A stretch of 64,000 bases of DNA, from the NCBI RefSeq assembly GCF_001458355.1, contig NZ_CYSA01000018.1, forward strand, positions 1 to 64,000, written 5' to 3'. This document shows positions 1-64,000 of the stretch, one piece after another. The position numbers were made by a program, and so were the translations under genes. Position 1 is the stretch's first letter, and each line of letters starts with the position of its first letter. The DNA is from Thalassovita gelatinovora. Lineage in GTDB: Bacteria > Pseudomonadota > Alphaproteobacteria > Rhodobacterales > Rhodobacteraceae. The notes beneath the pieces were generated by a model. It did not search any database. It saw only the letters and a program-made list of their open reading frames with translations, and was not told the DNA's origin.

Positions 1-198
1 AGTTTCTTCAAGCTCGCCGACGCCGAAGGTGCCCTTGCGGTGGCCGCCAATTCCCGGCCTGCCAAGGATCTGAACGATGCGATTGGGATCGAAACCGCAG
101 GCACCGCCGCGATCGGCAAAAAGCCGAGGGGCGGGATCGATCTGGATGTCGCGAATGTCGAAGACGAACCCGATTTCATCCGCGTCGCAAACGGATGA
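1..198 (+). CDS. C-terminal fragment of an unidentified protein
   Basis: An open frame runs from the first base to a TGA at 196-198 and encodes the last 65 residues of a protein whose start lies outside the window. The fragment begins SFFKLADAEG, then has an Ala-rich helix-like stretch and ends in an acidic tail (IDLDVANVEDEPDF). No catalytic motif is visible. Tails of this kind, a short hydrophobic FFKL end of a helix followed by a variable linker, occur at the C-terminus of methyl-accepting chemotaxis proteins, but this is only a weak suggestion. It is convergent with the aminotransferase gene that ends at 387. Confidence 0.5.
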   Translation, partial: SFFKLADAEGALAVAANSRPAKDLNDAIGIETAGTAAIGKKPRGGIDLDVANVEDEPDFIRVANG

Positions 199-311
199 GC
201 CGCGGCTTGTTTTGATGTCTGACCCTCGGCGCCGCGGGCAAATTGCGCGCGATGCCGGGGGCCGGGATCGCAGACAGATTCATGGGCGGCCGGGCAAAGG
301 GCCAAACCCAT

Positions 312-346
312 ATTACACTGAAAGCCAGTTCGGCTTTCAGTGTAAT
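312..346. terminator. Perfect 15-bp inverted repeat between convergent genes
   Basis: The left arm ATTACACTGAAAGCC (312-326) is exactly complementary to the right arm at 332-346, with a 5-base loop AGTTC. There is no clear T-run on either side, so it is not a classical intrinsic terminator. Its position between the 3' ends of two convergent genes suggests a bidirectional terminator or an mRNA-end stabiliser. It is followed directly by a C-rich segment and an AGAAG-containing tail that recurs elsewhere in the window (see 26713-26773). Confidence 0.5.
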
Positions 347-386
347 TCCCCCGCGGGATGTTTTCAGAAACAAGAAGGGCTGCGGC

Positions 387-1514
387 TCAGAGCACCTTGT
401 CGAGAACGGTTTTCAGCCGGGCCAGCGTGGCGTCGACATCGTAAAGCTTGTCGAGGCCGAACAGACCAAGCCGGAAGGTCATGAACCCTTCGGGTTCATC
501 GCAGGCCAGCGGCACGCCGGCCGCGATCTGCATCCCTTCGGCGGCGAATTTCTTGCCATTCTGAATTTCGGGATCGTCGGTATAGCTGACCACGACCCCC
601 GGTGCGCCGAAGCCTTCGGCAGCGACGGAAGTGACGCCTTTTTCGGCCAGCATCGCGCGGACGCCATCGCCCAGCGCCCATTGCGCCGCTTGCAGCTTGT
701 CAAACCCGAATTGCCGGGTTTCCAGCATGGTGTCGCGGAAGGCGCGCAGCGCATCGGTAGGCATGGTGGCGTGATAAGCATGACCGCCATCTTCATAGGC
801 CTGCATGATCGACCGCCATTTTTTCAGGTCCAGCGCGAAACTGTCAGAGGCGGTGTTTTCCAGCCGTTCAAGCGCGCGGTCGGACATCATCACCAACCCG
901 GTCGAGGGCGAGGCCGACCAACCCTTTTGCGGCGCCGAAATCAACACGTCAACACCGGTTTTTGCCATATCCACCCATGCGCAGCCGCTGGCGATACAAT
1001 CAAGTACCATCAACGCGCCGACCTCATGCGCGGCACTTGCCAGTGCGGCGATGTAATCCTCGGGCAGGATCAGCCCGGCAGAGGTTTCCACATGCGGGGC
1101 AAAGACCACATCCGGTTTCGCCTCGAGTATCGTCGCCACCACTTCGTCGACCGGAGCGGGGGCAAACGGGGCTTGAACACCGTTGCCGGTCTGACGCGCC
1201 TTGAACACAGTGGTTTTGGCGGCAAAGCCACCGGCGTCGAAAATCTGGCTCCAGCGATAAGAGAACCAGCCATTGCGCACGATCAACGCATGGGCATCGG
1301 CACCGAATTGGCGCGCCACTGATTCCATGCCATAGGTGCCACCACCGGGGATCAGCGCCACGCCTTGGGCGCCATAGACCTCTTTCAACATCCCCGAGAT
1401 ATCGCGCATCACCTGTTGGAAGACCGCCGACATATGATTGAGCGACCGATCGGTAAAGACAACGGAAAATTCCTGCAATCCATCTGGATCAACGGTATCA
1501 AGCAAAGCGGTCAT
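387..1514 (-). CDS. Class V aminotransferase (alanine/serine-glyoxylate aminotransferase-like)
   Basis: The 375-residue product has the fold-type I PLP layout of class V aminotransferases. A glycine-rich phosphate-binding loop (PGGGT, about 56-60) is followed by the PLP-pairing Asp172 in VLDCIAS and the Schiff-base Lys197 in SAPQKGW. The APQKG motif and the overall length fit the alanine-glyoxylate / serine-glyoxylate aminotransferase branch, which moves amino groups between small amino acids and glyoxylate or pyruvate in the cytoplasm. The exact substrate cannot be read from sequence. It lies 76 bp downstream of two same-strand Lrp/AsnC regulator genes, so co-transcription and amino-acid-responsive control are plausible. 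Confidence 0.85.
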   Translation of the reverse strand: MTALLDTVDPDGLQEFSVVFTDRSLNHMSAVFQQVMRDISGMLKEVYGAQGVALIPGGGTYGMESVARQFGADAHALIVRNGWFSYRWSQIFDAGGFAAKTTVFKARQTGNGVQAPFAPAPVDEVVATILEAKPDVVFAPHVETSAGLILPEDYIAALASAAHEVGALMVLDCIASGCAWVDMAKTGVDVLISAPQKGWSASPSTGLVMMSDRALERLENTASDSFALDLKKWRSIMQAYEDGGHAYHATMPTDALRAFRDTMLETRQFGFDKLQAAQWALGDGVRAMLAEKGVTSVAAEGFGAPGVVVSYTDDPEIQNGKKFAAEGMQIAAGVPLACDEPEGFMTFRLGLFGLDKLYDVDATLARLKTVLDKVL

Positions 1515-1590
1515 GTCGGGACTCCCAAATTCGGTTTCATGTTGGGTAGCGCGGTTTGGCGGCTTTGTCCAAGTCTATGACGGTATGCAA

Positions 1591-2045
1591 TCAACCCAGC
1601 GGGCCGGGGCGGCGTTCCTCGCTCATCAGCACGTTGGCTTCGACATCGCCCACCCCCGGCAAAGTCATGATCCGGCGCCGCAACACGCGTTCGAAATCGG
1701 CAATGTCGCGGGCGGTGATGCGCAGCCGGTAATCGAACATGCCAAGCACATGCTCGACCGTCTGCACCTCGGGGATGGCGGTCACGGCGCGTTCGAAATC
1801 TTCCAGGGAAACCCGCCCCTTGGTGGCCAGTTTCACGCCCAGGAACACGGTCACGCCGAAGCCTAGTTTTTCGCGGTCCAGATCAAGCTTGCGCCCGGCG
1901 ATTACGCCACTGTCCTGCAATCGTTTGATCCGCCGCCATGTGGCGGGCTGCGACAGACCGAAACGGCGACCCAACGCGCCTGCGTTCTGGGTCGCGTCTT
2001 CGGCCAGGGCGCGCAGGATGCTGCGGTCAATGTCATCCAGTTCGA

Positions 2046-2049
<4 letters not shown>
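1591..2049 (-). CDS. Lrp/AsnC family transcriptional regulator (second of a tandem pair)
   Basis: The 152-residue protein has the two-domain Lrp layout. An N-terminal helix-turn-helix (about residues 5-50, LDDIDRSILRALAED then LSQPATWRRIKRLQ) precedes a C-terminal RAM-type ligand-binding and oligomerisation domain (about 65-145). Proteins of this family sense amino acids and act as multimers on promoter DNA. Its start codon overlaps the stop of the upstream Lrp gene by 4 bp, so the two are translationally coupled. The pair sits between ilvC and an aminotransferase gene, which suggests amino-acid metabolism as the target. The ligand is unknown. Confidence 0.88.
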
Positions 2050-3657
<1,608 letters not shown>

Positions 3658-3677
3658 GCGTCATACCAGATGCTTTG

Positions 3678-3708
3678 AAAGCCCCCGGTTCGCCGGGGGC
3701 TTTTTCTT
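3678..3708 (+). terminator. Intrinsic terminator of ilvC
   Basis: The arms AAAGCCCCCGG and CCGGGGGCTTT flank a TTCG tetraloop and run straight into TTTTTCTTT. It lies 20 bp past the ilvC stop codon and is a strong rho-independent terminator. Its reverse strand could partly serve the convergent folP gene. Confidence 0.92.
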
Positions 3709-3773
3709 TGGATCGTACATATCGGGTTGAAGCTGCGCTTAGAGCGGCAAACTCTGCATGGGGTAGAACCAAG

Positions 3774-4775
3774 TCAGCCCGTCACCGCCTGCCACAGGTT
3801 CAGCGCTGAGCGGGTTTCAAAAACGTCATGCACCCGCAACACCTGAACCCCTTGCGCCACCGCCGCCAGCGCCAGCGCCACCGATCCGGCAGCACGGTCC
3901 GCTGGATCGGGCGCATTGCCCAAGGTGCCGATGAATTTCTTGCGCGACACCCCCAGCAGGATCGGACAGCCAAGGCTGTGAAACAGGCTGATCCGTTTCA
4001 GCAAGGCCAGATTGTGATCCAGCGTCTTGCCGAACCCGATGCCGGGATCGACCATGATCTGCGTCCGGTCAATACCGGCGGCCAGCAACGCGTCGATCCT
4101 TGCGGCAAGGAAATCATAGACATCCAGCAGAACGTCATCGTAATGCGGCGCGGCCTGCATGGTTTCGGGATCGCCCTGCGCATGCATGACACAGACCGGT
4201 ACCCCCTTGTTGCCGCAATAAAGGGCAAGCCCGGGATCGAAGGTAAACCCGGCTACATCGTTGACCAAATCGGCCCCCGCCTCGATCGCGGCTTGCGCCA
4301 CCGGGCATTTGCGGGTGTCGATCGATATCGGCATCTCCATTTCTGCCCGGATCGCCTGAATCACCGGGGCGGTGCGGTGGATTTCGTCGTCAATGGGCAC
4401 TTCGACCGCGCCGGGACGGGTCGATTCACCACCGATATCGATGATATCCGCGCCCTGCCCGGCCATTGTCCGGGCATGGGCCAACGCCCGTTCCGGCGCA
4501 TCATACTGCCCGCCATCGGAAAAACTGTCCGGGGTGACGTTCAAAATACCCATGACACGCGGCGCCGAAATATCCAGTCCCGCGATGGGCGCATGAACGG
4601 CGGTCAGGCGCTGCAAAACCGCATCTGGCGCGTGCCGTGCGGGGCAACGCTGCGGCGCACGGTCGCGCGACAGGACTTCGACATCCTGAAACCAAGCCCA
4701 GCCGCCTGCCAGCGGATAGGCGTCATCTGGCCGGCAGGGATCAGATTGCACGAGAGGGCGATAATACTGTGTCAT
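3774..4775 (-). CDS. folP: Dihydropteroate synthase
   Basis: This enzyme joins dihydropterin pyrophosphate and p-aminobenzoate in folate synthesis and is the target of sulfonamides. The TIM-barrel core is clear: MGILNVTPDSFSDGG (first pterin-binding loop), IDIGGESTRPG, the DTRK and NDVAGF strands, and the C-terminal LLGVSRKKFIG and LRVHDV motifs. The product from the chosen ATG at 4775 is 333 residues, longer than the roughly 280 of typical FolP because of about 75 extra N-terminal residues. A TTG at 4793 in the same frame is an alternative start. It follows folB by 39 bp on the same strand, forming a folB-folP operon. Confidence 0.95.
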   Translation of the reverse strand: MTQYYRPLVQSDPCRPDDAYPLAGGWAWFQDVEVLSRDRAPQRCPARHAPDAVLQRLTAVHAPIAGLDISAPRVMGILNVTPDSFSDGGQYDAPERALAHARTMAGQGADIIDIGGESTRPGAVEVPIDDEIHRTAPVIQAIRAEMEMPISIDTRKCPVAQAAIEAGADLVNDVAGFTFDPGLALYCGNKGVPVCVMHAQGDPETMQAAPHYDDVLLDVYDFLAARIDALLAAGIDRTQIMVDPGIGFGKTLDHNLALLKRISLFHSLGCPILLGVSRKKFIGTLGNAPDPADRAAGSVALALAAVAQGVQVLRVHDVFETRSALNLWQAVTG

Positions 4776-4814
4776 GGCACCCGAAATGCGCAATCACGCG
4801 ACAAAACGCAAGCC

Positions 4815-5735
4815 TCAGAGCAGCCGCACATCAGACCCCAAGACCCGCAGCGGCAAGTCGGGCGCGTCGGGCAGGTCTTCTCCGATCACCAGCATGTCGG
4901 CAGCTTGTATTTGCCGGGCGAACCACAGCACCAGCGCCAGTGCATCATGCGGCGGGGCCGACGGGCCATCGACCGCATCCAGCACGATCTTGGATGGGGC
5001 CCAGACGCTGATCTGGTCGTTTTTCATCGCCCAATCCAGTTCGGTGCGCGTGTTCACCACCATGCAGCGCGAGTCACGCGCGGCCAGAACCCAGGCGTTT
5101 TGTTCGATCGACAGCAGATCTATTCGCCGCTGCGCCAAAGGATGATCCGCGTGCGGCGCGGACAGGTCGGGCGTGCCGATACACAGGATCGTCGGGCGGT
5201 GTTCCGCCTGCAACTGATCGATCCAGCCGGACAGTAGCGGCGACTGGATCGCGGCATTTGACAGGTAGACAACTTGCGGATGCGGGCGTTCTTCATCCAG
5301 CGGGGCGTCTGTCCGTGGCGCACGGGACCGGACGATTTCCACCCCCAACGCGCCCGGACCGCGATCCAGCTTTTCGATCCGCACAAAGACTCGTTCGGCC
5401 TGCGGTTCGGTCAGGATTCGCTGCGCAATCCGGTCGGCCAGCGTTTCCAGCAGATTAAGCCGTTCGGCAGCCAGTTCATGCGCGATCGCTTCGGTCACCT
5501 TGTCATAGGACAGGATGCGGTCGACATCGTCATCCACCGGCCCCGTGAGAGGCCGGACTTCAACCACGATATTGAAACAAATCCGTTGGGTCGTCCCGCG
5601 TTCGGCTTGAAACGCGCCGATTTCGACATCGACGATGTGATCGCGCAACGATATCCGGTCCAACGGCCCTTCGGGCGCAGTGCCTTCAGATCGTTCCGTC
5701 GGGTGGGCGAAAGCCCATTTGATTTCATGGCTCAT
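4815..5735 (-). CDS. folB: Dihydroneopterin aldolase with C-terminal extension
   Basis: Residues about 25-138 form a FolB domain. ISLRDHIVDVEIGAFQAERG carries the pterin-binding glutamate region, LSYDKV and ETLADRIAQRIL follow, and VFVRIEKLDRGPGALGVEI contains the conserved lysine near residue 122. The enzyme cleaves dihydroneopterin to 6-hydroxymethyl-dihydropterin for FolP, encoded next door. Standard FolB is about 120 residues; here an additional domain of about 160 residues (150-306) follows, with alternating strands and helices (VVYLSNAAIQSP, TILCIGTPDLS, MVVNTRTELDWAM, DMLVIGEDLPD). It resembles part of an alpha/beta kinase-like fold. Its role is not known to me; I believe similar long forms occur in relatives. 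Confidence 0.88.
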   Translation of the reverse strand: MSHEIKWAFAHPTERSEGTAPEGPLDRISLRDHIVDVEIGAFQAERGTTQRICFNIVVEVRPLTGPVDDDVDRILSYDKVTEAIAHELAAERLNLLETLADRIAQRILTEPQAERVFVRIEKLDRGPGALGVEIVRSRAPRTDAPLDEERPHPQVVYLSNAAIQSPLLSGWIDQLQAEHRPTILCIGTPDLSAPHADHPLAQRRIDLLSIEQNAWVLAARDSRCMVVNTRTELDWAMKNDQISVWAPSKIVLDAVDGPSAPPHDALALVLWFARQIQAADMLVIGEDLPDAPDLPLRVLGSDVRLL

Positions 5736-5846
5736 GACGGTCTCCGGTCGCAGCGTTTTGGCGGCATCCTACCGGTGTAAGCAGCCGCAGTACATGCGCC
5801 TGCGGCAGAAGACACGCCAATCACGTCACGCAACCAACAACTCTGG

Positions 5847-6464
5847 TCAGTTTTGCGAAATCTCAGTCGATGAACGGTAGAAATGGTGCACACCGATCGT
5901 AGCGGTACGATCGAATTTTCGCGCCCAGCGCGGCAGAACCGCCTTAGTGTGGTAATAGGTGGCCCCCCCCGTCAATTCACGCGCAACGCCGTTCACCATC
6001 AGCTTGGCCACCTTGCCAACCTGACGATAGGCGTCATGTTCGACAATGACTTCTTGATGGCCGTCACAGGTATAGGTGAACTGGCACTGATATTTCCGGC
6101 CGGTGCCCTGATGCACCACATCGCAAACGGTATCGGGGAAACGCGGGCTGTCGACGCGGTTCATGATCACTTCGGCAACTGCGAATTGCCCCTTTACGCT
6201 TTCTCCGCGCGCTTCGAAATACAGCGCTTCGGCCAAGCATTGCCATTCCTCGCCACCCTTGGCGGCAGGCAGGCCCTGAAGGAAGCCACTGGTATAGGCG
6301 ATCTTGGTCTTCTTGCGCGACGGGTTGAACAAGCCGTCAAGCTTGGCACCGCGCAGACCGAACAGGCCACGCTGTTCTTGTTTCAACACCTGATCGACTG
6401 GGGTTTCAGCCAAAGCAGGACCCGCCGTCAGAGCGGCCAGAAGGATCGCCAGAAAAATACGCAT
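5847..6464 (-). CDS. SleB/CwlJ-type cell wall hydrolase, secreted
   Basis: The 205-residue protein starts with a signal peptide (MRIFLAILLAALTAGPALAE, cleavage near 20) and has a C-terminal Hydrolase_2 (SleB-like) domain: CLAEALYFEARGE with the catalytic-type glutamate, AVAEVIMNRV, CDVVHQG and GATYYHTKAVLPRWA. SleB-type enzymes are lytic transglycosylases acting on peptidoglycan in the periplasm. The start at 6464 is preferred over an ATG five codons upstream because GGAG lies at the right distance and the signal peptide then begins directly. A run of eight C on the + strand (5963-5970) lies inside the coding sequence and is a potential slippage site. Confidence 0.85.
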   Translation of the reverse strand: MRIFLAILLAALTAGPALAETPVDQVLKQEQRGLFGLRGAKLDGLFNPSRKKTKIAYTSGFLQGLPAAKGGEEWQCLAEALYFEARGESVKGQFAVAEVIMNRVDSPRFPDTVCDVVHQGTGRKYQCQFTYTCDGHQEVIVEHDAYRQVGKVAKLMVNGVARELTGGATYYHTKAVLPRWARKFDRTATIGVHHFYRSSTEISQN

Positions 6465-6635
6465 AATCTTGTTCTCCATACTGCAAGGGTCCGTTTGGAC
6501 ACGCAGAACAAGCGGTCACATATTCAAAAATGAACGTGTCGTCCACCCATAGGGGAAAAAGGCCGCAACGTTAAAAAAATCAACGGCAACAAACAAGTCA
6601 TAAAATTGACAATAATTATTAATTTCACCAGAGCC

Positions 6636-9233
6636 TTAGGGCTTTTTGATGGTGATCCTGTCCTTTACGGCTAGTTGTGCCGCCGCCAAACGTGCAACCG
6701 GCACTCGGAATGGTGAACAGCTGACATAATTGAACCCGGCATCGCGGCAGAAGGCGATTGATTCGGGGCTGCCGCCATGTTCACCGCAGATCGACAGAAC
6801 CAGATCGGGCCGCACCGCACGGCCCCGTTCGGCCCCGATTTGCAGCAATTCGCCAACGCCATCGGTGTCCAGATCGTGAAACGGGTCTTCGGGAAAAACA
6901 CCCTGTTGCACATAGGTCGACATGAACCGCCCAGCATCGTCGCGCGACAATCCGTAAGTCATCTGGGTCAGATCGTTGGTGCCGAAAGACAGGAAGGAAA
7001 CATGCGGCGCAATTTCACCGGCCCGCAGCGCAGCGCGCGGCGTTTCCACCATCACCCCCAGGCGATAGGTGAAATCCCGGCCTTTTTCATTGCGCACCGC
7101 AGCGGCCACCGCATCGACACGGGTCTTCACCAATTCGACTTCGCGCTTGGCGCTGACCAGCGGGATCATGATTTCCGGCACCACCGGTTCGCCTTCACGG
7201 CTAGCTTCGATCGTGGCTTCGAAAATCGCGCGCGCCTGCATGTCATAGATTTCCGGCACGGTGATGCCCAAACGCACCCCACGCATCCCCAGCATCGGGT
7301 TGTATTCGGTCAAGGCTTCGACCCGCCGGGTCACGTCCGACAGCGGCAGATCCAGCGCCTCGGCCAATTCCCGATGCCCGGCCCGGTCATGCGGCAGGAA
7401 TTCATGCAAGGGCGGGTCAAACAGGCGGATACAAACCGGCTGCCCCTGCATGATGCGGAAAAGCTCGATGAAATCAGCGCGTTGCATCGGCAGCAACCGT
7501 TCCAGAGCCGCTGCGCGGTCCTGCGAAGTATCGGCGAAGATCATTTCGCGCATCACCGTCAACCGGTCGCCTTCGAAAAACATGTGTTCGGTTCGGCACA
7601 GCCCGATCCCCTGCGCTTTGAAATTGCGCGCGGTCTGCGCATCGGCGGGGGTGTCGGCATTGGCGCGCACACCGATATCGCGGAATTCATCCGCCCAGAT
7701 CATCAGCGTCTGGAACGCATCGTCCTGCGCCGCTTTCATCAGCGGTGGTTCACCGGCCAAAATGTCACCATTGGTGCCATCGATGGTGATGATGTCGCCT
7801 GCGCGCAATTCGCGCCCGTCCGGTGCGGTTATAACTTTGCGGCGCAGATGGACTTTCAACGCCGAGGCCCCCACCACGCATGGCAACCCCATCCCGCGCC
7901 CGATCACCGCAGCGTGGCTGGTCATGCCGCCGCGTTCGGTCAGAACGGCAGCCGCCGCGTGCATACCGCGAATATCTTCGGGGCTGGTTTCGCGGCGCAC
8001 CAGAACACAGGCCTCACCGTGGGCGGCGCTGGCCTGCGCTTCGGCTGCGGAAAACACGATCTTGCCGCTGGCCGCGCCCGGGCTGGCTGCGATGCCCGAA
8101 GCCAGCCGGTCGCGCGGCGCATCCGGGTCGACCTGACGGTGCAGCAATTCATTGATCGCCCGCGGATCGACCCGGGTCAGCGCTTCTTCACGCGGGATGA
8201 TGCCATCTTCGGCCAGCGACACTGCAATACGGATCGCGGCATGGGCGTTGCGGGCCACCCGCACCCCGTCGAGAATATGAAGCCGGCCGTTTTCGATGGT
8301 GAATTCGGCCTGCATTTCTTCGCGCAGGCGTATCCGCATCAGTCTGGTATGTTCGATCAGTTGATCGAACGCTTCGGGGGCCAGTTCCTGCAACGACGGC
8401 CCGCGCGGATCGCGTTCCAGAAACAGCGCGGCCGATTGCTGCGCCAACGCGTCGCGGCCTTGGGATTGCGACAGGTAGCGGCCGGTAATCTTGCGATCCC
8501 CAGTCTTGGAATTGACCAGTTGGATCACCCCCGAACCGCATTCCCCCTGTCCCATGCCATGGGCCATTTCCTGCACCACCAGGCCAAGCCCGGCATCGGC
8601 GGGGGCCCCTTTGGCCTGCCGCAGCAGCCGCGCAGTAGTCCCTTCCCAGGCCCGCGCCATCGACCGCAGCACTTCCAGCAACTGAACCGCCGGGTCTTGC
8701 GGAAACTCTTCCTCGGTTTCTTCTTCGTAGGCGCGCAGCGTTTCGGTCAGGCTGTCGGGATCATCCTGCGCGATATGGTCGAACATATCTGGGTCCAGCC
8801 GGGCCACGTGAATCGCATAGGACTGGACAAAGCGCCGATACATCGCCGTGGCCGCATCCCGGCCCAATTGATCGCACAGGTCGATATACCGCGCGTCGTT
8901 GATGCCGATATTCAGGATGGCCCCCGGCCCGCCCCAATCGGGATCTTCCGAGGACGGGCGCACGCAAAGCAGCGCCTGATCACTGAACGGGGCCATCAGC
9001 GCCGCCATATCCGGCGATTCACCGGACGCGATCCGATGCACTTCATCAAAGCTCAGCGCGACGGTTTTCGGCACCGGCAAATCCAGTCGGACCAGACGCT
9101 GAAGACATTTCGCACGCCCGCCATGGGTCTCGTTGGCGACTGGCGCGGTGGGGGTGATGAAGGTGATGTCCTGATCTTGCTGCACTGCGGCGACCTTTCT
9201 TGGTTGACGCAGAATACGCCGGATCAGGGGCAT
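6636..9233 (-). CDS. Pyruvate, phosphate dikinase-like enzyme with divergent ATP-grasp half
   Basis: From the ATG at 9233 the product is 865 residues. The central phosphohistidine domain is intact (TSPEDIRGMH, then GGMTSH with His440). The PEP/pyruvate TIM barrel is also intact: GIGLCRTEHMFF with Arg547, RLFDPPLHEFLP, SFGTNDLTQMTYGLSRDD and SICGEHGG with Cys816. The N-terminal nucleotide-binding half is unlike standard PPDK. The usual RSGA.SMPGMMDTVLNLG element reads RPSSEDPDWGGPGAILNIG, and the GE(F/Y)L element that carries a metal/ATP glutamate reads GRYL (251-254). The gene follows glyS on the same strand after 262 bp. PPDK interconverts PEP and pyruvate; whether this copy uses ATP in the usual way is uncertain. 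Confidence 0.82.
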   Translation of the reverse strand: MPLIRRILRQPRKVAAVQQDQDITFITPTAPVANETHGGRAKCLQRLVRLDLPVPKTVALSFDEVHRIASGESPDMAALMAPFSDQALLCVRPSSEDPDWGGPGAILNIGINDARYIDLCDQLGRDAATAMYRRFVQSYAIHVARLDPDMFDHIAQDDPDSLTETLRAYEEETEEEFPQDPAVQLLEVLRSMARAWEGTTARLLRQAKGAPADAGLGLVVQEMAHGMGQGECGSGVIQLVNSKTGDRKITGRYLSQSQGRDALAQQSAALFLERDPRGPSLQELAPEAFDQLIEHTRLMRIRLREEMQAEFTIENGRLHILDGVRVARNAHAAIRIAVSLAEDGIIPREEALTRVDPRAINELLHRQVDPDAPRDRLASGIAASPGAASGKIVFSAAEAQASAAHGEACVLVRRETSPEDIRGMHAAAAVLTERGGMTSHAAVIGRGMGLPCVVGASALKVHLRRKVITAPDGRELRAGDIITIDGTNGDILAGEPPLMKAAQDDAFQTLMIWADEFRDIGVRANADTPADAQTARNFKAQGIGLCRTEHMFFEGDRLTVMREMIFADTSQDRAAALERLLPMQRADFIELFRIMQGQPVCIRLFDPPLHEFLPHDRAGHRELAEALDLPLSDVTRRVEALTEYNPMLGMRGVRLGITVPEIYDMQARAIFEATIEASREGEPVVPEIMIPLVSAKREVELVKTRVDAVAAAVRNEKGRDFTYRLGVMVETPRAALRAGEIAPHVSFLSFGTNDLTQMTYGLSRDDAGRFMSTYVQQGVFPEDPFHDLDTDGVGELLQIGAERGRAVRPDLVLSICGEHGGSPESIAFCRDAGFNYVSCSPFRVPVARLAAAQLAVKDRITIKKP

Positions 9234-9495
9234 GGCAAGCCCGATCGGGAATTCGGGCGATACGCCAATGCCCGATGCGGCTGAAATGCTGCTACGATGC
9301 CTGACTGGGGGGGGGATCCCTCGCCACCGGTCGTCAACACCCGCCTGCTTCCGCCCACGAAAACGCCCCAATCAAAGCGTTTCATCGTTCCTGAAATACT
9401 CCCGACGGAGGCGGTCCCGAAGGAAAATCCAGAAAGGATTTTCCCAAGGTATCAAGCGCCCGCAAAGGCACGCAATCTGATCAACGCCCGGCCAC

Positions 9496-11751
9496 TCAGC
9501 CTTCGACCCGGGACAGATCGGCAACGCCAAGACAGATCTGCCGGATCCGTGCCAGAAGGTTGAGCCGGTTGCGCCGCACAACGTCATTGTCGGAATTCAC
9601 CTGCACCGCTTCGAAAAACGCATCGATCGGGGCACGCAATCCCGCCATCCCGGTCATTGCGGCTTCGAAATCTTCGGCCTGCATCGCCGGGGTGATCACG
9701 GTTTCCGCCTTGTCCAACGCAGCGAACAAAGCCTTTTCCGCGTCGGTTTCAGCGAATTTCACATCCGCCCCGAAACTGTATTCGACACCGTCTTTTTCTT
9801 CGGCTTGAATCAGGATGTTGTTGGCCCGCTTGAAGCCTTGCAGCAGGTTTTCACCATCATCGGTTTTCAAGAACCCGCCCAGCGCATGGGCACGTTTGAC
9901 CAGAAGCGTCAGATCATCATTGCCCGGCATGCCGAGGCAGGCGTCGATCACGTCATGGCGCAGACCTTCGTCGCGCAGATAAACCTTCAGCCGGTCATGC
10001 AAGAATGCCAGCAAATCGGTGGACAGGTCCGGCACCGCGTCGCCCACCGTGCGCAACAGCGATCCTTCGCCCGTTTCAGGGGTATCTTCCCTATCGTCGA
10101 ACTTATCAAGCACCGCGCGGAAAGCGGCACCGAACACTCCATGATCTGCAATTTCGTCCAGCGTTTCTTCCAGCGCTTCGATTTCGCCCTCATTGGCCCC
10201 TTCGCGGTGCAGGTTGATCTTGTGCTTGAGCAACTGGCTGTCGATGAACTGATCAAGGTTGGCGCGGATATCACCCGCCAGCACGATCCGGATCACCCCC
10301 AGCGCCGCGCGGCGCAATGCAAACGGGTCTTTCGAACCGGTGGGTTTTTCGTCAATCGCCCAAAACCCGGTCAGCGTATCGATCTTGTCGGCCAAAGCCA
10401 CCACTTGGGAAACAGCTGCCGCCGGCACGTCATCGGACGGCCCCAGCGGCGAATAATGGTCTTCACACGCCGCCGCGACCTCGGACGGAAGCCCCGCCGC
10501 TTGGGCGTAATACCGGCCCATCAGCCCCTGCAATTCGGGGAATTCGTAAACCATTTCCGAACTCAGATCGGCCTTGGCGACTTTGGCGGCCTGTTCGGCC
10601 AGATCCGGTTCGACCTGTAGCGCCGGGGCGATTTCGCGCGCCAAAGCGGCGATCCGGTCAATCCGCGCCGCCTGAGTGCCAAGACGGTTGTGGAATGTCA
10701 CGTTTTTCAACTGTTCGGTCCAACGGGTCATTCCGGCCCGGGCTTCGCGCAAATCATTTTCCCAGAAGAATTTCGCATCCGACAACCGCGCCGACAGCAC
10801 TTTCTGATTGCCCGCCAAAATGGTCGCGCCGTGATCGGAGGTTTCACGATTGGCCACGGTTACAAAGCGTTCGATCCGACCGGTTTTGGGGTTTTTCACA
10901 GAAAAGAATTTCTGATGTTCTTTCATCGAGGTCTGTAACACCTCGGGCGGCAGGTCGAGGAATTCAGCCCCGATTTCGCCCATCAGGACCACCGGCCATT
11001 CGACCAACCCCGCAACCTCGGCCAGCAGACCTTTGTCTTCGACCACGTCCAAACCGCTGGCAAAGGCCTGATTTGTCGCGTCATGCCAGATATGGTCGGC
11101 GCGTTCGTGCGCATCCAGGATCACGTGGTCGCGTTTCAGCTTGGCTGCGTAATCGTCGAACCCGGATACCGGGAACCGGCCCGCCCCCATGAAACGGTGG
11201 CCTTCGGTCATGTTACCCGCCTGGATGCCATCGACATCCATCGGCACGATGTCGGCCTCGCCGGCATCATTGGTCAGGATGCACAGGATCGAATGCAAGG
11301 GCCGCACCCACCGCAGGCTGCCCGTGCCCCACCGCATCGATTTCGGCCAAGGGAAGTTGCGAATGGTATTTTCCAGCACCTCGGCCACGATTTCCGACGC
11401 CGGGCGGCCCGGTTTTTCGATCACGGCAAAGAATACCTTGCCCTTCTTGTCGTCGCGTTCTTCCAGCTGGTCGCGGCTGACCCCGGCGCCGCGCAAAAAG
11501 CCCTCGATCGCCTTTTCGGGTGCATCAATGCGCGGCCCTTTGCGTTCCTCGCGCACGGTTGGGCTTTTGTCTAACAACCCCTCCAGCGCCAAGGTCAGGC
11601 GGCGCGGGGTCGAAAAGGCGGCAGCCCCTGCATAGGTCAGACCGGCCTCGACCAATCCATTGGTCACCAGCTTTTTCAGGTCTTCGGCCGCCCGCGCCTG
11701 CATCCGGGCGGGGATTTCTTCCGAAAAGAGTTCGATCAGCAAATCGGGCAT
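9496..11751 (-). CDS. glyS: Glycyl-tRNA synthetase, beta subunit
   Basis: The 751-residue product begins MPDLLIELFSEEIPARMQ, the standard GlyS start, and continues with FSTPRRLTL, RKGPRIDAP, HRFM, the EVAGLVEWP segment, LPPEVLQTSMKEHQKFF and FVTVANRE, followed by a C-terminal DALR-type anticodon-binding region (residues about 640-751). With GlyQ it forms the alpha2-beta2 enzyme that charges tRNA-Gly. The frame extends 35 codons further upstream, but the start at 11751 gives the conserved N-terminus. It sits one base after the stop of the small anchored-protein gene, in the order glyQ, small gene, glyS. Confidence 0.97.
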   Translation of the reverse strand: MPDLLIELFSEEIPARMQARAAEDLKKLVTNGLVEAGLTYAGAAAFSTPRRLTLALEGLLDKSPTVREERKGPRIDAPEKAIEGFLRGAGVSRDQLEERDDKKGKVFFAVIEKPGRPASEIVAEVLENTIRNFPWPKSMRWGTGSLRWVRPLHSILCILTNDAGEADIVPMDVDGIQAGNMTEGHRFMGAGRFPVSGFDDYAAKLKRDHVILDAHERADHIWHDATNQAFASGLDVVEDKGLLAEVAGLVEWPVVLMGEIGAEFLDLPPEVLQTSMKEHQKFFSVKNPKTGRIERFVTVANRETSDHGATILAGNQKVLSARLSDAKFFWENDLREARAGMTRWTEQLKNVTFHNRLGTQAARIDRIAALAREIAPALQVEPDLAEQAAKVAKADLSSEMVYEFPELQGLMGRYYAQAAGLPSEVAAACEDHYSPLGPSDDVPAAAVSQVVALADKIDTLTGFWAIDEKPTGSKDPFALRRAALGVIRIVLAGDIRANLDQFIDSQLLKHKINLHREGANEGEIEALEETLDEIADHGVFGAAFRAVLDKFDDREDTPETGEGSLLRTVGDAVPDLSTDLLAFLHDRLKVYLRDEGLRHDVIDACLGMPGNDDLTLLVKRAHALGGFLKTDDGENLLQGFKRANNILIQAEEKDGVEYSFGADVKFAETDAEKALFAALDKAETVITPAMQAEDFEAAMTGMAGLRAPIDAFFEAVQVNSDNDVVRRNRLNLLARIRQICLGVADLSRVEG

Positions 11752-11752
11752 G

Positions 11753-12280
11753 TCAGTAGCCTTCCGGGGGTGTTGGGCAATCTTCGGGGGCGGGTTCGCC
11801 GTTGAAAACGACCTCGCCGCAATGGTTGATCTGGTGCCAGACATATCCATGACCATCGGCGGTCACCGCGACCACGCGGTCGATACCGTAATGCACGTTC
11901 TGTTGACCGAGAAACGCCAGCGCGTCACCCTGTTCCAGCGCAGCACCCAGCTTTTTAGCATCGAAACAATCGAACCAGCCGGGCGCGACCAAGGGTTCTG
12001 CACCATCATAGATTTCATAGGTTTCGGTCAGCATAGCCTGACTGATCGGCGTGATAAAACAGGCGCGATAGCGGATCGGCGAACTATCGGAATCGATCGC
12101 CTCGAACCCTTCGTAAAGGATCGGTTCCGGCAGGCCGGTGATCAGTGACGTCATCTGCACGTCTTCCGTCCCCGTGGCCACGACCTTGTCATAATAGGCA
12201 TAGACCTGAAGATAATACATGGCCACTCCGGCCACCAACGCCGTCACCACGATGAACCCCGCGAGTAATTTTCCGGTCAT
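11753..12280 (-). CDS. Small membrane-anchored protein between glyQ and glyS (possibly DUF6446)
   Basis: The 175-residue product has a single N-terminal membrane segment ([22 protein letters not shown], split here by its flanks, about residues 3-24) followed by an extracytoplasmic domain with three cysteines at about 74, 103 and 149 and a Pro/acidic end. The ATG overlaps the glyQ stop by 4 bp (ATGA), and its own stop is one base before glyS, so the three genes are translationally coupled. I recall a family of this kind at this place in Rhodobacterales (DUF6446), from memory only. No function is known to me; location between synthetase subunits need not imply a role in charging. Confidence 0.82.
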
Positions 12281-13209
12281 TCTGCCGCATATCCCCCGGC
12301 TTCGGTTTGCACGAAAGCATCGGCGCATTTTTTCGCCAAGGTCCGAACCCGGCCAATATAGGCCTGTCGTTCGGTGACAGAAATCACCCCGCGCGCGTCC
12401 AGCAGGTTGAACAAATGGCTGGCCTTGATGCACTGATCATAAGCCGGATGCGCCATCACGATACGTTTGCCGGTCTTGGGATCGTCATAGGGATGTTCAA
12501 GGATCGACTGGCATTCTGCTTCGGCTTCTTCGAAATGCTTCAGCAGCACGTCAGTATTGGCCACGTCGAAATTCCAGCGGCTGTATTCTTCTTCGGTCTG
12601 GCGAAACACATCGCCATATTTCAGCGCGGTCGGGGATTGCGGGTCGTTGTAAGGCATGTCCATCACATGATCGATGCCCAGCACATACATCGCCAACCGT
12701 TCCAGACCATAGGTCAGCTCGCCCGAAACCGGGTGGCAATCATGGCCACCGACCTGCTGGAAGTACGTGAACTGACTGACTTCCATCCCGTCGCACCAGA
12801 CTTCCCAACCCAGTCCCCAGGCGCCCAGAGTCGGACTTTCCCAATCATCCTCGACGAAGCGGATGTCGTGCAGATCCATATCGATCCCGATCGCTTCCAG
12901 CGATCCCAGATAGAGATCCTGCAAATCGGGCGGGCTGGGTTTGATCAGCACCTGGTATTGGTAATAATGCTGCAACCGGTTGGGGTTTTCGCCATAACGT
13001 CCATCTGTCGGGCGGCGCGACGGCTGCACATAGGCGGCGGCCCAAGATTTCGATCCCAGCGACCGCAGCGTGGTGGCCGGATGAAACGTCCCCGCGCCGA
13101 CTTCCATGTCATAAGGCTGCATCACAGCACAGCCTTTGTTCGCCCAGTAATTCTGAAGCCTCAGGATGATTTCCTGGAAACTACGCGGTTTGGTGATCGG
13201 TTCTGCCAT
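12277..13209 (-). CDS. glyQ: Glycyl-tRNA synthetase, alpha subunit
   Basis: The 310-residue class II catalytic subunit shows the standard features. [17 protein letters not shown] and the [16 protein letters not shown] segment form the ATP/glycine site. [16 protein letters not shown] contains class II motif 2. [20 protein letters not shown] and [10 protein letters not shown] (motif 3 region) follow. It is the first gene of the glyQ-small gene-glyS operon, with a 4-bp overlap to the next gene. The upstream 185 bp to the divergent protease-like gene holds both promoters. Confidence 0.97.
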
Positions 13210-13394
13210 AATCGCTGCCCTGTCGGCCTGTGTGGTGTCGCGTTTTTAATCGCTAGAAATCGCTGGCCCTAACTACGGCCCACATCGCGCGGGGTCAATT
13301 GCAGCCGTGTTCATATTTTGGATGCAAGCCTTTGCTAATTTGATAAAACGTCAATGAAGCGTTCATACTGCGACAGGCAAGGATTAGACGGATT

Positions 13395-15134
13395 ATGATG
13401 AAACTATTGGTTTCGCTGTTATTTGCAGTGATGATGATGACCCGCGCCGCGTTGGCGCAACAAGATCTGGTCTGGGTCCAGATCGAAGCCCAACCGAATT
13501 TGAACACCGCCCAAGACCGCATTCGCGATTATTCTTCGTCGCTTGAGGATGTGAACGGGTTCGAAATGCCGGGCGGCTGGTACGCGATTGCGCTTGGCCC
13601 CTATGCGCGTGACGATGCCGAACAGGTTCTAGCGGTCCTGCGCGCCGAAGGCAAAATACCGCGGGACGCTTATATCGCCTTTACCAACGCCTATCGGCAA
13701 CAATTCTGGCCGGTCGGTTCGGAAATGATGGCACAGGTGTCCCCCGTCACACCGCAGGGTCAAACCACCCCAACAGAAATGGTTGAGCCACAACCGGTTG
13801 TGCAGCAAGACCCCGACGAAACGCCGGCTCAGGCCCGCCGCAGCGAAGCCGAGCTCAGCAAAGACGAGCGCATGCAATTGCAGGTTATGCTGCAATGGGC
13901 CGGATTTTACGATTCCGCGATCGACGGCGCCTTTGGCCGTGGCACCCGCCGGTCGATGGGCGATTGGCAAGCGGCCTATGGCTATGACGCCACCGGCGTT
14001 CTGACCACCCGTCAACGCGCCGAACTGGAACGGCAATATTATGCGGTGCTGGAAGGAATGGACCTGCAACTGGTGCGCGATACCGAGGCGAGGATCGAAA
14101 TGCGCTTGCCGCTGGGCGTGGTCAAGTTCAGCAAATACGAAGCCCCCTTTGCGCATTACGACGCCACCGGCGACATTGACGCAAAGGTGCTGCTGATCAG
14201 CCAGGCCGGCGATCAGAAAACGCTGTTCGGCCTCTATGACATAATGCAGACGCTGGAAATCGTGCCGCTGAACGGTCCGCGGGAACGCGACAAGGACAGC
14301 TTCGTGCTGATCGGCGAAAACGCCAAATTGATCTCGCACACCCAAGCCAGCCTGAAAGACGGGCACATCAAGGGCTTCACCCTGATCTGGCCCGCTGGCG
14401 ACGAGGAACGTCGCAAGCGTATTCTGGGGCTGATGCAGGAAAGCTTCAGCCGGATGGACGGCGTGATGAGCCCGGCCGTCGGCGGCACGTCCGAACAAAG
14501 CGTCGACCTGCTGTCCGGCCTTGAAATCCGCAAACCCCGGCTGTCGCGGTCCGGCTTTTTCGTCGATGCCAAAGGGACTGTTGTGACCACCAGCGAGGCG
14601 GTGCAGAACTGCACCCGGATCACGCTGGAACACGGCATCGAAGCCGAAGTGATCGGCCGCGACGACGCGCTTGGCGTGGCGGTTTTGAAACCCAGCGTGG
14701 CGCTGGCCCCGGCCCAGGTGGCCGCGTTGCAAATCGCCGCACCGCGGCTGCAATCGGATGTGGCCGTGTCGGGCTATTCCTATGGCGGCGTTCTGGGTGC
14801 GCCGACCCTAACCTTCGGTACGCTGGCCGATCTGCGCGGGTTGTCGGGCGAAGAAGATCTGGCGCGGCTGGCGCTAAGCGCCCTGCCCGGCGATGTCGGC
14901 GGTCCGGTCTTTGATGCCGGCGGCGCGGTGATGGGGATGCTGCTGCCCAAGCCCGCAGGTGGCAAACAATTGCCCGACGATGTCAGCTTTGCGCTGGATG
15001 CCGGTGCCATCAACGGGATGCTGGCCGATCTGGGGCTGACCCCGGTTGCGACCGACACCCTTGGGCTGATGGCCCCCGAAGACCTGACCAAACAGGCCGG
15101 CAGCATGACCGTGCTGGTCAACTGCTGGTATTGA
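13395..15134 (+). CDS. Secreted SPOR / peptidoglycan-binding protein with an inactive trypsin-like domain
   Basis: The 579-residue protein has a signal peptide (1-21). A SPOR-like segment follows (about 24-105, WVQIEAQPNLNTAQDRI through YAIALGPYARDDAEQVLAVLR), then a Pro/Gln-rich linker, a PG_binding_1 domain (155-212, LQVMLQWAGFYDSAIDGAFGRGTR) and a C-terminal chymotrypsin-fold domain (about 375-560). In that domain the HtrA-type His position reads VVTTSEAV (Glu401), the Asp position reads DALGVAVLK (Gly427) and the Ser motif reads GDVGGP (Val501). All three catalytic residues are therefore absent. It is likely a cell-envelope binding protein. It is divergent from glyQ and ends at a strong terminator. 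Confidence 0.85.
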   Translation: MMKLLVSLLFAVMMMTRAALAQQDLVWVQIEAQPNLNTAQDRIRDYSSSLEDVNGFEMPGGWYAIALGPYARDDAEQVLAVLRAEGKIPRDAYIAFTNAYRQQFWPVGSEMMAQVSPVTPQGQTTPTEMVEPQPVVQQDPDETPAQARRSEAELSKDERMQLQVMLQWAGFYDSAIDGAFGRGTRRSMGDWQAAYGYDATGVLTTRQRAELERQYYAVLEGMDLQLVRDTEARIEMRLPLGVVKFSKYEAPFAHYDATGDIDAKVLLISQAGDQKTLFGLYDIMQTLEIVPLNGPRERDKDSFVLIGENAKLISHTQASLKDGHIKGFTLIWPAGDEERRKRILGLMQESFSRMDGVMSPAVGGTSEQSVDLLSGLEIRKPRLSRSGFFVDAKGTVVTTSEAVQNCTRITLEHGIEAEVIGRDDALGVAVLKPSVALAPAQVAALQIAAPRLQSDVAVSGYSYGGVLGAPTLTFGTLADLRGLSGEEDLARLALSALPGDVGGPVFDAGGAVMGMLLPKPAGGKQLPDDVSFALDAGAINGMLADLGLTPVATDTLGLMAPEDLTKQAGSMTVLVNCWY

Positions 15135-15155
15135 TTTACCGGATCATCGAAAAAC

Positions 15156-15184
15156 AAAAACCGGCGCTTCGGCGCCGGTTTTTC
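15156..15184 (+). terminator. Intrinsic terminator of the SPOR/pseudoprotease gene
   Basis: The arms CCGGCGC (15161-15167) and GCGCCGG (15172-15178) with a TTCG loop are extended by an A5/T5 pairing and followed by TTTTTCTTT. It starts 22 bp past the stop codon and lies 40 bp before the convergent trkH stop. Confidence 0.92.
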
Positions 15185-15223
15185 TTTGCGACGACCTTAT
15201 CGATCCGCCCTGAAAAGGCCCTG

Positions 15224-16672
15224 TTATCCACGCCAGAAAGCGACTGTCAGCATCGCATAAACCACCAACAGTTCCAGCCGACCGATCAGCATCGCCAACG
15301 ATAGCACCCATTTCGCGGTATCGTTAAGATCGGCGAATGTCCCCGCCGGACCGATGGTATCGCCCAATCCGGGGCCGATATTTGCCAGCGCCGAAGCCGC
15401 ACCGGAAACCGCGGTGATGAAATCCAGACCGGTCATCCCAAGCACCACAGACAAAAGACCCAGTGTCACCAGAAAAAACACGAAAAATGACATGACCGAA
15501 TTCAGCGCGTCATCGCTGATCTTGCGGCCGTCATAGCGCGGCACGAACACCCCGTTGGGGGACCGTGTTTTCTTCAACTGCGCTTTGATCGAGGCAAGCA
15601 GGATCTGGTAGCGGAATATCTTGATCGAACAGGCCGTCGAGCCAGCGCAACCACCGATCAAACCGGTGAAAAAGAACACCGTGATCAGCAGGTTACCCCA
15701 CGCCATGTAATCGGCGCTGGCATATCCGGTGCCGGTGATAATCGAGGTAATGTTGAACACCGCCTCGCGGAAAGACGTTTCCCAGTGATGCGGAAAGACC
15801 GCCAGTAGCACCAAAGTCGTGAAAGCCACCAGCGCCACCACCACTAGGATAAAGCCATAGACTTGCTTGTCCCGCAGCAGGGCGGTGCGATGGCCGTTGA
15901 CCATCTGGACGTACCGCACGAAGGGAAGCGCCGCCAGAACCATGAAAACCGCAGCCACATATTCCAACGGGCCGGAAAACGCGCTGAAGGACGCATCATG
16001 GGTGGAAAAGCCACCCGTCGAAACCGTGGTCAGCGCATGCACGGTCGCATCGAACGCTTCCATTCCCAGCATCATGTAGGTGAACAGACATGTCAGCGTC
16101 AGCGCAAAATAAATCACCGAAATCTGCGACGCGATTTCTGTTGCGCGAGGCAGAATCTTGCCCATCGTGTCGAAGCTTTCGGACCGGAAAATCTGCATTC
16201 CGCCCACCCGCAATTCGGGCAAGAACACCATCGCCACCACGATGATGCCGATCCCACCCAGCCATTGCAGAATACCGCGCCACAGCAACAATCCCTTGGG
16301 CATGGCATCGAGACCGGTAAAGACGGTCGCCCCCGTCGTGGTCAGCCCTGACATCGCTTCGAAAAATGCGTCCACCGGGCGCGCTTCGGTTTCCCCCAGC
16401 ATGAAGGGCAGCGCACCGAACATCGGCAATGCCACCCAAACGCCCGTGGTCAGAAGGAAGGTTTGCTGGATCGACAGGCCTTCGCGCAAACCATTGCGAC
16501 AGGCCAGCGCGGTCAATCCCCCGATTACCACGCTCAGTATTGCGCTTTCGGAAAAGCTGCGCCAATGGCCATGCCCTTCCGCTATATCGACCAACATCGG
16601 AGGCAGCATGGCCAACCCCAGCGCCGCGACCAGAAGGCCGATCACATACCCGACGGGTCGAAAATCAATCAT
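15224..16672 (-). CDS. trkH: TrkH-family potassium uptake channel subunit
   Basis: The 482-residue membrane protein has about ten hydrophobic helices and the four pore loops of the Trk/Ktr/HKT family: GLTTTGATVFTGLD, TTVSTGGFSTHD, ITGTGYASAD and ANIGPGLGDTIGP. Each supplies a filter glycine. TrkH imports K+ together with a cytoplasmic RCK regulator such as TrkA, which is not in this window. The ATG at 16672 gives the usual N-terminus MIDFRPVGYVIG; the frame remains open 12 codons upstream. It is convergent with the pseudoprotease gene. Confidence 0.93.
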   Translation of the reverse strand: MIDFRPVGYVIGLLVAALGLAMLPPMLVDIAEGHGHWRSFSESAILSVVIGGLTALACRNGLREGLSIQQTFLLTTGVWVALPMFGALPFMLGETEARPVDAFFEAMSGLTTTGATVFTGLDAMPKGLLLWRGILQWLGGIGIIVVAMVFLPELRVGGMQIFRSESFDTMGKILPRATEIASQISVIYFALTLTCLFTYMMLGMEAFDATVHALTTVSTGGFSTHDASFSAFSGPLEYVAAVFMVLAALPFVRYVQMVNGHRTALLRDKQVYGFILVVVALVAFTTLVLLAVFPHHWETSFREAVFNITSIITGTGYASADYMAWGNLLITVFFFTGLIGGCAGSTACSIKIFRYQILLASIKAQLKKTRSPNGVFVPRYDGRKISDDALNSVMSFFVFFLVTLGLLSVVLGMTGLDFITAVSGAASALANIGPGLGDTIGPAGTFADLNDTAKWVLSLAMLIGRLELLVVYAMLTVAFWRG

Positions 16673-16728
16673 GAATGCAGCGATGACCCGGGCGGCACAA
16701 TCTGTCAAGCCGACTTACACATCGTATC

Positions 16729-16766
16729 AAAAACAAAGCCCCTCGCCGGAGATGCCGGCGTGGGGC
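16729..16766 (-). terminator. Intrinsic terminator of the DUF1127 gene
   Basis: On the minus strand the arms GCCCC-A-CGCCGG and CCGGCG-A-GGGGC pair with one central A-A mismatch around a 5-base loop and are followed by TTTGTTTTTG. The hairpin (16738-16766) lies 32 bp past the DUF1127 stop codon and separates it from trkH. Confidence 0.85.
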
Positions 16767-16797
16767 CATGAAGGTCGCTGCTGTATGTCTAAACGGA

Positions 16798-17025
16798 TCA
16801 GACGTAGAACATGTCGCGGAAGACATAGTAGGCGATGTTTTCGCGCTTCAATCCCATTGCAGCCAATTCCGCATCAGTCTTGGCGTTCAGCGCTTCGATT
16901 TCTGCGCTGCGCGACTTCTGTTCCATATAAGCGTTCATTCCGGTAGCAATACCGGCCATGAAATCATCGAAACGGACACGAAGGCCGGACTTTTCAACCG
17001 GCAGATTTGTTGCTTGAGTAGCCAT
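16798..17025 (-). CDS. DUF1127 (YjiS-like) small protein
   Basis: The 75-residue product ends in the DUF1127 pattern: an Ala/Glu-rich helix IEALNAKTDAELAAMGLKRENIAYYVFRDMF, where TDAELAAMGL(K/R)R is the family hallmark. Related small proteins in alphaproteobacteria bind RNA and influence phosphate, nitrogen or C1 metabolism, often under stress or sRNA control; that is family knowledge, not visible here. A GAGG-type ribosome site precedes the ATG. It is monocistronic, with a terminator directly after it. Confidence 0.85.
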   Translation of the reverse strand: MATQATNLPVEKSGLRVRFDDFMAGIATGMNAYMEQKSRSAEIEALNAKTDAELAAMGLKRENIAYYVFRDMFYV

Positions 17026-17152
17026 TTTGGAAACCTCGGTTATCTTCTCTGGTTTCCTCCCTTGCTTCTTAATTTAGGTAAGCCTGACTGACTTTACCAA
17101 TACCGTTTAGACATATCTGGCCTGCATTTGCTGCAACGCAGCAAATTTCACC

Positions 17153-17500
17153 TCAGACCGGCATGTTGTCTTGGGAATCTTCGCCGTCGGACGTGGTCTT
17201 GGCACTGGTTTCAGGCATGACCGGCGGTGCCGACGGTTTGCGGGTTTGGCGCGATTTGGCGGCCTGCGGCTTGGCTGCGCCATGCGACCTGGCAGTCGCA
17301 GGCTTGGTCGCGACTTTCCGTTTCGGTGCTGACTCGACGGTGGTTGCGGTCTCTGCCCCTGTTTGCGTCTTTGAGGCGGGTATCGCGGCCATCGACATTT
17401 TTGACAGCGCCTGCATCATCTCCATTTGGCATTCCAGGCTCAGCGACGCCAGACGAAAGAAGGCGGTCGACATTTGGTAAGGGTTCATGACGTGGATCAT
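17153..17500 (-). CDS. Small protein with hydrophobic/Met-rich head and basic Ala/Lys tail
   Basis: The 115-residue product has an N-terminal helix-like part (1-42: NPYQMSTAFFRLASLSLECQ, then MEMMQALSKMSMAAI) and a low-complexity tail rich in Ala, Lys, Pro and Thr (KRKVATKPATARSHGAAKPQ). The head recalls phasin-like or granule-associated helices; the tail resembles the nucleic-acid-binding or polyanion-binding tails of phasin and histone-like proteins. Neither is conclusive. AAGGAT lies seven bases before the start. It stands alone between the DUF1127 gene and folE2. Confidence 0.7.
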   Translation of the reverse strand: MIHVMNPYQMSTAFFRLASLSLECQMEMMQALSKMSMAAIPASKTQTGAETATTVESAPKRKVATKPATARSHGAAKPQAAKSRQTRKPSAPPVMPETSAKTTSDGEDSQDNMPV

Positions 17501-17698
17501 TTGCTATCCTTTTTTCGGAACAAAGGGCGTATTTTGAACCTAACTAGCGGCTGCATATTACAAGGTGATGAATGCTCCTATGCTTCATCAATCCGCTTGG
17601 CAAAGTCACGACAAACCACGCGATCCGGCCAAAACGGCGGATTTACCGCAATAAAGCGCCCGCTGTGCCCAAATTATAAGCACCAAAGCACCTCAAGA

Positions 17699-18799
17699 TC
17701 AGCCGACGTGATACAGCGTGTTGAACAGTTTCGGATCAATGCTTTCGCTGGAAAAGGTTTCGCCTTCTGTCAGGATGCTGACGGCATCATGGCTGTGCAG
17801 ACTTTCCTGATGGCTGGCCACAATGCGAAAATCACCAACGCGCGGGTCGTCTTCCAGATGCTGCGCGAATAGCCGCGCCGCGTCTTCGACAAAGATCGGA
17901 TTGGCCGCGTTAAGTTCGGCAAAGGCCTGTTCATCTTCGCGTTTGACCATGACTTGCGTTTCGGTCGGTACCGCGGTGCGCACCATATCGATCAGGTCCT
18001 CGAACCAAAGACATTCACCGTCTTGCGCCACGACGGAAATCCGCGCCACTGACCGCTGCGAATGCGGCGTTGCCAGTTGGCCGCGAAATTGCCGCGCATG
18101 TTCGCTCAGTTCCAAAGAACACGGGCAGGTCGAGGAATAGACATAGTCGAGATGGATGATTTTTTTGCGCGTCCCTGCGGTTTCGATCAGTTCCAGCGCG
18201 ATGTCGTAATATTGGAACCCTTCCAACCCCGACCGCAAGGAAGACAGTTTCACCGGATAGGAAAACCGCATCTGTATCCGCGCATCGAAACTGTCCAGAT
18301 CGGTTTTGTAATCTTCCAGCGCCGCTTCGATCACTTCGAAGCTGAAGGTTTTTTCGGCATGCCGATAGAAGGACCGCATGATGCGGGACATGTTGATGCC
18401 CTTCTTTTCCGCCTCAAGGCTGACGGTGCCGGTAACGCTGGTTTCCAGCGACAGGTCCCCATCATCACGGGTGTGGAACCGGATCGGCAAACGGAAATTG
18501 GAAATGCCGACATGCTGAATGATCCGTTTCGCACCCCGGATCAGGCTGGCCGGTCCGTTTTGCAGATCGGGCAGGCTGTCTTTATAGCCGGAATCGACCG
18601 CGAAATCCTCGGGGTATTCGCGCCGCAATGCCGGGTAATTGCCCAATGCCGCATCGGGCAACAACCGCGAAACAGCCGGATCGAGATCGGCAATTTCTTC
18701 TGGCGTGGCCTGCGCCGCCCAATCTCTCAGCCGGGCCAAGGCCTGTTCCGCATCTTCGCGGCTGAGCGGTTTGTTGAGTTCGGGCATAAAGACGTTCAT
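17699..18799 (-). CDS. folE2: GTP cyclohydrolase FolE2 (type IB)
   Basis: The 366-residue product opens the GTP imidazole ring to form dihydroneopterin triphosphate, the first folate step. FolE2 markers are present: the Cys-containing STCPCSLELSEHARQFRGQLATPHSQRS segment (quoted here as STCPCSLELSEHA), LRSGLEGFQYYDI, and LEDLIDMVRTAVPTETQV-type C-terminal elements. FolE2 replaces FolE in many bacteria and accepts metals other than zinc. The start at 18799 is preceded by GGAGG and gives the usual short N-terminus. It supplies the folB/folP pathway encoded about 13 kb away. I saw no convincing Zur site upstream. Confidence 0.93.
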   Translation of the reverse strand: MNVFMPELNKPLSREDAEQALARLRDWAAQATPEEIADLDPAVSRLLPDAALGNYPALRREYPEDFAVDSGYKDSLPDLQNGPASLIRGAKRIIQHVGISNFRLPIRFHTRDDGDLSLETSVTGTVSLEAEKKGINMSRIMRSFYRHAEKTFSFEVIEAALEDYKTDLDSFDARIQMRFSYPVKLSSLRSGLEGFQYYDIALELIETAGTRKKIIHLDYVYSSTCPCSLELSEHARQFRGQLATPHSQRSVARISVVAQDGECLWFEDLIDMVRTAVPTETQVMVKREDEQAFAELNAANPIFVEDAARLFAQHLEDDPRVGDFRIVASHQESLHSHDAVSILTEGETFSSESIDPKLFNTLYHVG

Positions 18800-18934
18800 G
18801 TCCTGGCCTCCTGGGCAAACTGATAGCAATGCTAATTTAGGGCCGTCGGGCCGGTTTGCAAATTCCCGTCGTGATTTCACCCGAAAACGGCTGTTTGGAC
18901 GCGGGCGACGATCCGCCCCCGCCCGGCCCGGAAA

Positions 18935-20116
18935 TCACGCCCGTTCCAGCGCCTGTTTCAAATCGGCGATCAGGTCGTCGGGATCTTCCAGCCCAACCGA
19001 AAACCGCACCAGCCCGTCGGAGATCCCCAAAATATCCTTCTGATCCTGTGGCAGGCGTTGATGCGTGGTCGTCGCCGGATGGGTGGCGATGGATTTGGCA
19101 TCTGCGAAATTATTAGAAATCGTGACGACCTCCAGCGCATTTAAAACCCGAAAACAGGCGTCTTTTCCGCCCTTGACCTCGAAGGTCAAAACGGTGCCAC
19201 CCGCCGGGGCCTGACGGCGCGCCAATGCGTGCTGTGGATGATCCTCGTGGGTCGGATAGCGCACCGCAGTCAACTTTGTATGGCCTGACAGGTCCTCGGC
19301 AATCTGTTGCGCTGCCGCGGCCTGCGCACGAACCCTGAGCTCCATCGTTTCCAGCGCCTTCAGATGGGTCCAGGCGGTGAACGGGTTCATCGCCCCGCCG
19401 GTATGTTTGGCATAGGTTTCGATCGGACCACGGATCAGATCCTTGGGGCCGCAGATCACACCGCCCAACATCCGCCCCTGCCCGTCCACATGCTTGGTGG
19501 TCGAAATGATCGAAATATCCGCGCCACAAGCCTTGGCATAGGAAAAGACCGGCGTCGCCATCGCGTCATCGACCAGCACCAGCGCATCATTGGCATGCGC
19601 CAGATCGCAGACGTGTTTCAGGTCGATCACTTCCAGCGTCGGGTTGGAAATCGATTCCAGGAAAACCAGCGTCGTGTCGGGCCCGATCGCCGCCGCCCAG
19701 GCGGCGTTGTCGGTGCCATCGACCAGCGTGATATCGACTCCGAAGCGGCCCAAGATGTCCTGCAATACGTACAAGCAGGACCCGAACAACGCCCGCGACG
19801 CGACCACGTGATCCCCGGCTTTCAGCAGCGCGGTCAACGCCGCGTTCACTGCCGCCATGCCGGACGCGCAGGCAAACGCATCCTCATAGCCCAGATAGCC
19901 GGCAATCCGGTCCTCGAACATCGCCATGGTGGGATTGCCATAGCGGGCATAGATGAATTCGTCCTCGCCCGCCTTCTGGAACCGGGCCTCGGCCTGTTCG
20001 GCACTGTCATAGACGAAACCCTGGGTCAGGAATATCGCTTCGCTGACCTCTTTGTACTGGCTGCGACGAATGCCGCCATGAACCAGTTTGGTGCGCTTTT
20101 TCCAGCTTTCGTTCAT
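18935..20116 (-). CDS. metZ: O-succinylhomoserine sulfhydrylase
   Basis: The 393-residue PLP enzyme belongs to the Cys/Met metabolism family. YARYGNPT (55-62) binds phosphate, VLVDDAMATP contains the PLP aspartate, and STTKHVDGQGRMLGG carries Schiff-base Lys208. It converts O-succinylhomoserine and sulfide to homocysteine. MetZ rather than MetY/cystathionine synthase is favoured by SISNPTLEVIDL, the KHVDGQGR motif and the upstream SAM-II riboswitch, which is characteristic of alphaproteobacterial met genes. The ATG at 20116 has GGAGG eight to twelve bases upstream. folE2 follows on the same strand after 135 bp. Confidence 0.93.
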   Translation of the reverse strand: MNESWKKRTKLVHGGIRRSQYKEVSEAIFLTQGFVYDSAEQAEARFQKAGEDEFIYARYGNPTMAMFEDRIAGYLGYEDAFACASGMAAVNAALTALLKAGDHVVASRALFGSCLYVLQDILGRFGVDITLVDGTDNAAWAAAIGPDTTLVFLESISNPTLEVIDLKHVCDLAHANDALVLVDDAMATPVFSYAKACGADISIISTTKHVDGQGRMLGGVICGPKDLIRGPIETYAKHTGGAMNPFTAWTHLKALETMELRVRAQAAAAQQIAEDLSGHTKLTAVRYPTHEDHPQHALARRQAPAGGTVLTFEVKGGKDACFRVLNALEVVTISNNFADAKSIATHPATTTHQRLPQDQKDILGISDGLVRFSVGLEDPDDLIADLKQALERA

Positions 20117-20144
20117 ATTTCGTCCTCCGGCACATCCTGCGCCA

Positions 20145-20181
20145 AATAAAAAAGCCCCGACGCGGCCAAGCGAAAGGGGCT
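20145..20181 (-). terminator. Attenuator terminator in the metZ leader
   Basis: On the minus strand the arms AGCCCC and GGGGCT (20176-20181 and 20153-20158) enclose a 17-base loop and are followed by a T6-rich tract. It lies between the SAM-II aptamer and the metZ start and is the expected expression platform: SAM binding would favour transcription stop. Confidence 0.8.
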
Positions 20182-20193
20182 CTTCCATCCTGA

Positions 20194-20250
20194 CCTCTTT
20201 AGCGGAATGTTTAACGTGGCCCGCAATCCGGTAACAAATCGCCACATGGC
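20194..20250 (-). ncRNA. SAM-II riboswitch (metA/SAM-alpha type)
   Basis: On the minus strand the leader contains the conserved SAM-II elements in order: GTGGC, GATTTGTTACCGG, a GCGG segment, GCCAC, GTTAAA, and CCGCTAAAG. P1 forms from GTGGC with GCCAC, and the pseudoknot helix from GCGG with CCGC. This is the H-type pseudoknot of the SAM-II family, known from alphaproteobacteria upstream of metA, metX and metZ. It ends 78 bases before the metZ start and is followed by an intrinsic terminator, so it should shut off methionine synthesis when S-adenosylmethionine is abundant. Confidence 0.9.
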
Positions 20251-20426
20251 GCTTCAATTACGCCGGTGCGCATTTCGCGTCAACCTTCACGGTTCTGTAC
20301 CCTTGATTTAAGCAGCCCTCGGAAACGAAGCCAAATCCTTGGCCCAAGAGGCGCTGCTGCAGGACAAACAGCCCTTGTCTCTGGTTGCAAAAACCTCATC
20401 ATGAAACCGATTTGAAGGAGCATGAC

Positions 20427-21134
20427 ATGTCAGACCAGATCGAACTATATTACTGGCCCACGCCAAATGGTTGGAAAATTTCCATCGCTTTGGAGGAAAT
20501 GAACCTGCCCTACACCCTGCATCTGGTCAATATCGGCACCGGTGAACAGTTCGAACCCGATTTCCTGAAAATCGCACCGAACAATCGGATGCCCGCGATC
20601 ATTGACCCCAAAGGGCCGGATGACGCGCCGATCTCGATCTTCGAATCCGGGGCCATCTTGCAATATCTGGCCCGCAAGACCGGCCAGTTCTATGGCGAAA
20701 CCGAACGCGACCGGGTGGCGGTGGATCAATGGTTGATGTGGCAGATGGGCGGGGTCGGACCGATGGCCGGCCAGGCGCATCATTTCCTGAAATATGCCCC
20801 CGCGATGGACCCGCCCAACGATCTGCCCTATGCGCAGGACCGCTATCGCAACGAAGTCAGCCGGCTTTATCGCGTGCTTGATACCCAATTGGCCAAACAT
20901 GAATACGCGGCGGGTGATTTTTATTCCATCGCCGATATGGCGATCTGGCCTTGGGCATCGCTGTGGAAAGGTCAGGAACAGGACCTTGAAAACAAACCCC
21001 ACCTTGTGCGCTGGCTGGATCAGGTCGGGGCGCGCGAGGGCGTTCAGAAAGGCCGCGATCTGGCAGCGGATAAACGTGCCCGGCTCCAGGATCAAAAGGA
21101 TGCGCAGAAGGTTCTGTTCGGGCAAAAAGGCTGA
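20427..21134 (+). CDS. Glutathione S-transferase-like disulfide-bond oxidoreductase (YfcG/YghU type)
   Basis: The 235-residue product has an N-terminal thioredoxin-like GST domain (ELYYWPTPNGWKISIALEEM, PAIIDPKG, ISIFESGAILQYLA with the glutathione-binding ES pair) and an all-helical C-terminal domain (about 95-210, ending YSIADMAIWPW). The TPNG(W/F)K motif replaces the serine or cysteine of other GSTs and is typical of the Nu-class YfcG/YghU proteins, which reduce disulfides or organic peroxides with glutathione. The start at 20427 has GAAGGAG upstream. It is divergent from metZ and convergent with yciB. Confidence 0.88.
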   Translation: MSDQIELYYWPTPNGWKISIALEEMNLPYTLHLVNIGTGEQFEPDFLKIAPNNRMPAIIDPKGPDDAPISIFESGAILQYLARKTGQFYGETERDRVAVDQWLMWQMGGVGPMAGQAHHFLKYAPAMDPPNDLPYAQDRYRNEVSRLYRVLDTQLAKHEYAAGDFYSIADMAIWPWASLWKGQEQDLENKPHLVRWLDQVGAREGVQKGRDLAADKRARLQDQKDAQKVLFGQKG

Positions 21135-21140
21135 ACCGAT

Positions 21141-21169
21141 CAGGCGCGAAACGGGGTGTTTCGCGCCTG
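21141..21169. terminator. Perfect 12-bp hairpin between convergent genes
   Basis: CAGGCGCGAAAC (21141-21152) is exactly complementary to the arm at 21158-21169, with loop GGGGT. It begins 6 bp after the transferase stop and ends 8 bp before the yciB stop, so it probably protects or terminates both messages. There is no T-run on either side. Confidence 0.6.
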
Positions 21170-21176
21170 AATGCGC

Positions 21177-21785
21177 CTAGCCCTGATCCCCGCCCTGTTC
21201 CAGACCGTATTTCTTGAACAAGGAACCTTGGGTCATGAAGAACAAGAACACCGCTGCGGTCAGCCCGAAGGTTTTGAAATAGACCCAGGCTTCGGTGCTT
21301 TGGGTGCGCCAGATCGCTTCGTTCAGCACTGCCAGCGCAAAGAAAAATCCGGTCAAACGCCGGGTCAGCACCATCCAGCCTTCCTTGGTCAGCGGCAGAT
21401 GGGCATCCATCAGGTCTTCGAGATAGCTTTTCCCGCGCAGCAGCCCGAACGAAAGCGCCCCACCGAACAGCAGATAGATCAGGGTCGGCTTCATCTTGAA
21501 GAACCTGTCATCGTTGAGCCAGACCGACATGCCGCCGAACACCACCACCAGAACCAGCGTCACCACCTGCATCTTCGACAGATGCCCGTTAAGCCGCCAC
21601 AGCACCAGCGTGGACAGGATCAACAGCGGGATGAACCCGGCGGTGACCAGAATGAACCCACCATATTCGGTACCGCCGATGGTAAAGACCTTGTCCTTCA
21701 ACACCAGATAGGCCGCGAAAAACGCTACGATGGGGCCGAATTCGAGCCCCGATTTGAGTAGCGGATTGATTTTCTTGCCTGCCAT
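21177..21785 (-). CDS. yciB: Inner-membrane intracellular septation protein YciB/IspZ
   Basis: The 202-residue integral membrane protein has the family pattern: NPLLKSGLEFGPIVAFF near the start, five or six hydrophobic helices, a conserved polar segment DDRFFKMKPTLIYLLFGGAL, the GWMVLTRR motif and the NEAIWR motif before the last helices. YciB/IspZ takes part in cell division and envelope integrity in the inner membrane. It is the last gene of the ftsY operon, 11 bp after the EamA transporter gene. Confidence 0.9.
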   Translation of the reverse strand: MAGKKINPLLKSGLEFGPIVAFFAAYLVLKDKVFTIGGTEYGGFILVTAGFIPLLILSTLVLWRLNGHLSKMQVVTLVLVVVFGGMSVWLNDDRFFKMKPTLIYLLFGGALSFGLLRGKSYLEDLMDAHLPLTKEGWMVLTRRLTGFFFALAVLNEAIWRTQSTEAWVYFKTFGLTAAVFLFFMTQGSLFKKYGLEQGGDQG

Positions 21786-21796
21786 GAGATTTCCCG

Positions 21797-22699
21797 TCAG
21801 CTTCCCAGTTCAACTATGACCGCGCCCGCCGCGATCAAGGTCATCAGCGCAATTCTGCGCGGCCCCACCGTTTCCTTCAACACCAACCATCCGATCAGCG
21901 CCGCGAAAACGGTCGATGTTTCCCTCAAAACAGCAGCCTCGCCCACCTTGTCAAGCCGCGTGGCCAACATGATTGACCCGAAACTGAGAAACGCTACCAA
22001 CGCGCCGAACACGCCGCGCAGCATCAACGGTGCCACCGCCGGGCGCTGCGCCATGTTGCGCCAGCGCAGGAAAGCAATGGGCGGCATGACCAAGCCATCG
22101 AACAGGAAAAACCACGCCAGAAAGGTGAACGGGTCGGCGGTGGCGCGAATGCCATAGGCGTCATAGGTGGTATAAAGCGCCACGAACAGGCCGGTGAAGC
22201 CCGCCAGCAGCAGCGCAATCCCCAGCGTATCGCGGTTCAGTTCCAGAAAGATCAGATTATACACCGCTAAGCCGAAAATCCCGGCCAGCAGGGTCGCGAC
22301 CCCCAGCCATTGCACCAAGGTAAAGGTTTCCCCGAACAGGAAATAAGCCCCGATCACCGCAAACAACGGACCGGTGCCGCGCACCACCGGGTAAACCACG
22401 GTATAAGCGCCCTTGGTATAGGCGAAGGCTTGCAGGAATTTGTAACCGATATGGATAACGATCGCGGTGGCAAAAATCGGCCACATATGCGGTTCGGGCC
22501 AAGGCACGATAAATAACGCGATCGGTGCCGCCATCACCGCATAGCTGAAATCAATCGCCCCGCGCGACAGCCACGGATCGTGCCGACCCTTTTGCAAAGC
22601 CCCGAACACCGCATGCAGAAAGGCCGCCGAGAGGGCCAGTATCAAGGCAAGTTGATGTCCGGCTTCGGTGCCTTCCAGCCCGATCAGCCAAGCGCTCAT
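21797..22699 (-). CDS. EamA/DMT family transporter
   Basis: The 300-residue product has about ten predicted membrane helices arranged as two EamA repeats (about 15-145 and 165-298), the second ending with the typical LVLKETVGPRRIALMTLIAAGAVIV. Drug/metabolite transporters of this kind export amino acids or other small metabolites; the substrate is not deducible. It overlaps the upstream GNAT-like gene by 4 bp and is followed at 11 bp by yciB, so it is in the middle of the ftsY operon. Confidence 0.88.
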   Translation of the reverse strand: MSAWLIGLEGTEAGHQLALILALSAAFLHAVFGALQKGRHDPWLSRGAIDFSYAVMAAPIALFIVPWPEPHMWPIFATAIVIHIGYKFLQAFAYTKGAYTVVYPVVRGTGPLFAVIGAYFLFGETFTLVQWLGVATLLAGIFGLAVYNLIFLELNRDTLGIALLLAGFTGLFVALYTTYDAYGIRATADPFTFLAWFFLFDGLVMPPIAFLRWRNMAQRPAVAPLMLRGVFGALVAFLSFGSIMLATRLDKVGEAAVLRETSTVFAALIGWLVLKETVGPRRIALMTLIAAGAVIVELGS

Positions 22700-23133
22700 A
22701 TAACGCGGGGTTCAAACTGACCCGCAGCGATGTCGCGCAACCTTTCGACCCGTTCGGAAATGTCGATTTCCTGACCGTCATGGGACAGGACCGTGGTGCC
22801 ACCGGCGGCGTCTTCGGCATAACCGTCGATCAAGGATGAAATCATCGAATCAACAACGAAACTGCTGCGATAGGCCCGCATCAGGCAGAAATCCTGAATC
22901 CGCGGGATCGCATTGTCCCTTTCGACATCCCAGATCAGACGCCCGGCACCGACAACTTCGTCACCATCGGTCACGATACATTCGGAATACAGAATCCGCC
23001 CCGCCGACCAATCGTCATCGCCAAGATAGGGATAGCTCAGGCGCGACGATTCCATCACCTCATCCACGGCCATGTGAATCGCCACGATATCCCAGCCGTG
23101 GTCGCCCTTTAATGTATCATGAATCTCAAGCAT
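22696..23133 (-). CDS. Uncharacterised protein, possibly a degenerate GNAT acetyltransferase
   Basis: The 145-residue product is not clearly assignable. Its core (ILYSECIVTDGDEVVGAGRLI, split by natural turns, then IPRIQDFCLMRAYRSSFVVDSMISSLI) has the strand-strand-helix order of a GNAT fold, and RAYRSSFVVDSM sits where the acetyl-CoA loop R-x-x-G-x-G/A is expected. The glycines are absent, so acetyl-CoA binding is doubtful. A C-terminal stretch contains LSHDGQEIDISERVERL. The ATG at 23133 overlaps the ftsY stop, and the gene overlaps the next one by 4 bp. Confidence 0.75.
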   Translation of the reverse strand: MLEIHDTLKGDHGWDIVAIHMAVDEVMESSRLSYPYLGDDDWSAGRILYSECIVTDGDEVVGAGRLIWDVERDNAIPRIQDFCLMRAYRSSFVVDSMISSLIDGYAEDAAGGTTVLSHDGQEIDISERVERLRDIAAGQFEPRVI

Positions 23134-24292
23134 CAAGACCTGTCAGCGCCTTTGCAAATTCTTCGGGGTCAAAGGCTTGCAGATCGTCGATCTGCTCGCC
23201 CACGCCGATCGCATGGATCGGCAGGCCGAACTTGTCGGCCAGCGCCACCAGAACGCCGCCCTTGGCTGTGCCGTCGAGCTTGGTCATCACCAGACCCGAC
23301 ACATCGGCCAGTTTCTGGAACGTCTCGACCTGACTCAGTGCGTTCTGGCCGGTGGTCGCATCCAACACCAGCAGCGTGTTATGCGGTGCGGTTTCGTCTT
23401 TCTTGCGGATGACCCGGACGATCTTGGCCAGTTCCTCCATCAGGTCGGCACGGTTTTGCAACCGCCCGGCCGTATCGATCAACAACAGATCGGCCCCGTC
23501 GGCTTCGGCCTTGGTCATTGCATCGAAAGCCAATGATGCCGGGTCCGAACCTTCGGGCGCGGTCAGCACCGGCACCCCGGCGCGGTCGCCCCAGACCTGC
23601 AACTGTTCCACCGCTGCGGCGCGGAACGTGTCGCCCGCCGCGATCACCACCGATTTGCCGGCAGCGCGGAATTGGCTGGCCAGTTTGCCGATGGTGGTGG
23701 TTTTGCCCGACCCGTTCACACCGACAACCAGAACCACTTGCGGTTTTTTCGGATAGATCGGCAGCGGCTTGGCCACCGGGTTCATGATGCGGGCGATTTC
23801 ATCGGCCAACAGGCCCTTGATTTCGGCAACTGACAATTTGCGGCCAAAGCGTCCTTCGGCGATATTGGCGGTGACGCGCAACGCGGTATCGACCCCCATA
23901 TCGGATGCGATCAACAGCTCTTCGAGCTGTTCAAGCATGTCATCGTCAAGCACCCGGCGGGTAACCGTCTTGGCATCCTTGCGGCCAATGATCCGGCCCA
24001 GCAGGCCCGGCTTGGCTTCGGCTGGCGCAGTGTCTTGCGACGGTTTGGGTTGTGACGGTGTTGATTCCGCCGATTGTTCCGGTTTCGGGTCCGGTATGAC
24101 CGGGGCAGGTTCGGAAACGGCAGCCGGTTCAGGCTCAGGTACGGCTTCGGGCTGCGGCAAGTCTTGGCTGACCGCGTCCGGCGTATCAGCCGCTTCGGTC
24201 TCGCCGCCGTCTTCAACGATGGAATCCAATCCGTCCTCGATCCGGGACGAGGTTTTCATCAGCCGCTGTTTGAGTTTTCCAAAAAAAGACAT
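23126..24292 (-). CDS. ftsY: Signal recognition particle receptor FtsY
   Basis: The 388-residue GTPase docks SRP-ribosome complexes at the membrane. It has an acidic, Pro/Glu-rich N-terminal region (about 20-95), the helical N domain (about 100-175) and the G domain: GVNGSGKTTT (G1, from residue 191), GDTFRAAAVEQL, DTAGRLQN (G3), TKLDGTAKGG (G4) and the closing GVGEQIDDLQAFDPEEFAKAL. It leads an operon with a GNAT-like protein, an EamA transporter and yciB. The upstream gap to the lysoplasmalogenase gene is 118 bp. Confidence 0.96.
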   Translation of the reverse strand: MSFFGKLKQRLMKTSSRIEDGLDSIVEDGGETEAADTPDAVSQDLPQPEAVPEPEPAAVSEPAPVIPDPKPEQSAESTPSQPKPSQDTAPAEAKPGLLGRIIGRKDAKTVTRRVLDDDMLEQLEELLIASDMGVDTALRVTANIAEGRFGRKLSVAEIKGLLADEIARIMNPVAKPLPIYPKKPQVVLVVGVNGSGKTTTIGKLASQFRAAGKSVVIAAGDTFRAAAVEQLQVWGDRAGVPVLTAPEGSDPASLAFDAMTKAEADGADLLLIDTAGRLQNRADLMEELAKIVRVIRKKDETAPHNTLLVLDATTGQNALSQVETFQKLADVSGLVMTKLDGTAKGGVLVALADKFGLPIHAIGVGEQIDDLQAFDPEEFAKALTGLDA

Positions 24293-24410
24293 CGGGGGGA
24301 TTCCGTAGGGATTTGAATTGACCTAGCCACTCTGACCCGGCATTGGAAGCCCCGGGCCTTATTTCCTTGGGGATAGCACTGTGGAAAACCCTGTGGGGCG
24401 GCGTGTATTT

Positions 24411-25070
24411 TTACCCCATAAACCCCATGAAAAGAAGAACTTGCGCGACGTAGTAAAAGAACCAGATCAAGAATGGCGCCAGCCGCCCGAACCAACCACC
24501 AGAAAGCACGAAAAGCATCACCGACAGGATCAGATCGGACAGAATAAAGCTCAGCGCCCCGGCCAGGATCGGGAACCGAGGAATCGGTAATTGCGCCGCG
24601 ATACCGCCCATCCCCAAGATCAGCAGGACATAGAACCGCACCGGTCCCTTCAACGATCCGCAATGCGGAATCAGCCAGATTTCGGTCGACAGCCCCAGCA
24701 AAAGCAGCGCCAAAGGTATCGCCCAACCGATCCAGTCGGCACCGAATTGCGGGTCGAACCCGCCCCCCAAGGCCAGAGCATAGAAAATATGGCCCAGCGC
24801 AAAGGCCGCGATGCCGGATTTCAGCCATGCCTCGCCGGGGCGCGACAGCAGGAAATCCCCCGCCACGCAGGCCCATAGCCCCGCCAAGGCCCAGCCCGGC
24901 GCCCCGGCAAGGCTGACCCCAAGCGCGGGCACCGCTACCGCGCCGGTTTTGACCAGCGTTTTGATCGCCCCCGGCCCGCGCCAGCAAAATCCGATCAGAT
25001 ATGCAAAAGACAGCACCCCGCCGATCAGCAGAAAACCGGGTGCGATACCATAGGGTGCTGTCGTCATCAT
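24411..25070 (-). CDS. YhhN/TMEM86 family membrane protein (lysoplasmalogenase-like)
   Basis: The 219-residue product is almost entirely hydrophobic with about eight membrane helices. YhhN-family landmarks are the CVAGDFLLS motif around residue 70, FALGHIFYALAL around 92 and GALSFILSDLILS around 175, where the acidic residues within helices are the conserved polar positions of lysoplasmalogenases. The family cleaves the vinyl-ether bond of lysoplasmalogens in animals; the bacterial substrate is less certain. A longer frame on the same strand (24259-25110) overlaps it but has no family features. Confidence 0.8.
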   Translation of the reverse strand: MMTTAPYGIAPGFLLIGGVLSFAYLIGFCWRGPGAIKTLVKTGAVAVPALGVSLAGAPGWALAGLWACVAGDFLLSRPGEAWLKSGIAAFALGHIFYALALGGGFDPQFGADWIGWAIPLALLLLGLSTEIWLIPHCGSLKGPVRFYVLLILGMGGIAAQLPIPRFPILAGALSFILSDLILSVMLFVLSGGWFGRLAPFLIWFFYYVAQVLLFMGFMG

Positions 25071-25152
25071 GAAATCGGTCCCATCCCCTGCCGCAAACCA
25101 ACACGCGCAATTGTGACTTGGCCTTTGGCCATTTGTTGCTCAGGATGGCGGG

Positions 25153-25542
25153 ATGAAATGGATTATGCCACTGCTATTTTGCGCCGCCCCGTTGCAGGCC
25201 GAACAGGCCATGTCGGGAGCGGAGTTTGACGCCTATACGCGCGGCAAGACGTTTTATTACGCCGATGACATGGCCCCCTATGGCGGCGAGGAATATCTTG
25301 AAAATCGCCGAGTACGCTGGTCCTTTCTGGATGGCGAATGCAAGGATGGTACATGGTATGAATCCGGCGAAATGATCTGTTTCGTCTATGAAGACGGACC
25401 CGACCCGCAATGCTGGACCTTTTTCCAAAGCCCGGAGGGATTGGTGGCCCGGTTTGAAAACGATCCCGATCAAACCGTGCTCTATGAGGTCAATAAATCG
25501 GATGAACCGATGCTGTGCCTCGGGCCGGATGTCGGGGTATAG
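25153..25542 (+). CDS. Small secreted protein of unknown function
   Basis: The 129-residue product has a signal peptide (MKWIMPLLFCAAPLQAEQ, cleavage near 17) and a compact acidic, aromatic-rich domain with three cysteines after cleavage at about 60, 76 and 86 plus one near 122, consistent with disulfides in the periplasm. The pattern FDAYTRGKTFYYADD and WSFLDGECKDGTWYESGEMI recalls periplasmic proteins of Rhodobacterales that I cannot name. It is divergent from the YhhN-like gene and followed after 154 bp by the alkane hydroxylase-like gene. Confidence 0.75.
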   Translation: MKWIMPLLFCAAPLQAEQAMSGAEFDAYTRGKTFYYADDMAPYGGEEYLENRRVRWSFLDGECKDGTWYESGEMICFVYEDGPDPQCWTFFQSPEGLVARFENDPDQTVLYEVNKSDEPMLCLGPDVGV

Positions 25543-25592
25543 TTTTCATTTTACAATATTATTCGGCGACATGTTGGGCCTGAAGAGTAAAT

Positions 25593-25613
25593 AAATGTCT
25601 ATATAGAACATTT
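25593..25613. promoter_or_regulatory. Operator-like palindrome upstream of the AlkB-like gene
   Basis: AAATGT (25593-25598), the self-complementary CTATATAG (25599-25606), one spacer A and ACATTT (25608-25613) make an almost perfect dyad in an AT-rich patch 84 bp before the hydroxylase start. It has the size of a dimeric repressor site. The cognate regulator is not evident nearby. Confidence 0.45.
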
Positions 25614-25696
25614 CTGCGGGATCGCCGAAAGAATTGCCGCCGCATGGGCTTCGGGCTAGCTTGGGGCGTGTGATCCACCACCCGCAGGAATGCCCA

Positions 25697-26713
25697 ATGG
25701 TCCTTTTCACCCTTGCCACGCTGGTCCCCGCCTGTCTGCTGATCCTGTCGGCGCTGTTCGGCGGGGTGTGGGTACTGATCGCGTTGCTGTTCATCACCGT
25801 TTTCACCCTCTGCATGGACCGGCTGCTTTTAACTGCCGAAACATCCCGCCCCGATGCCGAATTTCCCGCCGGTGACGGGTTGTCGGTTTTGCTGGCGCTG
25901 CTGCATCTGCCGATGCTGGCGTTGGCGGTCTGGGCGATTGGCGGCGATAGCGGCATGGGCGGATGGGAACGCGCCGGGCTGTTGGTGGGGTTTGGATTGT
26001 TTTTCGGCCAGATCAGCCATCCCAACGCGCATGAATTGATCCATCGCGGTAATCGCTGGTTCGCCGGGCTGGGCAAGATGGTCTATATCACCCTGCTGAT
26101 CGGGCATCACATTTCGGCGCATCTTCTGGTTCATCACATCCATGTGGCCACCGCCGCCGATCCCAGTTCCGCCCACAAGGGCGAAGGGTTCTGGCGCTTT
26201 GTCAAACGCGGCTGGATCGGGCCGTTCAAGGCCGGGTTGATGGCGGAAAACCGGCGCCGTGCCCGGATTGGCCGAAAATCGATCCTGAGCCACCCCTATA
26301 CCCACTATGTCGTCGGTGCCGCCGCGACCCTGACGATCGCCGCCGCGTTCTGGGGCGCCGGAGGATGTGCCGCGCTGATCGGGGTGGCGGGCTATGCCCA
26401 GTTGCAGATGCTGCTGTCGGATTATGTTCAGCATTACGGGTTGCAGCGCGGGCTGGGCGCGAATGACAAACCGGTTGCGGTCGGACCCGACCACAGCTGG
26501 AACACCCCGCACCGCTATTCCAGCGCGATGATGCTGAACGCGCCGCGCCATTCCGATCACCACATCCATCCGGCCCGGCATTACCCGGCTTTGCGGCTGA
26601 CCCCCGATATGCCGGTGCTGCCGCATTCGCTGCCGGTGATGGCCGTGATCGCCCTGTGGCCCGGATTGTGGCGCAAGGTGATGGACGCGCGGTTGGCGGC
26701 GTTGGGATTGTAG
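25697..26713 (+). CDS. AlkB-type membrane hydroxylase (alkane 1-monooxygenase family)
   Basis: The 338-residue protein has several N-terminal membrane helices and the histidine clusters of the non-heme di-iron alkane hydroxylase branch of membrane fatty-acid desaturases: HELIHR (about 113), HLLVHHIHVATAADP (about 139), DYVQHYGLQR (about 245) and PRHSDHHIHPARHY (about 280). Enzymes of this kind hydroxylate terminal methyl groups of alkanes or related lipids using a rubredoxin or ferredoxin. No rubredoxin gene is adjacent; a FdVI-type ferredoxin lies 4.5 kb downstream. The start at 25697 was chosen because the upstream 21 codons look non-coding. It ends tail to tail with xseA. Confidence 0.87.
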   Translation: MVLFTLATLVPACLLILSALFGGVWVLIALLFITVFTLCMDRLLLTAETSRPDAEFPAGDGLSVLLALLHLPMLALAVWAIGGDSGMGGWERAGLLVGFGLFFGQISHPNAHELIHRGNRWFAGLGKMVYITLLIGHHISAHLLVHHIHVATAADPSSAHKGEGFWRFVKRGWIGPFKAGLMAENRRRARIGRKSILSHPYTHYVVGAAATLTIAAAFWGAGGCAALIGVAGYAQLQMLLSDYVQHYGLQRGLGANDKPVAVGPDHSWNTPHRYSSAMMLNAPRHSDHHIHPARHYPALRLTPDMPVLPHSLPVMAVIALWPGLWRKVMDARLAALGL

Positions 26714-26773
26714 GGGGCTGTCTGCCCCCTTGGCCTGCGGCCAATTCCCCCGAGGATATTTAACAACAGAAGA
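26713..26773. repeat. Tandem small hairpins plus C-rich/AGAAG tail between convergent genes
   Basis: GGGGGC (26713-26718) pairs with GCCCCC (26724-26729), and TTGGCC (26730-26735) pairs with GGCCAA (26739-26744). They are followed by TTCCCCCGAGGATATTT and an ACAGAAGAAG end. The same order, hairpin then AATTCCCCCG..GGAT..TTT..AGAAG, occurs at 312-376, so this is a dispersed intergenic module, probably acting as a bidirectional transcript end. Confidence 0.5.
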
Positions 26774-26776
26774 AGC

Positions 26777-28327
26777 TTAGAACAGACTGCCCTGTTCCGG
26801 GGGATTCGGTTTGGGATTGGCCGTTTTTCGTGCGGGTTTCTCGGCCAGCGACAACCGGCCATCGGCGAATTCGATTTCAAGATCCTGCGCCTGTGCGGCG
26901 GCTTTCTTGTTGGTGACGACCGCGCCATCGCCGCGCACCACCGCATAGCCACGCTGCAAAGTCGCCTTGTAGCCCAGCGTTTCACGCAGCCGGTCCAACG
27001 CCTCGACCCGGCCCTGCCAATCGGCGGTCTGGCGGTTGGCCACGTCAGAAAGGCGCTTTGACAGCGCGGTGAATTCATCACGTTTGCGGGTCACGTCGCG
27101 TTTCAGCGGTTCGATCTTCAGCCGGTCCGCGCGTCGCCCCAAAGCTTCGCGCTTGGCATCGATACCCCGCTGGAGCCCCGTCGCCAAGCGCGGCGAGAGC
27201 GCCGAAAGGGCGCGTTTTTCCGCTCCGATCCGGCGCGTCAGATTGGCCGGGCGCAACCCGCCGCGAATATCGGACAGCTTCACCTGTCGCAGCTGCACCG
27301 AGCGGATCAGCGCCTGCGGCAGCCGTTCCCCCCAGCCATCAAGCCGCTGGCGCGGGCCGTCCAGCAGCGTGTCGGCACGCGGCAGCGCGCGCGACAGATC
27401 GCGCAGGCGTTGACCACGCTGGCCGACCCCTTGGGTCAGGGACCGGGTCAGCCGGGCCTGTTGCTGATCAAGCCAGCCCAGCAATTCCAACCGCACCGGC
27501 ACCGCCAATTCGGCGGCCGCTGTCGGCGTGGGCGCGCGCATGTCGGACACAAAATCGATCAGCGTGGTGTCGGTTTCATGCCCCACCGCCGAAATCAGTG
27601 GGATGTCCGAGGCCGCCGCCGCGCGGGCCACGATTTCTTCGTTGAAGCCCCAAAGGTCTTCGATCGAGCCACCGCCACGGGCCACGATCAGCAGATCCGG
27701 GCGCGGCAGCGCACCGCCCGGGCTGAGCGCGTTGAAGCCCGCGATGGCGCGGGCCACTTCGGGGGCGCATTTTTCGCCCTGCACCGCGACTGGCCAGATC
27801 AGCACCTTGCGCGGGAACCGGTCGCGCAGCCGGTGCAGGATGTCGCGGATCACCGCCCCCGAAGGCGAAGTCACCACCCCGATCACGTCCGGCAAATAAG
27901 GTAGCGTCTGTTTACGATCTGGCGCGAACAGGCCCTCGGCGGCCAGCAATTGTTTGCGCTTTTCCAGCATCGCCATCAGCGCGCCCATGCCCGCCGGTTT
28001 CATATCCTCGATCACGATCTGATATTTCGACTGGCCCGGAAAGGTGGTCAGTCGACCGGTTGCGATGACTTCCATCCCTTCTTCGGGTCGGGTGGTCAGC
28101 CGTGCGGCGACACCTTTCCAGATCACCCCGGCAATCACCGAACGGTCATCTTTGAGGTCGAGATAGATATGCCCCGAGCGCGGCATCGACACCCGGCCGA
28201 CCTCGCCCCGGATACGGACATGGGCGAATTCGCCTTCGATCATCCGCTTGATCGCGCCGGACAGTTCCGAAACGCTGAATTCCGGGGCGTTTTCACCTTC
28301 GCGGGGATCGTCGATCAGATCGGACAT
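26777..28327 (-). CDS. xseA: Exodeoxyribonuclease VII, large subunit
   Basis: The 516-residue product has an N-terminal OB-fold (about 17-115, FSVSELSGAIKRMIEGEF, VRIRGEVGRVSMPRSGHIYL), the catalytic domain (GVVTSPSGAVIRDILHRLRDRFP, PDLLIVARGGGSIEDLWGFNEE, SAVGHETDTTLID, RAPTPTAAAEL), a long helical region and a C-terminal LQRGYAVV motif. With XseB it degrades single-stranded DNA. The frame is open far upstream because it runs antisense through purD, but homology begins at the ATG at 28327. It is divergent from purD with a 78-bp gap. Confidence 0.95.
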   Translation of the reverse strand: MSDLIDDPREGENAPEFSVSELSGAIKRMIEGEFAHVRIRGEVGRVSMPRSGHIYLDLKDDRSVIAGVIWKGVAARLTTRPEEGMEVIATGRLTTFPGQSKYQIVIEDMKPAGMGALMAMLEKRKQLLAAEGLFAPDRKQTLPYLPDVIGVVTSPSGAVIRDILHRLRDRFPRKVLIWPVAVQGEKCAPEVARAIAGFNALSPGGALPRPDLLIVARGGGSIEDLWGFNEEIVARAAAASDIPLISAVGHETDTTLIDFVSDMRAPTPTAAAELAVPVRLELLGWLDQQQARLTRSLTQGVGQRGQRLRDLSRALPRADTLLDGPRQRLDGWGERLPQALIRSVQLRQVKLSDIRGGLRPANLTRRIGAEKRALSALSPRLATGLQRGIDAKREALGRRADRLKIEPLKRDVTRKRDEFTALSKRLSDVANRQTADWQGRVEALDRLRETLGYKATLQRGYAVVRGDGAVVTNKKAAAQAQDLEIEFADGRLSLAEKPARKTANPKPNPPEQGSLF

Positions 28328-28405
28328 CGGGATTTGCCTGTCTTGTTTCCTGCCTCCAGCCACCTTAGAACGCGTCAAACAGAAGGCCAAGCGGAGAGAG
28401 CCGGT

Positions 28406-29668
28406 ATGAATATCCTGATCCTGGGCAGCGGCGGACGTGAACATGCGTTGGCATGGGCGGTGATGCAGAACCCCAAATGCGACAAGCTGATCGTGGCACC
28501 GGGCAATGCCGGGATCGCCGCGATTGCGATCTGCGCCAGTCTGGACATTCTGAACGGTGCGGCGGTGGTGAATTTCTGCGAAGAAAACACCATCGATTTC
28601 GTCATCATAGGCCCCGAAGCGCCGCTGGCGGCGGGGGTGGCGGACCGGCTGCGCGATGCCGGGGTTCTGGTGTTCGGTCCGTCCGAAGCAGCCGCGAAGC
28701 TGGAAGCGTCGAAAAGCTTCACCAAGGAAGTGTGCGACGCGGCCAAGGCCCCGACGGCCGGTTATGCCCATTTCACCGATGCAGAGGCCGCCAAGGCTTA
28801 CATCCGTGAACAGGGCGCGCCGATCGTGGTCAAGGCCGATGGCTTGGCTGCGGGCAAGGGTGTGATCGTAGCGATGGACGAAGCGACCGCGCTGGCCGCC
28901 ATCGACGACATGTTCGGCGGTGAATTCGGGCAAGCCGGGGCCGAAGTGGTGATCGAAGAATTCATGGAAGGCGAAGAAGCATCGTTTTTCATTCTGGTGG
29001 ATGGCGAAACCTGCCTGCCAATCGGCACCGCGCAGGACCACAAGCGCGTCGGCGATGGTGATACCGGCCTGAATACCGGCGGTATGGGGGCCTATTCCCC
29101 TGCCCCGGTGCTGTCGGATGCCATCGCCGAAAAAGCGATGGCGGAAATCATCAGGCCGACGATGAAGGTAATGGCAGAGCGCGGCACACCGTATCAGGGC
29201 GTGCTTTATGCCGGGTTCATGATCAAGGACGGTCAGCCGCGGCTGGTGGAATATAACGTGCGCTTTGGCGATCCGGAATGTCAGGTTTTGATGATGCGGC
29301 TGGGTGCGCAAGCGCTGGACCTGATGCAGGCCTGCGCCGAGGGCCGTCTGGCCGAGGCGCGGGTCAATTGGGGCGACGATCATGCCGTATCCGTTGTCAT
29401 GGCCGCCAATGGCTATCCCGGCGCCTATGAAAAGGGCAGCGTGATCCGCGGCCTTGATGAACTGCCGGAAACCAGTTTCGAAATGTGTTTCCATGCCGGG
29501 ACCGGCACGAAAGACGGTCAAATCATCGCCATCGGCGGCCGGGTTCTCAATGTCACCGCGCGCGGCGCAACCTTGCGCGAAGCTGCGGACCGCGCCTATG
29601 CGATGGTGGATAAAATAGACTGGCCCGCAGGGTTCTGCCGCCGCGACATTGGCTGGCGTGCGCTCTGA
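28406..29668 (+). CDS. purD: Phosphoribosylamine-glycine ligase
   Basis: The 420-residue ATP-grasp enzyme makes glycinamide ribonucleotide in purine synthesis. It shows MNILILGSGGREHALAW at the start, VIIGPEAPLAAGVADRL, the ATP-grasp lysine motif PIVVKADGLAAGKGV, EEFMEGEEASFF, AQDHKRVGDGDTGLNTGGMGAYSP, and the metal-binding VEYNVRFGDPECQ. The start is set by the preceding GCGGAGAGAG and the family N-terminus; the same frame remains open far upstream without coding signal. It is divergent from xseA. Confidence 0.96.
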   Translation: MNILILGSGGREHALAWAVMQNPKCDKLIVAPGNAGIAAIAICASLDILNGAAVVNFCEENTIDFVIIGPEAPLAAGVADRLRDAGVLVFGPSEAAAKLEASKSFTKEVCDAAKAPTAGYAHFTDAEAAKAYIREQGAPIVVKADGLAAGKGVIVAMDEATALAAIDDMFGGEFGQAGAEVVIEEFMEGEEASFFILVDGETCLPIGTAQDHKRVGDGDTGLNTGGMGAYSPAPVLSDAIAEKAMAEIIRPTMKVMAERGTPYQGVLYAGFMIKDGQPRLVEYNVRFGDPECQVLMMRLGAQALDLMQACAEGRLAEARVNWGDDHAVSVVMAANGYPGAYEKGSVIRGLDELPETSFEMCFHAGTGTKDGQIIAIGGRVLNVTARGATLREAADRAYAMVDKIDWPAGFCRRDIGWRAL

Positions 29669-29773
29669 TCTGTGGGGCTCGGGTGGCCGGTGCAGCAAGC
29701 AATTGCGTCGAACCGGCGACATCTCTATCATGGCAAGTCTTGCAATCCCTCAGGGACCGGAACAGCACGAAAC

Positions 29774-30376
29774 ATGGCGAACCTGATATCAGACGCATAT
29801 GAAACCGGTGACTTCACCAAGCTTATTTACGAATTCGCGCCGGTGGGGCTAGTGGTGACTGAAAACCGGGTGATCCGCGACTGTAACCCGACCTTTGCGC
29901 ACATGTTCAGATACGATCCGTCGGAATTGCGCGACCGAAGCTTTGCGCCGCTTTATCCGACGCAGGAAGAATTCGTGAATATCCGTGATCGCGGCGACAA
30001 GGATTTGCGCAAGAACAATTCCTATTGGGATGAACGGGTGATGATGCGCAAAACCGGCGAATTGTTCTGGTGCCGTGTGCGCGGCCACAGTTTCACCCGA
30101 GAGGATCCGATCCGGCGGGCAGTGTGGTCATTTGCCGATCTGTCGGACACAAGGCCCTATTACCCGCTGACCCGACGCGAACGGGAAGTGTTTTCGCTGA
30201 TCGGCGAAGGCAAGACGTCAAAGGAAATCGCGATCAGCCTTGGCATATCGCACCGCACCGTCGAAGTGCACCGTTCGCGCCTGCTCAAAAAATTCCGCGC
30301 CTCCAATACGGCCGGGCTGTTTCAGTCGCTGGTTTCGATTGGCGGCGAACGTGTCGCCAGCAGCGGCGGTCACTGA
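29774..30376 (+). CDS. PAS-domain LuxR-type transcriptional regulator
   Basis: The 200-residue protein has an N-terminal PAS domain (about 15-120: LIYEFAPVGLVVTENRVIRD and YDPSELRDRSFAPLYPTQEE). A C-terminal LuxR helix-turn-helix follows (about 132-190: LTRREREVFSLIGEGKTSKE, then ISHRTVEVHRSRLLKKF). There is no receiver domain, so control is presumably through PAS ligand or redox sensing. The start at 29774 gives MANLISDAYE; the frame is open 34 codons further upstream. It follows purD by 105 bp and is convergent with the FG-GAP gene. Related PAS-LuxR proteins in Rhodobacterales often regulate photosynthesis or energy genes, which cannot be shown here. Confidence 0.85.
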   Translation: MANLISDAYETGDFTKLIYEFAPVGLVVTENRVIRDCNPTFAHMFRYDPSELRDRSFAPLYPTQEEFVNIRDRGDKDLRKNNSYWDERVMMRKTGELFWCRVRGHSFTREDPIRRAVWSFADLSDTRPYYPLTRREREVFSLIGEGKTSKEIAISLGISHRTVEVHRSRLLKKFRASNTAGLFQSLVSIGGERVASSGGH

Positions 30377-30419
30377 CCCGCCTGAAATCCAATCAAACCC
30401 GTCTCGGCGCCGAAGTTGC

Positions 30420-31171
30420 TCAGTCGTGACAATCCAATGCGCGGGCAAAGCTTCCCGACCCGTCGAAATGCCCAACAGCGCGGGCGACAAGACGCCCCTT
30501 TACCAGCCGAACCGCCATCACATCGCGCCAATCAGCGTCGGCGGTAATAATTTCAGGGCCAGAGCCGCAATCGCGGATACCACCGGAAATATCGGCCTGT
30601 CCAAAGCGGTGATTGGTCAGACCGGCCAGCGATGCAACTTCGGTCAGCCGCCCGGCCTCGAATCGCCAGACCCGCAGCGTCCGGGCTAGGTGCGGCCGGT
30701 CGATATAAGCCAATTCGACCCGGCCATCGCCATCCAGATCGGTGCCGCCCAACGGGGCCAGCCAACGATGGGTCTGGCCAATCGGCGGCGTTGCCGTGAT
30801 CAACCCGTTTTCATCATAGATCACAAGGGACGCGCCGCGCGCGATGTCGGTCTGCACCGCCACGATTTCGGCATCGCCATCAAGGTCGACATCAATCAGC
30901 CGCGGGGCCTGATCTTCGAACACCTGATCGGGGGGTAAAGTGATGCGCAGCTTGCGGCCATCCGCCAACCGGATCTGCAACCCGGCCCATTCCAGCAGAT
31001 CGCCAAAAACACCATGCGCATAGCGCGGCGTCGGATCGACAAAGCGCGCCGATTGAATATCGGCCGCCGCCGGTACCGCCTGCAACGTGGCCCACAGGCC
31101 CAATGACAGGGCCGCGCGGCGGGCAAACCAATGCCACAGGCGCAGCGCAGTTCGCCGCGCCTGCACCGGCA

Positions 31172-31172
<1 letters not shown>
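30420..31172 (-). CDS. Secreted FG-GAP/VCBS-like repeat protein
   Basis: The 250-residue product has a basic N-terminus and a signal sequence (cleavage near AAA-DIQ, about residue 37) followed by a beta-rich domain with calcium-loop-like repeats: LIDVDLDGDAEIVAVQTD (about 91), GGTDLDGDGRVELAYIDR (about 142), and a degenerate third unit GSGPEIITADADWRDVM. This is the D-x-D-x-D-G pattern of FG-GAP/VCBS propeller repeats. Two cysteines near 202 and 248 may bond. Its ATG shares one base with the stop of the ferredoxin gene (TGATG), so the two are translationally coupled, an odd pairing of a cytosolic iron-sulfur protein with an exported one. Confidence 0.8.
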
Positions 31173-31636
<464 letters not shown>

Positions 31637-31672
31637 TCAAACAAGCTACACTGTTGTGAATAAAAAAATGGC

Positions 31673-32224
31673 ATGAGTTATCGAGCAATGCGTATTCTGC
31701 CCTCTTTTCCGGGCCTCGTCGGGGTCTGCGGCCTGCTTGCCGGGTGCGGCGATCCGTTGCCGTTACCGTCGCTGACCTCTGACCCCGAGGTCACGCGGCA
31801 GGTCGAAACCGCGCCGCCCGGGGCCGATCCGAACAGTTGCTGGGGCAAACATGTGGTGCCTGCGATCTATGAAACGGTGACCGAACAGATCATGCTGCAA
31901 CCGGCCGAAGTTCTTGCCGATGGCAGCGTCATCCAACCGGCGATTTATAAGACCGAAGTCCATCAGGCCGTGGTGCGTGAACGCAAGGAAACCTGGTTCG
32001 AAACCCCCTGCAGCAATGACCTTACCGTCGAATTCGTCGAAACATTGCAGCGCGCGCTGAAAGTTCGTGGCTTCTATTACGGTGCGCCAAGCGGCGAAAT
32101 CGATGGCCGGACCCGCACCGCGATCCGCAAGTACCAAAAACCTCAGGGGCTGGATTCGGGAATCCTGTCGCTGGCGGCGGCGCGCAAACTGGGCCTGATC
32201 GCGGTGGAAAATCCCGATGCCTGA
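31673..32224 (+). CDS. Peptidoglycan-binding lipoprotein
   Basis: The 183-residue product has a lipoprotein signal ending in the lipobox LLAGC (Cys25 from this start). A central segment with EVTRQVETAPPGADPNSCWG and a repeated VxPAIYxT pattern (VVPAIYETVTEQ and IQPAIYKTEVHQ) follows. A C-terminal PG_binding_1 domain completes it (about 118-175, FVETLQRALKVRGFYYGAPSG and RTAIRKYQ). It should be anchored in the outer membrane and contact peptidoglycan. An internal ATG at 31688 gives a tidier 20-residue lipoprotein signal and may be the true start; neither start has a clear ribosome site. Confidence 0.82.
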   Translation: MSYRAMRILPSFPGLVGVCGLLAGCGDPLPLPSLTSDPEVTRQVETAPPGADPNSCWGKHVVPAIYETVTEQIMLQPAEVLADGSVIQPAIYKTEVHQAVVRERKETWFETPCSNDLTVEFVETLQRALKVRGFYYGAPSGEIDGRTRTAIRKYQKPQGLDSGILSLAAARKLGLIAVENPDA

Positions 32225-32248
32225 GCCTGCGCTTTGACGCGTGCATGA

Positions 32249-32277
32249 AAAAGGCCGCTTGTGACAGCGGCCTTTTG
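32249..32277. terminator. Terminator hairpin after the lipoprotein gene
   Basis: AAAAGGCCGC (32249-32258) pairs with GCGGCCTTTT (32267-32276) across an 8-base loop. It lies 24 bp past the lipoprotein stop and 21 bp before the convergent degP stop. The T-run on one strand and A-run on the other make it suitable as a bidirectional terminator. Confidence 0.85.
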
Positions 32278-32297
32278 TCGTTTCGGTCGGGGCGGTG

Positions 32298-33716
32298 TCA
32301 GTCTTCCTTGACCGACAAGGCGACAAAGCGCGGTTCACCGGCGCGGCGCACCAGCAGCAGAAGCGATTTGCGACCCGCATCGCGGGCTTCGCCGACCCGG
32401 TCTTCCAGATCCTCGACCGAGGTCAGTTTCTGCTGCCCGGCTTCGGCAATCAGATCCCCGGCGCGCAGCCCCTTTTCATAGGCTTCGGTGGTTTCATCCA
32501 CGTCCAGAACCACCAACCCTTGGGTGTTGGGTTTAAGCTTGAGTTCCTCGGTCAGCTCGTCGGTGACCGGGCTAAGGGACAGACCCAGCATTTCCTTCGG
32601 TGCCGCCGGTTCGGTGTCCTGGGTTTGTGCCGCAGGAATGGCTTCGGCTTCTTCACGCCGCCCCAAGGTGATCTTCAACGTTTCGGTCTTGCCGTCGCGG
32701 AACACCACCACTCGAACCGATTTGCCGACATCGGTATTACCGACCTGACGCACCAGGGCACGGGTATCGGCCACTTCGACATTGTCAAAGCTGGTGATCA
32801 CATCACCCTGCAACATGCCGCCTTCTTTCGCCGGTCCTTCGGGCACATCGGTAACCAGCGCCCCTTTGGTTTTTTCCAGACCCATCGCTTCGGCGACATC
32901 GTCGGTCACGTCCTGAATGCGCACGCCCAGCCAACCGCGGCGGGTTTCACCGTATTCGCGCAACTGATCGACCACCCGGCTGACCACGTTCGACGCCATC
33001 GAAAACCCGATCCCGATCGACCCGCCATTGGGGCTGAGGATCGCGGTGTTCACGCCAACCACGTTACCATCCATGTTGAACAGCGGACCGCCGGAATTGC
33101 CCCGGTTGATCGCCGCATCGGTCTGGATGTAATCGTCGTAGCTGCCCGACAGAGCGCGATTACGGGCCGAAACGATCCCGGCAGAGACCGAAAAGCCCTG
33201 CCCCAGCGGGTTGCCCATCGCCATCACCCAATCGCCGACGCGCGCGGTGTCGCTGTCACCGAAGTTGACATAGGGCAGCGGTTTGTCCGCCTCGACCTTC
33301 AGCAGTGCGATATCGGTGTTGGGATCGGTGCCGATGACGGTGGCTTCCAATTCTTCACCGGAGAAAAATTCGATCACGATCTCGTCGGCGCTTTCGATCA
33401 CGTGATTGTTGGTGACGATATACCCGTCTTCGGAAATCACGAATCCCGATCCCAGCGCCGAAGACCGGCGCGGCCGGTCACCGTCGCGGTTGCGGTCCTG
33501 AAATTCACGGAAAAAATCTTCGAACGGGCTGCCTTCGGGTACGATCGGGTTGGGTCCGGTATTGCCCGCAACCACAGTCGTCGTGGTGATATTGACCACC
33601 GAATCGCTGATCTGGCTGGCCAGATCGGCCAAGCTGTCGGGGCGCGCGGCGGCCTGAAGCGTCTGCGTCAGCATCAGCAGACCGGCGAGTAAACCGACCC
33701 AAAATGCTTTGACCAT
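32298..33716 (-). CDS. degP: Do-family periplasmic serine protease/chaperone
   Basis: The 472-residue HtrA protein has a signal peptide (1-23), a protease domain with an intact triad (His105 in TNNHVI, Asp135 in NTDIALLKV, Ser208 in GNSGGP) and two PDZ domains (about 265-355 and 380-470, the first with RRGWLGVRIQDV). It degrades or refolds damaged periplasmic proteins. The start at 33716 gives the signal peptide MVKAFWVGLLAGLLMLT. It follows hflK, hflC and a DUF2065 gene on the same strand, a common proteostasis arrangement in alphaproteobacteria. The symbol degP is used in the general Do-family sense. Confidence 0.93.
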   Translation of the reverse strand: MVKAFWVGLLAGLLMLTQTLQAAARPDSLADLASQISDSVVNITTTTVVAGNTGPNPIVPEGSPFEDFFREFQDRNRDGDRPRRSSALGSGFVISEDGYIVTNNHVIESADEIVIEFFSGEELEATVIGTDPNTDIALLKVEADKPLPYVNFGDSDTARVGDWVMAMGNPLGQGFSVSAGIVSARNRALSGSYDDYIQTDAAINRGNSGGPLFNMDGNVVGVNTAILSPNGGSIGIGFSMASNVVSRVVDQLREYGETRRGWLGVRIQDVTDDVAEAMGLEKTKGALVTDVPEGPAKEGGMLQGDVITSFDNVEVADTRALVRQVGNTDVGKSVRVVVFRDGKTETLKITLGRREEAEAIPAAQTQDTEPAAPKEMLGLSLSPVTDELTEELKLKPNTQGLVVLDVDETTEAYEKGLRAGDLIAEAGQQKLTSVEDLEDRVGEARDAGRKSLLLLVRRAGEPRFVALSVKED

Positions 33717-33905
33717 ACCATTACGATTGCGGGGAATTGAAACTGCAAGACTGTTCACTCCCTTGACTCCTCTGTTCTGAGTGTTCTGCCCACACCTTCC
33801 ATGCTGGCGGCGCAATGTGCAACTCAATCCGGCTCTCTGCGCGTCAACTGAGCGTGATCATGCGCGCCGGCGCAACCGTCTCGCATGGCGGCGCTGCCGT
33901 CATAG

Positions 33906-33934
33906 CCCCGGACGTATTTGGGCCAAGATGAAAC
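33906..33934 (+). repeat. Short dispersed intergenic motif (CCCCGGA..TATTTGGG..AAGATGAAAC)
   Basis: The sequence CCCCGGACGTATTTGGGCC followed by AAGATGAAAC lies between the DUF2065 stop and degP. A related copy (CGGGAGTATTTCAGGAACG then ATGAAAC) occurs on the minus strand at 9379-9404 between glyS and the dikinase gene. From memory, motifs of this form are frequent in Rhodobacterales intergenic DNA. Function unknown. Confidence 0.4.
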
Positions 33935-33949
33935 AGGGGGTTGGCCGGG

Positions 33950-34144
33950 TCATGCGCCCAGCGTTTTGGCGATCCAGACCAGTAACAGACCGATGGCAAG
34001 CGCCCCCAGCCCGATATTGCGGCGGGTGGTTTCGGGCAGGGCGCGCAGCATTTCCAGCACCTGCACCACAAGCGAAGGGGCCAGCGCATAGGCCAGCCCC
34101 TCCACGATCAGCACCAGCCCGAGAGCCAGAAGCGCGGTTTGCAT
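33950..34144 (-). CDS. DUF2065 small inner-membrane protein
   Basis: The 64-residue product is two hydrophobic helices joined by a short polar turn: LLALGLVLIVEGLAYALAP, then LEMLRALPETTRRNIGLGAL and IAIGLLLVW-like end. EGLxYAxxP and the (L/I)xxxxRxxGLxxxxxGLxLL pattern are the DUF2065 (YjeT) signature. The gene commonly follows hflC, as here, where its start overlaps the hflC stop by one base. Function unknown; position suggests a link to the HflKC membrane complex. Confidence 0.88.
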   Translation of the reverse strand: MQTALLALGLVLIVEGLAYALAPSLVVQVLEMLRALPETTRRNIGLGALAIGLLLVWIAKTLGA

Positions 34145-35025
34145 TACTTCGCCGCCCGGTCCGATTTCAGATAGTCGAAAAATTCGCTATCCGGCGTCAT
34201 CACCATCGATGAATTGCTGCCCTGCAATGCTTTTTCATAGGCCTGCAACGACCGGTAGAAGGCAAAGAATTCCGGGTCAGCACCGAAGGCTTCGGCAAAG
34301 ATTCCGTTCCGCTTTGCATCGGCTTCACCGCGGATCACCTGCGCTTCGCGTTCCGCTTCGGACATGGTTTCGACCACGGTCCGGTCGGCCAGCGCCCGCA
34401 CCCTTTGCGCAGCTTCGTTACCGCGGGCGATTTCGTCAGCCGCTTCGCGTTCACGTTCCGCCCGCATCCGGGCAAAGGTGGCGTTGAGGTTCTGTTCCGG
34501 CAGGTTGGTCTGCTTGAGCCGCACATCGACAACCTCGATGCCCAGACTACGCGCACTGTCGCGGGCCTGATTGCGGATCCGGTTCATCAATTCGCGGCGA
34601 TCTTCGGACAAGATGGTGTCAGAGGTCACCTGATCCGCACCGAGAACTTCGCGGATCTGCGAATTCAGGATCGACCCCAGCCGATCTTCGGCCACCCGCA
34701 CACCACCGACGCCGACAGCTTGCCGGAACTGGACCACATCGCTGATCCGGTAACGGGTAAACGCATCGACCACCAGACGGCGGTCATCGGACGGCGTCAC
34801 CTCGATGGTTTCGGTATCCAAAGACAGAATCCGGTCGTCGTACTTTACGACTTCTTGAATCAACGGGATTTTGAAGCTGAGACCGGGATCTTCCTTCACG
34901 GCCTTGATCTGACCGAATTGCAGCACCAACGCCTTTTCGCGTTCGTCGACGACAAAGACCGAAGACAGAACACCGATCAGGGCAATGACAAGGATCGGGA
35001 TCAATAGAGTCAGTTTCCGCATCAC
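34144..35025 (-). CDS. hflC: HflC, membrane protease modulator
   Basis: The 293-residue SPFH-family protein has one N-terminal membrane helix (ILVIALIGVLSSVFVVDERE) then the band-7 domain (EKALVLQFGQIKAV, LSFKIPLIQEVVKYDDRIL, TRYRISDVVQF) and a long coiled region rich in Glu, Ala and Arg (RAEREREAADEIARGNEAAQ). HflC and HflK form the ring complex that surrounds FtsH and controls degradation of membrane proteins. It overlaps the hflK stop by 4 bp and is followed by a DUF2065 gene. Confidence 0.95.
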   Translation of the reverse strand: MMRKLTLLIPILVIALIGVLSSVFVVDEREKALVLQFGQIKAVKEDPGLSFKIPLIQEVVKYDDRILSLDTETIEVTPSDDRRLVVDAFTRYRISDVVQFRQAVGVGGVRVAEDRLGSILNSQIREVLGADQVTSDTILSEDRRELMNRIRNQARDSARSLGIEVVDVRLKQTNLPEQNLNATFARMRAEREREAADEIARGNEAAQRVRALADRTVVETMSEAEREAQVIRGEADAKRNGIFAEAFGADPEFFAFYRSLQAYEKALQGSNSSMVMTPDSEFFDYLKSDRAAK

Positions 35026-36164
35026 TTGTTCTCCCCTTCGGACCGGCGCAGTTCGTTCAGCGGCAGATAGGGCACCACGCCCTGACCACCACCGGCCCCG
35101 GTCAACGCGCTGTCGAGGATCATTTTATCAACCGACCCCAGCACCTTTTCCATGGTTTCCAGATAGAGACGCTTGCGAGTCACATCCGGCGCCTTGCTGT
35201 ATTCTTCCAGAACCGCACTGAACCGGCTGGCTTCACCCAAAGCATCATTGACGACTTGCGCCCGGTAGGCTTCGGATTCTTCCAATGTCTGCGCCGCTTC
35301 ACCGCGGGCTTCGGCCAGAACGCGGTTGGCATAGGCGTCTGCTTGACGCTGCAACCGGTCGCGTTCCTGTTCGGCGGCCTGCACTTCGCGGAAACTGTCG
35401 ATCACTTCGCGTGGCGGATCGGCCTTTTCCAAGTTCACCCGGACGATGTTGATACCGCTTTCATATTCGTCGAGGCTCGCTTGGATGTTTTCCTTGACGG
35501 TGTCGGCGATGATGCCGCGATCCCGGTTCAGGATCGGCGCTAGGTTGCTGGCCGCGATGATTTCGCGCATCACCGATTCCGATACCGCCTGAACCGTCAG
35601 ACGCGGATCAGCGATGTTGAACAGCAGCTTGGCGGGATCGTTGATGTTCCACACCACCTGAAAATCGATATCGACGATATTCGCATCGGTGGTCAGCATC
35701 AGTCCGGCATCTTGACCTGCCCGCGACAGACCAATGCTTTCGGTCCGTTCCGAGGTCACGTTGACCACTTCGGCGGTCACGATCGGCCAAGGGGCAAAAT
35801 TCAGACCCGGATTGCCGGTGGCATTGTATTTGCCCAGCAGCAATTCAACCGACTGTTCTTCGGGTTTGACGGTATAGAAGCTGCCAAAAGCCCAAAGCGC
35901 GACCAGAACCAGCGCGCCCAGACCAAAGGTGCCCTTGGTCAGTTTCGGACCGCCCGCGCCACCGCCGGACGTCCCGCGCCCACCAGAGCCGCCGCGCCCG
36001 CCCATCAGCACGCGCAATTGTTCCTGACCTTTTTTCATCAGTTCGTCGATTTCGGGAATTTGCGGCCCGTCATCCTGAGGACGACGTCCGCCCCCGTTGT
36101 TGCGGTCATCATCACCGCCCTTATTTCCGCCGCCGCCCCAGGGGCCGCCCGAATTGCCTGCCAT
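35022..36164 (-). CDS. hflK: HflK, membrane protease modulator
   Basis: The 380-residue SPFH-family protein starts with a Gly/Asn/Asp-rich cytoplasmic tail (NSGGPWGGGGNKGGDDDRNN), an IPEIDELMKKGQEQLR helix typical of HflK, and a membrane segment near 80-97. The band-7 domain follows (VKPEEQSVELLLGKY, GLNFAPWPIVTAEVVNV, WNINDPAKLLFNI) with a coiled C-terminal region. It partners with HflC around FtsH. The gene leads hflK-hflC-DUF2065-degP and follows gor by 76 bp. Confidence 0.95.
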   Translation of the reverse strand: MAGNSGGPWGGGGNKGGDDDRNNGGGRRPQDDGPQIPEIDELMKKGQEQLRVLMGGRGGSGGRGTSGGGAGGPKLTKGTFGLGALVLVALWAFGSFYTVKPEEQSVELLLGKYNATGNPGLNFAPWPIVTAEVVNVTSERTESIGLSRAGQDAGLMLTTDANIVDIDFQVVWNINDPAKLLFNIADPRLTVQAVSESVMREIIAASNLAPILNRDRGIIADTVKENIQASLDEYESGINIVRVNLEKADPPREVIDSFREVQAAEQERDRLQRQADAYANRVLAEARGEAAQTLEESEAYRAQVVNDALGEASRFSAVLEEYSKAPDVTRKRLYLETMEKVLGSVDKMILDSALTGAGGGQGVVPYLPLNELRRSEGENK

Positions 36165-36240
36165 TGGCTTTTGAACCTCTCTGTTGTGTCGTTTTACCAG
36201 CTTGCACTTAAACTGTGCAATCTGGCAGAAATTTCAACCG

Positions 36241-37602
36241 TCAAGCGCGCCGAACCGGCGCTTTCATGGTGACGATCTCTTCCGCCATAGTCGGGTGCAC
36301 CGCCACTGTACGGTCGAAATCTTCCTTGGTCGCCCCCATTTTGACCGCGATCCCGGCCAGCTGAATCATTTCGCCCGCCCCCGGCGCGACGATATGACAG
36401 CCCAGAACCTTGCGGGTTTCGGCGCAAACGATCAGCTTCATCATAACCCGCGCATCGCTGCCGGCAAACAGGCTGCGCATCGGGCGGAACGAACTGCAAT
36501 ACACCTCGATCGGGCCTTGGTCGCGGGCGTCTTCTTCGCTCATCCCGACGGTGCCCATTTCAGGCTGGGTGAAGATGGCGGTCGGGATCAGATCGTGATC
36601 GACCGGCGTCGGGTTGCCCTTGAACACGGTTTCGACGAACGCCATGCCTTCGCGGATCGCAACGGGCGTCAGGTTGACCCGATCGGTGACATCGCCGATG
36701 GCATAGACCGATGGCACGGCGGTCTGACTGTATTCATCCACCAGAACCTTGCCGTTACGGCCCAGTTTCACGCCGACCTCTTGCAGCCCCATATCATCGC
36801 TATTGGGCACCCGGCCGGTGGCGAACATGACCTGATCGAACACCCGTTCGGTGCCGTTGCTGGCCTTCACCCGGATGCCGCCCGACGCATCGCGTTCCAT
36901 AGACAGGATATTGGTGCCCAGATGCAGATCGATCCCCGATTGGATCATTTCCTCGGAAACCAGCCCACGGGCTTCACCGTCGAAACCGCGCAGGATCTGC
37001 GCACCGCGATAGAACTGCGTAACCGCGACCCCCAACCCGTTCAACACGCCCGCGAATTCGCAGGCGATATAGCCACCGCCAAGGATCAGGATCGATCCAG
37101 GCAGTTTGTCGAGGTGGAAAATATCGTTCGAAGTGATGGCAAGCTCTTCACCCGGAATGCCGGGTTTGACCGGGCGCCCACCCATCGCCAGCAGGATATG
37201 CTTGGCGGTTTTGCGTTCGCCGGTGCTCAGTTCCACCGTATGCGCATCCAAGACCCGCGCACGTGCATCGAAGCTTTCGACGCCATTGTTTTTCAAGATG
37301 TTGCGATAGATGCCTTCCAACCGGTCGAGTTCGGCATGCAGCTTGGTCTTGAACCCGCCCCAGTCGAATGCGCCGGTGGGCATGTCCCAACCATAGGCGC
37401 GGGCCTCTTCAGCCATCGCCGGGAATTCGGAAGCAAACACCATCAGCTTTTTCGGCACGCAGCCCCGGATAACGCAGGTGCCGCCATAGCGGTCTTCTTC
37501 GGCCAAGGCGACCTTGGCACCGGTCTCGCCCGCCGCCACCCGGGCCGCGCGTACGCCACCCGATCCGCCACCAATCACGAAGAGGTCATAGTCGAAGGTC
37601 AT
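36241..37602 (-). CDS. gor: Glutathione-disulfide reductase
   Basis: The 453-residue flavoprotein has the FAD Rossmann motif (LFVIGGGSGGVRAARVAA), the redox-active disulfide GGTCVIRGCVPKK (Cys43 and Cys48), an NADPH-binding motif (ILILGGGYIACEFAGVL) and the C-terminal dimer histidine in VHPTMAEE (His436). VIRGCVPKK and the absence of lipoamide-type residues favour glutathione over lipoamide reductase. It keeps cytosolic glutathione reduced. It lies between rpiA, 133 bp upstream, and hflK on the same strand. Confidence 0.93.
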   Translation of the reverse strand: MTFDYDLFVIGGGSGGVRAARVAAGETGAKVALAEEDRYGGTCVIRGCVPKKLMVFASEFPAMAEEARAYGWDMPTGAFDWGGFKTKLHAELDRLEGIYRNILKNNGVESFDARARVLDAHTVELSTGERKTAKHILLAMGGRPVKPGIPGEELAITSNDIFHLDKLPGSILILGGGYIACEFAGVLNGLGVAVTQFYRGAQILRGFDGEARGLVSEEMIQSGIDLHLGTNILSMERDASGGIRVKASNGTERVFDQVMFATGRVPNSDDMGLQEVGVKLGRNGKVLVDEYSQTAVPSVYAIGDVTDRVNLTPVAIREGMAFVETVFKGNPTPVDHDLIPTAIFTQPEMGTVGMSEEDARDQGPIEVYCSSFRPMRSLFAGSDARVMMKLIVCAETRKVLGCHIVAPGAGEMIQLAGIAVKMGATKEDFDRTVAVHPTMAEEIVTMKAPVRRA

Positions 37603-37735
37603 TTGGTTCTATCTTCCGTAAAATATCAGTCTTTGGCCCCACATCTATGCCGCCGCAGGACCAAGTCCAACCCCGAGCCTTGCAACTATTTGTCAAGCCC
37701 GGGCGGCATGCAGGGTTTGGCAGTCTCAGCTGGAC

Positions 37736-38524
37736 CTATTCACTCAGATCGGTGAACAGGTTGTCGCTGTCGACGAATTCCAGTTTGTCTTCTTCCACCG
37801 AATCGTCATTGATGTCGCGCACCTGCACCCGGCCATCACCGAAACCGACGATCACGGTGTCGCAGATATCGATGAACAGCCCGTTTTCGACCACGCCGGG
37901 GATCTGGTTCAGCACCATCGCCAATTGCCGCGGATTGCCGATCCGGGTCAGGTGCAAATCGATGATGTGATTGCCTTCGTCGGTGAAAAAGGGGCTGTCG
38001 CCATTCATCCGCAGGGTCGAGGACTGGCCCAGCACATCCATGCTGTCGAGCATTTCTTCGACCAGCGCCTTGGACGTCTGCCATCCGAACGGGATCACCT
38101 CGACCGGCAACGGGAAGGCCCCCAGATTTTCGACTTCCTTGCTGACATCGGAAATCACGATCATCCGGTCGCTGGCCGTCGCCACGATCTTTTCTTGCAG
38201 CAACGCACCGCCACCGCCCTTGATTAGGTTGAATTCGCCGTCGAATTCATCCGCCCCGTCGATGGTCAGATCCAACCAGCGGGCTTCGTCGAGGCTGATC
38301 ACTTCGATACCGACTTCGCGGGCCAAGGCGGCGGTGCGAGTCGATGTCGGTACGCCGCGTATCTTAAGCCCGTCTTCGCGCACCAATTCGCCCAGACAGC
38401 GCACCATCCAAGCCGCGGTTGACCCGGTCCCCAGACCGACGCGCATTCCGTCTTCCACGAATTCCACCGATTTCTTGGCGGCAACGAATTTGGCCTTGTC
38501 GATGGGCGACAATTCTCCGGTCAT
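37736..38524 (-). CDS. rpiA: Ribose-5-phosphate isomerase A
   Basis: The 262-residue product interconverts ribose 5-phosphate and ribulose 5-phosphate. It contains the RpiA motifs VGLGTGSTAAWMV (phosphate loop), LTIDGADEFD, IKGGGGALLQEKIVA (with the catalytic lysine region) and VIPFGWQTS. The length is about 30 residues above the standard enzyme owing to an acidic C-terminal tail (VRDINDDSVEEDKLEFVDSD). It heads the same-strand run rpiA-gor-hflK-hflC. Confidence 0.95.
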   Translation of the reverse strand: MTGELSPIDKAKFVAAKKSVEFVEDGMRVGLGTGSTAAWMVRCLGELVREDGLKIRGVPTSTRTAALAREVGIEVISLDEARWLDLTIDGADEFDGEFNLIKGGGGALLQEKIVATASDRMIVISDVSKEVENLGAFPLPVEVIPFGWQTSKALVEEMLDSMDVLGQSSTLRMNGDSPFFTDEGNHIIDLHLTRIGNPRQLAMVLNQIPGVVENGLFIDICDTVIVGFGDGRVQVRDINDDSVEEDKLEFVDSDNLFTDLSE

Positions 38525-38614
38525 GGCAGTGACTCCGTTTCGATTTGGGTCGCTTATAGGAAAGTTGCCGCTTGGGCGCGAGAGCCAAATCCACCCGACT
38601 CGGGGAAACCACCG

Positions 38615-39634
38615 TCACAAAGCAGCCTGTGACAAAATTTCTTGCTGTTTCCGAGTGAACCGCCGCCATTGCGCCGGGCGCAGCAAAGTACGCGCCGGGG
38701 TCCAGTCCGAGGTCAACTTTAGATCAGGAAAGGTCCGGAACAACCGCCTTCGATCCTTGGCGTCAAGCGCCCGGATCGCCATCGGCCCCGGCAACAGGCT
38801 TTCGGCCAGCGCCCCGTTGGCCCAGAGAACCTGATGCTTATCGAACAGAAGATGATAATACTTAATCCATGCGCATGGTGCCAAAGTCACCCCGCGCTGG
38901 CCGACCATGGATTTGATCGGCACCAGCGTTTCTTCGCGCTGCGACAGGATGATCCCCTGCCCCGGCCGGATCAGAACCCGGTGCTGTTGTGACAACAGCA
39001 AAGGCCGGGAATTGCCCAATATCCCCTTGCCGACACGCACCGGAGCCAAGGCCATGATCCCGCGCCTGTCCTGCGTCCCAATCCAGGCCAGCGGCTGTGG
39101 CCCATCATCCAGCGTTTCAACCATGTCGCCTTCGACCAAGTGCTGCACCGGCACATATCCTCTAGCGGTCAGGATCTGCGTCCCCGAAGCGAAACAAACA
39201 GCCAGATCGGAATATGGCACGGTTGGATAATCGCTGCCGCCCGGGATGATTTCATAAGTTGTCCCCGGCACAAGACGGCTATCGGCGGCGACGCCGGTAA
39301 TCTGACCGTCGAAATCAAGCACATACAACGTGATTTCATCATCGGGGTCGGTCGATCCGACCGGATGCACGATATAACTGTACTCATTGGTAACAACCGT
39401 CCCGCGGGACCAAGTTTGTCCGGCGAATTCGGTATGGCCGGTAAGCTGTTGGCGGTTCTCTTGATCCTCGAAATACCTGTCCCGGTCATACAGGGTCAGG
39501 TCGACCCATGCATCGGTATTCACGGTAAACGTGGTCGCGTTGAAGCTACTGGTATTGCGTCCGATACCCGACAAGAATGGATCGGGACCGGTCAGGTTGA
39601 TATCGTTTACCCCAATGGCTGAAAGTGTCGGCAT
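38615..39634 (-). CDS. Hint-domain (Hedgehog/intein type) protein
   Basis: The 339-residue product has an N-terminal beta-rich region (about 1-145) and a Hint domain (about 148-290) beginning at the potential splice/cleavage cysteine in AVCFASGTQILTARGYVPVQ, followed by VEGDMVETLDDG, LAWIGTQDRRG and the block LLLSQQHRVLI. In Rhodobacterales this Hint type is common as a C-terminal or near C-terminal domain in secreted or surface proteins, and it probably self-cleaves. The start at 39634 is preceded by GGAG; the frame stays open 91 codons upstream. It is divergent from sdaA. Confidence 0.85.
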   Translation of the reverse strand: MPTLSAIGVNDINLTGPDPFLSGIGRNTSSFNATTFTVNTDAWVDLTLYDRDRYFEDQENRQQLTGHTEFAGQTWSRGTVVTNEYSYIVHPVGSTDPDDEITLYVLDFDGQITGVAADSRLVPGTTYEIIPGGSDYPTVPYSDLAVCFASGTQILTARGYVPVQHLVEGDMVETLDDGPQPLAWIGTQDRRGIMALAPVRVGKGILGNSRPLLLSQQHRVLIRPGQGIILSQREETLVPIKSMVGQRGVTLAPCAWIKYYHLLFDKHQVLWANGALAESLLPGPMAIRALDAKDRRRLFRTFPDLKLTSDWTPARTLLRPAQWRRFTRKQQEILSQAAL

Positions 39635-39878
39635 GGGTCTCCTGTCGTGGTCATTCGATGTCGCCACGGTATCCCGGGGCGGGCCGTTGCCGCCGTGGTC
39701 GACCTGCATTTGCAAAATGACACGACGGAGATTGATATTTCCTGAATGCCCGACGACGACCTGACCGGCATCGACCGGATTGCGCGTTTGTTCCCGCATG
39801 GGTCGTTTTTCGGTGGCAGTTTCTTGTCCGCCAAAGCTAGGCTTCCCGTCACGGGTGCAGAAAAAGGGATGACCGGGA

Positions 39879-41252
39879 ATGTTCCTATCGGTTTTCGACA
39901 TGTTCAAGATCGGGATCGGCCCGTCTTCGTCTCATACGATGGGGCCAATGGTGGCGGCGGCGCGTTTTTTGGACAGCATGCGTGCCTCGCCTTTCGATTT
40001 TGCCGGGCTGCGCGCCTCGCTGCATGGGTCATTGGCCTTTACCGGGATCGGCCACGCCACCGACCGCGCCACCATTCTGGGCCTCGCCGGGTTCGAAGCC
40101 GCAACCTTTGATTTTGACGCCAGCATAGCGGCGCTGGACCAAATTCACCGTACAAAAACGGTCAATCCACCCGGCCTGCCACCGCTGCGTTTCGACCCCG
40201 AAACCGATCTGGCCTTTGATTATGGCCCCCCCTTGCCCGGCCATGCCAATGGCATGGTGCTGATGGCTACCGACAAACAAGGCGACGTGATTCTGCGCGA
40301 CGTGTTCTATTCCATCGGCGGCGGCTTCGTGATGACCGAAGCCGAGCTGGCAGCGGGCAAGAACACCGACGAAGGTGACCCGGTGCCGTTCCCGTTCAAA
40401 ACTGCCGCCGAAATGCTGGAGATGGCACAAAGTTCGGGCAAAACCATCGCGGCGATGAAATCCGCCAACGAAGTGTCGCGTTGCGGCCATCAGAACCTGA
40501 AAACCGGGCTGACCCGGATCTGGCAAGTGATGAATGCCTGTATTGATCGCGGTTTGACCACCGAAGGTGAATTGCCCGGCGGTCTGCGGGTCAAACGGCG
40601 GGCGAAACCAATCCACGCCGCGCTGATGGCAGAACGCGGAATGAACCTGACCGCACCGCATGTGATCAACGACTGGATCAGCATGTACGCAATGGCGGTG
40701 AACGAAGAAAACGCCGCCGGTGGGCAGGTCGTCACCGCCCCCACCAACGGCGCCGCCGGGGTTTTGCCCGCAGTGATCCGCTACTGGCTCGACCATGTGC
40801 CGGGGGCCAGCCTGACGCGGATCGACGATTTCCTGCTGACCGCCGCCGCCATCGGTGGTCTGATCAAACACAACGCCTCGATTTCCGGTGCCGAAGCCGG
40901 ATGCCAGGCCGAAGTTGGCAGCGCCGCCGCAATGGCCGCCGCCGGGTTCTGCGCGGTGATGGGCGGCACGCCCGAACAGATCGAAAACGCCGCCGAAATA
41001 GCGCTGGAACATCATCTGGGAATGACCTGCGACCCGGTCAAAGGCTTGGTGCAGGTGCCCTGCATCGAACGCAACGGACTGGGCGCGATCAAGGCGGTCA
41101 GTGCCGCCTCATTGGCGCTGCGCGGGACCGGCGATCATTTCGTACCGCTGGATGCGGCGATTGAAACCATGCGCCAGACCGGTCGCGACATGCACGAACA
41201 TTACAAGGAAACCTCGCTTGGCGGACTGGCGGTCAACGTACCCAATTGCTGA
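39879..41252 (+). CDS. sdaA: L-serine ammonia-lyase (iron-sulfur type, single chain)
   Basis: The 457-residue enzyme deaminates L-serine to pyruvate using a [4Fe-4S] cluster. The N-terminal beta domain begins [20 protein letters not shown] with the SSHTMGPM motif. The alpha domain has [33 protein letters not shown] and [18 protein letters not shown], which supply the cluster cysteines. One-chain SdaA of this length is standard in proteobacteria. GGGATGACCGGG precedes the start. It is divergent from the Hint gene and followed after 63 bp by an EamA exporter, which could handle a product. Confidence 0.95.
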
Positions 41253-41315
41253 CCCGGGCCGGGGCCGGATTTCTACGGCATTGCCACCGCCCGGATCGGT
41301 TTCTAATCTGCGCCG

Positions 41316-42212
41316 ATGTCACCTGATCGCCCCCTTCTCGGCATCGCCTTGATGCTTTGCTTTTCCGCCTTGGCACCGTTTGCCGATGCCATCGCCAAGA
41401 TTCTGGGGCAAACCCTGCCGATCAGCTTGATCGTGCTGTTCCGGTTCGTGGCGCAAATGGTAATCCTGCTGCCGCTGGTGGCACTGACCCGCCGCACCTG
41501 GTCCTTCACCCCACGCGTATTGCGCCTATCGCTGATGCGCACGGTTCTGCACATCCTCGGCATCGGCTTGATGGTCGCGGCGCTCAGGGTGTTACCGCTG
41601 GCCGATGCCATCGCCATCGCCTTCGTCCTGCCCTTCCTGATGCTGCTGCTAGGCAAATTCATCCTGCACGAAGAAGTCGGCCCGCGCCGCCTGGCCGCCT
41701 GCGCGGTCGGCTTCGCGGGCACCTTGCTGATTGTCCAGCCGAGTTTTCAGCAGGTGGGTTGGCCTGCCCTTCTACCTTTGGCGGTGGCGGTCAACTTCGC
41801 CTTTTTCATCCTGATCACCCGGTCGGTGTCCAAGGATATCGACCCGATGGCCCTACAGGTCGTTTCGGGCGGCATGGCGGTGCTGATCCTGTTGCCGGTG
41901 CTGGGTGGCTATTACCTTTGGGCCGGACCGGCGGCGGATCTGACCGCCCCGAATGCCACCGAATGGATGCTGCTGGCGGGAATGGGGGCAATCGGAACCT
42001 TGGCGCATCTTTTGATGACATGGTCACTGCGTTATGCCCCGTCCACCACGCTGGCCCCGATCCAGTATGTGGAGTTGCCGGTCACGACCTTTGCAGGCTG
42101 GTTGATATTTTCCGACCTGCCGAACGGATTGGCCGCACTTGGCATCACCATTTCGGTCAGCGCGGGAATTTACATCATTCTGCGCGAACGGGCCATGCTG
42201 GCGCAGCCATGA
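41316..42212 (+). CDS. EamA/DMT family transporter
   Basis: The 298-residue protein has about ten membrane helices in two EamA repeats (about 8-140 and 150-285). The first has the typical ALRVLPLADAIAIAFVLPFL and the end of the second has LAPIQYVELPVTTFAGWLIF. Substrate unknown; relatives export amino acids, nucleobases or riboflavin. It follows sdaA by 63 bp on the same strand. Its last 38 bp overlap the end of thiN on the opposite strand. Confidence 0.87.
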   Translation: MSPDRPLLGIALMLCFSALAPFADAIAKILGQTLPISLIVLFRFVAQMVILLPLVALTRRTWSFTPRVLRLSLMRTVLHILGIGLMVAALRVLPLADAIAIAFVLPFLMLLLGKFILHEEVGPRRLAACAVGFAGTLLIVQPSFQQVGWPALLPLAVAVNFAFFILITRSVSKDIDPMALQVVSGGMAVLILLPVLGGYYLWAGPAADLTAPNATEWMLLAGMGAIGTLAHLLMTWSLRYAPSTTLAPIQYVELPVTTFAGWLIFSDLPNGLAALGITISVSAGIYIILRERAMLAQP

Positions 42213-42861
42213 CCGCCGCCGCTGCCTGCGGCAAGGCCGATAGCGGCAGCATCACCAGCATCTTCGGATCATCGAGCCACAGATGCACCGGGCCGCAGAC
42301 TTCGTTCGATGTGCCAACCCGCCCGTCGGGGGCGAATTGCAACCCTTCGATCGGCCAGCGCAACCCGTTTGAGCGTCCTTCGACCCGTGCCATCGGAAAC
42401 AGCGACAGCAAGGTTCCCACCGGCAGATCAACGCGCAGTTCGGGCGGGGCGACAAATGTGATCATTTCACCCCCCAGCAGGATGCAGCGCCGGTCGGGGT
42501 GTCGCACCAATGCATTGAACGCCGCCAATTGATGATCGATCCGGCTGCCATCGAACCCGATGCCCAGCACCAGCGGCGCCGCGATATGGCGCAGGCATTT
42601 GTCGAAATCGGTGCTGTCTTGTTCGGCAATCGGATGCAGCCGGTCGGGCGCAATCGCCATACGCGCCCGGTCTGACAGGCTGTCGAAATCGCCAATCACC
42701 GCCAATGGGTCCAACCCTTTGGCCAGCGCCACATCCGCGCCGCCATCGGCACAGACGATTCCGGGGGCCATGGTTAATGAAGCCGCCAAAGCGCCGGGCG
42801 GCACATTTCCTGCACCAATCAGCGTAATAGGTGAAGACGAACGAACAATAGCATCTGACAT
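42175..42861 (-). CDS. thiN: Thiamine diphosphokinase
   Basis: The 228-residue product transfers pyrophosphate from ATP to thiamine. The N-terminal catalytic domain has CADGGADVALAKGLDPLAVIGDFDSLS and EQDSTDFDKCLRHI, the metal and ATP-binding aspartate motifs of the family. FDGSRIDHQLAAFN and the C-terminal beta domain binding thiamine follow. The final residues overlap the EamA gene on the opposite strand by 38 bp. It is divergent from the large acidic-protein gene. Confidence 0.92.
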   Translation of the reverse strand: MSDAIVRSSSPITLIGAGNVPPGALAASLTMAPGIVCADGGADVALAKGLDPLAVIGDFDSLSDRARMAIAPDRLHPIAEQDSTDFDKCLRHIAAPLVLGIGFDGSRIDHQLAAFNALVRHPDRRCILLGGEMITFVAPPELRVDLPVGTLLSLFPMARVEGRSNGLRWPIEGLQFAPDGRVGTSNEVCGPVHLWLDDPKMLVMLPLSALPQAAAAVMAAPAWPVRAE

Positions 42862-42999
42862 AAGGTGATTACTGCCCGGAATGGAAACGGATCACAATAT
42901 CGACACAAAATGATACGGTAATTATCTAAGATTCGATCAGCTTTTGGCGGGTTGTGCATGGTAAACATCGAAGTCAGAGGCAAAGGAAGGCGAGTACCA

Positions 43000-45057
43000 A
43001 TGGTTTCCAACAGTAAAGTTTTGACCGTTTCCTACGGCACGTTCTCATGCACGTTGGAAGGATTCGATGACTCCTTCGACACGATGAAAGCGATTGCGGA
43101 ATATTTCCGCGACTTGGCGTCGGATGACCGGTATTTCGGAGCCGAACCGCCGACGCCGGATGCGGAAATGCTGGCCCGGATCGCTGAACGCGAAATCGCC
43201 CGTAGGGTTCAAGCCCGCGAAGAAAGCGGCGGCTTCATCCTGACCGCCGAAGCCAAACCCGATGCGGTGGCCGAACCGAAAGCGCAAGAAGTTGCCGCAG
43301 AACCAGCGCCTGCGCCGGAACCGGTTGGATCACCCCAGGCCGAGGCCGAAATCGACACGCCTGCGGACGCAGCAGCCCCGGTTGAAGCCGACGAAGAAGA
43401 AATCGCCGACGCGTCTGACATTGCCGACATTGACCCGATCGTGGACACCGTTGCGACCCCGGAAACCGCCGCACCGGAGGTCACGCAAGACGTGGCCGAA
43501 GCCACCGTTCCAGATATCCCCGAAGCGGACGCGGTCGCAACCGATGGCGCGGCCGCGCCACAAACCGCCCCGATCCAAACCATTGCCGAACCGGCGCAGC
43601 CCGAACCGGAACCCCTTCCGGCTGCGCCCAGTGCCGACGCTGCTGTCAGTCTGCTCGATGACAGCAGCGTCGCCGCCAAATTGCAGCGCATCCGTGCCGT
43701 GGTATCGCGCGGAACGGTTCAGACCGTCGAAACCGACTATACCGAAGACGAACATGCCGATGATTTCATCGCCGCCGCGGCCAACGAAATCGAAGAAGTG
43801 ATCGAAGCCGACGATCAGGCCGAACTGGCCGCCGAAGACGTCGAGGAAGAAAATTATTCTTCGATCCTCGATGCGGTCGCCCGGGCTAAAACCGATGCGG
43901 AGGAAGCCGCCGCTGAGGCCAAAGCTGAACCGGAAGACATCGCCGGGGACGAAACCGCGCCGGAACAACGGGACCAACAGCCCGAAGCGGAAACGGCGAA
44001 AGCCCCCGAAGGGCCCGTAGAAAACGCCGCCGAGACGCAAGTTTCCGCACCAGAAGAAATTGCGCCCGAACAAGCCGCCGCGCAACCGGCCCGCCCGGTC
44101 CGGGTGCTGAAAATGAAGCGCAGCGATTTCGAAGCGGCACTTTCAAGCGGCCATCTGGAAGAACATACCGACATTCAGGAAGACGAACCCGAAAGTTCGC
44201 TCAGCCCGGAAGAAGAAGCCGACCTGCTGCGCGAACTGGCCGAAGTTGAAGCCGAATTCGCCGAAGATGAAGAAGAGCTCGAAGCGGATGATGTGCGTTC
44301 GATCTTTGCCGCAGAAGACGCCCCCGAAGAAGAAACCGCACCGGAAGAACCCGGTCGCGCCCAGTTGGAGGAACCCGATGTTTCGCGGCTGATGGAAAAG
44401 ACCCAGTCGGAAATGGACAACCCCGAAGGGGCGCATCGGCGCAACGCCATCGCGCATCTGCGCGCCGCCGTCGCAGCAACCCGCGCCGAAACCGAAGCGG
44501 GTGGCGGCCTGAACCGAGGCGACGACAGCGTCGACGCCTTCCGCGACGATCTGGAAAGCGTTGTGCGCCCGCGCCGCCCCGTCCGTCCGCAAACCCATGC
44601 CGAACGGCCCGAATCCCCGCGCCCGGCACCGCTGAAGCTGGTCGCGTCACAACGTATCGACGCACCTGCCGAAACGGCCCCCGCCGCGGCCGCGATCACG
44701 ATCAAGCCGCGCCGCGTTTCGCTGAAACCGGCCGCCGATACATCCGCCAATCAGGCCGCGATCTCGGATTATAAAAGCTTTGCAGAATTCGCCGAAGCAA
44801 TGGGGGCGGAAAAGCTGCCCGATCTGCTGGAAGCGGCGGCGGCCTATCTGTCTTATGTTGAAGGTCACGAACAGTTTTCGCGCCCGCAGCTGATGAACAA
44901 GGCCCGCCAGGTCGAAGAAAACGCCTTCAGCCGCGAAGACGGGCTGCGCTCTTTCGGGCAGTTGCTGCGCCAGGGCAAGATCGAAAAGCTGCAAGGTGGC
45001 CGGTTCACGGTTTCCGACCAAATCGGGTTCAAACCGAAAAACCGCGCCGCTGGCTGA
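43000..45057 (+). CDS. Large acidic low-complexity protein with conserved ends
   Basis: From the ATG at 43000 (GGAAGG ten bases upstream) the product is 685 residues. Residues 1-75 form a small ordered-looking segment (VLTVSYGTFSCTLEGFDDSF, then MKAIAEYFRDLASDD). Residues about 80-580 are an Ala/Glu/Pro/Asp-rich disordered region with strongly negative charge. The last 98 residues are again ordered (ISDYKSFAEFAEAMGAEKLP, YLSYVEGHEQFSRPQLMNKA, LRSFGQLLRQGKIEKLQGG), resembling a small helical or winged-helix module. I believe the two ends are conserved in Rhodobacterales as a hypothetical family, from memory. There is no signal peptide, so it is cytoplasmic. Function unknown. Confidence 0.82.
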   Translation: MVSNSKVLTVSYGTFSCTLEGFDDSFDTMKAIAEYFRDLASDDRYFGAEPPTPDAEMLARIAEREIARRVQAREESGGFILTAEAKPDAVAEPKAQEVAAEPAPAPEPVGSPQAEAEIDTPADAAAPVEADEEEIADASDIADIDPIVDTVATPETAAPEVTQDVAEATVPDIPEADAVATDGAAAPQTAPIQTIAEPAQPEPEPLPAAPSADAAVSLLDDSSVAAKLQRIRAVVSRGTVQTVETDYTEDEHADDFIAAAANEIEEVIEADDQAELAAEDVEEENYSSILDAVARAKTDAEEAAAEAKAEPEDIAGDETAPEQRDQQPEAETAKAPEGPVENAAETQVSAPEEIAPEQAAAQPARPVRVLKMKRSDFEAALSSGHLEEHTDIQEDEPESSLSPEEEADLLRELAEVEAEFAEDEEELEADDVRSIFAAEDAPEEETAPEEPGRAQLEEPDVSRLMEKTQSEMDNPEGAHRRNAIAHLRAAVAATRAETEAGGGLNRGDDSVDAFRDDLESVVRPRRPVRPQTHAERPESPRPAPLKLVASQRIDAPAETAPAAAAITIKPRRVSLKPAADTSANQAAISDYKSFAEFAEAMGAEKLPDLLEAAAAYLSYVEGHEQFSRPQLMNKARQVEENAFSREDGLRSFGQLLRQGKIEKLQGGRFTVSDQIGFKPKNRAAG

Positions 45058-45084
45058 TTTCACGCCACGGTTTGCAATATCCAG

Positions 45085-45115
45085 ACACCCGGCGGCCCCC
45101 GCCGGGTGTTTTTTA
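45085..45115 (+). terminator. Intrinsic terminator of the acidic-protein gene
   Basis: ACACCCGGCG (45085-45094) pairs with CGCCGGGTGT (45100-45109) around loop GCCCC and is followed by a T6 run. It lies 27 bp past the stop codon and touches the 3' end of the convergent GGDEF gene. Confidence 0.92.
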
Positions 45116-46090
45116 TTCTGCCCCATGAAAATGCAGCTGCGCCCGGCCACCGCGCTTGGAAACGTAAAGTGCGGCATCGGCGTCCGACAGCATCTGGATC
45201 GGGTCCGGCCGGTCATAATCAACCGATCTGACGATGCCGATACTGGCCGAAACCGCACAGGGTTGGCCATCGATCAGGATCGGTTGTTCCAGCCGTGCAA
45301 TCAGCCGTTCCGCCACCGATTGCAACACTTGCTTGTCGGTCGGGCCGGCAAGGATCAACACGAATTCGTCCCCGCCATAACGCACCACCGTATCCTGTTG
45401 CCGGGTCAGTTCGACCATGATCCGCGCCACCTTCTGCAACACCCGATCCCCCGCAGCGTGCCCCATCGTGTCGTTGATCTGCTTGAAAAAATCCAGATCC
45501 AGATGGAGCAAAGCAAACGCCGCCCGGCTTTCGGTCAGCCGGGCCAGCACGTGATCCATCGCGCGGCGGTTTTTCAACCCGGTCAAAGTATCGGTAAATG
45601 CCTGTTCCTCGGCCGCGATCTTGGCCCCTTGCAACCGCGCATTCAGCCTGCGGCTGGCATCCATAGCCGCCGATTTCGCTTCGAACAGATACAGCATTTC
45701 AACGGTCATGTCGGTCGGGGCGAAATCGGACGCGGTCAGCGCGTAATCGCGGATTCCGTCCTGCACCGAAATCCCAAAAGACAGGTTTAGGATCACCCTG
45801 TCCCCGAATGGCGACAGCACCCCTTTCAACGCGGTGCAAGGGGGTGAACGGAACCGCAGATGCAGTTTCGCACCCGCCTGCGTTCTCAGCGCCGCCATCG
45901 TGCCGATATTGCTTGGGCGCTGAATGTCGAACAGATCGAACACCGACATCCCACCGAGGGCGACACCCGGTCGAAGCTTTGCCAAGGTTGGACCGACATG
46001 GGTGATCAACCCGTCAGTGTCCAACTGCAAATGCATCGGGACCAGCGTATCCAAGAGCTGCGCAAGATGTATTTCACAAGTCGTCGGCAT
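45113..46090 (-). CDS. Diguanylate cyclase with HNOBA-like sensor domain
   Basis: The 325-residue protein has an N-terminal region (about 10-150) resembling the H-NOX-associated (HNOBA) domain: FDLFDIQRPSNIGTMAALR, LKGVLSPF and SDFAPTDMTVEMLYLFEAKS, matching the family pattern of an RP motif, a strand series and the start of a signalling helix. The C-terminal GGDEF domain (about 160-320) is catalytic in appearance: TDTLTGLKNRRAMD, LDLDFFKQINDTMGHAAGD, RYGGDEF (239-243) and an intact product-inhibition site RQQD (230-233). It should make c-di-GMP. The start at 46090 overlaps the H-NOX-like gene, so the two are coupled. Confidence 0.9.
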   Translation of the reverse strand: MPTTCEIHLAQLLDTLVPMHLQLDTDGLITHVGPTLAKLRPGVALGGMSVFDLFDIQRPSNIGTMAALRTQAGAKLHLRFRSPPCTALKGVLSPFGDRVILNLSFGISVQDGIRDYALTASDFAPTDMTVEMLYLFEAKSAAMDASRRLNARLQGAKIAAEEQAFTDTLTGLKNRRAMDHVLARLTESRAAFALLHLDLDFFKQINDTMGHAAGDRVLQKVARIMVELTRQQDTVVRYGGDEFVLILAGPTDKQVLQSVAERLIARLEQPILIDGQPCAVSASIGIVRSVDYDRPDPIQMLSDADAALYVSKRGGRAQLHFHGAE

Positions 46091-46676
46091 TGATCCCCCG
46101 CGCGCCCAGATCGAAACTGCGTCCCTGTGCAAAAGCGCTTTCCACCAGAGAGATCGAAATCACGTCAACACCCGGCGCTTGGGGTTCAATGTCAAGAATG
46201 ACCAGCGCACCGTAATCATCGGCCATGGTGCGCAACAACCCCAGCATTGCATGCCCAAACCCCGGTTGGCGGCTGCTACAGTTCAAACAATAGTGGTCAG
46301 GACCGCATTCCCGCAATTCCAGTTGTGGCAGGTCCAGATCAGGCACCGCCAACCGCGCCCGTTCCGGCAGATCGTCAAGCGATTGCAGGAATTCTTCGAA
46401 CGTCACACCGCCAAAGCGCAACAATCGGCGCAACGCTTCGACATTCGGGTGGGACACCAGATATGTACCGACATCTTCCATCACGTCGTCTTCCGGCTTG
46501 CCAAGCGATCGGCTGAGCGCCGCCAGAGCATCACGAAACAGTGCGTCATCATAGGTCAACATCGATTCGAAGCGGGGCGGATCGAGTCCGGCCGCGCGAG
46601 CAACATCCAACCACCTGTCTTCACCATAAGTGTCACGCACAAAACACTGAAGAGCGCGGTTTATCAATCCGTGCAT
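46074..46676 (-). CDS. H-NOX (heme-NO-binding) family protein lacking the proximal histidine
   Basis: The 200-residue product follows the H-NOX fold from MHGLINRALQCFVRDTYGED through VTFEEFLQSLDDLPERARLA to FGHAMLGLLRTMADDYG. In heme-binding members the segment LD.LH.HL holds the proximal histidine; here it reads LDDLPERARL, with Pro104 in that position. The Y-x-S-x-R motif that holds the heme propionates reads NCSSR (132-136), so the Tyr is Asn. A C-x5-C-x2-C cluster (Cys124, Cys130, Cys133) lies just before. The start at 46676 has AAGGCGG upstream. The 17-bp overlap with the HNOBA-GGDEF gene indicates a sensor-effector pair with a non-standard or absent heme. Confidence 0.85.
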   Translation of the reverse strand: MHGLINRALQCFVRDTYGEDRWLDVARAAGLDPPRFESMLTYDDALFRDALAALSRSLGKPEDDVMEDVGTYLVSHPNVEALRRLLRFGGVTFEEFLQSLDDLPERARLAVPDLDLPQLELRECGPDHYCLNCSSRQPGFGHAMLGLLRTMADDYGALVILDIEPQAPGVDVISISLVESAFAQGRSFDLGARGINADDL

Positions 46677-46936
46677 AGCTGAGCCGCCTTTTACTTCCAT
46701 GTTTTCAGTCTGGCAGACAAAGGCTTAAGAATTCGCGAACCTGAATAGGTTTTCTATATTCATTCTGCGGCAAAAAACCGGACAGGCCCGACAAGACGCT
46801 GCCGACATTTGACAGGCGATCGCGATCAGGTCCGAAATCCGTACTGCGCGGGTGAAACTCTGCCCGATTGTGGTCGAAATCGGCCGATCCCGGCAGGGTA
46901 TTGATGCAAAGCGTCAGTATCCGGCGACACGCGCCG

Positions 46937-47635
46937 CTAGGCCGCCTGCCCGTCCAGCCAAGTCGGAATATGCCCGATATCGGGCAGTACCGCATCGGCC
47001 AGCAGCAACAGTTCTTCGGCTTGCGCAACTCCGGTCAACACGCCCAAGGTCCGCATTCCCGCGCGCCGCCCGGCCAACAGATCATGGGTGCTATCGCCCA
47101 CCATGACCACGCTTTCCGGTGCCAGACCGGTCTGGGACGCAAACGCCAACAAAGGTCCGGGCGCAGGTTTTGCGCCGAAACCGCTGTCGAAACCGGCAAT
47201 GAAATCCAGCCTGCGTTCGATCCCCGCATGGCTCAGATGCGCCCGCGCCGCCTGTTCAGAATCGTTGGTCATCACCCCCAGCGCCAAACCGCGCGCGGCC
47301 AGCCCGTCCATGAAGGCCAACAAAGGCACGGCCGGGGCCAAAGGCGCATTGGCGGCGCGGTCGATCAGCACGATTTCCAAATCTTCCACGCTGCGTAGCG
47401 GCAAAGCGGAACCGACGCATTCGGCGGCTTCACGATTGGTGCCGGCGATCACCGGGCTGTGCGGTAAAAACTGCTTGCTGACGAGGTCGAAAGCGATCGC
47501 CTCGGCGATCCTCTGTGCCACACCATTGTCACCCGCCGCCAATTCCGCGATCAGATCAGCCGCCCAGACATCCCAAGTCGCCCTGAAATCGAACAGAGTG
47601 CCATCCTTGTCGAACAATATCCCTGCGATTTTCAT
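46937..47635 (-). CDS. HAD-family phosphatase (phosphoglycolate phosphatase-like)
   Basis: The 232-residue haloacid-dehalogenase enzyme has motif I GILFDKDGTLFDF (nucleophile Asp and acid/base Asp), a helical cap domain (about 20-95), motif II GVMTND, the lysine of motif III in GAKPAPGP, and motif IV VVMVGDSTHDLLAGRRAGM. This is the Gph/PGP type, which dephosphorylates 2-phosphoglycolate; substrate range is inferred only. The ATG at 47635 starts directly at the family N-terminus. The 260-bp stretch between it and the H-NOX gene shows no further gene. Confidence 0.85.
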   Translation of the reverse strand: MKIAGILFDKDGTLFDFRATWDVWAADLIAELAAGDNGVAQRIAEAIAFDLVSKQFLPHSPVIAGTNREAAECVGSALPLRSVEDLEIVLIDRAANAPLAPAVPLLAFMDGLAARGLALGVMTNDSEQAARAHLSHAGIERRLDFIAGFDSGFGAKPAPGPLLAFASQTGLAPESVVMVGDSTHDLLAGRRAGMRTLGVLTGVAQAEELLLLADAVLPDIGHIPTWLDGQAA

Positions 47636-47744
47636 GCCGTCATCCGATCCTGCGCTTTTCCCCGCCAAGCTGCCCCGGGCCGCGCCGAAAAACAAGCCGC
47701 CCATTGCTTGACTTCCGGTCGCCGATCCGGTGGGGTGAATCGCT

Positions 47745-48200
47745 ATGAAAAATGATACCCGCTACCGCCTGCATCACTCGCTTGGATACCATTTATCCAT
47801 TGCTGCGCGTCTTCAGGAAAGACAGCTGGACGAGAATTTGAAAACGCTCGGCCTGACCCGCACAACCTGGTGCATCCTGCTGGCGGCGGGCAATGAAAAT
47901 TTGGCACAACCCTCTGAAATCGCTAAATTCATCGGGATAGATCGCACTGCCACCTCGCGCGCTTTGCGGGTCATGGAAGCCGACGGTCTTTTGGCCCGGT
48001 CGAATGGAACCCAAGACCGGCGTACCCGGCATGTGATACTGACCGATAAAGGCCGTGGATTGATCCGCAAGGGCACGCCATTTGCCCGTGAAAATGCCGC
48101 CGCGCTGTCCGCGGCCCTGTCCCCCACAGAAGAGGCTGAACTTGAACGGCTACTGTTGAAGCTATCCACCGCCCTTGAAGGTCCGCTGAAAACGCTTTGA
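47745..48200 (+). CDS. MarR-family transcriptional regulator
   Basis: The 151-residue protein has the winged helix-turn-helix of MarR proteins: LGLTRTTWCILLAAGNENLA, PSEIAKFIGIDRTATSRALR (recognition helix), VMEADGLLARS and the wing GTQDRRTRHVILTDKGR (about residues 35-110), flanked by dimerisation helices. Such dimers usually repress an adjacent efflux or stress gene and release DNA on binding a small phenolic. It is divergent from the phosphatase gene and convergent with a DUF3572 gene; its target is not evident. Confidence 0.9.
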   Translation: MKNDTRYRLHHSLGYHLSIAARLQERQLDENLKTLGLTRTTWCILLAAGNENLAQPSEIAKFIGIDRTATSRALRVMEADGLLARSNGTQDRRTRHVILTDKGRGLIRKGTPFARENAAALSAALSPTEEAELERLLLKLSTALEGPLKTL

Positions 48201-48208
48201 CCGGGCGT

Positions 48209-48499
48209 TCAGGTCCAGTGCTGCTGCTGCCCACCCGGCAATGCCGCACGGACCTGCATCAGCTTTTCATAGGGCAATTCCAGCGCCGTACAACAGGCTA
48301 TGATCCAAGCATCATCCATCAACAGGAAATCCAGAACCGACCCAAGCATGTCAGGGTCGGTCGCATTCTGCTTCAGATCATCAGCGCAAACCCCTGTCGC
48401 CCCCATGAAAACCGGCAACAGGTCATCATTGCCGACAAGCCACCCCAAAGCCCGCAATGCGATGGTTTCGGCAGCTTGGGAACTGAGTGTCATATTCAA
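48209..48499 (-). CDS. DUF3572 protein
   Basis: The 96-residue product has the DUF3572 layout: AETIALRALGWLVGNDDLLP, then FMGATGVCADDLKQNATDPD and LGSVLDFLLMDDAWIIACCT, an all-helical small protein. In many alphaproteobacteria a gene of this family lies directly upstream of divK-pleD; here it is adjacent to the PleD-like gene but in the opposite orientation and without divK. Function unknown. Confidence 0.85.
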   Translation of the reverse strand: MNMTLSSQAAETIALRALGWLVGNDDLLPVFMGATGVCADDLKQNATDPDMLGSVLDFLLMDDAWIIACCTALELPYEKLMQVRAALPGGQQQHWT

Positions 48500-48610
48500 T
48501 GTCTTAATCTGAAGGCAACGGTTTCTTAACCATTGTCACGAAAGACTGTTGAAGACAAGAAACGGTATTTTGCCGACCGTTCCGGACGGCTTTTAGCAAT
48601 AGGCCCGGTT

Positions 48611-49999
48611 ATGCCTAGCAAGATTTTAATCGTTGATGGGATTTCGACCAACAGGATCGTTCTGCGGGCCAAATTGTCTGCGGCCTTTTATACCGTTCTT
48701 CAGGCCGGTAGCGGTGCCGAAGCGATGGCAATCGTCGAACGCGAACAGCCTGATCTGGTCATGGTCAGCGCCGCTTTGCCCGACATGACGGGCGAATTTT
48801 TCTGCAAAAAAATCAAAATTATAGAAGGCGGAGGCGACCGGCCAGTCGTGTTGATCCTGCCGTTTGCCAACCAGTCGGCGCTGATTACCGGGCTGGGCTG
48901 CGGTGCGGACCAGGTGTTGTTTCACCCGTTCAACGACCAATATCTGTTTGCCCAGGTTCGGGCCCTGATCCGCGGCCGCAACAGCGCCGAAGACCTGTAT
49001 CTGCGCGAAAACACCAAACGGTCGCTTGGCTTCGGCGATTCCGCCGCCCCCTATTTGCCAGCGCTCCGCGTCGGTGTGGTGACCGAAGACTACGCGTGTG
49101 CGATGACGTGGATGAAACCCTTGCGGCTGCATCCACGTCACAAAGTCACCTGCCACACCCCGCGCAGCCTGATGCGCGACATCGAAGATCAGGGCGTGCC
49201 TGATATTCTGGTGATCGGCATCAGCAGCCAGAACACCGAAAGCGGCTTGTCGTTGTTGGCCGGGCTTCATGCTCAGCCGGCAATGCGCCGCACAATGTTC
49301 CTGGCCGTGATCGGGAACGGCAACAACACATTGGCGGCTGACGCGCTGGATCTGGGGGCCAGCGATGTCTTGCTTAACGGGTTCGATGCCGACGAAGCGG
49401 TGTTGCGCCTGACCAAGCTGGCACGGCGCAAACATCTTGCCGACCGGTTGCACCATTCGGTGCGCGACGGGCTGCGCGCGGCTTTGCTGGACCCGTTGAC
49501 CGGCCTCTATAACCGCCGCTATGCGCTGCCGCAACTGGGCAAGCTGGTCGAAACATCGGTGACCACGCAACAGCCGATGGCCGTCATGCTGGCCGACATC
49601 GACCATTTCAAGAAAATCAACGATTCCCTTGGCCATGCGGTCGGCGATGGGGTTCTTAAAACCATCGGACAGCGCCTGCACCGGCTGATGCGGCCCTGCG
49701 ACCTGCTGGCGCGGATCGGTGGCGAAGAATTCCTGATCGTCATGCCGAACGTTTCTGCCGACACGGCGCGATCTTCCGCGCGCCGAATCTGCGCCGCAAT
49801 AGGCATGGTCCCTTTCGACCTGCCCGACCTGCCGCGACCGATCCCGGTAACGGTCAGTATCGGCATGTCGATTTACGACAATCAGCAAGCCAAGCCCCGG
49901 CCCTGCGCCGAAATGTTGCTCGATCAGGCCGATCAGGCGCTTTACGACGCCAAATCAGAAGGCCGCAATCAGGTGACGCTCAGTCGGCCAGCAGCCTGA
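48611..49999 (+). CDS. pleD: PleD-like diguanylate cyclase with degenerate receiver domains
   Basis: The 462-residue protein has two receiver-like domains (about 3-122 and 152-280) and a GGDEF domain (about 290-455) with DPLTGLYNRRYALP, LADIDHFKKINDSLGHAVGD and GGEEF (370-374), preceded by an I-site RPCD (361-364). In receiver 1 the phospho-acceptor aspartate is Ser53 (LVMVSAALPDM), the conserved Thr is Leu and the conserved Lys is His (FHPFN); the acidic DD pair is DG. Receiver 2 also lacks the motif. The gene seems to be PleD by architecture but not phosphorylated in the normal way. The ATG at 48611 gives the PleD start. It overlaps the next gene tail to tail by 20 bp. Confidence 0.88.
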   Translation: MPSKILIVDGISTNRIVLRAKLSAAFYTVLQAGSGAEAMAIVEREQPDLVMVSAALPDMTGEFFCKKIKIIEGGGDRPVVLILPFANQSALITGLGCGADQVLFHPFNDQYLFAQVRALIRGRNSAEDLYLRENTKRSLGFGDSAAPYLPALRVGVVTEDYACAMTWMKPLRLHPRHKVTCHTPRSLMRDIEDQGVPDILVIGISSQNTESGLSLLAGLHAQPAMRRTMFLAVIGNGNNTLAADALDLGASDVLLNGFDADEAVLRLTKLARRKHLADRLHHSVRDGLRAALLDPLTGLYNRRYALPQLGKLVETSVTTQQPMAVMLADIDHFKKINDSLGHAVGDGVLKTIGQRLHRLMRPCDLLARIGGEEFLIVMPNVSADTARSSARRICAAIGMVPFDLPDLPRPIPVTVSIGMSIYDNQQAKPRPCAEMLLDQADQALYDAKSEGRNQVTLSRPAA

Positions 50000-50525
50000 A
50001 ACCCCGGATATGCCCCGAAGGTGGGCGTTTCTTGTCGCCGTCATGACGGTTCAGCCCTTGTTCCAGCCGGTCGGCATAAGCCGAGCGGTCGGCGGCGCTC
50101 ATGTCGCTCAAATGCTGCAAGAACAGCTTATGCCCCAGTTCGGCCCGCTTGTGGCCGAAGTCGCGTTGCCGCTGCAAAATCGCATTCACCGTGTCGGCAT
50201 CGAAAGGCTGCGCCCGCAACGCCGCCAGCATGTTTTGATACTCGCCCGCACGCGTGCTGCGCGTCGGCAGCGCGTCATTTTGATCGCGCATCAATTGGCG
50301 GCCGATTTTCCTGCGATCCGCCGGGGACAGCGCACGGGTATAGGCCCCGCCGACCAAATCCGCGCGCGCGGGCGGTCCGTCTCCGGGCGCCCCGAACCGG
50401 GCCACGGCACCGACCACCACGCCCAACACCGCAAGATTCAAAGCCAGCGATACAACAAGCACGACACGCACCCACACTCGCGGCGATCCTTTTTTATCCG
50501 GCTTTTGCATCTGCTGCGCGTCCAT
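49980..50525 (-). CDS. Membrane-anchored periplasmic sensor, CpxP/heavy-metal-sensor type
   Basis: The 181-residue product has one N-terminal membrane helix (VWVRVVLVVSLALNLAVLGV, about 18-40) and a helical periplasmic domain with RALSPADRRKIGRQLMRDQN, then QPFDADTVNAILQRQRDFGH and LGHKLFLQHLSDMSAADRSA. The pattern of long amphipathic helices with repeated LxxxxR and LSxxDR motifs is that of periplasmic heavy-metal-sensor/CpxP-like proteins that chaperone or tune envelope stress. It is the last gene of an ECF sigma operon, 4 bp after the putative anti-sigma gene. Confidence 0.8.
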   Translation of the reverse strand: MDAQQMQKPDKKGSPRVWVRVVLVVSLALNLAVLGVVVGAVARFGAPGDGPPARADLVGGAYTRALSPADRRKIGRQLMRDQNDALPTRSTRAGEYQNMLAALRAQPFDADTVNAILQRQRDFGHKRAELGHKLFLQHLSDMSAADRSAYADRLEQGLNRHDGDKKRPPSGHIRGFRLLAD

Positions 50526-50529
50526 TGCT

Positions 50530-50895
50530 TTACCCTTCCGCCAAATCAAACTGGAACCCGGGCATCATGTCCACCAGATAACTATCGGCCCCACTGGACA
50601 GATAGGATTCGGCAGTGTCTGTCACCGCTGCAGGCGGGTTCACCCCAATCCAAAGCCCGGTCACGCTGGCGGTTGCCAACCCCGCCACGGCGGGCCAGCC
50701 GCCGATTGCCGCCAGAAACTGCCGCAGCAGCCCAGACCGTGCCACAGGCATCGGTGCCGGGGCGCTTTGTTGAAGCCGCTGTTCGGCCAAAGCATCATCC
50801 AGAACCCGCTGCATCAAATCCGCAGACGGATCTTCAGCCCGGTGCCGGGCGGCATCGAAAAAAAGCTCCAGAGTGTCAAAATCCCGTTCAGTCAT
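50530..50895 (-). CDS. Putative anti-sigma factor with one membrane helix
   Basis: The 121-residue protein has a cytoplasmic helical part (about 1-62, FDTLELFFDAARHRAEDPSA, DLMQRVLDDALAEQRLQ), one membrane helix (about 66-84, GWPAVAGLATASVTGLWIGV) and a short periplasmic end. It overlaps the ECF sigma gene by 8 bp and is followed by a CpxP-like gene, the place of an anti-sigma factor. No zinc-binding HxxxCxxC motif is present, so it would be of a non-ZAS type. The assignment is from position and topology. Confidence 0.7.
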   Translation of the reverse strand: MTERDFDTLELFFDAARHRAEDPSADLMQRVLDDALAEQRLQQSAPAPMPVARSGLLRQFLAAIGGWPAVAGLATASVTGLWIGVNPPAAVTDTAESYLSSGADSYLVDMMPGFQFDLAEG

Positions 50896-51472
50896 CGGAA
50901 TATCCCAGTTCTGCGCGCTGCCCGGCCAAAATAGCCGCCAACGCCCGTTTTCCCCTTGCGGTCAGACTTTCAACCGCTTCGGTGCTTATTTCCAGTATCT
51001 CGGCAATCTCGGGATTGCCCAGTCCTTCTATGTGGCGCAGGACCACTGCCTGTCTTTGCCGTTCCGGCAATTCATCAAGCGCTGCATATAGTGCGTTCAT
51101 ACGCGCCGCGTCCTGAATTCCGTCTGCAGCACTGGCGCTTTCGTCTTCGGGTTCAGGGATCGCATCGATCGCGACACTGCGCTTTCGCCGCAACCGGTCG
51201 GTACAAAGGTTGGCCACCACGCGATAAAGCCAAGTCGTGACCTTGGCTTCACCTTGGCGCCATTCCGGCGCGATCTTCCAAAGCCGTAACATCGCATCTT
51301 GCGCCACGTCTTCGGCCTCGGCCCGATTTCCAAGCATCCGCATCGCCTGCGCAAAGGCACGCGGCGTCAGTCGCAGATTCAGCGACCGGGCTGCATCCGC
51401 ATCCCCGTTGGCGAACAGGACAAGCAAAGCGTCGTCCGAAATATCGCTTAAGGCGTCAAGGGCCATAGTCAT
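50888..51472 (-). CDS. ECF-type RNA polymerase sigma factor
   Basis: The 194-residue factor has region 2 (about 25-95, MLGNRAEAEDVAQDAMLRLW then TWLYRVVANLCTDRLRR) and region 4 (about 125-180, LDELPERQRQAVVLRHIEGL, NPEIAEILEISTEAVESLT). It belongs to the sigma-70 ECF family and resembles the RpoE-like factors that respond to envelope or metal stress. It leads a three-gene operon with a putative anti-sigma protein and a CpxP-like sensor. An EF-hand gene lies 131 bp upstream on the same strand, behind a hairpin. Confidence 0.92.
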   Translation of the reverse strand: MTMALDALSDISDDALLVLFANGDADAARSLNLRLTPRAFAQAMRMLGNRAEAEDVAQDAMLRLWKIAPEWRQGEAKVTTWLYRVVANLCTDRLRRKRSVAIDAIPEPEDESASAADGIQDAARMNALYAALDELPERQRQAVVLRHIEGLGNPEIAEILEISTEAVESLTARGKRALAAILAGQRAELGYSDD

Positions 51473-51525
51473 CGTCCCGCTGGCGTAGCGTTTTCCTGCA
51501 ATCCTTGCAATCCATCCAACCGAAT

Positions 51526-51555
51526 AAGCGGGGCCGGGCGCACCCGGCCCCGCTT
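51526..51555. terminator. 13-bp GC-rich hairpin between the EF-hand and sigma genes
   Basis: AAGCGGGGCCGGG (51526-51538) pairs exactly with the arm at 51543-51555 around a CGCA loop. It lies 48 bp after the EF-hand stop on that strand and 53 bp before the sigma start. There is a short TTATT only, so it is a possible but not classical terminator. Confidence 0.65.
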
Positions 51556-51603
51556 GTTAAACATCAACTGGTTACCGTATTTCGATTGCTGATCGAACGG
51601 GTC

Positions 51604-52134
51604 TCAGCGGTTTTTCTTGCCATGATCGCAGTTTTCGCCATCGCGCTGGTGACGATGTTCGCGGTCCTTATTGCCCATACGGTCTTTGGAGCCGCGCTTT
51701 TCCATCTGGGCAAATTCTTCTTGCGACACCGCACCGTCATTGTCGGCGTCCAAACGGTCGAACATCTTGCCTTGCTGCTTGGGCTGCATTTCTTCCACGC
51801 TCAATTTGCCGTCGCCATTTGCATCGCGCTTTTCGATCATGCGATCCAAACGCTTCTGCATCCGGTCGGCCCGGTCTTTTTCACCACGTGCGGCCAATTC
51901 TTCAGCGCTCAGGTTCCCGTCTTTGTCGGTATCGGCATCATCAAACCGCGCTTTGAAATGCGCCTGCATTTCTTCCGTGGTCACTTTGCCGTCGCTATTG
52001 GCGTCCAGATCCTTGAATTCGATGCGCGGCTGGCGTTGCCCGTCACCATGGCCTTGTCCAAAGGCGGATGCGGTCACGGCGGTTCCTGCCAAGGCCATTG
52101 CGGTCAGGCCGGTAATGATAAAGGCACGTTTCAT
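51604..52134 (-). CDS. Exported EF-hand calcium-binding protein
   Basis: The 176-residue protein has a signal peptide (MKRAFIITGLTAMALAGTAV, cleavage after ASA near 24) and four EF-hand loops with D-x-D/N-x-D-G spacing: DLDANSDGKVTTEEM, DADTDKDGNLSAEEL, KRDANGDGKLSVEEM and RLDADNDGAVSQEEF. A basic His/Arg/Lys-rich tail follows. It should bind Ca2+ in the periplasm. The start at 52134 has GGAGAG upstream. It lies upstream of the ECF sigma operon and might be part of the same stress response; this is inferred from position. Confidence 0.88.
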   Translation of the reverse strand: MKRAFIITGLTAMALAGTAVTASAFGQGHGDGQRQPRIEFKDLDANSDGKVTTEEMQAHFKARFDDADTDKDGNLSAEELAARGEKDRADRMQKRLDRMIEKRDANGDGKLSVEEMQPKQQGKMFDRLDADNDGAVSQEEFAQMEKRGSKDRMGNKDREHRHQRDGENCDHGKKNR

Positions 52135-52382
52135 TGACTTACTCTCCATTCAAACTTCGCTATGAAACCAGGTCCATCGCCCGTTTTCTGTAGGCTTCAA
52201 CGCACCAGCTCAGCACTTCCGTCGCGCGCTGTAATATGGTTCACACAGGCGTGACAACGGCGTGATTCTGATCGTTCCTGCCGCAATCTTTGCGACATCG
52301 GGACGCAACGACGATTCGCGCTCTTTTTTTTCATCTCAAGATGTCCCAGATATTCAGCTTACATATACGCGAGGACGAAATT

Positions 52383-52784
52383 GTGGATCATACGGTGACA
52401 ATGCAGGCCCCAAAAGCGCAAGATCGGGAAGCCTTGCCTGCCGTTTTGCGCGGCTGGCGGCGAAAATGCCCGAGCTGCGGCAGCGGACCAATGCTCAAAG
52501 GCTACCTGAAGGTACGCGACACCTGCCCGGTCTGCCGTGAAGAACTGCACCATCACCGTGCCGATGACGGCCCGGCCTATCTGACGATCCTGATCGTCGG
52601 TCATTTGATGGCACCGCTACTGCTTGTCGTGTTCGAAATCTGGCGCCCCGAACCTCTGGTGCTGGTTGCCATCTTCTCTATTGGCACCGTCGGATTGTCG
52701 CTCTACCTTCTGCCCAGGCTGAAGGGGGCGCTCATTGGATTTCAATGGGCCCGGCGTATGAATGGTTTCGGACAAACCCGCTGA
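52383..52784 (+). CDS. DUF983 zinc-ribbon membrane protein
   Basis: The 133-residue product begins with a zinc ribbon CPSCGSGPMLKGYLKVRDTCPVCR (quoted in part as CPSCGSGPMLKGYLK and CPVC), then H/D-rich HHRADDGPAYLTILIVGHLM and two or three membrane helices. This is the DUF983 pattern, found in many alphaproteobacteria. The function is unknown; the ribbon faces the cytoplasm. I prefer a GTG start at 52383 because GAGGACG lies upstream; an ATG at 52401 is also possible. Its stop lies 22 bp before the Nudix start. Confidence 0.85.
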   Translation: MDHTVTMQAPKAQDREALPAVLRGWRRKCPSCGSGPMLKGYLKVRDTCPVCREELHHHRADDGPAYLTILIVGHLMAPLLLVVFEIWRPEPLVLVAIFSIGTVGLSLYLLPRLKGALIGFQWARRMNGFGQTR

Positions 52785-52806
52785 CCCCGGCCTTCGGGGA
52801 GGACCT

Positions 52807-53514
52807 ATGACCATAGACAAGACCGCTATCCGCAACGCCGCAACGGTGATCGTGCTGCGTGACCGGCTGAAAGACCCGCATGTTCTGATGGGACAGCGCG
52901 GGGCCAATGCCGCGTTCATGCCGAATAAATTCGTGTTTCCCGGTGGCGCGGTCGATGCCGAAGACGCCGATATTCCACTGGTCAGCCAGATGCCCGAGGT
53001 GTGCCGCCAGCGGTTGCGCGAAGACACGACCCAAGATCTCAGCCACGCGCTGTCGGTCGCGGCCATTCGTGAACTATGGGAAGAAACCGGCCTGATCCTC
53101 GGTCAGCAGGGCCGCTGGGACAACACGCCACCGGCCGACTGGAGCAGCTTTGCCGCCACCGGCCACCTGCCCGCTGCGCATCCGTTGCAATTCGTGTTCC
53201 GCGCCATCACCCCACCGGGCCGGCCGCGGCGCTTCGATGCACGTTTTTTCCTGATCGACGCGGGTGAAATCGCCACCGATCTGGATGATTTCGACGCCGC
53301 ATGTGACGAACTTTCGCATCTGCAATGGATTCCACTACCCAAGGTGCGCGAATTCGATCTGCCCTTCATCACCGAAGTGGTTCTGGCCGAAGTCGCCGCC
53401 CGCGCGCATGATTTGCGGCCGCCCTCCAATGTGCCCTATTTCAAGAATAACGAAGAAGAAAACCTGTTCCTGCGCCTCAAAGGAAAAGGACCAATGACAG
53501 GACACTTCCGCTGA
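52807..53514 (+). CDS. Nudix hydrolase
   Basis: The 235-residue product has the Nudix signature with an insertion: VFPGGAVDAED (glycine start) followed about 30 residues later by SVAAIRELWEETGLILG, the REUxEE helix that binds Mg2+. This insertion is typical of the NUDT7/19-like and related family acting on CoA or nucleoside diphosphate derivatives. GGGGAGGACC lies upstream of the ATG. The final 38 bp overlap the convergent EamA gene. Confidence 0.87.
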   Translation: MTIDKTAIRNAATVIVLRDRLKDPHVLMGQRGANAAFMPNKFVFPGGAVDAEDADIPLVSQMPEVCRQRLREDTTQDLSHALSVAAIRELWEETGLILGQQGRWDNTPPADWSSFAATGHLPAAHPLQFVFRAITPPGRPRRFDARFFLIDAGEIATDLDDFDAACDELSHLQWIPLPKVREFDLPFITEVVLAEVAARAHDLRPPSNVPYFKNNEEENLFLRLKGKGPMTGHFR

Positions 53515-54376
53515 TCAGGGCGATGCCGGCGATTTCGCGCCGGCTCAGACTTTCGCGAAAGAACAGAACCGAGGCGACGATGGAAAAAATCACCTCGATC
53601 TGACCGACGGCAAAAACATAGGCGGCGTTTTGCAAGGTAAAGGCGGTGAACCAGCCCAGGGAACCGCCCAAGCCCGTCAACCCGATCCAGACCGAAGTCC
53701 GCCACGATCCGATTACCTTGCGCAACTGCCCCGGTTCGCGCCAGACCAGCCAAAGGCTCAGCCCGACTGCCTGCGTGACGGTGACAAAGGCCAGCGAAAC
53801 CAGCGCCCGCATCAACGGGTCGTCGCTGCCCACCTGCAAGGTCGCGCCGCGATAACCCACCGCCGAAACGGCGAAAAACGCCCCCGACAGCAGGCCCAGA
53901 CCGGCACCTTTGTTGAAGAAACGACGGGCCCAACCGCCCTGCCCTTCGGGCGCTTGCGACAACACCAGAACCCCGATCAGACCCAGCAGAATAGCAACGG
54001 ACCCTTCAAGGGAAACCCTGTCCCCCAACACCACAAAGCCGACCAGCGCGGTTTGCACCACTTCGGTTTTCTTGAACGTGATGCCGACGGCGAAATTGCG
54101 CTTTGCAAACAGGGCCACAACGCACCAAGTCGCCAGGATCTGTGCCACCGCCCCGCTCAGCGCATAGGGCAGGAACATACTACCCAGATCGGGCAGACCC
54201 GCACCGCCCCAGCCGACATAGCCCAGCGCCAGCACCAGAACGAACGGCGCGGAAAACAAGAACCGCGACAGCGTCGCACCGCCCGACGACACCGCCCCCA
54301 TGCTGAGAAACTTCTGCAGCATGAAACGCAACGTCTGAAACGCCGCCGCCGCGATGGAAACCAGAACCCAGATCAT
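53477..54376 (-). CDS. EamA/DMT family transporter
   Basis: The 299-residue protein has ten predicted membrane helices in two EamA repeats (about 3-140 and 155-299); the second ends with VASVLFFRESLSRREIAGIA, the typical DMT repeat-end motif. Substrate unknown. The ATG at 54376 gives the first helix MIWVLVSIAAAAFQTL. This is the third EamA transporter in the window, and its last 38 bp overlap the Nudix gene on the other strand. Confidence 0.87.
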   Translation of the reverse strand: MIWVLVSIAAAAFQTLRFMLQKFLSMGAVSSGGATLSRFLFSAPFVLVLALGYVGWGGAGLPDLGSMFLPYALSGAVAQILATWCVVALFAKRNFAVGITFKKTEVVQTALVGFVVLGDRVSLEGSVAILLGLIGVLVLSQAPEGQGGWARRFFNKGAGLGLLSGAFFAVSAVGYRGATLQVGSDDPLMRALVSLAFVTVTQAVGLSLWLVWREPGQLRKVIGSWRTSVWIGLTGLGGSLGWFTAFTLQNAAYVFAVGQIEVIFSIVASVLFFRESLSRREIAGIALISGSVLSLVLFL

Positions 54377-54454
54377 GACGTCCTCTTTCTGGAATTTGGC
54401 GCAGAGCACCAGACCGGTTTCTCCCTTGCTGCGGGGTCCGTTGCCGCCAAAAGC

Positions 54455-55498
54455 CTAGTACGGCATCGGGTGTTGTTTATGCACCCGGTCCAGTTCGGCC
54501 ATCACGTCATCGTCAAGCACCAGTTCGTCAGCGTCGAAAACATGTTCAAGCTGCGCCATGGTCGTGGCCCCGAAAATGACCGAAGTCATGAAAGGCCGCT
54601 GCCGCGCCCAGGCGATCGCCATATGCACCGGGTCCAGCCCGTGGCTTTGCGCCACTTGTAAATAGGCGGCGACGGCAGGGAACACCCGTTCCGTTTTGCG
54701 CCCGCCCAGTTCCGGCACCAGCGACATGCGCGACCCTGCGGGCACCGCGCCATGCTGGTACTTGCCGCTCAGCAATCCGGCGGCAAGCGGCGAAAAGCAA
54801 ATCAGACCGACATCTTCATTCGCCGTCACCTCGGCCAGATCGGTATCGAAAAGCCGGCACAGCAACGAATATTCGTTCTGGATCGTCGCCGGGCGCGGTC
54901 CGCCGGTCCTGTCGGCGGTCTGGCACCACATCGTCGTGCCCCAGGCGCTTTCGTTGGACAGGCCGAAATGGCGGATATTGCCCTTCTCGACCTGTTGCTG
55001 CAACGCGCCCAGCGCGTCTTCCATATGGGCAATCGTGTCGGCCCGGTTTTGTGTCGACGGATCATAACGCCAGTTCTTGCGGAACATGTAGGAGCCGCGA
55101 TTGGGCCAATGGAACTGATACAGATCGATGCAATCGGTTTTCAGCCGCCGCAGCGATCCTTCCACCGCCTGCGGAATGGATTGCGCCGAAATCGGTGCGC
55201 CGTCGCGGGCATGGGCCCCGTCACCGGAATGTTTGGTCGCCAGAATGAAATCAGCGCGCCGCACCGGATTGGCCGCAATCCAGTCACCGATGATTTCTTC
55301 GGTCCGACCGACGGTTTCCTTGCGCACCGGGTTGACCGGATACATTTCGGCGGTGTCGATGAAATTGATCCCCCGATCCAGCGCCAGATCAATCTGCGCA
55401 TGGGCTTGGGGCGGTTCGGTCTGGGTGCCGAATGTCATCGTACCCAGACACAGGTCCGTCACCATCAGGCCGGTCCGGCCCAGTGGATTTTTTTTCAT
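54455..55498 (-). CDS. Aldo/keto reductase (Tas-like)
   Basis: The 347-residue TIM-barrel NADPH-dependent oxidoreductase has LGRTGLMVTDLCLGTMTFG near the start, INFIDTAEMYP (catalytic Asp and Tyr), ILATKHSG (Lys) and LYQFHWPNRG (His), the four catalytic residues of the aldo/keto reductase family. C-terminal elements include WARQRPFMTSVIFGATTM, where NADPH binds. It reduces unknown aldehydes or ketones. It is 78 bp downstream of the EamA gene's start-side neighbour on the same strand as the DsrE-like gene. Confidence 0.92.
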   Translation of the reverse strand: MKKNPLGRTGLMVTDLCLGTMTFGTQTEPPQAHAQIDLALDRGINFIDTAEMYPVNPVRKETVGRTEEIIGDWIAANPVRRADFILATKHSGDGAHARDGAPISAQSIPQAVEGSLRRLKTDCIDLYQFHWPNRGSYMFRKNWRYDPSTQNRADTIAHMEDALGALQQQVEKGNIRHFGLSNESAWGTTMWCQTADRTGGPRPATIQNEYSLLCRLFDTDLAEVTANEDVGLICFSPLAAGLLSGKYQHGAVPAGSRMSLVPELGGRKTERVFPAVAAYLQVAQSHGLDPVHMAIAWARQRPFMTSVIFGATTMAQLEHVFDADELVLDDDVMAELDRVHKQHPMPY

Positions 55499-55580
55499 AT
55501 CGCTGCTCCCTCGTGTCGCGTTGGGCGCAGGATAACCCGCCCGGTCGAAAAGACCAGACGGGCCGTATCAAGTTTTGCGA

Positions 55581-56012
55581 TCAGGGCCGCACGTAGCTGT
55601 ATCCCTGTTCCTGCAATTCGATCAGCCGCACCACGCCCGACGGCACCACGACGGCTTCGCTCATCACCTCGACATCCTTGCCCATCTTTTTGCTCATGTT
55701 GCGCAGGGTATTGGCGCAGGCAGAGAATTTGAGGTGCTCGTGTTCCAACGACATTGCCGATATCCGATCCGCGACCGGGCTTCTGCCATCAAGAAACATC
55801 ACCAAGCCGGGGCCATAGGCGACCACTTCGATTTCAACCGTATCCCCCTGAGTTTCATAGTATTTCGCAACGTTCTGAACGTTGTTTAGCGCCATGTTCA
55901 AAACCCGGGGGTCGCCGTCATCGACATGCACGGCCACTTTGTGAACCACACCTTCTGCCCAGACCCCCAACGGGGCACAGGCCAATGCGGCTGCGAGAAC
56001 CAGTTTTTTCAT
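55581..56012 (-). CDS. Exported DsrE/DsrF-like protein
   Basis: The 143-residue product has a signal peptide (MKKLVLAAALACAPLGVWAE) and a DsrE-like alpha/beta domain: HKVAVHVDDGDPRVLNMALN, EIEVVAYGPGLVMFL, LKFSACANTLRNMSKK, VVPSGVVRLIELQEQGY. DsrE proteins bind or transfer sulfur or act as small-protein adaptors; here a single cysteine in FSACANTL lies at the position of the active cysteine in related proteins. The periplasmic location is notable. GGAGG-like AGGGAGG precedes the start. Confidence 0.85.
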   Translation of the reverse strand: MKKLVLAAALACAPLGVWAEGVVHKVAVHVDDGDPRVLNMALNNVQNVAKYYETQGDTVEIEVVAYGPGLVMFLDGRSPVADRISAMSLEHEHLKFSACANTLRNMSKKMGKDVEVMSEAVVVPSGVVRLIELQEQGYSYVRP

Positions 56013-56181
56013 GTGTTTCCTCCCTACATGAAGCTTCACTATACCCGAATATCTGCACAAATCATGATATTTTGTTTTGTTATCCACCCTGCCGGACCGG
56101 CGTTCAGGCGCAAACTGGGCGCTGGAACACCATCCGAGCTTGCGTTAAAGGGATCGTGAAACGCAGGAAGGGCATCGGTAA

Positions 56182-57951
56182 ATGGCACGGCATCTGATCA
56201 CCTCGGCAATCCCATATATCAACGGGATCAAGCATCTGGGCAATCTTGTGGGCAGCCAGCTGCCGGCGGATCTGTTTGCCCGCTACCAGCGCGCCCGCGG
56301 CAACGAAGTCATGTTCATCTGTGCCACTGACGAACATGGCACCCCGGCCGAACTGGCCGCCACCAAGGCCGGTCAGCCGGTGGCGGATTATTGCGCCGAA
56401 ATGCATCTGGTACAGGCGCAGATCGCCGAAGGCTTCGGGTTGAGCTTCGATCATTTCGGCCGTTCGTCAAGCGAAGCGAACAAGATGCTGACCCAGCATT
56501 TCGCTGTAAAGCTTTACGAAAACGGCCTGATCGAAGAGCGCTCTGAGACCCAGATGTATTCGCCCACCGACGGGCGTTTTCTGCCTGATCGCTATATCGA
56601 AGGCACCTGTCCCAATTGCGGTTTTGAAAGTGCGCGGGGCGATCAATGCGATAACTGCACCAAGCAACTTGATCCCGTCGACCTGATCAAGCCGCATTCC
56701 ACCATTTCCGGCGCCACCGACCTGGAAATGCGAGAAACCAAACACCTCTACCTACTGCAATCCAAGATGAAGGATCAGCTTGAGGACTGGATCGACACCC
56801 GCGAAGGATGGCCGATCCTGACCACCTCGATCGCCAAGAAATGGCTGACCGACGGCGACGGGTTGCAGGATCGCGGCATCACCCGCGATCTGAGCTGGGG
56901 CGTCCCGGCGCAATTCGACGGCGCACCATGGAACGGCATGGACGGCAAGGTCTTCTATGTCTGGTTCGACGCGCCGATCGAATATATCGCCTGCGCACAG
57001 GAATGGGTCGATGCGGACAAGGGCAACGATTGGGAACGCTGGTGGCGCACCGACAAGGGTGCCGAGGACGTGACCTATACCCAGTTCATGGGCAAGGATA
57101 ACGTGCCGTTCCACACCCTGTCCTTCCCGGCCACCATTCTGGGTTCGAATGAGCCGTGGAAGCTGGTCGATTATATCAAGTCGTTCAATTATCTGAATTA
57201 CGACGGCGGCCAGTTCTCTACTTCGCGCGGACGCGGCGTGTTCATGGATCAGGCCTTGGATATCCTGCCGGCGGATTACTGGCGCTGGTGGCTGCTTAGC
57301 CACGCGCCGGAAAGTTCGGACGCCGAATTCACCTGGGAAAATTTTCAGGTGTCGGTGAACAAGGATCTGGCCGACGTGCTGGGCAATTTCGTCAGCCGGA
57401 TCACCAAGTTCTGCCGCTCGAAATTCGGCGAAGAAGTGCCGAAAGGCGGGGCTACTGCTGCGGAATCAGCAAAATCAACTGATTCACATGGCCATTGGCT
57501 GGTCTTTAGTATCGCCAAACTCCTCGCAGAGTATGAAGATCAAATGCAGCATATGGAGGTCAGGAAAGCGGCTCATACCCTTCGCACGATTTGGGCTACG
57601 GGAAATGAATACCTGCAACAATTTGCACCTTGGTCAGTATATAAAGAAGACCCTGCGGCAGCGGCAGAGATCATTAGGTTTTCTTTGAATTTGGCCCGTC
57701 TTTTCGCCGTGCTGTCGAAGCCTTTCATTCCAAGCACTTCAGAAAAAATACTTCGGGATTTGAACTGTCCCGACGCGGGCTGGCCCCGAGAGAACAACTC
57801 AGAAGAAAAATTGCGAGCGAATGCTGTAATTGAAGCTCTGTCCGCGCTGCCTGCCGGTCACAGCTTCACCGTGCCCGACGTGCTGTTTGCCAAGATCACC
57901 GACGAACAGCGCGAAGAGTGGCAGCAAAGGTTCGCCGGGGTGCGGGACTAG
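56182..57951 (+). CDS. metG: Methionyl-tRNA synthetase with a low-GC internal block
   Basis: The 589-residue class I synthetase has [20 protein letters not shown] (HIGH-like motif), the [10 protein letters not shown] segment, a zinc-binding insert [17 protein letters not shown], the KMSKS-equivalent QFSTSRGRG and an anticodon-binding helical domain. It charges tRNA-Met and initiator tRNA. DNA from about 57463 to 57840 (residues about 428-553, anticodon-binding domain) has only about 48% GC (173 of 360 bases in 57481-57840) against 55-65% in flanking blocks, with AGG and A/T-ending codons. This block may come from recombination. The frame is intact and about 15 residues longer than I expect for relatives. 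Confidence 0.93.
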
Positions 57952-58257
57952 GTTCATCGCCTTGATCGCCTGACGCGGACGGAGGGTCGCGCCCTCCCTC
58001 GGGCGGGCGCATCAAACCTTTGTGGTCTGTAGTTTATCTTGAAGCCCCGAACGCCGCCTGAACGGTACGCCACATCGCCAATGCGCCCTCCCAAGGGGGA
58101 GGGAGGGCGCCGCCCGGCGGCGCATAGCGCCTTGTTCCGGGCCAAAACGGCAAAGACGGCACGTCATGCATCCCGCTTCAACAGAAACCGCTCTGGTGCC
58201 CTTGGCCCTGACGCGGAAACATGCAAACTCCCCCGGAAACGAGAGGGAGTTTTTTTC
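57952..58257. other. 306-bp intergenic leader with clustered GC-rich inverted repeats
   Basis: No gene is supported here. The stretch holds GGAGGG..CCCTCC (57981-57997), GCGCCC..GGGCGC (57989-58010), the dyad GCGCCCTCCC / GGGAGGGCGC (58083-58092 and 58101-58110) and, just before the next start codon, a terminator-like hairpin. The first dyads may end metG transcription; the last one lies on the ribosome site of the IlvB-like gene. Confidence 0.5.
58225..58256 (+). promoter_or_regulatory. Terminator-like hairpin covering the ribosome binding site of the IlvB-like gene
   Basis: AAACTCCC (58225-58232) pairs with GGGAGTTT (58245-58252), leaving a 12-base loop, and is followed by T7 at 58250-58256 and then ATG at 58258. 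The Shine-Dalgarno segment GAGAGGGAG overlaps the 3' arm. This could be an attenuator or a translation switch. Confidence 0.5.
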
Positions 58258-59793
58258 ATGAACGGCGCAGAAAGCCTTGTCCAATCCTTGCTGGCGGCTG
58301 GAATCGATACCTGTTTTGCCAATCCCGGCACCAGCGAGATGCATTTCGTGTCCGCCCTGGATCGCCATCCCGGCATGCGCTGCGTGCTGGGCCTGTTCGA
58401 GGGCGTGGTGACCGGCGCCGCCGACGGCTATGGCCGGATGATGGACAAACCCGCCGTTACCCTGATGCATTGCGGGCCGGGTCTAAGCAACGGCATGGCC
58501 AACCTGCACAACGCGCGCCGCGCCAACACGCCGGTGCTGAACCTGATCGGGGATCAGGCGACCTCGATTGTGCATCTCGATCCGCCGTTGGCCGCCGACA
58601 CCACCGCCTTGGCCAGCAGCCTGTCGGTCTGGACCCGCCGGTCGGTCGATCCTGCCCGCGTCGCCGCCGACGCGATGGAAGGTGTGCGCGCCAGCATGGA
58701 AGCCCCCGGCGTGGCCAGCCTGATCCTGCCTTCGGACACCGCCTGGACCGAAGGCGGCCAAATCGCCGCCTACCTGCCCCCCGCTCCCCCCACCGGCCCG
58801 ACCGGGTTGGCGGTGGACCGCGCTGCGCAGATGCTGACGAATGGCAAAAAAACCGTGCTGTTGCTATCCAACCGGGCGCTGCGCGAAGCGCCTTTGAAAA
58901 TTGCCGGGCGCATCGCGCACAAGACCGGCGCACGGCTGATGACCCTGTCGCAGATCCCCCGCCTGCAGGCCGGGCTGGGCCGGGTGCCGATTGAACGCAT
59001 TCCCTATAACGTCGACCTGTCGATCAAGGCGCTGGAAGGCGTGGAACAGATCATCCAGATCGGCGCACGCGAACCGGTCAATTTCTTCGCCTATCCGGAC
59101 AAGCCCAACGTGCCGATGTCCGAGGGCTGCACCTGCCACATGGTCACCCGCCCCGATCAGGATCACATGGCGGCGCTCGACGCGATTGCCGACGCCGTGA
59201 AGGCGACCGAAGAGGCCCCGCTGCCCGCCGCCCCCGATCACGGTCGGCTGAGCGGTGCGATCACCCCCGAATCCCTTGGGGCCGCGATCAACCAGAACCT
59301 GCCGGACAATGCGATCATCGTGGATGAAAGCGTCAGCTTCGGGCGGGCGCTGCTGCCATCCTTCACCACCGCGAAACCGCATGATTACCTGCACCTGAAC
59401 GGCGGCGCGATCGGGCTGGGCATCCCAATGGCGACGGGGGCGGCCGTGGCCGCACCGGGCCGGCGCGTGGTGGCATTGCAGGCCGACGGATCGGCGCTTT
59501 ATACCTTGCAGGGGTTGTGGACGCAGGCGCGCGAAGGGCTGGATGTGACCACCGTGATCCTGTCGAACCGGCGTTATGCGATCCTGCAAGGCGAAATGAC
59601 TGCCGTGGGCGCCAATCTGGGCCCGGCAGCGCAGGAGCTGTTCAACCTCGACCGTCCCGCCACCGATTGGCAGGCCATCGCCAAAGGCTTCGGCATTCCG
59701 GCGACACAAGCGGCGGATATGGAAAGCTTCGTCACCCAGCTCAACCGCGCCAATGCGGGCGACGGACCTCGACTGATCGAATTGATGATCTGA
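58258..59793 (+). CDS. IlvB-like thiamine-diphosphate-dependent enzyme
   Basis: The 511-residue product has the three-domain TPP fold of the acetolactate synthase/benzoylformate decarboxylase superfamily. The N-terminal pyrimidine domain has GLFEGVVTGAADGYGRMMDK with the catalytic Glu48. A central domain follows, then a PP domain where the GDG motif reads ADGSALYTLQGLW (409-421), ending ILSNRRYAIL. It is annotated in relatives as acetolactate synthase large subunit, but it is shorter than true IlvB, has no adjacent IlvN, and its real reaction is unknown. ADG for GDG seems typical of this subfamily from memory. The upstream hairpin overlaps its ribosome site. Confidence 0.85.
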   Translation: MNGAESLVQSLLAAGIDTCFANPGTSEMHFVSALDRHPGMRCVLGLFEGVVTGAADGYGRMMDKPAVTLMHCGPGLSNGMANLHNARRANTPVLNLIGDQATSIVHLDPPLAADTTALASSLSVWTRRSVDPARVAADAMEGVRASMEAPGVASLILPSDTAWTEGGQIAAYLPPAPPTGPTGLAVDRAAQMLTNGKKTVLLLSNRALREAPLKIAGRIAHKTGARLMTLSQIPRLQAGLGRVPIERIPYNVDLSIKALEGVEQIIQIGAREPVNFFAYPDKPNVPMSEGCTCHMVTRPDQDHMAALDAIADAVKATEEAPLPAAPDHGRLSGAITPESLGAAINQNLPDNAIIVDESVSFGRALLPSFTTAKPHDYLHLNGGAIGLGIPMATGAAVAAPGRRVVALQADGSALYTLQGLWTQAREGLDVTTVILSNRRYAILQGEMTAVGANLGPAAQELFNLDRPATDWQAIAKGFGIPATQAADMESFVTQLNRANAGDGPRLIELMI

Positions 59794-59800
59794 CAAAAGA

Positions 59801-59827
59801 AAACCCGCCGGACCGGCGGGTTTTTTT
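59801..59827 (+). terminator. Intrinsic terminator of the IlvB-like gene
   Basis: AAACCCGCCG pairs with CGGCGGGTTT around a GAC loop (59801-59823) and runs into TTTTTTT. It lies 8 bp past the stop codon and 22 bp before the convergent yjdM stop. Confidence 0.92.
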
Positions 59828-59848
59828 GTTTCGCTCTAAGCGGCTTGA

Positions 59849-60364
59849 TCAGCTTTTCTTCACGAACTGGGTCAGGATCACGATGCGCTGACCTTCGACC
59901 CGGCCTTCGATATGACCCTCGTTATCGGCAACAAGGGAAATATTGCGCACCGGGGTGCCACGCTTGGCGGTAAAACCGGCACCCTTGACCGGCAGGTCCT
60001 TGATCAGGACCACGCTGTCGCCCTGCGAAAGCACCGCGCCGTTGCTGTCACGGTGGATGATTTCGGGTTCGGTGGAAAGACCGGCTTCGGCCCATTCCAT
60101 CACTTCGGGTTCCAGATAGGCGATGTCCAGCAGATCGCGCGCCCAAGCGGCATCCAGATTGTGCAGCATCCGCCAAGCCAGAACCTGAACCGCAGGTTCG
60201 GTCGACCAGATCGCGTCATTCAGGCATTTCCAATGCGGCGCATCTTCGGCCCCGTTTTGCACCCCGTCGGCGCAAGTGGCGCAGAGCATCACGCTATCGT
60301 CACGCGGGGCAACCTGAACAGGTTGCGTTTCGGCAGCACCACAGAATGCGCATGCATCAGTCAT
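59849..60364 (-). CDS. yjdM: PhnA/YjdM-type zinc-ribbon protein
   Basis: The 171-residue product has an N-terminal zinc ribbon (CAFCGAAETQPV, LCATCADG) and a central insert. The C-terminal PhnA domain reads VLSQGDSVVLIKDLPVKGAG, FTAKRGTPVRNISLVADNEG, and ends VILTQFVKKS, close to E. coli YjdM (formerly PhnA). Despite the old name it is not a phosphonoacetate hydrolase; function unknown. It is 67 bp downstream of glpK on the same strand but likely a separate unit, and convergent with the IlvB-like gene. Confidence 0.88.
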   Translation of the reverse strand: MTDACAFCGAAETQPVQVAPRDDSVMLCATCADGVQNGAEDAPHWKCLNDAIWSTEPAVQVLAWRMLHNLDAAWARDLLDIAYLEPEVMEWAEAGLSTEPEIIHRDSNGAVLSQGDSVVLIKDLPVKGAGFTAKRGTPVRNISLVADNEGHIEGRVEGQRIVILTQFVKKS

Positions 60365-60431
60365 CGGAATTTCCTTTCATTTGGGTTGCCTGCTTATCCG
60401 CCTTGATCCCGGTCTTGTCTAGATGCCCGCA

Positions 60432-61931
60432 TCAGGCGGAAGGAACGCCGATTGTCGCGGCAACCGCGGCCTGCCAACGCGCATAACGCCGATCGCGTTC
60501 GGACGGTTTCATCTGCGGTTCGAACTGGTCGGCCCGCGCCCATGTCGCGGCAAAGCCGTCCTGATCGGGATAAATCCCGGCCCGCATCCCCGCCAACCAC
60601 GCCGCACCCAGCGCGGTGGTTTCCAACACGCCCGGTCGATCGACCGGCGCACCCAGAATGTCGGCCAGAAATTGCATCGTCCAATCCGACGCCGCCATGC
60701 CGCCATCGACCCTGAGCGTGGTCTGGCCGGTTCCGCGCGCGGCAACCGGCCAATCGGCCTGCATCGCCTGCAACAAATCGCGGGTCTGGAAACCGACGCT
60801 TTCCAGCGCTGCACGGGCGAATTCGGCCGGGCCCGATCCGCGGGTCAGACCGAACACCGCCCCCCGGCAATCGGGTTGCCAATAGGGCGCACCAAGGCCG
60901 GTAAAGGCAGGCACGATCACCAAATCCTGCGCCGGATCGGCGGCTTCGGCCAGCGCCTGCGTCTGCGCCGCCTTGTCGATGATCCCCAAACCGTCACGCA
61001 GCCACTGCACCACCGCGCCCGCGATGAAGATTGACCCTTCCAGCGCATAGGTGGGTTTGCCGTCCAGTTGATAGGCAATCGTGGTCAACAGCCGGTTTTG
61101 CGACGGCACCGGCATATCGCCGGTATTGAGCAACGCAAAACAGCCGGTGCCATAGGTTGATTTCATCATCCCCGGCTGAAAACAGGCCTGACCGATGGTT
61201 GCGGCCTGCTGATCGCCGGCCACGCCCAGAATAGGAACCTCGGGGCCCAGAATATCGGTCACGCCGAAATCGGCGGCGCAATCGTGGACCTTTGGCAGCA
61301 TCGACATCGGGATGTCGAGCAAGCCGCAAATCTCGACGCTCCAGTCGCCTTTGTGAATGTCGTAAAGCATCGTGCGGGCGGCGTTGGTGGCATCAGTCGC
61401 ATGGATGCGGCCTTGGGTCAGGTTCCAGATCAGGAAACTGTCCACCGTGCCAAAGCGCAGCTTGCCTGCCTGCGCCCGGTCGCGGGCACCGTCGCAGTGA
61501 TCCAATATCCATTTCACCTTGGTGGCAGAAAAATACGGGTCCAGCAGCAGGCCAGTGGTGGCGCGAACCAAGTCTTCATGCCCGCCATCGCGCAAAGCGG
61601 CACAGGTATCGGCGGTGCGGCGATCCTGCCAAACGATGGCATTATAAAGTGGCACACCGGTTTCCGCGTCCCAGACCAGCGTGGTTTCCCGCTGATTGGT
61701 GATACCGATCGCGGCTAAGTGTGCGGCATCGATCCCGGTCTGCGCCAACACTTCGCGGGCGGTCTGCACCGTGGTCGCCCACAGGTCCGCCGGATCATGT
61801 TCAACCCAGCCCGAAGCCGGAAAATGCTGGGGAAATTCCTGTTGCGCCACCTGCACCACGCGCAGATCCTGGTCGAACAGGATCGCGCGGCTTGACGTGG
61901 TGCCCTGATCAATCGCCAGAACATAGTTCAT
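60432..61931 (-). CDS. glpK: Glycerol kinase
   Basis: The 499-residue FGGY-family kinase phosphorylates glycerol to glycerol 3-phosphate. It has [16 protein letters not shown] (phosphate motif 1), [23 protein letters not shown], the [13 protein letters not shown] segment, [33 protein letters not shown] and the C-terminal [20 protein letters not shown]. Length and motifs are those of standard GlpK. It is 56 bp downstream of glpD in the same operon. GlpF or other transport genes are not in the window. Confidence 0.96.
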
Positions 61932-61987
61932 TTCATCCCTCCCCCTTTGGCCACAGAGTGACCAATCCGCGCATCAGTTGCCAGCCC

Positions 61988-63544
61988 TCACAACTGCGCT
62001 TCGATCCAATCCTCGACCGCTGCCACCTGCCGGTCGTCCAGCCGCAGCCCCAGTTTCGAACGCCGCCACAGGACATCCGCCGCCCCTTGCGCGAATTCGC
62101 GGGTCAGCATCCAGCGCAGTTCGGCTTCGGTCAGGGTGGCACCGAAATCGTGGCCCAGATCGGCGGCGCTTCGGGCATCGCCCAATATCTGCGCCGCTTC
62201 GGTGCCATAGGCGCGGAACAACCGTTCGGCCCATTTTTCGGTTAGGAACGGATAGCGGCGGATCAGCGCCGCCTTGTGTTCTGCCACCTGTGTCACCGGC
62301 AGGTCGCCCCCCGGCAGCGCCACGCCCGCGGTCCATCCCGTCTGCGACGCGCCCAGAACCGGGGCCAGTTTTTCCAGCGCATGTTCGGCTAGTTTGCGAT
62401 AAGTGGTGATTTTGCCGCCAAAAACCGACAATAGCGGCGCGCCATCACGGTTCAGTTTCAGCACATAATCGCGCGTCGCCGATTGCGCCGTTCCGGCCCC
62501 ATCATCGTAAAGCGGCCGCACCCCGGAATAGGTCCAGACGATATCGTCCGCCGTCAATTGCGTTTTGAGATAGCCATTGGCGAAATCCAGCAGGTACTCG
62601 GTTTCCGTTTCGCTGATCCGGGCCGGATCATCGGGATCGGCATGGTCGGCGTCGGTGGTGCCGATCAGGGTGAAATCCTGTTCATAGGGAATGGCAAAGA
62701 TGATCCGCCCATCGTTGCCTTGCAAAAAATAGCATTTGTCATGATCAAACAGCCGGCGGGTGACGATATGACTGCCCCTAACCAGCCGGATCGTGGCCTG
62801 ACTGTCGACATGGGCGATATCAGACAGGGTTTCGCTGACCCACGGCCCTGCGGCATTGACCAGCGCCCGCGCCGTCACCTCTTGCGGCCCGGTTTCGGTT
62901 TGCAGGCTGATCCGCCACAGATCGTTGTCGCGCCGGGCCGCGACGACCTTGGTCCGGGTCATGACCTGCGCCCCGCGTGCGACGGCATCGCGGGCATTCA
63001 GCACCACCAACCGCGCATCATCGACCCAGCAATCGGAATATTCATAAGCCTTGGTGAACCGGTCCTGAAGCCCCTGCCCGACCGGATCGGTTGTCAAGTC
63101 CACCGCGCTGGTGCCCGGCAATATCTTGCGCCCGCCAAGATGATCATACAGCAACAGCCCGAACCGGATCATCCAGTTCGGCCGCCGCCCCTTCATCCAC
63201 GGCATGATAAGCGACAGCAACCGCGACGCCGGGGTTTCGCCGTCAAACCGCATGTCTTTGTGCAACGGCAACACGAAGCGCATCGGCCAACTGATATGCG
63301 GCATCGCCTGCAACAGCACTTCGCGTTCGATCAACGCTTCGCGGACCAGCCGCAATTCGAAATATTCCAGATAGCGCAGCCCGCCATGAAACAGCTTGGT
63401 CGAGGACGACGACGTCGCCTGTGCCAGATCGCCCATTTCCGCCAACCCAACCGACAACCCACGCCCCGCAGCGTCGCGGGCAATGCCACAGCCATTGATG
63501 CCGCCACCGATAATGAAAAGGTCAAAGGGTTCTGTTCCGGACAT
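61988..63544 (-). CDS. glpD: Aerobic glycerol-3-phosphate dehydrogenase
   Basis: The 518-residue FAD enzyme oxidises glycerol 3-phosphate to dihydroxyacetone phosphate at the membrane, feeding quinone. It has LFIIGGGINGCGIARDAAGR (FAD motif), TSSSSTKLFHGGLRYLE, ALVNAAGPWVSE and FAIPYEQDFTLIGTTDADH (the catalytic region), and the C-terminal LRWMLTREFAQGAADVLWRRSKLGL (quoted as LRWMLTREFAQGA and DVLWRRSK). The ATG at 63544 starts the FAD domain; the frame is open 20 codons upstream. It is divergent from glpR, with CGAAAA-type repeats between. Confidence 0.95.
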   Translation of the reverse strand: MSGTEPFDLFIIGGGINGCGIARDAAGRGLSVGLAEMGDLAQATSSSSTKLFHGGLRYLEYFELRLVREALIEREVLLQAMPHISWPMRFVLPLHKDMRFDGETPASRLLSLIMPWMKGRRPNWMIRFGLLLYDHLGGRKILPGTSAVDLTTDPVGQGLQDRFTKAYEYSDCWVDDARLVVLNARDAVARGAQVMTRTKVVAARRDNDLWRISLQTETGPQEVTARALVNAAGPWVSETLSDIAHVDSQATIRLVRGSHIVTRRLFDHDKCYFLQGNDGRIIFAIPYEQDFTLIGTTDADHADPDDPARISETETEYLLDFANGYLKTQLTADDIVWTYSGVRPLYDDGAGTAQSATRDYVLKLNRDGAPLLSVFGGKITTYRKLAEHALEKLAPVLGASQTGWTAGVALPGGDLPVTQVAEHKAALIRRYPFLTEKWAERLFRAYGTEAAQILGDARSAADLGHDFGATLTEAELRWMLTREFAQGAADVLWRRSKLGLRLDDRQVAAVEDWIEAQL

Positions 63545-63585
63545 GTCCGCGACTCGCCTTGGTTCCGTCTTATCTGTCTTGGGTT

Positions 63586-63619
63586 TCGAAAATGTTCGCG
63601 TCAAGTCGAAAACATTCGC
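63586..63619. promoter_or_regulatory. Two direct repeats in the glpD/glpR intergenic region (putative GlpR operators)
   Basis: TCGAAAATGTTCGC (63586-63599) and TCGAAAACATTCGC (63606-63619) differ at two positions and are spaced 20 bp start to start, two helical turns. Further CGAAAA-type boxes occur in inverse orientation near 63637-63646 and near 63685-63692. DeoR-type repressors such as GlpR use sites of this kind, so these boxes probably bind GlpR and shut off both genes without glycerol 3-phosphate. Confidence 0.6.
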
Positions 63620-63703
63620 TTATGCGCGATATATGACGTTTTCGCCGATTTTCCTTGCGCATACCGTGCAAAAAGGAAAAATAACGAAAAACGGACCGAA
63701 CAG

Positions 63704-64000
63704 ATGACCCAGAATTTCCGCCATCCCGAAATCCTTGATCTGGCGCGCCGCCGGGGCAAGGTCAGCGTTGACGATCTGGCCGGTCATTTCGGTGTCACCG
63801 TGCAAACCATCCGCCGGGATCTGACCGAACTGGCCGATGCCGGCCAACTGGAGCGTGTGCATGGCGGTGCGATGCTGCCTTCGGGGGTGCAGAATATCGG
63901 CTATGACGACCGTCGCGGCCTGAACGCGGCAGCCAAGGCCAAGATCGCAGAGGCCTGTGCGGCACAGATCCCCGAAGGCGCTTCGCTGTTTCTCAATATC
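63704..64000 (+). CDS. glpR: DeoR/GlpR-family repressor, N-terminal part
   Basis: The frame opens at ATG 63704 and is cut by the window end after 99 codons. The visible part is a DeoR-type helix-turn-helix: HPEILDLARRRGKVSVDDLA, GHFGVTVQTIRRDLTELAD, GQLERVHGGAML, followed by the start of the sugar-phosphate effector domain (AAKAKIAEACAAQIPEGASL). RRDLTELA, RVHGGA and the divergent glpD identify it as GlpR, which responds to glycerol 3-phosphate. Confidence 0.9.
   Translation, partial: MTQNFRHPEILDLARRRGKVSVDDLAGHFGVTVQTIRRDLTELADAGQLERVHGGAMLPSGVQNIGYDDRRGLNAAAKAKIAEACAAQIPEGASLFLNI

Follow-up and report, generated by a model that had tools for sequence, protein, structure and literature searches.

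The gene at positions 13395..15134 (+) of the window, by which we mean the whole 64,000-nucleotide stretch of Thalassovita gelatinovora DNA that was analyzed, encodes a protein of 579 residues whose HtrA-type, trypsin-like domain lacks all three catalytic residues of a serine protease. Orthologues of this protein, here called the Rhodobacteraceae SPOR/PG-binding pseudoprotease, share the same loss, and by sequence comparison the triad-less state appears to be ancestral to the whole Rhodobacteraceae family. The pattern is wider and older than could be seen in the initial annotation, which was made from the window alone. The reading that we favor, with fair though incomplete confidence, is that of an ancient, retained, inactive protease that now serves as a peptidoglycan-anchored, partner-binding protein.

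Results

The open reading frame, its coordinates, and the residue letters given in the initial annotation were all found to be accurate. The protein begins with a signal peptide predicted from the sequence at residues 1–21 (13395..13457 (+); MMKLLVSLLFAVMMMTRAALA followed by QQ, the peptide ending in ALA), and Ala21 is invariant in the 30 orthologues compared. A SPOR-like domain occupies approximately residues 25–96 (13467..13682 (+)). The window protein scores below the threshold for the SPOR family (PF05036), but orthologues from two same-genus genomes exceed the cut-off of 21 with a score of 24.9 bits, and in the model the N-terminal region folds in the sequence beta-alpha-beta-beta-alpha-beta, as SPOR domains do. 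SPOR domains characteristically bind denuded glycans of septal peptidoglycan. The PG_binding_1 domain at residues 156–209 (13860..14021 (+)) is matched in the window protein itself (PF01471, E 2e-9, 37.9 bits, above the gathering score of 23).

Residues 226–357 (14070..14465 (+)) have no domain reported by Pfam. When modelled alone, this region gave a pLDDT of 94.5 and a fold matching that of PsbP (Z 12.0, rmsd 3.3 over 126 of 132 residues); further fold matches were to LpqN, MTC28, DcrB, and Mog1 (Z 9–11) and to the T6SS chaperone SciW. Several of the Mog1/PsbP-fold proteins matched are binding or assembly factors. The Mog1/PsbP-like identity refers to a shared fold in the predicted model, and function does not follow from the fold.

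The C-terminal part of the protein, approximately residues 380–549 (14532..15041 (+)), is trypsin-like and of HtrA type. Residues 386–515 match Trypsin_2 in Pfam (PF13365, E 5.5e-13, 50.3 bits, gathering score 27.6). The whole-protein model has a mean pLDDT of 90.9, and its protease domain matches the fold of HtrA1 over 157 residues (Z 20.3, rmsd 1.9), with the HtrA/Deg proteins DegS, DegP, and HtrA1 matching at Z 19–20. The trypsin-like fold is thus kept, in line with the intact frame first proposed. Pfam reported no PDZ domain after the protease domain, and the protein ends approximately 30 residues past the protease fold.

There are two Cys residues in the window protein: Cys406 (14610..14612 (+)), found as Cys in all 155 orthologues and in 34 of 35 active homologues, and Cys577 (15123..15125 (+)), which lies within a C-terminal ..VNCWY motif and is Cys in 152 of 155 orthologues. 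The pair is common to both the inactive orthologues and the active homologues, and probably forms a disulfide bond. Neither the approximately 130-residue Mog1/PsbP-like domain nor the invariant Cys pair was part of the initial annotation.

The catalytic positions were identified by aligning the protein to 28 homologues, drawn from other alphaproteobacteria and including paralogues, nearly all readable and with an intact His-Asp-Ser triad. This alignment places Glu401 (14595..14597 (+)) at the position of the catalytic His, Gly427 (14673..14675 (+)) at that of the Asp, and Val501 (14895..14897 (+)) at that of the Ser, and the residues originally assigned to the triad are therefore correct. Orthologues were defined by the presence of both the middle domain and the protease domain, giving 155 distinct sequences, none of which has an intact triad. 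Position 401 is occupied by Glu in 82, Asp in 31, Gln in 14, Ala in 14, and His in one; besides this last sequence, a further orthologue has a single His at the triad, reading H-G-A. Position 427 is Gly in 143 of the 155, and position 501 is Ala in 102, Val in 20, Thr in 11, and Ser in four. Glu401 and Val501 had been singled out as residues whose conservation should be informative; the loss of the triad proved to be conserved, but Glu401 is not strictly kept and position 501 is mostly Ala. Because the letter at 401 varies, the conserved trait is the loss of the triad, not the gain of Glu401, and the occurrence of the same loss in all 155 distinct orthologues is more than chance. The homologues outside the orthologue group for which all three positions could be read were H-D-S without exception (35/35); the 38 proteins in which no middle domain was detected consisted of these 35, one that ends after H-D, and two orthologue fragments. 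Neither the window protein nor its orthologues thus carry the His-Asp-Ser triad of an active HtrA/trypsin-like serine protease.

The gene is widespread in the family. A match was found in 347 of 394 Rhodobacteraceae genomes, sampled at approximately one genome per genus, and nearly all were full-length orthologues. The weakest few matches are other proteins with just a protease or a PG-binding domain, so the orthologue is present in approximately nine in ten genomes; about one in ten lacks the gene. Elsewhere in the class, beyond Rhodobacteraceae, the protease domain alone was matched. Wherever both flanks were available (68/68 loci), the gene is divergent to glyQ (12277..13209 (−) in the window), behind which lie a hypothetical gene and glyS (9496..11856 (−)). 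The hypothetical protein, at 11753–12433 (−) between glyQ and glyS, is likewise kept in 68/68 loci, and the convergent TrkH-type transporter gene (15224..16708 (−)) in 50/68. The region between the divergent genes (13290–13394) contains a block, like GGGGTCAATTGCA..CATTATTTAAGTGCA..TTTGATAAAA, that is shared by many Rhodobacteraceae loci and is probably a shared promoter or operator.

One of the genomes surveyed (G443) is very likely that of Rhodobacter sphaeroides 2.4.1, because the CenR sites of RSP_1844, RSP_1860, and RSP_1880 (PMC9275681) are at their published positions in it. Its orthologue (450489–452264, chromosome 1) has 593 residues, is 47% identical to the window protein, lies beside trkH and glyS, reads E-G-A at the triad positions, and has both Cys residues; R505 and D514 are its counterparts of Arg491 and Asp500 of the window protein. 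Two tandem TrkH-type genes (L304/L305, G443:C4:447471-450417) are found there where the window has one. A candidate for the orthologue that was rejected is RSP_1880, a PG-binding protein of R. sphaeroides that is repressed by CenR and was recovered in a pull-down with DalA (PMC9275681, PMC10470522); its CenR site and the mapping of the genome show it to be a different gene. None of the tags RSP_1852 to RSP_1857, which cover the neighborhood of the orthologue, appears in the published CenR regulon table, and a literature search with these tags turned up RSP_1852 in two papers and the others in none. Few orthologues have a strict CenR-like site (TGA-N8-TGA) upstream, with 4/69 found versus 2.2 expected; looser patterns gave 3–5 versus approximately one expected. 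Literature searches on the gene itself found no paper and no assigned function.

The protease domain is as well conserved as the rest of the protein. Mean identity among 30 orthologues was 50% for the protease domain, 48% for SPOR, 55% for PG-binding, and 51% for the middle domain, versus 27% for the first linker. The dN/dS ratio of the protease domain was 0.11–0.29 in five same-genus pairs; selection upon it is purifying. The inactive copies have also fixed residues of their own. Arg491 (14865..14867 (+)) is Arg in 144 of 155 orthologues where 31 of 35 active homologues have Gln, and Asp500 (14892..14894 (+)) is Asp in 152 of 155 where 32 of 35 active homologues have Asn; Gly427, Gly485, Thr410, and Pro433 are also fixed in the inactive group alone. 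Arg491 and Asp500 co-occur in 142 of 155 orthologues, and our guess is that they might form a salt bridge. The combination of newly fixed residues and low dN/dS favors conversion of the domain over decay, as had been suggested from its intact frame.

Three orthologues at the glyQ locus depart from the common layout. The one in G031 keeps the SPOR, PG-binding, and middle domains and lacks the protease domain, from which it follows that this domain can be lost; in G422 the protease domain is strongly degraded, and in G483 the SPOR and PG-binding domains are missing. Given these exceptions, no single module is indispensable everywhere. The G031 protein (L233, G031:C12, 7246-8886 (−)) has two SPOR-like stretches and ends in an Ala-rich tail where the protease domain would be, and its genome also holds the active paralogue described below. 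The loss in G031 and the degradation in G422 fit an alternative in which the protease domain is a structural remnant, a disulfide-closed C-terminal cap, and the SPOR, PG-binding, and Mog1/PsbP-like domains are the working parts; so does the dN/dS of the protease domain, which in most pairs slightly exceeds that of SPOR and PG-binding. Few orthologues in the survey show such loss or degradation, however, the domain is conserved as much as the others, and a mere cap would have no need of its own fixed residues. We regard this alternative as unlikely, although it survives better than the others.

In a phylogenetic tree computed with the triad columns left out and read as unrooted, the inactive copies make up one side of a single branch (support 100/99), recovered in 200/200 bootstrap trees. 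With these proteins forming one clade and none of the 155 orthologues having the triad, the possibility that the window protein is a recent mutant of an active enzyme does not hold.

A second Rhodobacteraceae family, with intact H-D-S, has a patchy distribution and was found in 18 of the 195 genomes from the order. Its N-terminal part is co-linear with the inactive family over the PG-binding and middle domains (hhalign 97%, E 2.2e-11, 188 columns), and SPOR-like matches were obtained in three of its members. Compared alone, the middle domain gave no significant match (4%). Several genomes hold both active and inactive copies, and others the inactive copy alone; no active paralogue turned up in the genome to which the window belongs. 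One protein (L202/L228, G551:C166) combines an intact H-D-S with SPOR and PG-binding domains and a weak match to the middle domain, falls at the base of the active clade in the tree, and is possibly a picture of the active ancestor. It was rejected as an intact orthologue, since it does not lie beside glyQ on its 11-kb contig and its protease domain groups with the active paralogues (98/95). The existence of the architecture both with and without catalysis suits a duplication followed by loss beside glyQ. The nearest outgroup of the protease domain consists of alphaproteobacterial Sel1/PG-binding Trypsin_2 proteases with an intact triad and a C-terminal ..ECWK motif. In a broad family of active Trypsin_2 proteases from other alphaproteobacteria (L116–L135), in which Sel1 repeats and PG_binding_1 are common and the C terminus has a ..VECWK motif, a Cys five residues past the catalytic His is kept together with the Cys of ..VECWK.

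The coexistence in several genomes of the inactive copy with an H-D-S paralogue that has PG-binding and middle domains, and in some cases a SPOR-like one, raises the possibility that the inactive protein regulates its active sister, binding the same substrates or the enzyme itself, much as MamO does with MamE. The paralogue is patchy (and was not found in the window's genome), whereas the inactive copy is near-universal; the active paralogue therefore cannot be the general partner, and we give this explanation little weight.

The orthologues were also examined for a replacement triad. H413 is the sole His in the protease domain of the window protein, and the inactive domain has no conserved His, the commonest His column being filled in just 23 of 155 orthologues; therefore no other Ser-His-Asp set can form. 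That other residues carry out a non-canonical proteolysis, for which one might cite the Glu or Asp at 401 in 113 of 155 orthologues and the retained glycines of the oxyanion loop (G499 in 150, G502 in 154, and G503 in 149 of 155), is highly improbable, given this lack of His and a position 501 that may be Ala, Val, Thr, Trp, Ile, Glu, or Arg. Equally remote is a metal-binding role modelled on MamO, a bacterial Trypsin_2 pseudoprotease of the same class that binds metal via two surface His residues (PMC4794232), as the domain has no conserved His pair.

Discussion

With all three catalytic residues lost and the fold kept, the protein most likely binds partners rather than cutting them. The ancestor of the family would have been a trypsin-like protease of the periplasm whose modules ran in the order SPOR, PG_binding_1, Mog1/PsbP-like, and trypsin, and a duplication may have taken place in or before the Rhodobacteraceae ancestor. 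One copy, fixed beside glyQ-glyS, would then have lost His, Asp, and Ser while keeping and re-fixing the fold through Gly427, Arg491, Asp500, and Cys406/Cys577. Judging from its signal peptide, the protein is probably exported to the periplasm, where the SPOR and PG-binding modules would hold it on peptidoglycan, leaving the pseudo-active-site domain and the Mog1/PsbP-like domain to bind a protein partner. This partner would most likely be a cell-wall enzyme or a divisome or envelope protein, recruited or regulated without cleavage, by analogy with DipM or MamO.

A more specific version of this model, which we put forward tentatively and would not ourselves expect to hold, is that a dead HtrA-type protease on peptidoglycan acts as a near-universal cell-wall-enzyme adaptor of Rhodobacteraceae, with the Mog1/PsbP-like domain as a second docking site. 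To our knowledge, such a role is known for dead LytM peptidases (DipM, EnvC) and not for trypsin-like ones.

The protein is the product of a near-core gene in a large and ecologically important family, present in approximately nine in ten of the genera sampled, and its orthologue can be approached in the genetically tractable R. sphaeroides. That catalysis was given up across a family, in a protein that keeps its protease fold and carries peptidoglycan-binding modules, points to a level of regulation in the remodelling of the cell wall. For these proteins, the automatic label 'trypsin-like peptidase' is misleading.

The window protein can be compared with several known systems. It shares the fold of its C-terminal domain with the HtrA/Deg proteases (DegS, DegP, HtrA1) but differs from them in lacking the triad and the PDZ domain and in having other N-terminal modules. 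With the Sel1/PG-binding Trypsin_2 proteases it shares the Cys pair; these differ in their intact triad, in the Sel1 repeats that many of them carry, and in having no detected Mog1/PsbP-like domain. The best-scoring solved structures by sequence are those of MarP (Rv3671c; E 1.8e-7), which also matches in fold (Z 18.9, rmsd 2.0, 29% identity over 157 residues). MarP is a mycobacterial acid-resistance protease, and RipA, a peptidoglycan hydrolase, is among the proteins it acts on (PMC6628586); because this nearest solved relative acts on such a hydrolase, cell-wall enzymes are plausible partners for the window protein. MarP differs, however, in its intact His-Asp-Ser, its four N-terminal membrane helices, and its want of a SPOR or PG-binding module, and the window protein, at 23 bits versus an equivalog cut-off of 250, falls outside the MarP family (NF033740).

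DipM and EnvC are likewise cell-wall proteins of the periplasm with a peptidase domain that has lost its catalysis. In Caulobacter, the dead LytM domain of DipM docks autolysins in its groove and stimulates them (PMC10336132); the dead domain of the window protein is trypsin-like rather than LytM, and autolysin binding by it would be an analogy. A parallel in pattern is MamO, a dead Trypsin_2 protein of magnetotactic alphaproteobacteria that promotes MamE-dependent proteolysis (PMC4794232). Both are alphaproteobacterial, have an HtrA-type Trypsin_2 domain without catalysis that is kept clade-wide, and arose beside an active relative, and the pattern of a MamO-like pseudoprotease, in which a whole clade has lost the triad but retains the fold under continued selection, is found here. 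MamO differs in having a C-terminal TauE transporter domain, in keeping His and Asp with Thr in place of Ser, and in its di-His metal motif, whereas the window protein has lost all three residues, has no conserved His, and carries SPOR and PG-binding modules. The protein therefore belongs to a known class, the bacterial HtrA-type pseudoproteases, within which its four-module layout is what is unusual.
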